From positions 1-32,543 of the forward strand of contig JALXCB010000195.1 of NCBI GenBank assembly GCA_026991225.1: a stretch of DNA of 32,543 bases, in the 5' to 3' direction. Shown here piece after piece: positions 1 to 32,543 of the stretch (within the stretch, counting starts at the first letter, position 1; each line of letters starts with the position of its first letter). The stretch is from Anaerolineae bacterium (GTDB lineage Bacteria; Chloroflexota; Anaerolineae; J102). Below the pieces are notes generated by a model. It made no database searches and had not been told where the DNA came from. It saw nothing but the letters and a program-made list of their open reading frames with translations. The position numbers were made by a program, and so were the translations under genes.

Positions 1-1
1 C

Positions 2-238
2 TTCGCCAACAACGCCGGAAGCATCGTCAAGCCTAACGACGCTCCCCGGGAGGGAGAGCTCACGCTCCAGCCCTTGAGCTCTCTATGCTACGGCATCATA
101 CCCATTTCCAAAGGCGATGTCAACTGCACTCGCGACCGGCACCGTCCGGCCTTGTATGGCCTGCCACCGCGGCGATTCGCTATTCGGCTGTTAATGTGCG
201 GCTTTTTCGACGAATCCTCGCCTCAAAACGCCTCTTGA
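2..238 (+). other. Edge-truncated open frame, unrecognised
   Basis: An open frame runs in from the left edge and stops at 236-238, giving 78 residues that begin FANNAGSIVK. It has no recognisable motif and is rich in Arg, Pro and Ser near its end. It lies just upstream of a decayed PIN-domain gene, where an antitoxin gene would normally sit, but I see no convincing AbrB, RHH or Phd signature. It may be the end of a real gene or chance coding in GC-rich DNA. Confidence 0.15.
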
Positions 239-257
239 CAAAATTTAGAATATCTTC

Positions 258-521
258 GTGGCAAAAAGTGGTGGCGATACCTTAGCAGTTACCGCATCCC
301 AGATCATTGCGGATTTGGGACTTTGGCGCGTGCACCAGCCCCATGTGGCCGACATTCTGAACGCCATTGATCTACAACAACGGTATGCGTTGTCTTTTTG
401 GGATGCCATAATCATTCAGAGCGCGCTGGCCCTCGATTGTTCAGTCCTGTGGTCAGAGGATTTGAACCATTTGCAAATCTATCATCAGATTCAGGTGCGC
501 AATCCGTTCTTTGAGACGTGA
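258..521 (+). pseudogene. PIN-domain (VapC-like) toxin, N-terminally truncated
   Basis: The 87-residue frame matches the second half of a PIN-domain ribonuclease. The segment LSFWDAIIIQSAL (the Asp region in the third acidic motif) is followed by CSVLWSEDLNH (the SEDLNHGQ-type acidic motif) and ends RNPFFET, as full-length PIN toxins of about 130-140 residues do. The first acidic motif (usually xxDTNVLVY) and the first 50 or so residues are missing. The frame opens with a GTG after an in-frame stop at 246-248. The neighbouring frame ends KVVAIP exactly where this one gives LAVTASQI, so a frameshift near 280 plus further decay is likely. With one catalytic Asp lost it should be inactive. No antitoxin is recognisable beside it. 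Confidence 0.6.
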
Positions 522-648
522 TGGGCGTCAGATGGGGTCATTTTTGACGATTTTTTGACAGTCGGGGTGTAGGATAGAACTGAATCACACAGGAGCAAGC
601 GTTGGGAAAGACGCGTGGCGCGCCTCATAACAAAAACAGGAGGCAAAC

Positions 649-975
649 ATGGCCCTCGGAATCCTGGCCTGGGACCTGCCCCCGGCCGAAAACATGGAAG
701 CCTATATGGAAGCCACGAAAAAGTGGATCGCTGCGGTGCTGAAGCAGCCGGGCGTGAAAGAATTTCGCGCCTATCGCAATCCCCAAATGGTGACGCCCCA
801 GGTCATCACCCACACCGAATTCGACAGCTTGGCCTCGTGGCTGGCCTTCATACAGTCGGAGGCGTATGCCGGCATCGTGGCCGATATGCGGGCGGTGGGT
901 TGCACCAACATCACCGCGGAAGTCTGGGACGCGTCGCCTCTCGTTCCCGAACCCCTCAAACCGCCCAGCGGATGA
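649..975 (+). CDS. Small dimeric alpha/beta-barrel-type protein
   Basis: A 108-residue soluble protein with no signal peptide or membrane segment. The start is well supported by an AGGAGG ribosome-binding site six bases upstream. Length and layout resemble dimeric ferredoxin-fold proteins of the antibiotic-biosynthesis-monooxygenase/Dabb type: an early strand, the amphipathic helix EAYMEATKKWIAAVLKQ, the strand VKEFRAYRN, the helix LASWLAFIQSEAYAGIVADM and a last strand TAEVWD. These folds act as small oxygenases, stress proteins or ligand binders, and no catalytic residue is diagnostic here. It is followed 220 bases later by the acyl-CoA ligase gene, with a repeat element between them, so co-transcription is possible but unproved. 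A TTGACA box at 555-560 may be part of its promoter. The fold assignment is by pattern only. Confidence 0.6.
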   Translation: MALGILAWDLPPAENMEAYMEATKKWIAAVLKQPGVKEFRAYRNPQMVTPQVITHTEFDSLASWLAFIQSEAYAGIVADMRAVGCTNITAEVWDASPLVPEPLKPPSG

Positions 976-1021
976 TGACCGCTGACCCATCCCGGCGCGC
1001 CACGCTGGTTTGAAAATGGAT

Positions 1022-1112
1022 TTGGTAAACCAGGAAACCGGTAGACCAGTAGACCGGGAGGGTGGCGACGCGGCCCGGTTTCTCAGGTTTCCTGGTCTAC
1101 CGGTCTACCGGG
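1022..1112 (+). repeat. Intergenic GTAGACC-type palindromic repeat
   Basis: The left arm (about 1024-1058) is built from tandem words AAACCAGGAAACC and GGTAGACCAGTAGACC. The right arm (about 1080-1110) carries the reverse complement, TTTCCTGGTCTACCGGTCTACC. The arms can fold into a long imperfect hairpin. A one-armed relative lies at 2950-2993. It sits between the 649 gene and the ligase. Confidence 0.7.
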
Positions 1113-1195
1113 CTACGCACTCCACACTCCACATTTCCCTGGCAAGTGGGTTTTACAACCCAAACAACCGATCCAACCAAAAAGGAGTCCCCACT

Positions 1196-2935
1196 ATGAC
1201 CATCACTCAACCACCCCCCGAAAAAACAGCCCTGCAAGCCACCTCTCACCCCGAAAAGCCCTGGCTCAAATCCTACGACGCCCACGTGCCCGCCTCCCTC
1301 AAGCCCTATCCCCGAAAGACTCTGCTGGATATCGTGGCCGAGACCGCGCGCGATCGGCCCGACCATCCCGCCTTCCTCTTCAAGGGCGCGCGGGTGAGCT
1401 ACGCCCGTCTGCAGCGGGAGAGCGACGCCTTCGCCGCGGCCCTGGCCGAGCTGGGCGTGCAAAAAGGCGACCGGGTGGCCCTGCTCGTCCCCAACTCACC
1501 CCAGTTCTTCATCGCCGAATTCGGCGCCTGGAAGGCGGGCGCCATCGTCTCGCCCCTCAACCCGCTTTACACCGAGCGGGAGCTGAAACACGCGTTGAAT
1601 GAGACCGGGGCCAGAATCGCGGTCGTACTCACGCCTTTCTACACCAAGGTGAAAGCCCTGCAGCCGGAGACGGGCCTGCAAACCGTCATCGCCACCAATA
1701 TCAAGGAATACCTGCCCGGCCTGATGCGCATCCTCTTCACCCTGTTCATGGAAAAGAAGGAGGGGCATCGCATCACGCTGGAGCCGGGCGACCACTGGAT
1801 GCAGGCCATGATCCGCGACCATCTGGACGCGCCCCCGCCCGACGTGCGCATTGAACCTGACGACCCCGCCCTGCTCATGTTCACCGGCGGTACCACGGGC
1901 CTGCCCAAGGCCGCGGTCAACACCCATCAGGGCCTGGTCATGACCGGGATGCAGATCAAAACCTGGTTCGGGGACATGTTGAAGGACTGGAAGGATGTCA
2001 TCCTGGCCCTCATGCCCATGTTTCACATCTATGGTCATGCGGGGGTGGCCGGCACCGGCTTCATGGGGCGCCATCCCCTAACCCTGGTTCCCAATCCGCG
2101 CGACCTGGATGACGTGCTGGCCACCATCCGCAAGACCCGGCCCGCGTTCCTGCCCGGCGTGCCCACCCTCTTCATCGCCCTGATGCAGCACCCCGACGTG
2201 CGAAGCGGCAAGGCCGACCTCAGCAGCCTCAAACTCAGCATCTCTGCGGCTGCGCCTTTGCTCTATGAGACCAAACAGCGCTGGGAGCAACTCACCAGCG
2301 GCCGGATGGTGGAAGCCTACGCCTTGACCGAATCCACCTGCTCTGGCGTGTTGACGCCCGTGCTGGGTCGCTACAAGCCGGGCGCGGTGGGCCTGCCCTT
2401 CTCCGACGTTGAACTTCGCGTCGTCGATCTAGAGACGGGCGAACGCACGCTGCCCCTGGGCGAAACGGGCGAGATCCTCATGCACGCGCCTCAGCTCATG
2501 ACGGGCTACTGGCAGCGGCCCGAAGCGACCGCCCAAACTATCCGCGAGATCGACGGTAAACGCTGGCTCTTCACGGGCGACATCGGTTTCCTGGACGAAG
2601 ACGGCTATCTGCACATCATCGACCGCAAGAAGGACGTGATCAAGCCCAGCGGCTTCCAGGTGTGGCCGCGCGAGGTGGAGGAGATCATCGCCAGCCATCC
2701 CGCGGTGGCCGAGGTGGGCGTGGCCGGCGTGCCCGACGCCCGCCAGGGCGAAGCGGTCAAGGCCTGGGTGGTGTTGCAGCCTGGCCAGACCCTGACGCAG
2801 GAGGAGCTGCGGGCCTGGTGCAAGCAGCAACTGGCCGCGTACAAAGTCCCCCGCTACGTGGAATTCTGCTCCGACCTGCCCAAGAGCGCGGTGGGCAAGG
2901 TCCTGCGGCGCGAGCTGCGGGCGCAGGAGCAGTAG
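1196..2935 (+). CDS. fadD: Long-chain fatty-acid--CoA ligase (FadD-type AMP-forming ligase)
   Basis: A 579-residue acyl-adenylate-forming enzyme that activates fatty acids with ATP to an acyl-AMP and then to acyl-CoA, the entry step of beta-oxidation or lipid recycling. The P-loop motif TGGTTGLPK lies at residues 230-238. It is followed by the acyl/adenylate-binding segment YALTEST, the ATP-binding WLFTGDIGFLDEDGYL, the hinge DRKKDVIKPSG and the C-terminal catalytic lysine in KSAVGKVLRREL. Length is normal for FadD (about 560-580). The frame is open back to 1010, but the ATG at 1196 is preceded by AAGGAGT at good spacing and starts a normal N-terminus. The upstream extension runs through the intergenic repeat and is not protein-like. 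No membrane segment is evident. Chain-length preference cannot be read from sequence. Confidence 0.93.
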   Translation: MTITQPPPEKTALQATSHPEKPWLKSYDAHVPASLKPYPRKTLLDIVAETARDRPDHPAFLFKGARVSYARLQRESDAFAAALAELGVQKGDRVALLVPNSPQFFIAEFGAWKAGAIVSPLNPLYTERELKHALNETGARIAVVLTPFYTKVKALQPETGLQTVIATNIKEYLPGLMRILFTLFMEKKEGHRITLEPGDHWMQAMIRDHLDAPPPDVRIEPDDPALLMFTGGTTGLPKAAVNTHQGLVMTGMQIKTWFGDMLKDWKDVILALMPMFHIYGHAGVAGTGFMGRHPLTLVPNPRDLDDVLATIRKTRPAFLPGVPTLFIALMQHPDVRSGKADLSSLKLSISAAAPLLYETKQRWEQLTSGRMVEAYALTESTCSGVLTPVLGRYKPGAVGLPFSDVELRVVDLETGERTLPLGETGEILMHAPQLMTGYWQRPEATAQTIREIDGKRWLFTGDIGFLDEDGYLHIIDRKKDVIKPSGFQVWPREVEEIIASHPAVAEVGVAGVPDARQGEAVKAWVVLQPGQTLTQEELRAWCKQQLAAYKVPRYVEFCSDLPKSAVGKVLRRELRAQEQ

Positions 2936-2949
2936 CGATTGAGTGAGCT

Positions 2950-2993
2950 GTAAACCGGAAAACCAGGAAGCCGGGAAACCGGTAGGCCAGGAA
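2950..2993 (+). repeat. One-armed copy of the AACC/GTAGACC intergenic repeat
   Basis: Tandem words GTAAACCGGAAAACCAGG, AAGCCGGGAAACCGG and TAGGCCAGGAA resemble the left arm of the element at 1022-1112. The two copies therefore flank the ligase gene. The rest of the gap up to 3187 shows nothing gene-like. Confidence 0.55.
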
Positions 2994-3186
2994 CTTCGAC
3001 ACGCAGGCCCCCCTGCGCCGGGCCTTTCCCACCCGCCCATGGACGCCCACCCATCTGAGTTCTGTGGTCGCGGCCGCGCCCGTGCCCCTCTCCCCTGATC
3101 GGCTGGTGATTGCATGAGGCCAGCGGTTCTTATATCACACTCAAGACCATTCAAACTCGTATTTTTTCTAGTGAGGATCAAGTACG

Positions 3187-3633
3187 ATGACAACCGATTG
3201 GCAGGAAAAACAACGTCAACTTACCGAACAAGTGATCGCTTTTGTGCGCTCGCTGCGCCGACGAAGCCAATGGACGTCCTTCCTGAATGCGACGCTTATC
3301 GTGCTGGCGTTGCTGTGCTCTTTCGGCGTCACCTTTTTCGGGCTGGCCGATAATGGCGTGGTGGTCGCGCTATTGGGTGCGGTGATTACCTTGCTCATTG
3401 CCCTTAGTCAGGCCTTCGCCTTCGGCGAAAAGGCGGATTTCTACCAGGTGCTCCTGGCCGACGCCGAGAATTTGTTGACCTCCTTGCAACTGGGCGTCGA
3501 TTCCCAGGAAGAATTCGAGAAAGCCTTGCGCAAGTTCCTGATCCTGCGGAAATATACGGTCCAGAAGCTGCCGCGCGGCAAGGGCATGGAGGCCATTCGC
3601 GGTTTGAGTCAGGAAATGACAGCGGCAGGGTGA
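3187..3633 (+). CDS. Two-helix membrane protein, SLATT-like
   Basis: A 148-residue protein. The N-terminal basic, amphipathic stretch (residues 1-28, ending VRSLRRRSQW) is followed by two transmembrane helices at about 29-51 and 57-78, joined by a very short turn. A long soluble, helical C-terminus of about 70 residues completes it. This layout matches SLATT-family membrane proteins, which are often effectors beside nucleotide-second-messenger or NTPase defence genes. No cyclase, nucleotidyltransferase or reverse transcriptase gene is adjacent, so a defence role is only suggested. A short GAGG lies upstream of the ATG. The next gene starts 57 bases downstream. Alternatively it is an ordinary small two-helix membrane protein of unknown role. 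Confidence 0.6.
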   Translation: MTTDWQEKQRQLTEQVIAFVRSLRRRSQWTSFLNATLIVLALLCSFGVTFFGLADNGVVVALLGAVITLLIALSQAFAFGEKADFYQVLLADAENLLTSLQLGVDSQEEFEKALRKFLILRKYTVQKLPRGKGMEAIRGLSQEMTAAG

Positions 3634-3689
3634 GCATTTTCATACTGTTTATCTTTCCCTCGCTCTTTGCGTTTTCGAGGAGTTGAAAA

Positions 3690-4269
3690 ATGAAAACAAC
3701 TTCCAAACGTATCCTGATGATCACATTGAGCCTGTTGCTGGGGCTCGCTGCGCTGTGGGGCGCAAGCCATGTTCTGGCCCAGGACGCCATCGGCACGGAC
3801 TTCACCTATCAGGGCCAGTTGAAGGAGGGCGGCCTGCTCACCAACGGCCCGTACGACTTCCAATTCTCCCTCTACGACGCGGCCTCGGGCGGCTCCCAGG
3901 TGGGAAGCACGCTGACGCGCGACGACGTGGGCGTCAGCGATGGCCTGTTCCCCGTGGAGCTGGACTTCGGTGACGTGTTCGATGGCAATGAACGTTGGCT
4001 GGAGATCGCAGTGCGGCCCGGAGACAGCACGGGCGCGTACACCACCCTCACGCCTCGGCAGCAGTTGACGGCCGCGCCCTACGCTCTGCACGCCCGCCGC
4101 TTCTGGAAGCTGGGCGGCAACGACAATTCTGGACCCCGACGCCAGCGTGCTCTCCGATTCTAGCAGCAACGCCTCATACATCGTGCGGGCGGTGTCCGCG
4201 GGCCTGGAGGCGGAGGACTCGAACCGGGTGGGAACCTTCGTCTTTGACCTGGTCCCGGGCGGGCCGTGA
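3690..4269 (+). pseudogene. Truncated copy of the S74-repeat protein fused to the end of its partner gene
   Basis: The frame starting at 3690 encodes a signal peptide (cleavage expected after HVLAQ) and the N-terminal domain GTDFTYQGQLKEGG through ARRFWKLGGN, nearly identical to residues 36-144 of the protein at 4612-6339. At about 4120-4129 it jumps to a sequence identical to the last 141 bases of the 6339-6917 gene, but in the wrong frame, and stops at 4161-4163. Relative to the intact pair about 1.7 kb is missing: all YadA-like repeats, the S74 domain and most of the partner gene. A ribosome-binding site (GAGGAG) precedes the ATG, so a secreted stump of 157 residues might still be made. 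It is best read as a tandem duplicate that suffered an internal deletion. Confidence 0.85.
4129..4269 (+). repeat. 141-bp exact duplicate of 6777-6917
   Basis: By eye, the bases from CTGGACCCCGACGCC to the final TGA are the same in both places. Similarity stops right after the stop codon. It is the downstream end of the duplicated two-gene unit. Confidence 0.85.
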
Positions 4270-4333
4270 CGCCAGACCAATCAGCCGCGCAAGACATCCT
4301 AATCCCCTCAAACGGGAATCCATTCTTCTTTCA

Positions 4334-4407
4334 AATTTCAGGGAGATGGCTGATGAACGTCACCAAGGAGGTGGCGCCTGCGGACATCTCCCTGAAATTG
4401 TGTTTTT
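4334..4407 (+). terminator. Long-stem terminator or structured RNA
   Basis: The arm AATTTCAGGGAGATG (4334-4348) pairs perfectly with CATCTCCCTGAAATT (4385-4399), followed by TTTTT at 4403-4407. The 36-base loop holds a smaller CACC/GGTG hairpin enclosing AAGGAG. It separates the decayed copy from the intact S74 locus and lies just upstream of that locus's promoter. Confidence 0.6.
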
Positions 4408-4440
4408 ATCGGGCAAAATTGGCTTGATCTTGAAAAGTGG

Positions 4441-4469
4441 TTGAGCACGGGCAGAAAATATCGTATAAT
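4441..4469 (+). promoter_or_regulatory. Sigma-70-type promoter for the S74 protein locus
   Basis: TTGAGC at 4441-4446 and TATAAT at 4464-4469 are separated by 17 bases. The predicted start near 4476 gives a leader of about 135 bases before the ATG at 4612. No gene lies in that leader. Confidence 0.6.
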
Positions 4470-4611
4470 GTTGCCGGCAATACATCAAATGGAGTGGGGA
4501 CAACTTCAAACTTCTCTTCTGTCAAACCGCATTCAATCTGTCGTATTACAGGATATGGAAAGAGACAGACGCTTTAACTTTATCTTCCTCTTTCACAAAA
4601 GGAGCTAAAAA

Positions 4612-6339
4612 ATGAAATTCGTTTCCCGGCACATCCTTTTCATTTGGGTTCTGCTCCTGGTCGGATCGGCCACGCTATGGGGTGTGAGCCATGTCCTGGC
4701 CCAAGGCCCGATTGGCACATCCTTCACCTATCAGGGCCAGTTGAAGGATGGCGGCCTGCTTGCCAATGGCCCGTACGATTTCCAATTCTCTCTCTACGAC
4801 GCGGCCTCGGGCGGATCTCAGGTGGGGAGCACGCTGACGCGCGACGACGTGGGCGTCACCGATGGCCTGTTCACCGTGGAGCTGGACTTCGGCGACGTGT
4901 TCGATGGCAATGAACGCTGGCTGGAAATCGCAGTGCGGCCCGGAGACAGCACGGGCGCGTACACCACCCTTGCACCCCGGCAGCAATTGACGGCCGCGCC
5001 CTACGCACTGCACGCCCGCCGTTTCTGGAAGCTGGGCGGCAACAGCAATGTGGGCGCGGGCGACTATCTGGGCACCAGCGCCAACCAGAGCCTGGAATTT
5101 CGGGTGAACAACCAACGGGCGCTGTTGCTCATCCCCAACGCCACCAGCCCCAACATCATCGGCGGCTACAGCGGCAACAGCGTCACGGACGGCGTGTATG
5201 GGGCGGTAATCAGCGGCGGCGGCGAGGAGGACAACGCCAACCAAGTGTATGATAATTATGGAATCATCAGCGGCGGAGGCGGAAACCGTGCCGGCAGTGA
5301 TGACAATGACGTGACTACCGCAAGATATGCCGCGGTGGGCGGAGGGCGTCATAACACCGCCAGCGATAGCTATGCCATCGTAGGAGGCGGACATTACAAC
5401 ACCGCCAGCGGCCTTTCGGCCATCGTGGGCGGAGGGGGTCACAACACCGCTAGCGGCGGCTACGCCACCGTGGGCGGAGGGCATTACAATACCGTCAGCG
5501 GCCTCGAGGCCACCGTGAGCGGGGGTTATTCTAACTCTGCTAGCACCTACTGGGCCACCGTGGGCGGGGGCGAACACAATAGGGCCACAGGCGAGGACGC
5601 CACCGTGGGCGGAGGGAACAGCAATACCGCCAGCGGCCGTTCGGCCACCGTGAGCGGCGGGGGTTACAACGAGGTCAGCGGCAACTATGCCTTTGTGGGA
5701 GGCGGTTATAACAACATCGTCAGCGGCGACTACGCTACAGTACCCGGGGGTTCGGAAAACGTCGCTCAGGGGGACTACAGCTTCGCAGCCGGGCGCAGGG
5801 CCCGGGCCTACAACGCCGGTTGCTTCGTCCTCACCGATTCTGTGGATGCGTATGAGGACTGCGTCAACGACAACCGCTTCGTTTTCCGGGTCACCAATGC
5901 TTTCTACATTTGGACCAAGGCGGATCACAGCGCGGGCGTGCTCCTGCCCACGGGCGGCAGCGCCTGGTCATCTCTCAGTGACCGCAACGTCAAGGAGAAC
6001 TTCCAGCCGGTGGATGGAGAGGACTTGCTGGCCCGATTGGCCCGCGTCCCCATCCTCACCTGGAACTACAAGGCCCAGGACCCCAGCATTCGCCACATGG
6101 GGCCCATGGCCCAGGATTTCTACGCCGCATTCGGTCTGGGCGAGGATGACAGGCACATCAGCACCATCGATGCGGACGGCGTGGCCTTAGCCGCGATCCA
6201 GGCCCTCTACCAGCAAAATCGGCAACTTCGGGCCGAGAACGATGAGCTGAAAGCGCGGGTGAATGATCTCGAAGCCCGGCTGGCCGCGCTGGAAGCCGCC
6301 ATCACCGCCATGCAAGAGAACGCGGAAGGAGGCGACTGA
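4612..6339 (+). CDS. Secreted repeat protein with YadA-like head and C-terminal S74 chaperone domain
   Basis: A 575-residue exported protein. The signal peptide (1-31) ends HVLAQ. The N-terminal domain at 35-140 is shared with the decayed copy upstream. A tandem repeat region follows at about 238-395, period 16, consensus YATVGGGHYNTASGLS, resembling YadA/Hep_Hag trimeric adhesin heads. The C-terminus (453-575) has SDRNVKENFQPVDGEDLLARL, then HMGPMAQDFYAAFGLG and a heptad coiled coil from about 530. That is the S74 intramolecular chaperone found on phage tail spikes and surface fibres, which trimerises and can self-cleave at the Ser-Asp with help of the Lys. Those residues are S456, D457 and K461. 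It was probably a trimeric cell-surface fibre. It overlaps the next gene by one base (TGATG). An AAAGGAGC ribosome-binding site precedes the ATG. It could be phage-derived, but no phage genes are nearby. Confidence 0.88.
   Translation: MKFVSRHILFIWVLLLVGSATLWGVSHVLAQGPIGTSFTYQGQLKDGGLLANGPYDFQFSLYDAASGGSQVGSTLTRDDVGVTDGLFTVELDFGDVFDGNERWLEIAVRPGDSTGAYTTLAPRQQLTAAPYALHARRFWKLGGNSNVGAGDYLGTSANQSLEFRVNNQRALLLIPNATSPNIIGGYSGNSVTDGVYGAVISGGGEEDNANQVYDNYGIISGGGGNRAGSDDNDVTTARYAAVGGGRHNTASDSYAIVGGGHYNTASGLSAIVGGGGHNTASGGYATVGGGHYNTVSGLEATVSGGYSNSASTYWATVGGGEHNRATGEDATVGGGNSNTASGRSATVSGGGYNEVSGNYAFVGGGYNNIVSGDYATVPGGSENVAQGDYSFAAGRRARAYNAGCFVLTDSVDAYEDCVNDNRFVFRVTNAFYIWTKADHSAGVLLPTGGSAWSSLSDRNVKENFQPVDGEDLLARLARVPILTWNYKAQDPSIRHMGPMAQDFYAAFGLGEDDRHISTIDADGVALAAIQALYQQNRQLRAENDELKARVNDLEARLAALEAAITAMQENAEGGD
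5329..5780 (+). repeat. In-gene 48-bp tandem repeats encoding VGGG-x-N-TASG units
   Basis: Nine or ten imperfect units of about 48 bases, each containing a version of GTGGGCGGAGGG and AACACCGCCAGCGGC. The units encode the head repeats of the S74 protein. Similarity among units is high enough for copy-number change by recombination. It is coding in one frame throughout, so it is not a CRISPR array. Confidence 0.8.
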
Positions 6340-6917
6340 TGACTTGGCGACGTTTCAGCCCCCACATCCTGCTATTCCTAGCTCTGCTGGCGTTGACCCT
6401 GCCCGCGTTAGCCCAATCGGGCGGGAGCTATGACCTGAGCTGGTGGAGCGTGGACGGTGGCGGGGACGAGTCCTCGGGTGGGGACTTCGCCCTGAGCGGC
6501 AGTGCGGGCCAAGCCGATGCCGGTGCACTCACCGGTGGCGATTTCGAGCTGACGGGCGGGTTCTGGCACGGGCCCATCACCGGCCGTCCCCAGGCCATCA
6601 CCGACCTCGAAGCCTCCAAGGATGGCGACAAATGCCTGCTCACCTGGTCCGCCATCCCCCAGGACGTGAATGGCGAGACCATCGGCGGCGTCACCTACAA
6701 CGTGTATCGGGCGCTGAACGATCCCTACTTCACCCCGGCAACGCCCTACGCCCAGGGCGTGACCGACGCCGCCTACCTGGACCCCGACGCCAGCGTGCTC
6801 TCCGATTCTAGCAGCAACGCCTCATACATCGTGCGGGCGGTGTCCGCGGGCCTGGAGGCGGAGGACTCGAACCGGGTGGGAACCTTCGTCTTTGACCTGG
6901 TCCCGGGCGGGCCGTGA
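6339..6917 (+). CDS. Secreted FN3-like partner protein
   Basis: A 192-residue exported protein. Its ATG overlaps the stop of the S74 gene by one base, implying translational coupling. The signal peptide (1-25) ends LPALAQ. A Gly-rich section follows at about 27-75 (DLSWWSVDGGG, GGDFALSGSAGQAD, GGDFELTGGFWHG), typical of secreted Chloroflexota and bacteroidal surface proteins. A fibronectin-III-like domain spans about 85-190 (AITDLEASKDGDKCLLTWSA, VTYNVYRAL, ASYIVRAVSAGLEAEDSN). It has no membrane anchor or sorting signal. Coupled expression suggests it assembles on or with the S74 fibre. Its last 141 bases also occur at 4129-4269, showing that this gene was part of the duplicated unit. Confidence 0.8.
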   Translation: MTWRRFSPHILLFLALLALTLPALAQSGGSYDLSWWSVDGGGDESSGGDFALSGSAGQADAGALTGGDFELTGGFWHGPITGRPQAITDLEASKDGDKCLLTWSAIPQDVNGETIGGVTYNVYRALNDPYFTPATPYAQGVTDAAYLDPDASVLSDSSSNASYIVRAVSAGLEAEDSNRVGTFVFDLVPGGP

Positions 6918-6948
6918 GAAGATGCCGGGATCATGGCGCTGTTGTTCT

Positions 6949-6978
6949 GGCGATTTCTGCGCGATCGCCCGCGTTTTT
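6949..6978 (+). terminator. Intrinsic terminator after the S74 locus
   Basis: GGCGAT (6949-6954) pairs with ATCGCC (6964-6969) over a 9-base loop, followed by TTTTT at 6974-6978. The stem is short but well placed, about 30 bases after the stop codon of the FN3-like gene. Confidence 0.5.
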
Positions 6979-7114
6979 AACCGGTTTTTTACCTGCTTTC
7001 ACCAAATTTGCAACCTCCGTCTGATATAAAGAGGGTGAAACAAGAAAGGCTTCATCCACAAGCCAATCCGCAATCAACCTTCACCCATTCTGAAATCAAA
7101 TCAGGAGGTTCACC

Positions 7115-7492
7115 ATGAAGACCGCAAAGACCCTTAGCTGGATCATCGCTGTTGCCGGTTTGTGGGAGATCGTCGCTCCCTTCATCTTCGGCATGACCGC
7201 CACCACGGCGTTCCTGTGGGACGCTATCATCGTCGGCCTGGCCCTGGTGGTTTTCGGCGTTTGGGCGGCTCTCTCCAATCAGGAGAATACGGTCAAGTAT
7301 CTGAACTGGATCAACGCCGTTTTGGGCCTGTGGCTGATCATCGCCCCCTTCGTACTGAGCTATAGCAGCGCTGCCACCGCCATGTGGAACGACATTGTCA
7401 TCGGTCTGGTGGCGCTGGTGTTGGGCGCCTGGGCGGCGCTGGCGGTCGGGTCCCAGGGTCAGCAGCCCATGGGCCATGGCGGCAAGGCTTGA
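7115..7492 (+). CDS. SPW-repeat membrane protein
   Basis: A 125-residue protein made of two similar halves, each with two transmembrane helices. The halves begin LSWIIAVAGLWEIVAPFIFG and LNWINAVLGLWLIIAPFVLS and continue WDAIIVGLALVVFGVWAAL and WNDIVIGLVALVLGAWAAL. This is the SPW repeat family, small integral membrane proteins of unknown function. The short C-terminal tail is Gly/His-rich. AGGAGG lies nine bases before the ATG. A TATAAA at 7025-7030 could be its -10 box, without a good -35 partner. It stands alone between two terminators, convergent with the two-component system. Confidence 0.85.
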   Translation: MKTAKTLSWIIAVAGLWEIVAPFIFGMTATTAFLWDAIIVGLALVVFGVWAALSNQENTVKYLNWINAVLGLWLIIAPFVLSYSSAATAMWNDIVIGLVALVLGAWAALAVGSQGQQPMGHGGKA

Positions 7493-7532
7493 TCCCGCTC
7501 TCGCCGACACCCCATACAACTGAATACCTCTC

Positions 7533-7566
7533 GCAAAAGCCCTCGGTTCAGGCCGGGGGCTTTTTG
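7533..7566. terminator. Bidirectional terminator between convergent genes
   Basis: AAAAGCCCTCGG and GCCGGGGGCTTTTT form a GC-rich stem around TTCAG. There are A residues on the left and T residues on the right, so it can serve both the SPW gene and the response-regulator gene, whose stop is at 7569. Confidence 0.75.
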
Positions 7567-7568
7567 CG

Positions 7569-8267
7569 TCATTCGCCCAGCATATAGCCCTGACCCCGTA
7601 CCGTGCGGATATAGCGGGGATGGGCGGGGTCCTCTTCCAGCTTCTGGCGCAGGCGATGGATGTAGACCTTGAGATAATCGCTGCTATCGACCGCGTAGCG
7701 TCCCCACACCCGGTTCAGCAGCGTCTGGTAGGGCACGACCCGCCCGGCGTTGCGGGCCAGAATCTCCAGCAATTTGTATTCGGTGGCGGTCATGGGGACG
7801 ATCTCGCCCCGGACGGTGACACGATGGGCGTCGAAGTCGATACGCAGGCCGTCTATTTCCACCGGCGCTTCGTGCGTAGCCGCCGCGCCTTCGGTTCGTC
7901 GCAGCACCGATCGGATGCGGGCCATGAGTTCCAGATGCCCGAAGGGCTTGACGATGTAGTCATCCGCACCCAGCTCCAATCCCCGCACCTTATCCAGCTC
8001 ATCATCCCGCACGGTGAGGATGATGACGGGCACATCGCTGAAGAGGCGCAATTGCTCCAGCACCTCGAAGCCGTTCATGCCGGGCATGAGCACATCCAGC
8101 AGCACCAGGTCAGGCTGCTCCGATTCGATCAGCGTCAATCCTTTGTCGCCGTTTTCCGCTTCCAGCACTTCCCATTCGGGCTCCTGCAATTGGATGGTGA
8201 GACGAACGGCCCGGCGCATGTCGGGTTCGTCATCGATGATCAGGATGCGTTTCGTGGCTGTCTGCAT
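7569..8267 (-). CDS. OmpR/PhoB-family response regulator
   Basis: A 232-residue DNA-binding response regulator. The receiver domain (about 6-122) has the acidic pair D12/D13, the phospho-acceptor D58 in LVLLDVLMPGMNG, T85 and K107 in YIVKPFG. The C-terminal winged-helix domain (about 133-230) has MTATEYKLLEILARNAGRVV and the recognition-helix region SSDYLKVYIHRLRQKLEEDP, ending TVRGQGYMLGE. The frame is open further upstream to 8519, but the ATG at 8265-8267 is preceded by GGAGG and starts the receiver fold normally. It overlaps the kinase gene by 38 bases, so the two are co-transcribed and probably coupled. Target genes are unknown. The divergent sulfur operon is a natural candidate because of its position. 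Confidence 0.93.
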   Translation of the reverse strand: MQTATKRILIIDDEPDMRRAVRLTIQLQEPEWEVLEAENGDKGLTLIESEQPDLVLLDVLMPGMNGFEVLEQLRLFSDVPVIILTVRDDELDKVRGLELGADDYIVKPFGHLELMARIRSVLRRTEGAAATHEAPVEIDGLRIDFDAHRVTVRGEIVPMTATEYKLLEILARNAGRVVPYQTLLNRVWGRYAVDSSDYLKVYIHRLRQKLEEDPAHPRYIRTVRGQGYMLGE

Positions 8268-10083
8268 CGGAATCCTCCGGGGATGGGATGATGGGCAAGG
8301 TGAAACAGAAGCGTCCGCCGCCATTGGGTGCGTCATCCACCCAGATGCGCCCGCCGTGCAACTCCACCAGGCGACGGGCGATGAACAGGCCCAGGCCCAC
8401 GCCCTTGAGGGCCTCGTCCTGGCTGGCGGTGGTGTAGAAGCGGTCGAAGACATGAGGGCGTTCGGATGGCGGCACGCCCGGCCCCTGGTCTTCGACGCAA
8501 ATCCGCACGAATTTCTCATCCTCCAGGCCCACGGCGACGCGAATCTGGCCTCCTTCGGGAGAGAATTTGGCGGCGTTGCTCAGCAGGTTTTCGAGGATGC
8601 GATCCAGGCGGGCGGGGTCCGCGCGCGCCTCGGGCAGGTCGGGCGGGATGGCTTCCTGCCAGGTGAGATGCTTTTGAGCCAGGATGGGCTTCATTGATTC
8701 ATGAGCGATGTGGATGGCTTCGGGCACAGACACCGCGCGCGGATTCAGGATGACGCCGCCCGCATCCAGCCGATCGCTCTCCAGCGAATCGCGAATCATG
8801 GTTTCCAGCCGGTGGAGGTTGCTCTCCATGGTTTCCTGAATTTCGCGGCGAGTCTCGGGCGGCATCTCCTCCCAGCGTTCCAGAGTGGGGATCAGCATTT
8901 TCAGGACGGCCAGCGGGGTCTTCAGTTCATGACTGATGGCGGAGAAGTAGGTGCGCTGCACCAACTGAAAGCGCTCCAGCCGGGCCACGTGCTCCTGCTC
9001 CTGGGCGTAAAGACGGGCGTTGCGCAGCGCCAGGCCCGCCTCCATAGCCAGGGATTGTAGAAACGCCAGGTCTTCGGGCGGCAGGGGATCGGCCTGCTCC
9101 CGACCCAGCACCAACATGCCCAGCAATTCGCCTTCGGGCGAACGCAGATACACGCCCGACACGCGACGAATGTGGGGATCGGAGACGAAATGGGGCAGCG
9201 GGATCAGCGATTGTGTGCCTTCGCCGGCGGCGAAATAGATGTCATCCTCCGATTCCACTGGGAAGTCATCCAGGCAATCGCCATGTTCGAACTGGAAATG
9301 CGTAGACGCCACCACCCGCCAGCAATGCTCATCAGGCTCCCATGAAAGGACCATGCTGGAGCGGATGCCGGACACAGAGTGCACGCTTTCCAGGATCGTC
9401 TCGAGCACGCGGCCGGTGTCCAGCGCGCTTTCCCCCAGCCGCATCAGCAGCGTGTTCAATTCGGCCACCCGCTCGGCGGCCCGGCTCATCTCCAGACGCA
9501 GCCGCTCCTCCCGCCGCACCAGCTCGCTGAAAGCAATGGCAAAAGCGCCCACCAGCAGAATGAGGATGGATTTCATCACCATGAGGTAAGCGATGAAGTC
9601 GGGCAGCGGCTCCGGGGCCAGGACCAGCTCCAGGCCCAATTGCAAGCCCGCCAGCACGACGACGCCTGCCAAAGCCACTTTCCAGCGGTAGCCCAGGGCG
9701 ATCTCCAGGGCGGCCATCAGGGCGAAGATGAAATAGAAGCTGTGATGGTTGCGGGCCGCTATCGTCAGGGTCACGAATTGCAGGATATCCGCCCCGACGG
9801 GGATGATGGCATGACCCAAGGCCAGAGGTCTCCTTTGCCAACTGTAGATGGAAAGGATGATGTTGTAGGCCACGATGCCCGTGAAGATCAGCAGCGAGGG
9901 CGTCTGAAAGGGCGGTTGGGCCTTGAAAAGAAGCGCGGGCGCAGTCAGCAGCAGGATGCCCGCCCAGCGCAGCCCCGTCAGATAGCGGTCCACATCCCGG
10001 ATGGGCGCGCGCACCATCTGCTGCCTGAGCCAGCGGTCGATGGTGAGGGGCGCAGCGCCTGAATTTTGCAAGGAGGGCGTCAT
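8230..10083 (-). CDS. Membrane sensor histidine kinase with GAF domain
   Basis: A 617-residue kinase paired with the response regulator. The N-terminus (about 38-185) has five or six transmembrane helices, more than the usual two, and little periplasmic sequence, suggesting it senses within or near the membrane. A coiled linker (187-215) leads to a GAF-like domain (about 216-357). The HisKA H-box SHELKTP follows with phosphorylated H385. The HATPase domain has N-box NLLSNAAKFSPEGG (499-512), the DQGPG box at D532, the F-box VFDRFYTT and the G2 box GVGLGL (561-566). All catalytic motifs are intact. The ATG at 10083 follows a divergent region with TATAAT on this strand at 10145-10140. The signal is unknown. 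Divergence from an ArsR/rhodanese operon hints at redox or sulfur sensing. Confidence 0.93.
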   Translation of the reverse strand: MTPSLQNSGAAPLTIDRWLRQQMVRAPIRDVDRYLTGLRWAGILLLTAPALLFKAQPPFQTPSLLIFTGIVAYNIILSIYSWQRRPLALGHAIIPVGADILQFVTLTIAARNHHSFYFIFALMAALEIALGYRWKVALAGVVVLAGLQLGLELVLAPEPLPDFIAYLMVMKSILILLVGAFAIAFSELVRREERLRLEMSRAAERVAELNTLLMRLGESALDTGRVLETILESVHSVSGIRSSMVLSWEPDEHCWRVVASTHFQFEHGDCLDDFPVESEDDIYFAAGEGTQSLIPLPHFVSDPHIRRVSGVYLRSPEGELLGMLVLGREQADPLPPEDLAFLQSLAMEAGLALRNARLYAQEQEHVARLERFQLVQRTYFSAISHELKTPLAVLKMLIPTLERWEEMPPETRREIQETMESNLHRLETMIRDSLESDRLDAGGVILNPRAVSVPEAIHIAHESMKPILAQKHLTWQEAIPPDLPEARADPARLDRILENLLSNAAKFSPEGGQIRVAVGLEDEKFVRICVEDQGPGVPPSERPHVFDRFYTTASQDEALKGVGLGLFIARRLVELHGGRIWVDDAPNGGGRFCFTLPIIPSPEDSDADSHETHPDHR

Positions 10084-10117
10084 GGGACGGCAAGATGGTT
10101 CAATGGCATGGGATTGG

Positions 10118-10138
10118 ACAGAACGTCGCGGGTTCTGT
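10118..10138. promoter_or_regulatory. 21-bp palindrome, candidate operator
   Basis: ACAGAAC (10118-10124) and GTTCTGT (10132-10138) form a perfect 7-base inverted repeat with 7-base spacing. It lies between the kinase start and the arsR start, just downstream of the minus-strand -10 box, where a bound dimer would block or tune both divergent promoters. Confidence 0.55.
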
Positions 10139-10145
10139 TATTATA
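10139..10145. promoter_or_regulatory. Overlapping divergent -10 elements
   Basis: Read on the minus strand, 10145-10140 is TATAAT, a consensus -10 for the kinase operon. Read on the plus strand, TATTAT at 10139-10144 with TTGGAC at 10114-10119 (19-base spacing) can serve the arsR operon. The two promoters would then compete for polymerase. Confidence 0.45.
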
Positions 10146-10151
10146 CAATAC

Positions 10152-10167
10152 ATTCAGGATATTGAAT
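10152..10167 (+). promoter_or_regulatory. ArsR-type operator ATTCA-N6-TGAAT
   Basis: An AT-rich inverted repeat, ATTCAGGATATTGAAT, abuts the ATG of the arsR-like gene at 10168. ArsR-family repressors typically bind such sites over their own promoter, so autoregulation is expected. There is no Shine-Dalgarno sequence here, so the transcript may be near-leaderless. Confidence 0.6.
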
Positions 10168-10560
10168 ATGAGGACTCTGCAATCCACCCAACCCATCAGC
10201 GACCTGTTGCGCGCCATCGATCATCCCGCCCGCCTGCAGATATTGCTAGCCATCGGCGAAGATGAAGTCTGCGTGTGCCATCTGGAAGCGCTTTTGGGCG
10301 GGCGTCAGGCTTACATTTCGCAGCACCTGATGGCCATGCGCAAGGCGGGCGTGCTGCGCTCCCGACGCCATGGGCGTTTCGTCTTCTATCGGTTGATCGA
10401 CCCGCGGCTTCTGAGGCTGATCCAACTGGCTGCGGAGATTGCGGGCGTGGAGCAAGATCCGCGGCTGGCGACCGCGCCCCTGGGCGTCTGCAAATGCCCC
10501 GCCTGCCAGCCGCAGACGGCTCCATCCACACTCTCCTTTTCGGTCACACCCCAAACATAA
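10168..10560 (+). CDS. ArsR/SmtB-family repressor (sulfur- or arsenic-responsive)
   Basis: A 130-residue winged-helix regulator. The segment ISDLLRAIDHPARLQILLAI is followed by EVCVCHLEALLGGRQAYISQHLMAMRKAGVLRSRRHGRFVFYRL, the ArsR helix-turn-helix and wing. The CVC at C35/C37 matches the ELCVCDL metalloid-binding position of ArsR. A further cluster CKCPAC (C108, C110, C113) near the C-terminus could bind metal or react with persulfide. The ATG at 10168 directly follows a palindrome. The open frame upstream of it is not family-like. It is followed by rhodanese and TauE genes, a set found in BigR/SqrR-type reactive-sulfur regulons, so sulfide or persulfide is the likelier signal. Arsenite cannot be excluded. 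Confidence 0.88.
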   Translation: MRTLQSTQPISDLLRAIDHPARLQILLAIGEDEVCVCHLEALLGGRQAYISQHLMAMRKAGVLRSRRHGRFVFYRLIDPRLLRLIQLAAEIAGVEQDPRLATAPLGVCKCPACQPQTAPSTLSFSVTPQT

Positions 10561-10570
10561 GGAGGCAATC

Positions 10571-10969
10571 ATGCCTGAAAAGTCGTTCGACGACTGGCTG
10601 CGCGCGCTCGATTTCGAGTATTGGAGCACGGGCCAGCACAAGATCATGCCCGCGGAGTTTTTCAAGCGGTTGCGCGCGGGTGAGGGCGTTGTGCTGTTGG
10701 ATGTGCGTTTCGATGAGGAGCTGGCGTATCTCGCCCTGCCCTTCGCCCTGCACATTCCCATCAATCAACTGCCCGACCGCTGGCAGGAGGTCCCCGCCGA
10801 CCGGCTGGTGGCCACGTTCTGTTCAGGGGGCGACCGGGCGGCGGTGGCCCACGCCTATCTGCAAAACAAGGGACTGCGCAATGTGCTGATCTTCAAAGGC
10901 GGCTACGCGGAACTCATGCCCGAGCTCATGCCGGGCAAGGTGCGACGTCTGTTGGATGAATCGGACTGA
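10571..10969 (+). CDS. Single-domain rhodanese-like sulfurtransferase
   Basis: A 132-residue cytoplasmic rhodanese domain. VVLLDVRFDEELAYLALPFALHIPINQLPDRW is the usual CDC25/rhodanese opening. The catalytic C84 lies in the loop FCSGGDRAAVAHAYL, and GLRNVLIFKGGYAEL closes the fold. The loop is CSGGDR rather than the commoner CRSGxR, but it keeps the Cys and the closing Arg. It moves sulfane sulfur between thiols, thiosulfate, cyanide or glutathione persulfide. AAGGAGG precedes the ATG, ten bases after the repressor gene. The overlap with the TauE gene indicates an operon for sulfur detoxification or sulfite export. Confidence 0.9.
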   Translation: MPEKSFDDWLRALDFEYWSTGQHKIMPAEFFKRLRAGEGVVLLDVRFDEELAYLALPFALHIPINQLPDRWQEVPADRLVATFCSGGDRAAVAHAYLQNKGLRNVLIFKGGYAELMPELMPGKVRRLLDESD

Positions 10970-11735
10970 GCCTCCAGCCATGACGATGCCAACGCTTCTC
11001 ATCATCCTCATCCTGGGCCTGTCCTTTGTGTTTTCCATGCTGGGTCTGGGCGGAGCCATGGTCTACAATCCCCTCATGGTCTGGTTCGGGTTCGATTTCA
11101 AAGAGGTGGTCGTGCCCACGGGCCTGCTGCTCAACGGACTCACTGCGGCTTCGGCGGCCTGGGTGTATTATCGCAAAGGCATGATTGACTGGCACGCGGG
11201 CCTGCCATTGATGTTGACAGCGACCGCGGGCGCTCCCCTGGGGGCGTATGCTTCCCAGTTCATCCCCACCGTCTGGCTGATGTGGGCCTTTGCCGCGGCC
11301 GTGCTGTTTGCGGCGGTGCGTATGCTCCTTGGCAGCCGCGCGGCGGAGCCGGAAGCGCCTCGCGGATCGCACAAGCAACGGGCTGGGTGGGGTGTAGCGT
11401 TGGGCCTGGGCATTGGTTTCGTGGCCGGGCTGCTGGGCATCGGCGGCGGTTTTCTCATCGTGCCTCTGCTCATTTTCATGGGCTATCCCACCAAGGTCGC
11501 GGCCGCCACCTCGGCCATGGCGGTGGCGTTCTCCTCTTTCAGCGGCTTTCTCGGGCATGTGGCCATCGGGCATGTGGATTGGCTGTTGATGCTGCCTGCG
11601 GCCGTGGTCGTGATCATCGGCTCCCAGGCGGGCGCGCGGGTGATGCACGGCTACATGAAGCCGCGTCATATCAAGCAAATGTTCGGCGTGGTCCTCCTGT
11701 TGATCGTGGCCAAATGGGTGTGGGGGCTGCTTTGA
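10956..11735 (+). CDS. TauE/SafE-family sulfite/anion permease
   Basis: A 259-residue membrane protein with about eight helices in two homologous halves, each opening with the family's Gly-rich motif: SMLGLGGAMVYNPLMVWFG and AGLLGIGGGFLIVPLLIFMG. TauE/SafE proteins export sulfite, sulfoacetate or related anions. With a rhodanese and an ArsR repressor upstream, removal of sulfite made from persulfide is the natural reading. The start is uncertain. The ATG at 10956 overlaps the rhodanese gene by 14 bases, while the ATG at 10980 gives a shorter N-terminus before helix 1. Neither has a strong ribosome-binding site, so coupling is likely. Its stop codon lies inside the first bases of a dispersed repeat shared with 23748. 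Confidence 0.9.
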   Translation: MNRTEPPAMTMPTLLIILILGLSFVFSMLGLGGAMVYNPLMVWFGFDFKEVVVPTGLLLNGLTAASAAWVYYRKGMIDWHAGLPLMLTATAGAPLGAYASQFIPTVWLMWAFAAAVLFAAVRMLLGSRAAEPEAPRGSHKQRAGWGVALGLGIGFVAGLLGIGGGFLIVPLLIFMGYPTKVAAATSAMAVAFSSFSGFLGHVAIGHVDWLLMLPAAVVVIIGSQAGARVMHGYMKPRHIKQMFGVVLLLIVAKWVWGLL

Positions 11736-11833
11736 AGATAGGATTTGGAGGACGCAGATGACGCAGATTGAAACGGATGAACGCAGATGATAAAGAAAAA
11801 AACCTGCGAAAATCATCTGCGAAAATCTGCGTT
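11727..11833 (+). repeat. CGCAGAT-type intergenic palindromic repeat, copy 1
   Basis: Shares an almost unbroken stretch of about 65 bases with 23748-23812, from CTGCTTTGAA through GGAGGACGCAGATGACGCAG to ACGGATGA. The right half (ATCATCTGCG, AATCTGCG) is complementary to words in the left half (CGCAGATGAT, CGCAGATT), so it folds back. The tauE stop codon falls within the shared first ten bases. Confidence 0.8.
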
Positions 11834-11860
11834 CCCATTTTCCCACCCCCAAGGTGATTT

Positions 11861-12502
11861 ATGACCGATAACCATGCGATGCTCCCTGCCTGGCTTGCCA
11901 GCGCCCCCTACCTGCCCGAATTTCAGGTGCGGGACACCCGGCACAAATATGGCCGCTATGATCCCGCGCTCAAAATCATCACGGTGGCGGATTTGCTCCG
12001 CTTTCACGGGCATCTTTGCGGCGGATTGATGGAGGCCGCGGTGGCGTTGCGAGCCGCGTTCGACGTCCTCTTTCCCGATGGCGTCATCGACCGCACGGAC
12101 ATGGCCATTATCTCCAATAACTCGGCCTGTGGCGGCGATGTGGCCGCGTATCTCACCGGCGCCCGGGCCCGATTCGGCTCCCACGTCATCGATCTCACCC
12201 TTCGCGGCGGTGAATTCATCGTGCGCCGGATGAGCACGGGCGAGACCGTGCATGTGCGCATGCACCCCCATGTGTATCCTCATGAGGTCAAGGCCCAGAT
12301 GCGCAAGCTGGAATCGGGCGACTATGGCCCGGAGGATATCGACCTGTTCGGGGAATTGCAATGGGCCTATGCCGGGCGATTGGCCTCCCGTCCCGCCTCC
12401 GAGAGCGTCATCATCGAAATCCTGCGCGATTTCACCTGGCCCGACCCCACTTGCGACGACCTGGGGCGACGCACAGACAACGATTTCAAGCATGCCGTGT
12501 GA
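11861..12502 (+). CDS. FmdE-like metal-binding protein
   Basis: A 213-residue soluble protein. Residues 48-60 read FHGHLCGGLMEAA, the HGHxC metal-binding opening of the FmdE family, the domain named after a subunit of formylmethanofuran dehydrogenase. H49, H51 and C53 are the likely ligands, with C90 in NNSACGGDVAAYLTGAR as a further conserved position. In most bacteria such proteins stand apart from methanogenesis and are thought to bind metal or assist molybdo/tungsto-enzymes. The actual role is unknown. Start ATG 11861 follows AAGGTG. It is isolated, with a repeat upstream and a small orphan gene downstream, so context does not help. There is no zinc-ribbon C-terminus, which some FmdE proteins have. 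Confidence 0.7.
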   Translation: MTDNHAMLPAWLASAPYLPEFQVRDTRHKYGRYDPALKIITVADLLRFHGHLCGGLMEAAVALRAAFDVLFPDGVIDRTDMAIISNNSACGGDVAAYLTGARARFGSHVIDLTLRGGEFIVRRMSTGETVHVRMHPHVYPHEVKAQMRKLESGDYGPEDIDLFGELQWAYAGRLASRPASESVIIEILRDFTWPDPTCDDLGRRTDNDFKHAV

Positions 12503-12649
12503 GCCAGGCGCCGGCGCGGGACGATGGCAGTAAGGGCTTCGCGCGATAGGAATCCCGCCGCCGCACCCTGTGAATCCAATGCGGGATTTCCGGCTTTGGC
12601 TTCGTTTCGGTACAATGACGGGTATCCCGCCTATCACGATTTCAAGCCG

Positions 12650-12892
12650 ATGTCCCTCAAACCTCTGGTGATGTGGGCCCGGGACCAGTATCCCGAGCCC
12701 TACAAACTCCGCTACACGCAGCGCACGCCCACCGAAGCCCGCGGGCTCGTCCTCATCGACGGCCGGTGGATGCCTTTTGTCTACGATCGGGAGAATCTGG
12801 TGATCACGCTGGGCGAGGGCGATGACGTCCGCGTCATTCGCATCAATGAATGGGGTTGGGAGCAGGGCAACGCACCCTTTTTCCTGAAATGA
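12650..12892 (+). CDS. Small hypothetical protein
   Basis: An 80-residue soluble protein, not recognised. It is rich in aromatic and charged residues (RDQYPEPYKLRYTQRTPTEARG, DGRWMPFVYDRENLVITLGEGDDVRVIRI) and looks like a compact beta protein, not GC-rich shadow coding. The frame is open back to 12524. I prefer ATG 12650 because a TACAAT -10-like box at 12610-12615 and intergenic-looking sequence lie in the extension. No strong ribosome-binding site is visible. A role cannot be assigned. Confidence 0.5.
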   Translation: MSLKPLVMWARDQYPEPYKLRYTQRTPTEARGLVLIDGRWMPFVYDRENLVITLGEGDDVRVIRINEWGWEQGNAPFFLK

Positions 12893-12968
12893 GGAGAGGA
12901 GGATCACAGAGTGGCGCAGAGATCGCACAGAGGACACAGAGGGACTGGTTACTGAACACTGATTACTG
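12893..12968 (+). repeat. CACAGAG / ACTGATTACTGA intergenic word repeat
   Basis: GGATCACAGAGTGGCGCAGAG, CGCACAGAGGACACAGAGG and then GGTTACTGAACACTGATTACTGA run right up to the ATG of the methyltransferase gene. They are internally repetitive words of the kind found in other gaps of this window. They are not palindromic here. Confidence 0.5.
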
Positions 12969-14159
12969 ATGACTTCCTCCACGCCCGCCGTCTTTCTCAA
13001 GCCCGGCAAAGACAAGCCTGTGCGTCAGCGCCATCCCTGGATCTTCAGCGGGGCCATTGCTCGCGTGGAGGGTGCGCCCGCGGCCGGAGAGGTGGTGGAA
13101 GTGCGGGCGAGGGATGGGCGCTGGCTGGCCCGGGCCGAGTACAATCCCCGGTCGCAGATCCGGGCCCGGGCCTTCTGCTGGGATGAGCACGCGGTCGTGG
13201 ACGAGGCTTTTTGGCGGGAGCGCCTGCAAGCGGCCATCGTCCGACGGGATGCGGTGCTGCCGGGCGTCGAGGCCCGACGCCTGGTCTTTGCTGAGAGCGA
13301 CGGTCTTCCTGGCCTGATCGTGGACCAGTACGGCCATCATCTCGTGGCGCAGTTCCTCACAGCCGGGGCCGAGGCCCGCAAGGGGATGACCGTGCGTCAT
13401 CTGGTCGAATTGCTGCATCCAACCAGCATCATCGAACGGGACGATCCCATGCGGCGCAAGGAGGGGCTGCCGCCTGCGGGCGGGGCGTTGTACGGCCATC
13501 CGCCTGGTGAGCCGCTGGTCATCACCGAAAACGACCACAAATTCCTGGTGGATTTGCGAACGGGGCAAAAGACGGGCTTCTATCTCGATCAGGCTGCGAA
13601 TCGGGCAGCGCTGGCTGCGCACTGTGCGGGCAAAGAGGTGTTGAATGCGTTCAGCTATACGGGCGCGTTTGCGGTGTACGCTCTGGCCGCGGGCGCAATC
13701 CATGTGATCAATCTGGACGCCAGTCGTGACGCCCTGGCCCTGGCCGACGCCAATCTCCGCCTCAATGGCTTCTCGCCCGACCGCTGGCGGAATGTCGAAG
13801 CGGACGTGTTCAAACAATTGCGCCTCTGGCGGGACGAGGGGCGGGGATTCGATCTCATCATCCTCGATCCGCCCAAATTCGCCACATCGCGCGGCAATCT
13901 GCAGCGAGCGGCGCGCGGCTACAAGGACATCAACTGGCTGGCCATGCGATTATTGCGGCCTGGCGGTCTGTTGGCGACATTTTCGTGCTCAGGGCTGGTC
14001 AGCGAGGATCTGTTCCAGAAGATTCTGTTTGGCGCGGCTCTGGATGCGGGCCGGGATGCGCGCATCATCGGGCATTTTCATCAAGGGCCGGACCATCCTG
14101 TGCTGCTCACTTTCCCCGAATCCGCCTATCTCAAAGGATTTCTGCTGCATTTGGCGTAG
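12969..14159 (+). CDS. rlmI: RlmI-type 23S rRNA m5C methyltransferase
   Basis: A 396-residue SAM-dependent class I methyltransferase of the COG1092 family. The N-terminal PUA RNA-binding domain (about 6-75: LKPGKDKPVRQRHPWIFSGAI) is followed by a linker domain and the catalytic domain with GQKTGFYLDQAANR (199-212), SAM motif I LNAFSYTGAFAVYALAAGA (225-243), DPPKFA (300-305) and the nucleophile C340 in FSCSG. E. coli RlmI, of 396 residues, methylates C1962 of 23S rRNA, so length and motifs match. The exact target in this organism is inferred. There is no clear ribosome-binding site before ATG 12969, because the upstream bases belong to a repeat. Confidence 0.9.
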   Translation: MTSSTPAVFLKPGKDKPVRQRHPWIFSGAIARVEGAPAAGEVVEVRARDGRWLARAEYNPRSQIRARAFCWDEHAVVDEAFWRERLQAAIVRRDAVLPGVEARRLVFAESDGLPGLIVDQYGHHLVAQFLTAGAEARKGMTVRHLVELLHPTSIIERDDPMRRKEGLPPAGGALYGHPPGEPLVITENDHKFLVDLRTGQKTGFYLDQAANRAALAAHCAGKEVLNAFSYTGAFAVYALAAGAIHVINLDASRDALALADANLRLNGFSPDRWRNVEADVFKQLRLWRDEGRGFDLIILDPPKFATSRGNLQRAARGYKDINWLAMRLLRPGGLLATFSCSGLVSEDLFQKILFGAALDAGRDARIIGHFHQGPDHPVLLTFPESAYLKGFLLHLA

Positions 14160-14195
14160 GTTCGCTTCCTTTTGCAGATTGTGGTATCCTATCCA

Positions 14196-14233
14196 GAGAG
14201 CCAGAAGGCCAGAGGTCAGAAGGCCGGAAGGCA
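14196..14233 (+). repeat. CCAGAAGGCCAGAGGTCAGAAGGCC word repeat
   Basis: Tandem AGAAGGCC/AGAGGTC words fill the gap between rlmI and the nucleotidyltransferase gene. They resemble, in build but not in sequence, the other intergenic word repeats. No gene is seen in 14160-14282. Confidence 0.45.
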
Positions 14234-14282
14234 TTCGACGAGGCGACTACACGATCCAACGATCACAAAGCCAACCGATTCC

Positions 14283-16799
14283 ATGAAAGCCATTGTCATG
14301 GCTGGAGGGCAGGGGTCGCGGCTGCGTCCCCTCACCATCTCTCGCCCCAAACCCCTCATTCCCCTGGTGAACAAGCCGATGGTGGCGCACATTATCGACT
14401 GGCTGCGCCGCCATCAGATAACCGAGGTTGTGCTTACTTTGCAGCATCAGGCGGATTGGTTTCAAGGGTATCTGGGCGCGGGAACAGGCCTGGGGGTGAA
14501 AATCGCGTATGCCGTGGAGGAATCGCCGTTGGGCACGGCGGGCGGCGTGCGCAACACCATCGAGCAAGGGTTGGTGGATTTCGATGAAACGGTGCTCATC
14601 GTCAGCGGCGACGCGGTGACCGATTTCGATCTGCGGGCGCTGGTGGATTTTCATGAGAAGAAAGGGGCCGAGGTGACGGTGGCCCTGCATCAGGTGGAGA
14701 ATCCCCTGGAATATGGCATGGTGATCACCGAACCGGACGGGCGCATTGTGCAGTTTGTAGAAAAGCCCGGCTGGGCGGAGGTGGTCAGTGATCTGGTGAA
14801 TACGGGCATTTATGTGATGCGGGCCAGGGCGCTGGCTTCGGTCCCGCCGGATGAGCCCTATGACTTCAGCAGTGATCTCTTTCCCTTGCTGCTTTCCCAG
14901 GGGCGTCCGCTCTATGGCTTGCCCATGGCGGGTTACTGGACCGATGCGGGTTCGCCGTCCGAATACATGCGGGCCAGCTTCGACATGCTGCGCGACCGGG
15001 TATGGCATGAACCCTTCGGCGAGGAGCGTCAGAAGGGCGTCTGGGTGGGGGATAATGTGGTGATCCACGAGTCGGCCCAGGTGAACGGTCCTGTGTTTTT
15101 GGGAAACAACGTGCGCATCAAAGCGGACGTCATCCTCGAAGGCCCGGCCGTGATTCGGGATGATACGATGGTGGATGCGCGGGCGAGCATCTCTCGCAGC
15201 GTTCTGTGGCGCGGCTGCTATGTAGGCGAAGGCGCGGAGATCAACGGCGCCATCATCAGCAAGCAATGCGTGATCAAACGCAACGCCCGTGTGCATCAGG
15301 GCGTGGTCATCGGCGACAAGACCGTCATCGGCGAAAGCGCGGTCATCCATCCCAACGTGAAGATCTGGCCCGAAAAGGAGGTGGAGGCGGGTGCGGAGGT
15401 GCGGGAGAGCATCATCTGGGCGGGCCAGCGGGGACGACGGGCGCTGTTCGGGCGGTTTGGCGTCACGGGCGTGGTGAATGTGGACCTGACGCCCGAATTC
15501 GCGGCCAAGCTGGGGGTGGCGTTTGGGGCCAGTCTGCCCAAAAACAGCATTGTCACCATCAACCGCGACCGGCATCCTGGCTCGCGGATGCTGAAGCGGG
15601 CGATTATCTCCGGGCTGCCCGCTGCGGGGGTGCAGGTGTTGGACCTGCGCACCCAGCCCATTCCCGTTGCCCGCTACTTCACTCGGATTTCCGAGGCCGA
15701 AGCGGGCGTGCATGTGCGCATTTCCCCGCACGATCGTCAGGTGGTGGACATTCGGTTCATCAACAAGCGCGGCATGAACCTGGGGCGGGTCAAGGAGAGG
15801 GAGGTGGAGCGCCTCTTCTTCCGGGAGGATTTCCGACGGGTGCAGGTGGATGAGATCGGGCGCATCGATTACGCATCCGATGTGGTGACGGCCTATTCCC
15901 AAGGCTTTCTCGCGGGTTTGAACGTTGACGTGGTGCGGGAGCGGGCGTTTTCGCTGGCGGTGGATTACGCCCATGGGTCGACCACGGATGTGCTGGAACC
16001 TTTGCTCGACGCGATGCAGGTGGATATCGTAAGTCTCAACGCCCGCCCGGAATTCTTCATGCTATCCACCTCGCCCGAGGAGTGGGAACTGCTGCTGGAG
16101 CGTCTGGGCAAATTGACGGTGACCATGGGGCTGGACCTGGGGGCGATGCTGGATGTGAGCGGCGAGAAGCTTTATCTGGTGGATGACTTTGGCCGACGCA
16201 TCTCCGACATGCTGGCGGCTGTGCTGCTGGCGGACCTGATGTGGCGCGTGGATCCGGGACGATCCATCGCCGTGCCGGTGGACGCTCCCACCGTCTTCGA
16301 GACCCTGGCCGAAAAGTATGGCGGGCGGGTGGTGCGCACGCGGGTGGATGTACAGGCGCTCATGACCGAGGCCGCAGCCGAAAATGTCGTGCTCGCCCTG
16401 AATGGCAACGGCCATTTCATCTTCTCCTGTTTCCATCCCGCGCCCGATGGCATGTTTGCGCTGGCGAAGTTCCTGGAATTCCTCGCTATTCAGGATGTGA
16501 CTCTCTCCCAGGCAACGGAGGAGCTTCCTCCCTTCTATCGCGTCCACGCCACCATCCATTGCCCGCTGGCCGAAAAGGGGCGCATCATGCGCGAAGTGAA
16601 CGAGGGCGTGGCGCCCTATCTGATCGACGCCATCGACGGCGTGCGCTTCTCGGCGGGCGAGGGGCGCTGGGTGCTCATCCGCCCTGATGCGGATCGCCCC
16701 CTGCTGCATATCGTGGCCCAAGGTCAGAGCGCGGAGGACGCAGCGAGGCTGGTCGAACAACAGATTAAGTGGGTGGCCAGCCTGATCAGCATGGATTGA
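14283..16799 (+). CDS. Mannose-1-phosphate guanylyltransferase / phosphomannomutase-like fusion
   Basis: An 838-residue three-part protein. Residues 1-235 are a sugar-1-phosphate nucleotidyltransferase with GGQGSRLRPLT (8-18), K23-P-K24-type PKPLIPLVNKP and the metal/sugar motifs VSGDAVTD and VEKPGW. Residues 253-365 form a left-handed beta-helix of hexapeptide repeats (VWVGDNVVIHESAQVNG, VVIGDKTVIGESAVIHP). Residues 385-838 follow the four-domain phosphohexomutase fold. The mutase part has RISPHD at 479-484 where active enzymes have the phosphoserine TASHNP loop, and LDVSGEKLYLVDD where the Mg loop DxDGDR is expected, so catalysis there is doubtful. Similar fusions of about 840 residues occur in cyanobacteria and actinobacteria. 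It would supply GDP-mannose or a related nucleotide sugar. The exact nucleotide is not readable. Confidence 0.85.
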   Translation: MKAIVMAGGQGSRLRPLTISRPKPLIPLVNKPMVAHIIDWLRRHQITEVVLTLQHQADWFQGYLGAGTGLGVKIAYAVEESPLGTAGGVRNTIEQGLVDFDETVLIVSGDAVTDFDLRALVDFHEKKGAEVTVALHQVENPLEYGMVITEPDGRIVQFVEKPGWAEVVSDLVNTGIYVMRARALASVPPDEPYDFSSDLFPLLLSQGRPLYGLPMAGYWTDAGSPSEYMRASFDMLRDRVWHEPFGEERQKGVWVGDNVVIHESAQVNGPVFLGNNVRIKADVILEGPAVIRDDTMVDARASISRSVLWRGCYVGEGAEINGAIISKQCVIKRNARVHQGVVIGDKTVIGESAVIHPNVKIWPEKEVEAGAEVRESIIWAGQRGRRALFGRFGVTGVVNVDLTPEFAAKLGVAFGASLPKNSIVTINRDRHPGSRMLKRAIISGLPAAGVQVLDLRTQPIPVARYFTRISEAEAGVHVRISPHDRQVVDIRFINKRGMNLGRVKEREVERLFFREDFRRVQVDEIGRIDYASDVVTAYSQGFLAGLNVDVVRERAFSLAVDYAHGSTTDVLEPLLDAMQVDIVSLNARPEFFMLSTSPEEWELLLERLGKLTVTMGLDLGAMLDVSGEKLYLVDDFGRRISDMLAAVLLADLMWRVDPGRSIAVPVDAPTVFETLAEKYGGRVVRTRVDVQALMTEAAAENVVLALNGNGHFIFSCFHPAPDGMFALAKFLEFLAIQDVTLSQATEELPPFYRVHATIHCPLAEKGRIMREVNEGVAPYLIDAIDGVRFSAGEGRWVLIRPDADRPLLHIVAQGQSAEDAARLVEQQIKWVASLISMD

Positions 16800-16837
16800 G
16801 CGCGACGCGATGGAAACTGAAATGCCCTTCATCTCGT

Positions 16838-16867
16838 TTGACAGGATTTTTCCATTTATGCTAAACT
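16838..16867 (+). promoter_or_regulatory. Promoter of the peptide-transport operon
   Basis: TTGACA at 16838-16843 and TAAACT at 16862-16867 are spaced 18 bases apart, with an extended TG at 16859-16860. The transcript would start near 16874, about 90 bases before oppD. Confidence 0.6.
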
Positions 16868-16871
16868 CAAT

Positions 16872-16904
16872 CGCCGGTAGGTTTGAATCCAAACGGCGTC
16901 TTTT
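16872..16904 (+). promoter_or_regulatory. Stem-loop in the opp leader
   Basis: CGCC/GGCG and GTTTG/CAAAC pair around AATC, with a bulge on the left strand, and are followed by TCTTTT. It lies at the very start of the predicted transcript and could be a 5' stabilising hairpin or a weak attenuator. It is not a tRNA. Confidence 0.35.
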
Positions 16905-16963
16905 CAATGCCTTCTTGAATCATTTCCAATTTTCCCAATGAATTAAAGATTGAAGGAGAGTCA

Positions 16964-17966
<1,003 letters not shown>

Positions 17967-17974
<8 letters not shown>

Positions 17975-18992
17975 GCAGACCCCCGCCCCCACCAACGGAC
18001 ATGGAAAAAAGGAGGACATCCTTCTTGAGGTCAAAGACCTCAAGATGTATTTCCCCATCACCAAGGGCATTATCATCCAGCGCAAGATCGCGGATGTGAA
18101 AGCGGTGGATGGCGTCAGCTTCAGCATCAAACGGGGTGAGACATTGGGCCTGGTGGGTGAGTCCGGCTGCGGCAAATCCACCACAGGGCGCGCCATCCTG
18201 CAACTTTATCGCCCCACGGCAGGCAGTGTGCAGTTTGAAGGTAAGGAGCTGACCACGCTGAAAGGGGAAGCGTTGCGACGTCAACGCCGCGAGATGCAGA
18301 TGATCTTCCAGGACCCATACGCCTCCTTGAATCCACGTCTTACGGTGGGCAACATCATTGGCGAGCCGTTGGAAGTGCATAATCTGGCCAAGGGCAAGGA
18401 AAAGCGCGAGCGGGTGCAGGAGCTCCTCAAGCTGGTGGGGCTCAACCCCTACTTCATCAACCGCTATCCCCACGAATTTTCGGGGGGGCAGCGGCAGCGC
18501 ATCGGCATCGCCCGGGCCCTGGCTGTGAATCCCAAGTTCATCGTGGCGGATGAGCCTATTTCCGCGCTGGACGTCTCCATTCAGGCGCAGATCGTGAACC
18601 TGCTGGAGGACTTGCAGGCCGATCTGGGATTGACCTACCTGTTCATCGCCCACGATCTTTCCATGGTTCGCCACATTTCCGATCGCGTCGCCGTGATGTA
18701 TCTGGGGAAGATCGTCGAATTGACCGATCACGAGACCTTGTACGAGAATCCGCTGCATCCTTATACCAAGGCTCTGCTTTCCGCTGTGCCCATTCCCGAT
18801 CCTTATATCGAGGAAAAGCGGCAACGCATTGTGTTGGAAGGCGATGTGCCTTCGCCTACGAATCCGCCATCGGGTTGCAATTTCCGCACCCGCTGTCCGC
18901 AGGTCATGGACATTTGTGCGGAGCAAGACCCTGAATGGAAGAACGTGGGTGCCCCTGAGAAGGAGCATTGGGTCGCCTGTCATCTTTACTGA
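17967..18992 (+). CDS. oppF: Peptide ABC transporter ATPase OppF/DppF
   Basis: A 341-residue partner ATPase of OppD. Walker A GESGCGKS at 64-71, [14 protein letters not shown], signature FSGGQRQR at 171-178, Walker B FIVADEP and FIAHDLSMV are all intact. C304, C310, C317 and C338 repeat the Cys pattern of OppD. The N-terminus carries a short Pro/Gly/Lys-rich lead of about 17 residues before the ABC fold. The open frame extends upstream to 17829, but the ATG at 17967 overlaps the oppD stop (ATGCCTGA) and has AAAGGAGG upstream, which fits translational coupling. It forms the ATPase heterodimer with OppD beneath the OppB/OppC permease. Confidence 0.96.
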
Positions 18993-19171
18993 GCGTCCAG
19001 AGGCCCCTCGTAAGTTCGTTATCAGCAGCCCGTCAAAACAATCTCACGTTCCCTGCATCGCTCTCGTTTCCAGGGCTGTTGTCATAAATTCCAATCGTCG
19101 GTCAAACGACTTTTCACATCCGATTGTCTGAAAAAGGAGGTAGGAAAAGCCACAGCAACTCTTTCCGCGTG

Positions 19172-19200
19172 AAAACGACAGCCTGGCACGCTGGCGTTTT
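19172..19200 (+). terminator. Stem-loop between oppF and the binding-protein gene
   Basis: AAAACG-A-CAGC (19172-19182) pairs with GCTG-G-CGTTTT (19190-19200), with one internal mismatch and a 7-base loop. It ends in TTTT, so it may partly terminate or act as a processing site, letting the binding-protein gene be expressed separately. The 278-base gap holds no gene. An isolated AAGGAGG at 19134-19140 is not followed by a start codon. Confidence 0.45.
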
Positions 19201-19270
19201 ACACACATCGTTGTCGTGCGCAAATCCGCGCGTTCCCAAATTCTTCCACTCATAGGAGGAGAAAAGAAGC

Positions 19271-21148
19271 ATGTCTCGTAACAAGTGGATTGTCTTGATT
19301 CTGGTGCTCGCTCTTGGCATAGTTGCACTGAGCGCTTGCGGCGGCCAGAGCACCCCTCAGGTCGTCGAGAAGGTCGTGGAAAAGACCGTCGTCGTCACCC
19401 AGGTGGTGGAGAAGGAAGTCGAGAAGACTGTGGTGGTGACCGAGGTCGTTGAGAAAGAGGTCGTCGTCACGCCGACGCCTGCTCCGGCCACCGAGGTCGT
19501 CCTGAACCTGAACCTGGGCACCGAGCCCCCCACCCTGGATCCCTCGCTGGCTACCGACACGACCTCCATCGACGTGTTGGGCAACATCATGGCCGGCCTG
19601 ACCTGGATCGACGCCGAGACCAACGAGCCCGTGCCCTACCTGGCCGAATCCTGGGATGTGAACGATGATGTCACCGAATTCACCTTCCATCTGCGCCAGG
19701 ACAATAACTGGGTGCGGTACAACACCGGCACCGGCGAAATTGAGGTGATGCGCCCCGTCACCGCTGAGGATGTGGCTTACGGCGTCCGCCGTACTCTGGA
19801 TCCCCGCACGGCTTCCGACTACGCCTATGTGCTCTACATTATCAAGGGCGGCGAGGAACTGAACACCGCAGACCTGGACGCGCTGAGCGACGAGGAAGTG
19901 CAGGCCCTGTTCGACAACCTGGGTGTGGAAGTCATCGACGATTATACCATCAAGTTCACCCTGGCGGATCCCGCTCCTTACTTCCCCTCCATTGCCAGCA
20001 TGTGGGTGGCGTTCCCCATGCCCAAAGAGGTCATCGAGGATAAGGGCGAGCGCTGGATCGAGCCTGGCATCATCTGGACCAACGGCCCCATGGTGCTGAC
20101 CAAGTGGGCGCATGACGACAGCCTGCAACTGCGCAAGAACCCCAACTGGTGGGGCGCTGATGATGTGCAGATCGATGTCATTGATTACGTGATGGTCACC
20201 GAAGCCTCCACCGCCTTCGCCATGTACGAAGCTGGCGACCTGGATGTGGCTGGCGTGCCTCTGGACGAGATCGATCGCGTGAAGGCCGATCCCGAACTGA
20301 GCAAGCAGCTCACCATCGCCCCCGCTCCTTGCACCTACTACTACGGCTTCATCAACACCAAGGCCCCCGTGGATGACGCCAACGTGCGCCGCGCCCTCTC
20401 TGCGGCCATCGACCGCAAGGGCCTGGTGGAGAATGTGACCAAGGGCGGTCAGATTCCGGCCAACACCTTTGCCCCCGCCATGATCTTCGGTAGCGCAGCC
20501 GGCGATCCCGACATCGCTCCCTGGGCCCTGCCCGAGGAGATGGGCGGAACCGGCTATGACAAAGCGCTCGAGATGGCTAAGGGCTGGCTGAAAGACGCCG
20601 GTTACAACGACGGCTCCGAGCTGGGCACCATCACCCTGATGCACAACACCTCCGAGGGCCACGCCCGCATCGCCCAGGCCATCGCGGCCATGTGGAAGGA
20701 CGCCCTCAATGTAGATGTGGCTGTCGAGAATCAGGAGTGGAAAGTGTACCTGAACACCATCAAGAAGGACACCCCCATCGAAGAGGTGCCCCACGTCTTC
20801 CGCCTGGGCTGGTGCGCGGACTACCCCGATCAGAACAACTGGCTGAACGAGGTGTTCAATCCTGAAATCGGCGCCAACCGCCTGCGCTGGGACAACAAAG
20901 AGTTCGCCGAACTGATGCGCAAGGCCCGCGCTTCCACGGATCCCGAAGCGCGCAAGGCCATGTATAAGCGCGGCGAGCAGATTCTGGTGGACGAGGAAGC
21001 CGCCATGGCTCCCATCTACTACTACACCACCGTCACCATGACCAAGCCCTGGGTCACCTACCGCACCCTCGGCACGGTGGGCCCCGCCGGTCATTACACC
21101 TGGAAGATCGATTGGGAAGCCAAGAAAGCGGCCCTCGGTCTGAAATAA
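19271..21148 (+). CDS. Peptide-binding lipoprotein (SBP family 5, OppA/DppA-like)
   Basis: A 625-residue extracytoplasmic solute-binding protein. The lipoprotein signal has lipobox LSAC with C23. Residues 31-68 are a repetitive VVEK/VVVT linker, then TPTPAPA, a form characteristic of Chloroflexota binding proteins and probably a flexible stalk. The SBP_bac_5 domain runs from about 76 to the end: LNLGTEPPTLDPSLATD, FTFHLRQDNNWV, AEDVAYGVRRTLDPRTASDYAY, LRKNPNWWG, YYYGFINTKAPVDDANVRRALSAAIDRKGLV. It delivers peptides to OppBC. AGGAGGAG lies about ten bases before the ATG. Stem-loops on both sides suggest higher expression than its operon partners, as is usual for binding proteins. The ligand class is inferred from the family and neighbours. 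Confidence 0.95.
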   Translation: MSRNKWIVLILVLALGIVALSACGGQSTPQVVEKVVEKTVVVTQVVEKEVEKTVVVTEVVEKEVVVTPTPAPATEVVLNLNLGTEPPTLDPSLATDTTSIDVLGNIMAGLTWIDAETNEPVPYLAESWDVNDDVTEFTFHLRQDNNWVRYNTGTGEIEVMRPVTAEDVAYGVRRTLDPRTASDYAYVLYIIKGGEELNTADLDALSDEEVQALFDNLGVEVIDDYTIKFTLADPAPYFPSIASMWVAFPMPKEVIEDKGERWIEPGIIWTNGPMVLTKWAHDDSLQLRKNPNWWGADDVQIDVIDYVMVTEASTAFAMYEAGDLDVAGVPLDEIDRVKADPELSKQLTIAPAPCTYYYGFINTKAPVDDANVRRALSAAIDRKGLVENVTKGGQIPANTFAPAMIFGSAAGDPDIAPWALPEEMGGTGYDKALEMAKGWLKDAGYNDGSELGTITLMHNTSEGHARIAQAIAAMWKDALNVDVAVENQEWKVYLNTIKKDTPIEEVPHVFRLGWCADYPDQNNWLNEVFNPEIGANRLRWDNKEFAELMRKARASTDPEARKAMYKRGEQILVDEEAAMAPIYYYTTVTMTKPWVTYRTLGTVGPAGHYTWKIDWEAKKAALGLK

Positions 21149-21168
21149 CCCCCTTCACCCGCATTTCA

Positions 21169-21200
21169 GGCTGGCGGCTTCATTGTAGAGGCCGCCAGCC
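21169..21200 (+). terminator. Strong hairpin after the binding-protein gene
   Basis: GGCTGGCGGC (21169-21178) and GCCGCCAGCC (21191-21200) form a perfect 10-bp stem. The downstream bases are TTCCTCTC, not a clean T-run, so partial termination or 3'-end stabilisation of the binding-protein mRNA is more likely than full termination. Confidence 0.6.
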
Positions 21201-21220
21201 TTCCTCTCAGCACGCCCCTG

Positions 21221-21297
21221 GGATATTAGGCAGTGGATATTGGATATTGCTTGCTGTTGTAATGTCCGATGCCCATTGACTAATATCCAATCTCAAC
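21221..21297 (+). repeat. GGATATT-type palindromic intergenic repeat
   Basis: GGATATTAGG, GTGGATATTGGATATTG and the reverse TAATATCCAATC. ATTGGATATT (21239-21248) is exactly complementary to AATATCCAAT (21282-21291). It lies between the binding-protein hairpin and oppB. Confidence 0.6.
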
Positions 21298-21316
21298 TTT
21301 CCGAGGATACGGGACT

Positions 21317-22387
21317 ATGTTACAGTTTGTTATTCGGCGTATCATCTGGACCATTCCTGTGCTGTTCCTGGTTACATTCTTTACATTCGCGCTGGTGCGG
21401 GCTATTCCCGGCGGCCCCTTTGATTTTGCCGGTGACAAAAGTCTGCCTCCTACCGTGGTGAAGAATCTGGAGGCGAAATATCATCTCAATGATCCGCTGT
21501 GGCAGCAGTTTTGTTCCTATCTCATCGGCGACACGGTGTGTCGACCGGGACAGGAACAGAACGGGGTGCCCAGCAAGGGCATTCTGCTGGGCGATCTGGG
21601 ACCCTCCTTCCGCTATCGCGGCCGCACGGTGAACGACATCATCGCCACCGCGCTTCCCATCTCCGCCCAATTGGGTTTCATGGCCGTGATGCTGGGAATG
21701 CTGATCGGCATTCCCGCGGGGATCATCGCCGCGCTCAAACACAACACCCCCATCGACTATACCGCGACATTCGTCGCCGTATTGGGCGTGTCCATCTCAA
21801 ACGTCGTGTTGGGCCCCTTCCTGATCTGGATATTTGCGCTCAAACTCGGCTGGTTCCCGGTGGCCACGTGGGCGGCGGAGCCCTTATTCTCCAACATCGC
21901 GGAGAAATACATTGCCGCGGGCGAACCGATTCCCATGTGGGTCAACCTCATTCCCAAACCCACGGTGGATTTCTTCATGCATGCGGTGTTGCCCGTGGTC
22001 ACCCTGGGCACGGCCCTTTCCGCCAGCCTTGCTCGTCTCACCCGTGGCAGCCTGTTGCAGGTTATTCGCGAGGATTACATCCGCACGGCCCGGGCCAAAG
22101 GGCTGCGTGAACGGGCCGTCATCATCACCCACGCCCTGAAGAACAGCATGATCCCCGTGGTCACCATCCTGGGGCCCATGTTCGCTGGCGTACTCACAGG
22201 CACCTTCGTGGTGGAGCAGATCTTCGCCATTCCCGGCTTGGGACGCCACTTTGTGACCAGCGTCGGCAACCGGGACTATCCCGTCGTTCTGGGCACCACC
22301 CTGGTTTATGCCGTCGCCATCGTCATCGCCAACATGTTTGTGGATATCACTTACGCCTGGCTCGATCCCCGTGTGCGTCTAGAGTAG
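21317..22387 (+). CDS. oppB: Peptide ABC transporter permease OppB/DppB
   Basis: A 356-residue inner-membrane permease. The N-terminal BPD_transp_1_N motif MLQFVIRRIIWTIPVLFLVTFFTFALVRAIPGGPFD is complete. Five further helices include the EAA loop YIRTARAKGLRERAVIITHALKN, which contacts OppD/F, and it ends WLDPRVRLE. It is some 30-40 residues longer than typical OppB (about 310-330). The additions lie in the periplasmic loop after helix 1, with a Cys pair in FCSYLIGDTVC, and in the later loop around WAAEPLFSNIAEKYIAAGEPIP. The Cys pair could form a disulfide. GAGG lies 11 bases before the ATG. It is separated from the binding-protein gene by a hairpin and a repeat, and 59 bases precede oppC. 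Confidence 0.95.
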   Translation: MLQFVIRRIIWTIPVLFLVTFFTFALVRAIPGGPFDFAGDKSLPPTVVKNLEAKYHLNDPLWQQFCSYLIGDTVCRPGQEQNGVPSKGILLGDLGPSFRYRGRTVNDIIATALPISAQLGFMAVMLGMLIGIPAGIIAALKHNTPIDYTATFVAVLGVSISNVVLGPFLIWIFALKLGWFPVATWAAEPLFSNIAEKYIAAGEPIPMWVNLIPKPTVDFFMHAVLPVVTLGTALSASLARLTRGSLLQVIREDYIRTARAKGLRERAVIITHALKNSMIPVVTILGPMFAGVLTGTFVVEQIFAIPGLGRHFVTSVGNRDYPVVLGTTLVYAVAIVIANMFVDITYAWLDPRVRLE

Positions 22388-22446
22388 TTGCAATCCGTAA
22401 GCCTTGCAATTAAATTCGATTTCATTCATTTTTGGAGAAACGTTCT

Positions 22447-23649
22447 ATGACCACTGCCACCGACACATCGCCCAAGGACCTTGATCTTGCTGCACAGCGA
22501 TCCCGGTCGCCGTTGCGCGATGCGATGAGCCAGTTTTTCAAGAACAAGGTCGCTGTTGGGGCGTTGATTTTTATCATCATCGAAATCATCATTGCCATCC
22601 CGCCCGTGACCGACGCCATCGCACCTTTTCCCTATGATAAAACCAGCCTCTACGATAATCTGGCGCCTCCCGGCGCTCCCTACACGGGACGCGACCCCGA
22701 ATTTCAGGGAAAGACTTTCTTGCTTGGCGCAGATTATTTGGGCCGCGACCTGTTGAGCCGAACCCTCTATGGCGCCCAGGTCTCCCTGGCGGTGGGATTC
22801 GTTGGCGCCACGGTGAGCCTGTTGGTGGGCACCCTCATCGGGCTGATCTCTGGATACAGCCGCCCGGCCATCGATAACATCATCATGCGCTTGGTGGACT
22901 TTCTTTATGCACTGCCCATCCTCGTGTTCATCATCCTAATGCAGGTCTACTTCAAGGCGGTGGCCAGAACGGAGAGTTCCGCCGGATTGGAGCCATTCAC
23001 CCTCCCGAGCTGGTTCGGGTGGGTGGTCCTAGGATTTTTTGTGGTGGCGGTCGTCGCAGGCGTCTATATGGCCCGGCGTGAGGACGGCGGCGGGATTCAC
23101 TACCTTTTCGTCTTTCTGGCCGGGGCCCTGGTGCTCTCCTTCGTCTTATTCATCGCGCTGGTCATGAGCACCGGCCGCAGCTTCATGGCCAGCCTGGTGG
23201 AGATCGACAACGCGTTCGGCGGCATGTTCTTCCTCTTCATCGCCCTGGGCCTTTTGAACTGGATCGGCATGGCCCGTATCACGCGCGGGCAGGTGCTCAG
23301 CGTGAAGAACAAAGAATATGTGGAAGCGGCCCGGGCCATCGGAGCCAACGACCGCCGCATCATCTTCCAGCACCTCCTGCCCAACGTCCTCGGCCCGGCC
23401 ATCATCTACGAAACCCTGGCCATTCCCGGCTACATTTTCACCGAGGCTTTCCTCAGCTTCATCGGCCTGGGCATCAATCCCCCTCGCCCCAGTTGGGGGA
23501 ACATGATCTCCGAAAACTATCAGGGCCTGCGCGCGGCCCCCTGGACCGTGCTCGTGCCCAGTCTGGCCCTGACCCTCACCGTGCTGGCCTTCAACTTCCT
23601 GGGCGATGGCCTGCGCGACGCCTTCGACCCGCGCCTGCGCGGCGAATAA
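22447..23649 (+). CDS. oppC: Peptide ABC transporter permease OppC/DppC, enlarged
   Basis: A 400-residue permease, against about 300 for typical OppC. The usual features are present: N-terminal helix (34-54), TFLLGADYLGRDLLSR (the LGTDxxGRDxxSR motif), the EAA loop EYVEAARAIGANDRRIIFQHLLPN (290-313) and the end FNFLGDGLRDAFDPRLR. Between LYALPILVFIILMQVYFK and FGGMFFLFIALGLLNWIGMARI there is an extra segment of about 85 residues (170-255), with two added hydrophobic helices near 191-209 and 217-240. ATG 22447 follows GGAG. A TTG start at 22432 would consume that ribosome-binding site and is rejected. A terminator-like hairpin follows 49 bases after the stop. Confidence 0.94.
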   Translation: MTTATDTSPKDLDLAAQRSRSPLRDAMSQFFKNKVAVGALIFIIIEIIIAIPPVTDAIAPFPYDKTSLYDNLAPPGAPYTGRDPEFQGKTFLLGADYLGRDLLSRTLYGAQVSLAVGFVGATVSLLVGTLIGLISGYSRPAIDNIIMRLVDFLYALPILVFIILMQVYFKAVARTESSAGLEPFTLPSWFGWVVLGFFVVAVVAGVYMARREDGGGIHYLFVFLAGALVLSFVLFIALVMSTGRSFMASLVEIDNAFGGMFFLFIALGLLNWIGMARITRGQVLSVKNKEYVEAARAIGANDRRIIFQHLLPNVLGPAIIYETLAIPGYIFTEAFLSFIGLGINPPRPSWGNMISENYQGLRAAPWTVLVPSLALTLTVLAFNFLGDGLRDAFDPRLRGE

Positions 23650-23697
23650 GCACCCGAAGGCCCGCTCCCTCAACTCGACAACTAACGACGTCGCCAG

Positions 23698-23723
23698 CCC
23701 TGGTTCAATGATTTGGACCAGGG
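23698..23723 (+). terminator. Hairpin after the opp operon
   Basis: CCCTGGTTCA (23698-23707) pairs with TGGACCAGGG (23714-23723), with one G-T wobble and a 6-base loop. There is no clean T-run, so efficiency is uncertain. It is well placed to end the operon. Confidence 0.5.
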
Positions 23724-23747
23724 TTCGTCATTGGGGGATAATGATAC

Positions 23748-24034
23748 CTGCTTTGAAAATAAGATTTGGAGGACGCAGATGACGCAGATTGAAACGGATG
23801 AGCGCAGATAAAAAGAAAAAATCTGTGAAAATCTGTATTCGTCAACAGTAGTCTAAACAGACGCTGCAATCCAGCCTGCTGAAAAATGGACTGAATGTGC
23901 AGGCTTCGCAGGTCGAAAGACTTCGCATCAGTCATTTTCGCTGAGAGATAGATGTTCAACCTTTGGTTGATCAATACAAAATCTGTGAAAATCATCTGCG
24001 AAAATCAGCGTCGCATCAGCGTTATCAGCGTTCT
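23748..24034 (+). repeat. CGCAGAT-type intergenic repeat, copy 2, split
   Basis: The left part (23748-23841) matches 11727-11833 almost base for base at its start. Then about 137 unrelated bases follow, including a GCCTGC/GCAGGC inverted repeat, before right-arm words AAAATCATCTGCGAAAATCAGCG resume at 23979-24034. This 444-base gap between oppC and the next gene holds no coding region that I can support. Confidence 0.7.
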
Positions 24035-24093
24035 CATCTTCATCCGTATCGGCGAGCCGCCGCTCGTCTCGCCCGTTTTCTGACATATCCGCC

Positions 24094-25026
24094 ATGCTCC
24101 GACCCACAACCATCCTGATCCCAATCCTAATCCTAATCCTAATCCTAATCCTCCCCTTGGCCGCCTGCCAGGTGCAGACTCCGCCTCCGCCCGCGCAACT
24201 GGCCTTCGAAAGCTACCGCGATGGCAATGCCGAGGTCTACCTCATCGATGAGGACGGCGGGAATCCGGTCAATTTGACCCAAAATTCGGCCTACGATGGT
24301 ATGCCCGCCTGGTCGCCCGACGGCAAACGCCTGGCCTTCGTCTCCGAACGGGATGGCAACCCCGACCTCCATATCCTCGACCTGGAGAGCAATCAGGTGC
24401 AGCGCGTCACCAACGGCGGCGGGTTCAATGTAGACCCGGCCTGGTCGCCCGACGGCGAAAAGCTGCTCTTCCTCTCCAACCGCACCTACCGCGTGCCCAA
24501 GGAGGGTGGTTCGGTGGAGGTGGCGGCCAATCCCAAGCTGTGGACCATCCTGGTGGAAGGCGTGGGCGCCCGGCGCATGACCTCGGAATTGGGCCTGGAT
24601 ATGTTCGGAGATTGGTCGCCCGAGGGGGATCGCATCGTGTTCATGTCCACGCGCGATGCCAACGAGGAGATCTACCTGCGTCATCCCGATGGCAGCGAGG
24701 AGAACCTGACCAACCATCCCGCCCGCGACACCAACCCCTCCTTCTCGCCCGACGGCAAGAGGGTGGCGTTCATGAGCAATCGGGATGGGAATATGGAAAT
24801 TTATGTGCTCGACCTGGAGACGGGCGAGCTCACTAACCTCACCAACAACCCCGCCGAGGATGGCGACCCGGTGTGGTCGCCCGACGGCAAACGCATCGCC
24901 TTCATCTCCGACCGGGATGGGAATATCGAAATTTATATCATGGATGCGGATGGCTCCAATGTGACCCGGGTGACCAACAACCCCGCCGACGATATCCATC
25001 CCCAATGGCGTCCCATGCCGAAGTAG
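24094..25026 (+). CDS. TolB-like beta-propeller lipoprotein
   Basis: A 310-residue lipoprotein. The signal peptide is an unusual run of alternating Ile and Leu (residues 7-22), ending in lipobox LAAC with C25. The rest is a six- or seven-bladed PD40/WD40-like propeller. Repeated DGMPAWSPDGKRLAFVSERDGN-type units at about 45-80, 90-125, 160-200, 205-245 and 250-290 each have the WSPDGKRIAFISDRDG signature of TolB C-terminal blades. Such proteins bind partners or polysaccharides on the outer face of the membrane. There is no catalytic motif. The DNA of the signal helix is five perfect AATCCT hexamers. No ribosome-binding site is evident before ATG 24094. It stands alone downstream of the opp operon and is not clearly co-transcribed. 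Confidence 0.85.
   Translation: MLRPTTILIPILILILILILPLAACQVQTPPPPAQLAFESYRDGNAEVYLIDEDGGNPVNLTQNSAYDGMPAWSPDGKRLAFVSERDGNPDLHILDLESNQVQRVTNGGGFNVDPAWSPDGEKLLFLSNRTYRVPKEGGSVEVAANPKLWTILVEGVGARRMTSELGLDMFGDWSPEGDRIVFMSTRDANEEIYLRHPDGSEENLTNHPARDTNPSFSPDGKRVAFMSNRDGNMEIYVLDLETGELTNLTNNPAEDGDPVWSPDGKRIAFISDRDGNIEIYIMDADGSNVTRVTNNPADDIHPQWRPMPK
24123..24152 (+). repeat. Five tandem AATCCT hexamers inside a signal peptide
   Basis: Five exact copies of AATCCT, flanked by near-copies (ATCCTG, ATCCCA), encode Ile-Leu pairs in the hydrophobic core of the lipoprotein signal. Each gain or loss would change the core by two residues without a frameshift. The unit resembles telomere-like repeats only by chance. 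Confidence 0.85.
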
Positions 25027-25086
25027 CTAGAAGCTGTTTTGCACTTTGGCTTCGTCAAAGCTCAGAATCATCGCGTTGGGAGTTGG

Positions 25087-25202
25087 AATTCGCCGCGGAT
25101 AACTCGGATGCAACGGATTTTCGCGGATTTTTCAAAAAGACGCCATCTTTTTCAGTGAAAATCCGTGCTGATCTGTCGCATCAGCGTCATCCGCGGCGAA
25201 TT
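25087..25202 (+). repeat. 116-bp palindromic element ending in AATTCGCCGCGGAT
   Basis: The outer 14 bases (25087-25100) are exactly inverted at 25189-25202. Internal words GCGGATTTT and GAAAATCCG also pair, so nearly the whole element folds into one long imperfect hairpin. It resembles the CGCAGAT family in build and sits between convergent genes, where it may also help terminate transcription. Confidence 0.75.
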
Positions 25203-25253
25203 AAGCCGCACACGATGCGGCACACCGCGTGCAAAGGAGGTTCATGACAGGCC

Positions 25254-27044
25254 CTAGTAGAATGCCGGGGAGTAGATGATGGCCGTGAGTGCGAGGTCCA
25301 CCAGGGCGAAGAGAAAAAAGCTGGTAATGGGGCCGGGATTGTCGGCCCGGCGAATGTAGAGGACCATGATCCCGAAGGCGATGAGGAAGATGCTCAGGGG
25401 GATGAGGAGCAGCAGGACCATGGACCAGGCCGCGGGCAGGGTGCGGATCAGGGTGGGGCTGGCGAGGGTGGGGGCGAAGGCCACGATTTTGACGACGTAG
25501 TAGAGGAGCATGGCCGCGAGGAGCTGGATGCGGCCTGTACGCGTGGTCAGCTTACGATCCCGCCCCAAGAGGGCCAGCAGGCCCAACAGCACCAGAGGCA
25601 GGAGGAAGATGAACAACAGCATGGGGATGAGCGCGCTCGCAGCCAGCAGACCGAATCCCACCTCCCCGGCGATATCATCCATCATGTCGCTGCGGGTAAG
25701 CTGCAATGCGCCCTGCATCCAGGCGCGGGACGTGGTGGACAGCAGCACCAGGTATTTCCCCGCGCCCCGATAATCGAGCCAGGCCGCGTACAGATTCCCC
25801 GCGTCATCGCTCGCCCCCACCGGCTTGCTGGAGATGAAGCGGCTGCGGGCGATGGGGGCATAGCCCGCCTGCCCGCCATCCGCCAGCGCCACCATCACCG
25901 GCTGCAATTCGCTCTTCATGCGATAGGTGAGTTTGGCCGTCATCAGCAGGATGGCGCGGTCGCCCGGCGGGGAGTTTTGCAGGGCGCCGGGATAGAGCAC
26001 GTAGCCGCTGAGTCGGCCCGCGGGAGCGGCGAAGGGAATGAAATCGCCCTCTTGGGGCCAGGCTTCCCGGCCCGGGATCCCTTCGGGGATGGCGATATCG
26101 AATTCCCGAGTCTGGTCGGGGCGTCCCGCGGGGAAGGAGATGACGGTGACGGAAGCGGTGCCCGCGCTCAACCCCGAAAGGCGCTCCAGGTGCCAGAACG
26201 CGTAGAGATGCCCGTCGTCGCCCGTCAGCGCGGGGGAGGAGAAGCGCAGGCCGGGGTTGCGGCCATGCCGTTTGATCTGAACGCCCTCCACCGGGCCTGC
26301 GGGGGCGTCGCCCAAAGGCGCGTAGAGGATGATCCGATCCCCTTCCAGCTCCCGGTCGAGATGCCAGAGCAAGTGCAATGCGCCCGCGGCGTCTCGGAAC
26401 AGCGAAGGCCCCTGCCCTCGTTCCACCAGCAGGATGGGATCGCCACCCGCGGGTTCGGCATCCAGCCCGGTCAGGCGGCGGTGGAAGATCATGCGGGCGT
26501 CATCTTCGGGCCGCCGGGCTTCCCACACCAGGTCGAGCGCGCCGTCGGGACGGAGGAGGGCGTCGTAGCTGACAACGCGGGCGTCATCGGGCGTGATGCG
26601 TTGGGCCGGGGCCAGCAGGTCGCCCTGGGGCGAGAGGCGCAGGTAGAAGACGCCGGGGATGCCCTCTTTGTGGGGCTTGGCCAGGGTGAGAAGCCCCCGC
26701 TCGCCATTGGCCAGGGTAAAGAGCCGATAGCGCCGGGGGAGGAACAGGCCCGTTCCCAAATCCACGTCCGAAACCACGCCCCGATCCCGCTGGATGCGGG
26801 CGGCGTGGAGATCGATGCGCCCGGCCTGTTTGCTGCCCCAAACCAGTTGCACTCCCTCGCCCCTCTCGTCCACCTGCATGGCCGGGGCCTCGTGCAACTG
26901 GCTGACGCCCACCAGCAGCCCCCGTCCCCACCGCGTGTCCAGGGGCAGGGTGCGGGTGGGCGTGGCGCGGCAGCCGGTCAGAAGCAGCAGAAAAAGGGCG
27001 AGGGCCGGCAGGACGCGCCAGCGGGGAGGGTGGATTTCGGGCAT
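25254..27044 (-). CDS. Lipoprotein with large surface domain and C-terminal membrane domain, unrecognised
   Basis: A 596-residue protein of no family I recognise. The signal has lipobox LTGC with C25. Residues about 45-455 look like a beta-propeller of sialidase/BNR-like build: repeated blade-like phrases such as DGALDLVWEARRPEDDARMIFHRRL, AGALHLLWHLDREL, DGHLYAFWHLERL and AGNLYAAWLDYRGAG. The last 130 residues hold four hydrophobic helices (about 468-492, 505-525, 535-560 and 570-590). Lipid anchor plus polytopic tail on one chain is an odd topology: both ends are membrane-held with the propeller outside. It is transcribed away from the permease-peptidase fusion, from a shared gap. It might serve that protein or be unrelated. 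Both strands in this region have long open frames, but only this one has a coherent signal and helices. Confidence 0.75.
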   Translation of the reverse strand: MPEIHPPRWRVLPALALFLLLLTGCRATPTRTLPLDTRWGRGLLVGVSQLHEAPAMQVDERGEGVQLVWGSKQAGRIDLHAARIQRDRGVVSDVDLGTGLFLPRRYRLFTLANGERGLLTLAKPHKEGIPGVFYLRLSPQGDLLAPAQRITPDDARVVSYDALLRPDGALDLVWEARRPEDDARMIFHRRLTGLDAEPAGGDPILLVERGQGPSLFRDAAGALHLLWHLDRELEGDRIILYAPLGDAPAGPVEGVQIKRHGRNPGLRFSSPALTGDDGHLYAFWHLERLSGLSAGTASVTVISFPAGRPDQTREFDIAIPEGIPGREAWPQEGDFIPFAAPAGRLSGYVLYPGALQNSPPGDRAILLMTAKLTYRMKSELQPVMVALADGGQAGYAPIARSRFISSKPVGASDDAGNLYAAWLDYRGAGKYLVLLSTTSRAWMQGALQLTRSDMMDDIAGEVGFGLLAASALIPMLLFIFLLPLVLLGLLALLGRDRKLTTRTGRIQLLAAMLLYYVVKIVAFAPTLASPTLIRTLPAAWSMVLLLLIPLSIFLIAFGIMVLYIRRADNPGPITSFFLFALVDLALTAIIYSPAFY

Positions 27045-27126
27045 GAAGGGAGGGGGCGTTGGGTGAATGGGGATGGAAATGCGTTGGGGGCGTCGCTCTC
27101 ATTCTACCAGATGGGCTTTTGTCCTG

Positions 27127-27132
27127 TATAAT
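27127..27132 (+). promoter_or_regulatory. Consensus -10 box upstream of the fusion gene
   Basis: TATAAT, preceded directly by CTG, lies 180 bases before the fusion gene. No good -35 is visible at 17 bases. A transcript from here would carry the palindromic repeat at 27172-27250 in its leader. Confidence 0.35.
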
Positions 27133-27171
27133 ATGCCTCTGATTTGTAACTACTAAGGTCATCACCCGAAA

Positions 27172-27250
27172 ACCACTAAGACACAAAGGCACAAAGGGGA
27201 ATTTTTACATTTTTTCTTCGTGTTCTTAGTGCCTTAGTGCCCTTTGTGGT
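27172..27250 (+). repeat. ACTAAG / CACAAAGG palindromic intergenic repeat
   Basis: ACCACTAAGACACAAAGGCACAAAGG on the left and CTTAGTGCCTTAGTGCCCTTTGTGGT on the right are near reverse complements around a T-rich centre. It folds into a long imperfect hairpin in the divergent gap between the two large genes. Confidence 0.75.
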
Positions 27251-27310
27251 CTGTTAACCGGGGTACGTTAGCAGTTACTCTGATTTTAATGCACTGAGAG
27301 GACGGAACCC

Positions 27311-30300
27311 ATGACGACCCCTTCGAACTCCCTGACCGCGCCCCTCAAGCCCGCGCCGGAAGAGGGCGGCGCCGATTTTTCCCTCATGGACAGCGTCCGT
27401 TCGGGCGCGGAGATGATCCTGCTGTTTGGCGGGCGGCTGGCCATGGCCCTGATCACCCTGTTCGTGATCGCGTATGTGGCCTTTGTGGGACTGCGCATGG
27501 CGCAGGGGATCGATTTCGCGCCGGCGCTGGCGTTGGGGCTGGGCGATCTGGGAGAATGGTTGCGGGCGTTGCTGCATGGCGACCTGGGCTTGAGTTCGTC
27601 CGCCTCCCGAGGGCTGCGCCCCGTGCCGGTGAGCAGCGTCCTGCCTGCCATCCTCATCCGCAGTTTCGGGCTGATGGCGGCGGCGCTGCTTTTGACCTTG
27701 TTGATTGGCGTTCCCCTGGGGGCCGTCTCCGCCAAACAGCGGAATTCCCGGCTCTCCCTGGTGACGTTCGTCCTCTCTCTGCTGGGCGCGTCGCTGCCCA
27801 CCTTCTTCATCGCCATGCTCTTGCAGATGGCCGTGCTGGGATACATGCGCCGGACGGGGCAGCCCGCGCCGCTGCCCGTGGGCGGCTTCGGCTGGGACGC
27901 GCATATCGTGCTGCCGGCCCTGGTGCTGGCGGCCCGGCCCATCGCGCAGGTGGCCCGGGTGACCCATCTCTCCCTGGTGGAGCAGCTCGACGCGGATTTC
28001 GTGCGCACGGCCCGGGCCAAGGGGCTGCGGGAATGGCGCATCTGGACGGGGCATATCGCCCGCAATGCAGCCATCCCCATCCTGACGACGCTGGCCACCA
28101 CCCTGCGCTTCACCCTCTCCTCCCTGGCCATCGTCGAATTGTTCTTCGGATGGCCGGGCGTCGGCTTCAACCTGTTGCGGGCCATTGGCTCGGGGGATAC
28201 GAATCTGACAGTGGCGCTGCTCCTCAGCCTGGGCGTGCTGTTCATCATCATCAACTGGCTGGTGGAGTGGGCTTATGGACGGCTGGACCCGCGGGTCAAG
28301 CGGGCGCTGAGCGCGCATCGCCGCGAGGGGAGCGCGTGGCGCGAGAGTCTGGCCGCGCTGTTCTACACCCTGCGCGACGCCGTTCTCAACCTGCCGGGCC
28401 TCTCCCGCTTCCGTTCGCAGGAGCCCGCGTGGGACAACGCGTTCCGGACGGCCATCCAAAAGCAGATCGCCATGAACCCGCAGGTCATCGACGTGGGAGA
28501 GGATGAGCGCAAGCGGGAGCGGCGTCGGGCCTGGATGCGGGGCACGGTGGGGAATGTCCCCCTGATGATGGGGGGGATCATCGTGCTGGGGCTGCTGTTC
28601 ATCATCATCGCCGGGCCGCGCCTCTGGCCCCACAATCCTTACAACACCACGGGTCTGGTCATCGAAGGGGGCGAGTTCAAGGTGCCGCCCTTCCCGCCCG
28701 ACGCGGAATATCCCTGGGGCACGGACGCGTTGGGCCGAGATATGATGAGCCTGATCCTGGCCGGGGCGTCGCTGACGGTGGGGATCGCGCTGGCGGTGAT
28801 GGTCATGCGCATCCTCATTGGGTTCGTCCTGGGCGCGATAGCGGGCTGGTCGGAGGGAGGAAAGGTGGATCGGCTGATCATGGGCGCGGCCGAGGTGCTT
28901 TCCGCCTTTCCTGTGCTGATCCTGGCCATGATGATCATCCTGGCCCTGGGAATTCGCAACGGGCCCTGGGTGTTCGTGGTGGCGCTGGGGCTGGTGGGAT
29001 GGACGGAGACCATGCAGTTCGTGCGCTCCAAGGTGATCAGCATCCGTCCCACCGCGTATATCGAGAGCGCCATCGCCACGGGGCTGCGCACGCCCGAATT
29101 GATCATGCGCCATGTGCTGCCCAATCTGGCGACGGCCATCATCGCCCTGGCTGCGCTGGAGATCGCGGCGGCGCTCATGCTGTTGGGCGAGCTGGGCTTC
29201 ATCGGCATTTTCATCGGCGGCGGCGCGTTTGCAGAGCTGGATATCGGCGCGGCCGCGTATCACTATTCCGACGTGCCCGAATGGGGGGCGCTGCTGGCGA
29301 ACATTCGCACCTATGCCCGGGCTTATCCCTGGATGGCCATCTACCCCGCGTCCGCGTTCGCCATCACGATTTTGGGCTTCAATCTGCTGGGCGAGGGCCT
29401 GGGGCGGCTGATCCACGAGATCGGCGCGGCCTTCGGGCGCATTTTCAACCGCCGCACGGTGCTGGCCCTCATCGCTCTCTTCCTGTTCGTGAACTGGGTG
29501 GGGGGGCGCTCCAACGCGGCCGCGCTCTACGCCGACCAGTCGCAGGGCTATGACGGCATGGCCGCGTATGAGCACACGGCGGCGCTGGCCGGGCCCGACA
29601 CGCAGGGGCGCCGGTTCGATATGCCCGATGGCGAGGCCGCGGCGGAGTATATCGCCCAACAGTTCCGGGCGTTTGGATTGCAGCCCGCGGGCCAGGAAGG
29701 GACCTATTTCCAGACCCGCCGCCGCGATTTCGCAGTGCTGGCCAATATCCCCGAACTGCGTTTCTCCGGCCCCGACCTGTCGCTGACCGATTTGACCTAT
29801 GGCAGGGATTTCGCGGCCTTCTACAGCCCCGATCTGAACCAGGGGCAGGCGCAGGCTCCCATCCGATATGCGGGATTCAGCAAGCTGGAGGCCACGAGCT
29901 CATCCAGCTTCGGCCCCGCCCGCTATCGGGCGCTGAAGGAGGAGGATTTCAGCCAGGATATCGTGCTGGTGACGTCGGTGGAGCACGCCCGCTATCTGCG
30001 GTATGAGAAGAAGAAGGGCCTGCTGGTGGTGGCTCCGCCCGACCTGGATCTGGCCCGCTACACCCTGTTCTCGGCCCGAGACCCGCAGGTCTCCAAGTTC
30101 GGCACGGGCCGCAAGGTGGGGTCGGTGACGCCTACGCTGTGGATCAGCGAGGAGGTGGCCAATCGATTGCTGGCCGCCAAGGGCGTCACCGTGGCGGATC
30201 TGCGCCGCTATGAAGCGAAGATGGAGCCGGAGAGCGTGGCCTCCTTCGATCTGGGCGTGGACGCGGCCATGAATCTGGAGATGGAAATCCACGAGGGCGT

Positions 30301-30985
30301 GCCCGCGCGGCATGTCATCGGCCATCTGCCGGGCCTGGATACGACGCTGAACGACCAGATGATCCTGGTGCTGGCTCAATACGACGGTCTGGGCGCGGGG
30401 CCGGATGGAACCATCTATCCGGGAGCCAATGACAACGCCTCCTCCATCGGCGTCATGCTGGAGATGCTGCGGGTGTGGCAGGAGGCGGGGTATCAGCCCA
30501 ACCGCACGTTCCTGTTCGTGGCTTATGTGGGCGAGGGGTATGAGACGGGCCACAGCCCTGACGAAGCCTTCGATCCCAAGACGTTCCTCAAGGCGAAGGC
30601 GGGGTTCCTCAACGCTTTCGACCTGGACGCCATCGTGTTCCTGCGGGGTCTGGGGACGGGCGAGGCCGAGGTGATGACGTACGATTCCGGGGGCAATTTG
30701 CGTCTGGCCAATGTGTTCGACGACGCCGCGGGCCGGGCGGGGTTGAAGGCCCGGGCCGCGCGGGACGCGGTGGACCTGAACGTGCTTTACCGGACGCGGC
30801 AGCGCACGTTCTTCGACTCGGGCGGTCAGGTCGCGCCCACCATCCGCATCAGCTTCAAGGGCTGGGATGCGCACAGCGGCCTGCCCTCCGACACGCTGGA
30901 GACCCTGCATCCCGATTGGATGACGAAGATGGGCAAGGCCCTTTCCACCGCGCTCATGGTCATGGGCCAGGAGGAGCGGTATTGA
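27311..30985 (+). CDS. OppB-OppC permease fused to an M28-like peptidase domain
   Basis: One 1224-residue chain. Residues 36-330 are an OppB-type permease with EAA loop ADFVRTARAKGLREW (228-242), ending YGRLDPRVK. A cytoplasmic linker (331-410) is rich in Arg and Glu. Residues 411-700 are an OppC-type permease with YPWGTDALGRDMMS (467-480), EAA loop AYIESAIATGLRTPELIMRHVLPN (582-605) and FNLLGEGLGRLI. A helix (715-731) leads to residues 740-1224, an extracytoplasmic M28-like aminopeptidase domain: a PA-like insert, then LVLAQYDGLG (1019-1028), YPGANDNASS (1037-1045), FVAYVGEGYETG (1069-1080) and WDAHSGLPSDT (1185-1195). The first zinc-ligand His of AHxD is Q1023, and the EE pair is GE at 1074-1075, while D1025, D1041 and H1188 are kept. 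ATG 27311 follows GAGAGGA. No ATPase or binding protein adjoins it. No stop or frameshift interrupts the fusion. Confidence 0.9.
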   Translation: MTTPSNSLTAPLKPAPEEGGADFSLMDSVRSGAEMILLFGGRLAMALITLFVIAYVAFVGLRMAQGIDFAPALALGLGDLGEWLRALLHGDLGLSSSASRGLRPVPVSSVLPAILIRSFGLMAAALLLTLLIGVPLGAVSAKQRNSRLSLVTFVLSLLGASLPTFFIAMLLQMAVLGYMRRTGQPAPLPVGGFGWDAHIVLPALVLAARPIAQVARVTHLSLVEQLDADFVRTARAKGLREWRIWTGHIARNAAIPILTTLATTLRFTLSSLAIVELFFGWPGVGFNLLRAIGSGDTNLTVALLLSLGVLFIIINWLVEWAYGRLDPRVKRALSAHRREGSAWRESLAALFYTLRDAVLNLPGLSRFRSQEPAWDNAFRTAIQKQIAMNPQVIDVGEDERKRERRRAWMRGTVGNVPLMMGGIIVLGLLFIIIAGPRLWPHNPYNTTGLVIEGGEFKVPPFPPDAEYPWGTDALGRDMMSLILAGASLTVGIALAVMVMRILIGFVLGAIAGWSEGGKVDRLIMGAAEVLSAFPVLILAMMIILALGIRNGPWVFVVALGLVGWTETMQFVRSKVISIRPTAYIESAIATGLRTPELIMRHVLPNLATAIIALAALEIAAALMLLGELGFIGIFIGGGAFAELDIGAAAYHYSDVPEWGALLANIRTYARAYPWMAIYPASAFAITILGFNLLGEGLGRLIHEIGAAFGRIFNRRTVLALIALFLFVNWVGGRSNAAALYADQSQGYDGMAAYEHTAALAGPDTQGRRFDMPDGEAAAEYIAQQFRAFGLQPAGQEGTYFQTRRRDFAVLANIPELRFSGPDLSLTDLTYGRDFAAFYSPDLNQGQAQAPIRYAGFSKLEATSSSSFGPARYRALKEEDFSQDIVLVTSVEHARYLRYEKKKGLLVVAPPDLDLARYTLFSARDPQVSKFGTGRKVGSVTPTLWISEEVANRLLAAKGVTVADLRRYEAKMEPESVASFDLGVDAAMNLEMEIHEGVPARHVIGHLPGLDTTLNDQMILVLAQYDGLGAGPDGTIYPGANDNASSIGVMLEMLRVWQEAGYQPNRTFLFVAYVGEGYETGHSPDEAFDPKTFLKAKAGFLNAFDLDAIVFLRGLGTGEAEVMTYDSGGNLRLANVFDDAAGRAGLKARAARDAVDLNVLYRTRQRTFFDSGGQVAPTIRISFKGWDAHSGLPSDTLETLHPDWMTKMGKALSTALMVMGQEERY

Positions 30986-31055
30986 ACAACGCTCATGCCC
31001 GCTGTTGTTGCCTGCAAAGGGATCGTTGGGGTCACATGGGGCGTGGCGGCGACGT

Positions 31056-31104
31056 TCGTAATGCGTAATGCGTGATCCGTAAAACCCCTTGCGCTACGCA
31101 TTCC
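31056..31104 (+). repeat. AATGCGT palindromic intergenic repeat
   Basis: CGTAATGCGTAATGCGTGATCCGTAA is followed by CTACGCATTCC. The AATGCGT words (31060-31073) can pair with ACGCATT (31096-31102). It lies between the fusion gene and the convergent endopeptidase gene. No gene is seen in 30986-31155. Confidence 0.55.
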
Positions 31105-31155
31105 ATGCGACATATCGCGCCCTGGCGTCTCCCGCGGCATCGCGTTGTGGATAAG

Positions 31156-32543
31156 TTAGCGCGACGAGGCGTCTTCCAGCCAGATGCCGTTGACGGCTTT
31201 CTCCCGGCAGTCGCAGGCTTCGATGCGCCGCCCGTCCGGCCCGATGAGCCCCCCTTCGTAGGCGGTTTGCCCGGCGTACGCGATCCAGCCATCCTCGAAA
31301 ACCAGGGGCGCGCGGGGGCTGCCCGCGGCCACCCACAGGCCGTTGTAGCGGCGGGCAAAGTGCAGATGCGAGCTGATGGCCGCGCCCCCGTCGCAGGCGG
31401 GCCGCCCCACCGGATCACCCGTCTCCAGCCGGGTTCCTTCCGCCACCCGGTCGGTGAGATGGAGGTACTGCAACACCCACCCCGTGCGCATATCCCCATC
31501 TTCGTCCAAATCCACCAGTAGTTCGCCCCGGTTGTTGCGCACGACCAGGCCCGGCGAGGCCGCGGTGGCCCACGTCTCCGCGGGGATGCAGCTTCCCACG
31601 GGCGCGTCCTCGGGCACGAAATCCAGCGCAGCCCAGGCGCTGCCCTTGCCCCACGCGCCGTGCGGGCCTCCTGTCAGAAACCACCACGTCCCCGGCTGCC
31701 AGGGAAAGGTCAGCCGCGGCTGTTTTAGCTCCCACGGCAGGACGGGCCCGGCGTCGTATTGGAAGGGATCGCCGAAGAGCCGGGTGTAGGCCTCCATGAA
31801 CGCATCCAGCTCCGCGGGCAGCTCCTCAAAGGTCGTATCCTGAGCCAGCGTGCGCTGGATGGCAATCGTGCCGGGGTTGAGGTTGGGCGCGCCGCGGGCG
31901 ATGCGGTAATTCCGAAACTGGATCGCGGTCTCGCCCCGGTCCAGCCAGCCGTAGAAGCCGCTGTTGAGCGCGTCCGCGGCCCATTCCAGTTGATTGAGCA
32001 GCCCCCCGCCCGTGCGCAAATGCCCCATGGGATAGTCTTTCGTCTGGTCGTCCGGCTCGTCCGGGTTGGTGACCATGCCGCTGCGGGCCTCCAGCAGGGC
32101 CAGGAGGACGCGCGGGCCCACGCTGTAGCGAATGGCCACATACTGCACCAGCTCCCCGCCGCTGATGGCGCGCCCATCGACAAAGGGGACCTGCATCTGG
32201 CTGAGCCAGCCCCCCTGTGCGTTCACGAAGGCGACGGCGTCGAAGTCCCGGTAACCGGGGCCGTAGATGAGTTCGCTGTCGGGCAGGAGGATGGCGTCCG
32301 GGGTGACGCGGCTCACCCGGTAGGGGATCATGAAGCGCTGTCCCGGAGCCACCATGTCGGGGTTTTGAATGCCGTTGTATTCGATCAGCGCATCCAGAGA
32401 GACGCCGTAGCGGGCGGCGAAGGTGGAGAGAAAGTCGCCCTGGCGCACCACCGCGGGCAGGGCCGCGATGTCGGGCGCGACCGTGGGCCCGGGCGTGGGC
32501 GTCGGCGTCTCGGTGGGGGTGGGAGAGGCCGTGGGGGTAGCCG
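31156..32543 (-). CDS. LysM/M23-type cell-wall endopeptidase, cut by the window edge
   Basis: The last 461 residues of a larger protein; the frame stays open past 32543, so the N-terminus is missing. The first visible part is a Thr/Pro-rich linker (ATPTASPTPTETPTPTPGPT), as in secreted Chloroflexota proteins. A LysM peptidoglycan-binding domain follows: VVRQGDFLSTFAARYGVSLDALIEYNGIQNPDMVAPGQRFMIP. After a long middle domain, the C-terminal third resembles M23/LytM metallopeptidases, with GGPHGAWGKGSAWAALDFVP (first His and Asp ligands) and ISSHLHFARRYNG (HxH pair). A later CDC and other Cys residues may form disulfides. It probably trims peptidoglycan outside the membrane. A start at the GTG near 32451 would cut the linker and is not credible. 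Confidence 0.85.
   Translation of the reverse strand, partial: ATPTASPTPTETPTPTPGPTVAPDIAALPAVVRQGDFLSTFAARYGVSLDALIEYNGIQNPDMVAPGQRFMIPYRVSRVTPDAILLPDSELIYGPGYRDFDAVAFVNAQGGWLSQMQVPFVDGRAISGGELVQYVAIRYSVGPRVLLALLEARSGMVTNPDEPDDQTKDYPMGHLRTGGGLLNQLEWAADALNSGFYGWLDRGETAIQFRNYRIARGAPNLNPGTIAIQRTLAQDTTFEELPAELDAFMEAYTRLFGDPFQYDAGPVLPWELKQPRLTFPWQPGTWWFLTGGPHGAWGKGSAWAALDFVPEDAPVGSCIPAETWATAASPGLVVRNNRGELLVDLDEDGDMRTGWVLQYLHLTDRVAEGTRLETGDPVGRPACDGGAAISSHLHFARRYNGLWVAAGSPRAPLVFEDGWIAYAGQTAYEGGLIGPDGRRIEACDCREKAVNGIWLEDASSR

Follow-up and report, generated by a model that had tools for sequence, protein, structure and literature searches.

A single-chain OppB-OppC permease with a tethered M28-type pseudo-peptidase domain in an Anaerolineae bacterium

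We describe a protein of 1224 residues, encoded in a stretch of 32,543 nucleotides from an Anaerolineae bacterium (contig JALXCB010000195.1 of assembly GCA_026991225.1; hereafter the window), in which both halves of an Opp/Dpp-type permease and an M28-type ectodomain are joined in one chain. The fusion is conserved in many genomes of the class, the metal site of its M28 domain is eroded and the core of this domain is under purifying selection. The function we favour from sequence analysis, with slightly less than even confidence, is that of a permease using ATPases in trans, for which the tethered pseudo-aminopeptidase would be a peptide receptor or gate. While the component families are known, no description of the OppB-OppC-M28 fusion was found in the open-access literature.

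Domain organization and permease halves

The open reading frame at 27311-30985 of the forward strand starts with ATG, contains zero internal stops and encodes, in this order, the OppB half, a linker, the OppC half, a 13th transmembrane helix and the M28-type ectodomain. The features discussed below are the following:

27311-30985, + strand: single-chain OppB-OppC-pseudo-M28 protein, 1224 residues (open reading frame, Pfam, homologues)
27419-28315, + strand: OppB-type permease half, residues 37-335 (Pfam BPD_transp_1, NCBIfam OppB-type and PDB DppB/OppB profile matches)
27995-28066, + strand: EAA loop of OppB, residues 229-252, for ATPase coupling (D229, A234, K237, G238 and N252 invariant in 33 homologues)
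28316-28510, + strand: cytoplasmic OppB-OppC linker, residues 336-400, of low conservation (omega analysis by domain, homologue alignment)
28511-29440, + strand: OppC-type permease half, residues 401-710 (Pfam, NCBIfam and PDB profile matches)
29063-29125, + strand: EAA loop of OppC, residues 585-605 (E585, A587, G591 and P604 invariant in 33 homologues)
29210-29275, + strand: family-specific insertion in the extracytoplasmic TM5-TM6 loop of OppC, residues 634-655, FIGGG...SD before PEWG (alignment)
29456-29527, + strand: 13th transmembrane helix, residues 716-739, leading outside (hydropathy)
29528-30982, + strand: ectodomain, PA/apical-like part and M28 fold, residues 740-1224 (Pfam, PDB profiles, fold search)
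30266-30982, + strand: M28 core, in which the metal site is eroded, with Q1023, D1041, E1075, G1076, R1112 and G1190 (Pfam, alignment)
30419-30448, + strand: PGANDNASSI, a former active-site loop, with the top conservation within the ectodomain (conservation scoring)
16964-23649, + strand: separate ordinary Opp operon oppD-oppF-oppA-oppB-oppC, a possible source of ATPases (NCBIfam, neighbourhood comparison)

An earlier reading of the sequence had placed OppB, OppC and an M28-like domain in one open frame, which the open reading frame, the Pfam matches and the full-length alignment of homologues bear out; it had also seen an EAA loop in each half and the OppC motif GTDxxGRD, and both loops and the sequence WGTDALGRD within the OppC half are indeed present. 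Pfam matched BPD_transp_1 twice (E 1e-48), the NCBIfam OppB-type and OppC-type models matched residues 80-335 and 400-702, respectively, with scores that all lie under their equivalog cut-offs, and a profile built from 33 homologues matched solved DppB/OppB and DppC/OppC chains in the PDB. The Gly and Ala positions of the EAA loops are invariant across these homologues, including three which possess an extra N-terminal domain. Comparison with two close relatives, which share 85% and 78% identity with the protein, gave omega values of 0.06-0.12 for the permease halves, and omega was far under 1 in each domain where it could be computed. By sequence, the protein belongs to the Opp/Dpp permeases and not to the active M28 peptidases. 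It shares with OppBCDF and DppBCDF the two permease halves, the EAA loops, the GTDxxGRD motif and the match to the DppBC/OppBC structure profiles, but differs from them by having the halves in one chain, by the 13th helix, the ectodomain and the OppC insertion, by the absence of a linked ATPase or binding protein and by scores below all the NCBIfam equivalog cut-offs.

Hydropathy analysis revealed 13 transmembrane segments, six for each half plus the one at residues 716-739. The C-terminus of OppC lies inside and, as the 13th helix comes after it, the M28-like domain is predicted to be outside, in agreement with the extracytoplasmic location first assigned to it. The insertion of about 15-25 residues (LGELGF-IGxFIGGG ... 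DxPEWG) lies on the same side of the membrane as the predicted ectodomain. It was present in the fused OppCs of all the types displayed and was not found in the seven ordinary OppCs compared, so that among these permeases it is confined to those carrying the ectodomain. Its residues F634, G636-638, D654, P656, E657 and W658 are invariant in the 33 homologues, and the insertion may be among the elements through which the ectodomain touches the channel.

Occurrence and history of the fusion

Homologues of the protein align over its full length with about 35-86% identity. With a threshold of E below 1e-80, the fusion was matched in 71 of the 396 genomes sampled from the class, belonging to 54 of the 222 genera, and a single-sequence search of 400 genomes sampled across the phylum gave five matches, two of them outside the class. 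Inspection of 60 neighbourhoods provided 44 full-length single-chain homologues, of which 38 have the OppB-OppC-M28 order and six carry an ATPase-like domain N-terminal to it. It also gave 19 further homologues in which OppC and M28 are fused and OppB is separate, its gene being adjacent in 18 of the 19. At the N-terminus, four single-chain members have either a short TPR-like region or an extension of about that length. The search for the same domain order that had been suggested beforehand thus returned single-chain relatives (the 44 above), and the relatives are not always three proteins: the three parts are either all on one chain or separated at a single point, between OppB and OppC-M28. 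An assembly or frameshift artefact was rejected because the fusion recurs across many independent assemblies; the genomes in which it was found include one of 5.35 Mb in a single contig (G255) and one of ten contigs (G051). Neither is the frame of 1224 codons due to chance, since the homologues align end to end and omega is well below 1. Matches on plasmids were to free M28 peptidases only, with no fusion among them.

In a tree of OppC domains, the fused OppCs form one clade apart from the ordinary OppCs (support 100). Inside it, the split form constitutes one clade (95), with the exception of one long-branched row, the main single-chain group forms its own clade (96), and the proteins with the ATPase domain fall together with a second single-chain group (96). 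The simplest reading of this tree would be a single OppC-M28 fusion, which OppB then joined or from which it separated, with the ATPase domain added last; the OppB step may have taken place in either order. As the family occurs naturally in single-chain, split and ATPase-bearing versions, both the sequence of fusion events and the requirement for each partner can be put to the test.

The ectodomain and its lost metal site

Pfam recognized Peptidase_M28 at residues 1002-1211 (E 1.5e-10; 41.6 bits for a cut-off of 21.3), and the C-terminal part of the 33-homologue profile matched YwaD, the Aeromonas aminopeptidase (AAP), nicalin and transferrin receptor 1 (TfR1) in the PDB. The structure models were weak, with a mean pLDDT of 36.9 at full length (six sequences) and of 51.8 for the ectodomain, and the latter was used for fold class only; with this low-confidence model, the fold search placed the transferrin receptor and PA-domain aminopeptidases on top and gamma-secretase chains lower. 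The fold is that of M28 aminopeptidases with a PA/apical domain (BSAP/YwaD, the Aneurinibacillus aminopeptidase, GCPII), as judged by Pfam, PDB profiles and fold search, but these enzymes are secreted, whereas the fused domain is tethered to a permease and its metal site is eroded in all the proteins sampled.

The details of this erosion bear on whether the domain could still trim peptides. Residues H97, E152, D179 and H256 of AAP are aligned with Q1023, G1076, R1112 and G1190 of our protein, the alignment being least certain at D179 and H256, and only D1041 (AAP D117) and the catalytic Glu E1075 (AAP E151) are retained, that is to say one of the five metal ligands. Among 63 fused M28 domains, none keeps all six catalytic and metal positions; the maximum is four, most have one to four, and the lost residues differ between clades. 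By comparison, a large secreted protein encoded next to the split form keeps two His, Asp, Glu-Glu and Asp in its N-terminal M28 domain in 13 of 13 cases, a site of the Aeromonas type (4 of these 13 were trimmed short in the joint 63-domain alignment and show gaps there). From these alignments, the fused M28 domain is nearly certainly catalytically dead. An active membrane-bound aminopeptidase, trimming peptides at the channel mouth, had been one of the two mechanisms of the sequence-only reading; a recognizable M28 fold and the remaining E1075 and D1041 speak for it, but with four of the five ligands replaced, no complete set in 63 fusions and losses that vary from clade to clade, the active peptidase was rejected and retains a very small probability. 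The second mechanism, peptide binding by a former peptidase, is then the best of the two, as we infer. A practical consequence concerns annotation, for which the label "M28 peptidase" on such large permeases is misleading.

The dead domain is maintained, because omega in the M28 core is 0.12-0.13 against the same two relatives. The loops that once formed the active site had a conservation score of 0.66 versus 0.50 for the rest of the M28 core, PGANDNAS leading, and 385 of 20000 random sets of segments scored as high (p ~0.02, for loops picked by eye). This conservation fits a binding cleft, yet constraints of the fold alone may account for it.

Membrane-tethered M28 folds without the full catalytic machinery are also found in transferrin receptor 1, nicalin and nicastrin. 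The ectodomain of nicastrin is aminopeptidase-like and a conserved Glu was proposed to lie in a substrate-binding pocket serving its membrane partner, gamma-secretase (PMC2647162). The likeness with these three proteins is one of working principle, in kind, and implies no shared dead ancestor; they are eukaryotic and separate chains in complexes, whereas here the domain is covalently bound to a bacterial ABC permease. Other precedents are OpuA and GlnPQ, ABC importers with tethered binding domains (PMC11065425, PMC8025302). They resemble our protein in having an extracytoplasmic domain covalently attached to the permease (its substrate role being predicted here), but theirs have ordinary binding-protein folds, whereas ours has a peptidase fold on an Opp-type permease in which two different halves are fused.

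Neighbouring genes, ATPases and proposed function

In the mechanism that we tentatively prefer, two Opp-type ATPases encoded elsewhere (OppD/OppF) would attach to the EAA loops and power transport. The former active-site cleft would bind peptides, presumably via their free N-terminus, and the ectodomain would deliver them to the mouth of the channel, in place of a free binding protein or alongside one. The intact EAA loops, the conserved fusion, the loss of the metal site combined with purifying selection, the conservation of the cleft loops and the OppC insertion all argue for such a receptor, and so do the rarity of OppA at the loci, the peptide-degrading neighbours and the precedents of nicastrin, OpuA and GlnPQ. 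ABC importer receptors of such kind are usually regarded as binding-protein folds; should the dead peptidase be the receptor, it would bring a new fold into this role, and a nicastrin-like arrangement would exist in bacteria, on a transporter.

Genes around the fusion were counted at 15 split and 21 single-chain loci with usable flanks. At all 15 split loci and at 18 of the 21 single-chain ones, the surrounding 5 kb contain no OppA-type gene, the three others having one. That the importer dispensed with a free binding protein altogether, its covalent dead aminopeptidase being a receptor evolved from a peptidase, seems doubtful to us at present. The same genome encodes elsewhere several free OppA proteins. 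Against the receptor stand the lack of a consistently linked ATPase gene, the free OppAs that could serve the permease, the possible fold constraint on the cleft loops and structure models too weak to place the ectodomain over the channel.

Neighbours of another kind were recorded as well. A large secreted protein with intact M28 and Peptidase_MA domains (M28-MA-M28) adjoins 12 of the 15 split loci, a TolB-type propeller adjoins eight of the 15, and a propeller-like membrane lipoprotein (X596) is a neighbour in six single-chain species. The intact secreted M28/Peptidase_MA neighbour defines a peptide-degrading setting, which supports a peptide as ligand. These same neighbours, together with the fact that pseudo-enzymes often act as scaffolds, speak for another role, in which the ectodomain would be a platform that keeps docked partners (secreted peptidases, propeller lipoproteins or free OppAs) close to the channel, and these partners would bind the peptides. 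We consider it unlikely, because such neighbours occur in only three of the 21 single-chain loci and the top conservation of the ectodomain lies in the former cleft and not on an obvious outer surface.

As anticipated from the sequence, the window contains an Opp operon ending at 23649 (OppD starting at 16964, OppF at 17829, OppA at 19271, OppB at 21317 and OppC at 22432), and no ATPase or dedicated binding protein adjoins the fusion gene. The fusion may share the OppD/OppF of this operon. Adjacency of operon and fusion is confined to this genus, being shared by the nearest relative (L048) alone, and, for part of the operon, to one other genome (G021, L049), and an ABC ATPase of any kind was within 5 kb in two of the 21 single-chain loci and none of the 15 split ones. 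OppD/F-type ATPases were encoded in 38/38 and 120/120 sampled genomes of the class, with the fusion present or absent; their presence was rejected as a sign of partnership, being uninformative since all 120 genomes have them.

The near absence of linked ATPase genes, and the gain in one clade of an N-terminal LolD/MacB-like ATPase domain, itself degenerate, could also mean that the permease no longer transports and, as its fused pseudo-domains would indicate, has become a sensor or an anchor. This appears improbable: the EAA coupling residues are invariant, also in the members of the ATPase-domain clade, OppB and OppC are strongly constrained (the omega of 0.06-0.12 against two close relatives), and three ordinary OppABC loci of the same genome (C179, C188, C140) likewise have no neighbouring ATPases, so that ATPases acting in trans would not be a trait of the fusion alone.

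In all six relatives that carry it, the N-terminal ATPase domain has lost LSGGQ and the switch His, and in three it has lost Walker A. At one locus (L056) the gene order is MacB_PCD/FtsX, HlyD and the ATPase-bearing fusion, and at three others (L093, L094, L095) genes of matching sizes occupy the MacB_PCD-FtsX/HlyD positions. The domain was rejected as a pointer to the true motor, being LolD/MacB-like, degenerate and next to MacB/HlyD at L056; it looks like a domain captured from the neighbouring operon and not like a motor. While this gene order could suggest an efflux or export device, the MacB/HlyD context is limited to one clade, no such genes were recognized in the window or in the other clades, and the permease halves belong to an importer family, which leaves export highly improbable.

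Additional domains and copies of the fused gene

The single OppB-OppC-M28 chain starts with a LolD/MacB-like ATPase domain in six genomes (loci L056, L028, L029, L093, L094 and L095), and in all of these fusions the LSGGQ signature and the switch His of this N-terminal domain are gone, as is Walker A in three of the six. Here one permease bears both a pseudo-ATPase and a pseudo-peptidase. Upstream of the L056 fusion lie MacB/FtsX and HlyD genes, and genes matching these in size flank the fusions of L093, L094 and L095. In genome G334, two single-chain genes are arranged in tandem:

L102:688-4368, OppB-OppC-M28 gene, copy 1
L102:4600-8259, OppB-OppC-M28 gene, copy 2

Neighbours of the fused and split genes

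The fusion is adjoined in six species (the window, L048, L047, L049, L096 and L077) by the lipoprotein-like X596, for which no Pfam match was found in the window copy. A dispersed repeat (CACTAAGGCACTAAGAACACGAAG and relatives), present at 27 places in the window's genome (reversed control, 0), has a copy between the two genes.

25254-27044, minus strand, X596, with repeats and C-terminal TM helices
27174-27239, dispersed repeat copy

Split OppB and OppC-M28 genes adjoin large secreted proteins of 1600-2057 aa at the three loci below and ten more. Each has two M28 domains, one intact and the other degenerate, as well as a Peptidase_MA-like region in which an HExxH-type motif is apparently present.

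L060:12760-17676, M28/Peptidase_MA-like/M28 protein
L061:1652-6529, the same
L063:1982-6778, the same

Other loci of the window's genome

Three OppA-OppB-OppC loci (contigs C179, C188 and C140; L140, L141 and L142, respectively) have no adjoining OppD/OppF genes, which suggests that they have ATPases in common with other loci. Elsewhere in the window is a protein for which such chromosomal surroundings are unusual:

4612-6339, plus strand, endosialidase-chaperone (Peptidase_S74) domain and beta-roll-like match

Follow-up and report, generated by a model that had tools for sequence, protein, structure and literature searches.

On balance, the fusion gene described here is best read as a single-chain Opp-type permease carrying a dead extracytoplasmic domain of the M28 peptidase fold, which most likely acts as a non-catalytic capture or docking domain and probably derives from an active aminopeptidase. 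It lies near the end of the window (the whole stretch of Anaerolineae DNA that was analysed, 32,543 nucleotides in length). A preliminary description of this DNA had held that the M28 domain lost key zinc ligands, and the present analysis bears this out with a larger loss than was noted, namely three or four of five. The parts of the fusion are as follows.

27311-30985, plus strand: fusion open reading frame of 1224 amino acids, made up of an OppB-like part, an OppC-like part, the segment TM7 and an M28-like part with a PA-like insert
27548-28300, plus strand: OppB-like half of the permease (residues about 80-330) with its coupling loop retained
28565-29410, plus strand: OppC-like half of the permease (residues about 419-700) with its coupling loop retained
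29456-29509, plus strand: TM7, an additional hydrophobic segment, residues about 716-733, which follows FNRR and links the permease to the M28 part
29540-30982, plus strand: M28-like domain, predicted to be extracytoplasmic, residues 744-1224
29753-30277, plus strand: putative PA-like insert, residues about 815-989, suggested by the BSAP fold match and without a match in Pfam

The profile BPD_transp_1 was found twice in the fusion, once in the OppB-like and once in the OppC-like half, and two such halves with their coupling loops mark a Type I (Opp-like) ABC importer. The coupling-loop Gly, scored by reading alignment columns in B and C sets that each include five duplicate rows, is present in every one of the 35 B rows and in 38 of 39 C rows, the remaining C row being cut off. 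Against the NCBIfam Opp/Nik models, every score of the fusion permease fell under the respective cut-off. A hydrophobic linker between the OppC and M28 parts occurs in all 34 fusions checked. By the established positive-inside rule, the FNRR motif in front of the hydrophobic segment argues for placing the M28 part outside the membrane, a location on the permease chain that would suit a binding domain.

Residues 1002-1211 of the fusion are matched by the M28 profile PF04389 (E 1.5e-10). An AF2 model of the M28 domain built from 17 rows reached a pLDDT of 68.4 and a pTM of 0.57, with several late loops, besides the Glu loop, under pLDDT 50, and modelling from six close sequences only gave a pLDDT of 48.5. 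Compared over the M28 part and the insert, the 17-row model matches BSAP/YwaD (6hc6) with a Z of 24.5 over 348 residues at an rmsd of 4.8, and its match to AAP (1amp) has a Z of 23.4 over 249 residues at an rmsd of 3.0. The two-lobed fold of a solute-binding protein (SBP), by which a permease-SBP fusion of the EgtUBC type is recognized, is absent from the fused domain, the M28 fold standing there instead. Two further matches are to nicalin (7tm3), found by sequence with the fusion's M28 domain (E 5.3e-5), and to transferrin receptor 1cx8, found by Foldseek with the model (E 1.2e-14). Nicalin has an M28 fold without catalysis and is a membrane-tethered partner. The transferrin receptor belongs to subfamily M28B and, according to PMC9768917, is not an enzyme. 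Profile and fold of the window's domain are those of family M28, but the full set of five zinc ligands is missing.

The zinc ligands of AAP are H97, D117, E152, D179 and H256, as listed in Table 1 of PMC7522609, and a reference title within the same paper assigns E151 a role in catalysis. The corresponding columns were taken from phmmer, the family alignment, a profile-profile alignment with intact paralogues and an alignment with M28s of viral contigs, and place the following residues at the former site.

30377-30379, plus strand: Q1023 at the position of zinc ligand H97, within AQYDGLG
30431-30433, plus strand: D1041, the retained zinc ligand D117, in the GANDNAS loop
30533-30538, plus strand: E1075-G1076 where AAP has E151-E152, the register being uncertain by a single residue
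30644-30646, plus strand: R1112 at the position of zinc ligand D179
30878-30880, plus strand: G1190 at the position of zinc ligand H256, with H1188 two residues upstream

In the gapless alignment to AAP and the intact paralogues, E1075 falls on the base E151 and G1076 on the ligand E152, and four of the five ligands of AAP are then lost in the window (H97 to Q1023, E152 to G1076, D179 to R1112 and H256 to G1190). E1075 occupies the column of the catalytic base in this gapless alignment; because the single Glu of sister fusions stands one column later and the Glu loop is modelled with a pLDDT below 50, E1075 may instead be the former E152 displaced by one residue. With this shift, three of the five ligands may have been lost, the base would also be gone, and D117 and E152 would be kept. 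As judged from the alignments, the loss thus amounts to three or four of five ligands depending on the Glu register, and the dinuclear M28 site would be unable to form in either.

The replacement of His by Gln (Q1023 in AQYDGLG) had been placed correctly in the preliminary description, as had the kept GANDNAS loop, which holds the ligand Asp D1041. The loss of the EE pair, read there as GE at 1074-1075, stands in substance and is uncertain in position, the gapless reading being EG at 1075-1076, whereas GE, with the base lost and the ligand kept, would need a one-residue shift. That ligand map, right for Q1023, overlooked the change of D179 to R1112. It counted the His of HSGLPSDT as the late ligand, but this residue, H1188, falls two positions short of the H256 column, where G1190 stands.

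The conservation of the substitutions among homologues of the fusion, proposed earlier as a check, is indeed found: G1076 is shared by all 16 nearest fusions, R1112 by 14 and Q1023 by 12. Neither a His nor a Cys is invariant across these 16 (H1188 itself is not conserved), which speaks against a substitute metal site. A charge swap between R1112 and D1041 was considered and dropped as unsupported by covariation, because members with Gly at 1112 keep D1041 and two members with Arg have Asn or Ala there. Judged from these columns, the window's M28 domain very probably holds no zinc and very probably lacks peptide cleavage of the M28 type.

The altered domain is nevertheless maintained. In seven pairs of fusions, dN/dS is 0.10-0.31 for the M28 and PA parts vs 0.09-0.24 for the permease, ratios that are rough in five of the seven pairs owing to a dS of about 0.6-1.2. 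An M28 fold whose zinc site is destroyed and which remains under selection is the mark of a non-enzymatic M28 homologue, and codon comparison indicates that the window's domain is such a maintained pseudo-peptidase under purifying selection. In one relative (L058:1958-5631, genome G071), the frame of the fusion is broken inside the M28 part, by an assembly error or in reality.

At the level of the class, 34 permease-fused rows were aligned, one of them without the core, and a complete zinc site was present in 0 of the 33 scorable domains. All seven columns carry letters in 25 fused rows, of which 15 keep a single ligand, two keep none, three keep three and five keep four; the fused rows share ancestry, so these counts are not independent events. 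All five ligands are kept by 15 of 20 unfused M28 proteins, from 15 genomes, a control drawn from 30 loci with best scores preferred and hence biased to canonical enzymes. Loci L031-L035 duplicate the contigs of L043, L045, L046, L044 and L049 and were excluded from the counts, except that the coupling-loop count has both. Ligand loss is also seen in the window's genus in an M28 protein that is not fused (L144:2681-3706, on contig 5 of the window's genome; also in L093 and L095), with Ala at E152, Asn at D179 and Arg at H256.

Matches to the fusion were found in 45 of 100 genomes in the sample of relatives (E 1e-3) and in 10 of 400 genomes in a scan of the phylum (E 1e-12), and the contigs of the relatives belong to Anaerolineae, Ardenticatena and Chloroflexota. 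Besides the arrangement B-C-M28 on one chain, there are loci with a separate B and a C-M28 fusion, several of which continue with a TolB-like propeller and a protein that carries M28 twice; in L069, L071, L073 and L074, the genes for B, C-M28 and the propeller precede this two-M28 protein. In the large two-M28 neighbours (roughly 1630 amino acids), the first M28 is intact in 8 of 8 and the second in 0 of 8, and the one that was scanned, from L073, is arranged as M28, Peptidase_MA_2 and M28. Large proteins of this kind, from 1410 (cut) to 1665 amino acids, occur in L068, L069, L070, L071, L073, L074, L075 and L076. A further architecture joins an N-terminal ATPase, OppB, OppC and M28 in a single chain of 1445-1501 amino acids (L059:67-4482, L062:206-4708 and L064:10353-14687).

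Outside the window's class, the site is complete in six OppC-M28 fusions (L140, L145-L148 and L150), and fusion alone therefore need not entail loss; together with three fusions there that lack only the base, these six rule out the notion that a fused M28 is always dead. On contig 121 of G109 (L139:870-10109), one OppB gene is followed by three OppC-M28 genes in tandem, each with five ligands and with Gly as the base. In a tree of M28 domains, which omits the rows of L058, L072 and L077 and for which gaps in ligand columns were scored as lost, the 36 fused rows whose site is incomplete split from the other 35 rows with a branch support of 100/100. The M28 parts of the intact fusions cluster with free M28 in this tree, hence they possibly represent separate fusions, and the series is to be taken as a comparison and not as proven descent. 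In the permease tree, a long branch parts the fused OppC from three plain OppC, a topology to be read with the warning of long-branch joining. Compared by their site residues, the permease-fused relatives appear to form a graded series, from a complete site through ligands kept with the base lost and partial loss to the nearly complete loss in the window.

Part of the earlier case for a fused stand-in was that no separate SBP is encoded beside the fusion. The surroundings in the window are the following.

16964-18992, plus strand: ATPase genes (oppD, oppF) belonging to the upstream operon
19271-21148, plus strand: OppA solute-binding protein, SBP_bac_5 (PF00496, E 3e-76), ending 6.2 kb upstream of the fusion
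21317-23649, plus strand: permease genes (oppB, oppC) belonging to the upstream operon
25254-27044, minus strand: divergent lipoprotein-like gene of 596 amino acids, a possible partner; G002, G012 and G021 likewise have a homologue close to the fusion

A complete oppD-oppF-oppA-oppB-oppC operon (16964-23649) thus lies upstream of the fusion on the same strand, with a TolB-like gene between it and the lipoprotein-like gene, and the fusion is a separate unit behind the minus-strand gene 25254-27044. The PF00496 protein at 19271-21148 contradicts the statement about the neighbourhood, and the argument from a missing SBP fails because this SBP-containing oppDFABC operon is found 6 kb upstream within the window. 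What stays of the proposal that a non-cutting domain stands in for the SBP are the lost zinc site, the selection and the predicted outside location. The window also encodes, at 14172-16799, a nucleotidyltransferase fused to a phosphoglucomutase/phosphomannomutase (875 amino acids).

The window's genome has seven SBP_bac_5 matches, six of them near permease genes on their own contig. The PF00496 matches taken from 28 genomes comprise the best rows of the listing. An orphan SBP_bac_5 gene (L143:6173-7948, contig 90 of the same genome) lies on a contig without a BPD_transp_1 permease and is a possible partner in trans. Thirteen fusion loci are flanked by at least 5 kb on both sides; an SBP within 8 kb was found in three of them, a separate ATPase within 8 kb in one and an ATPase in the chain in one, using profiles made from the genome's own SBPs and the ATPases of the loci, by which divergent ones may be missed. 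A dedicated SBP is often not adjacent to the fusions. The window's fusion has no adjacent ATPase; one lies downstream in L055 and is part of the chain in L059, L062 and L064, and the window's genome holds 62 ABC_tran matches, of which 57 are over the cut-off.

An SBP is generally regarded as indispensable to such importers, and the dead domain might be a strict substitute for it, capturing peptides and handing them to the fused permease with no SBP in use. This is a tentative possibility, consistent with one outside domain per B-C pair, as in the fused SBPs treated in PMC9732360, with selection on a domain whose new residues are conserved at the old site and with the three SBPs in 13 loci; yet an SBP is encoded 6 kb upstream in the window and an orphan one elsewhere in its genome, intact fused M28s exist and the SBP fold is absent. 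Somewhat more doubtful, though of comparable standing, is a docking platform, in which the dead domain would hold an extracellular peptidase or a propeller lipoprotein at the permease and products would be made beside the importer. The lipoprotein gene found close to the fusion, both in the window and in G002, G012 and G021, points that way, as do the propeller gene and the intact-M28 protein of the split B and C-M28 loci L069, L071, L073 and L074 and the known M28 homologues that serve as receptors or partners. Against it, lipoprotein homologues occur in only three other genomes, and the single-chain fusions of the window's class have no large M28 protease beside them in the examined loci.

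An enzyme that still works, with one zinc or by other chemistry at the old site, is very improbable: D1025, D1041 and E1075 are retained and several relatives hold four ligands, but the H97, D179 and H256 columns read Q, R and G, with Arg replacing a metal ligand, and the 16 nearest fusions offer no invariant His or Cys. Even less credible is a functionless remnant of a past peptidase in decay. Lineages do differ in which ligands they lost, as decay would have it, whereas the dN/dS of 0.10-0.31 in seven pairs, the full-length open frames and the conserved changed residues speak for a domain in use.

The preferred reading, a non-catalytic capture or docking domain on a single-chain permease, would have an active M28 aminopeptidase as the probable ancestor of the fused domain, which would be tethered behind the seventh transmembrane segment at the importer's outer mouth and serve there as a fixed, non-cutting module for capture or docking. 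That the domain captures or docks something is likely; replacement of the SBP and a platform for a partner are both possible, and that the M28 domain binds peptides, or has taken over the role of the SBP, is conjecture. A bolder account makes the importer's substrate receptor a derived peptidase: an aminopeptidase fused to OppC would have lost the base and then the ligands, taken over capture from the SBP and acquired a conserved Arg at a former Asp ligand, with relatives preserving the steps. This sequence of events is rather unlikely as a whole.

A peptidase fold appears to stand covalently at the place of the SBP, inactive in one clade and apparently still active in relatives, and the family makes testable both the coupling of cutting and uptake in one molecule and the transition from enzyme to receptor. 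No description of a permease-M28 fusion was found in the open-access papers listed for such fusions, nor among those listed for inactive M28.

Compared with the M28 aminopeptidases BSAP/YwaD (6hc6) and AAP (1amp), the window's domain shares the fold and retains D117, the GANDNAS loop and the D99 position, but it has lost H97, E152 (or E151), D179 and H256 and is fused to an ABC permease. The permease part resembles OppB/OppC-type permeases in its two BPD_transp_1 domains and retained coupling loops, and differs from them in its sub-cut-off scores with the NCBIfam Opp/Nik models and in having no dedicated SBP or ATPase adjacent. In EgtUBC, an extracytoplasmic binding domain lies C-terminal to the permease on one chain, as described in PMC9732360, and OpuF is a further importer with a permease-fused binding domain according to a reference title within that paper; unlike in both, the fused domain of the window is an M28 pseudo-peptidase and not a two-lobed SBP, and B and C are joined as well. 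The transferrin receptor (1cx8) and nicalin (7tm3), as far as they are described, likewise have an M28 fold without catalysis and are membrane-tethered, while they are eukaryotic and stand outside ABC transporters, and the window's ligand is only putative. By analogy, the window's domain would resemble in its action the non-enzymatic M28 receptors and the permease-fused binding domains.
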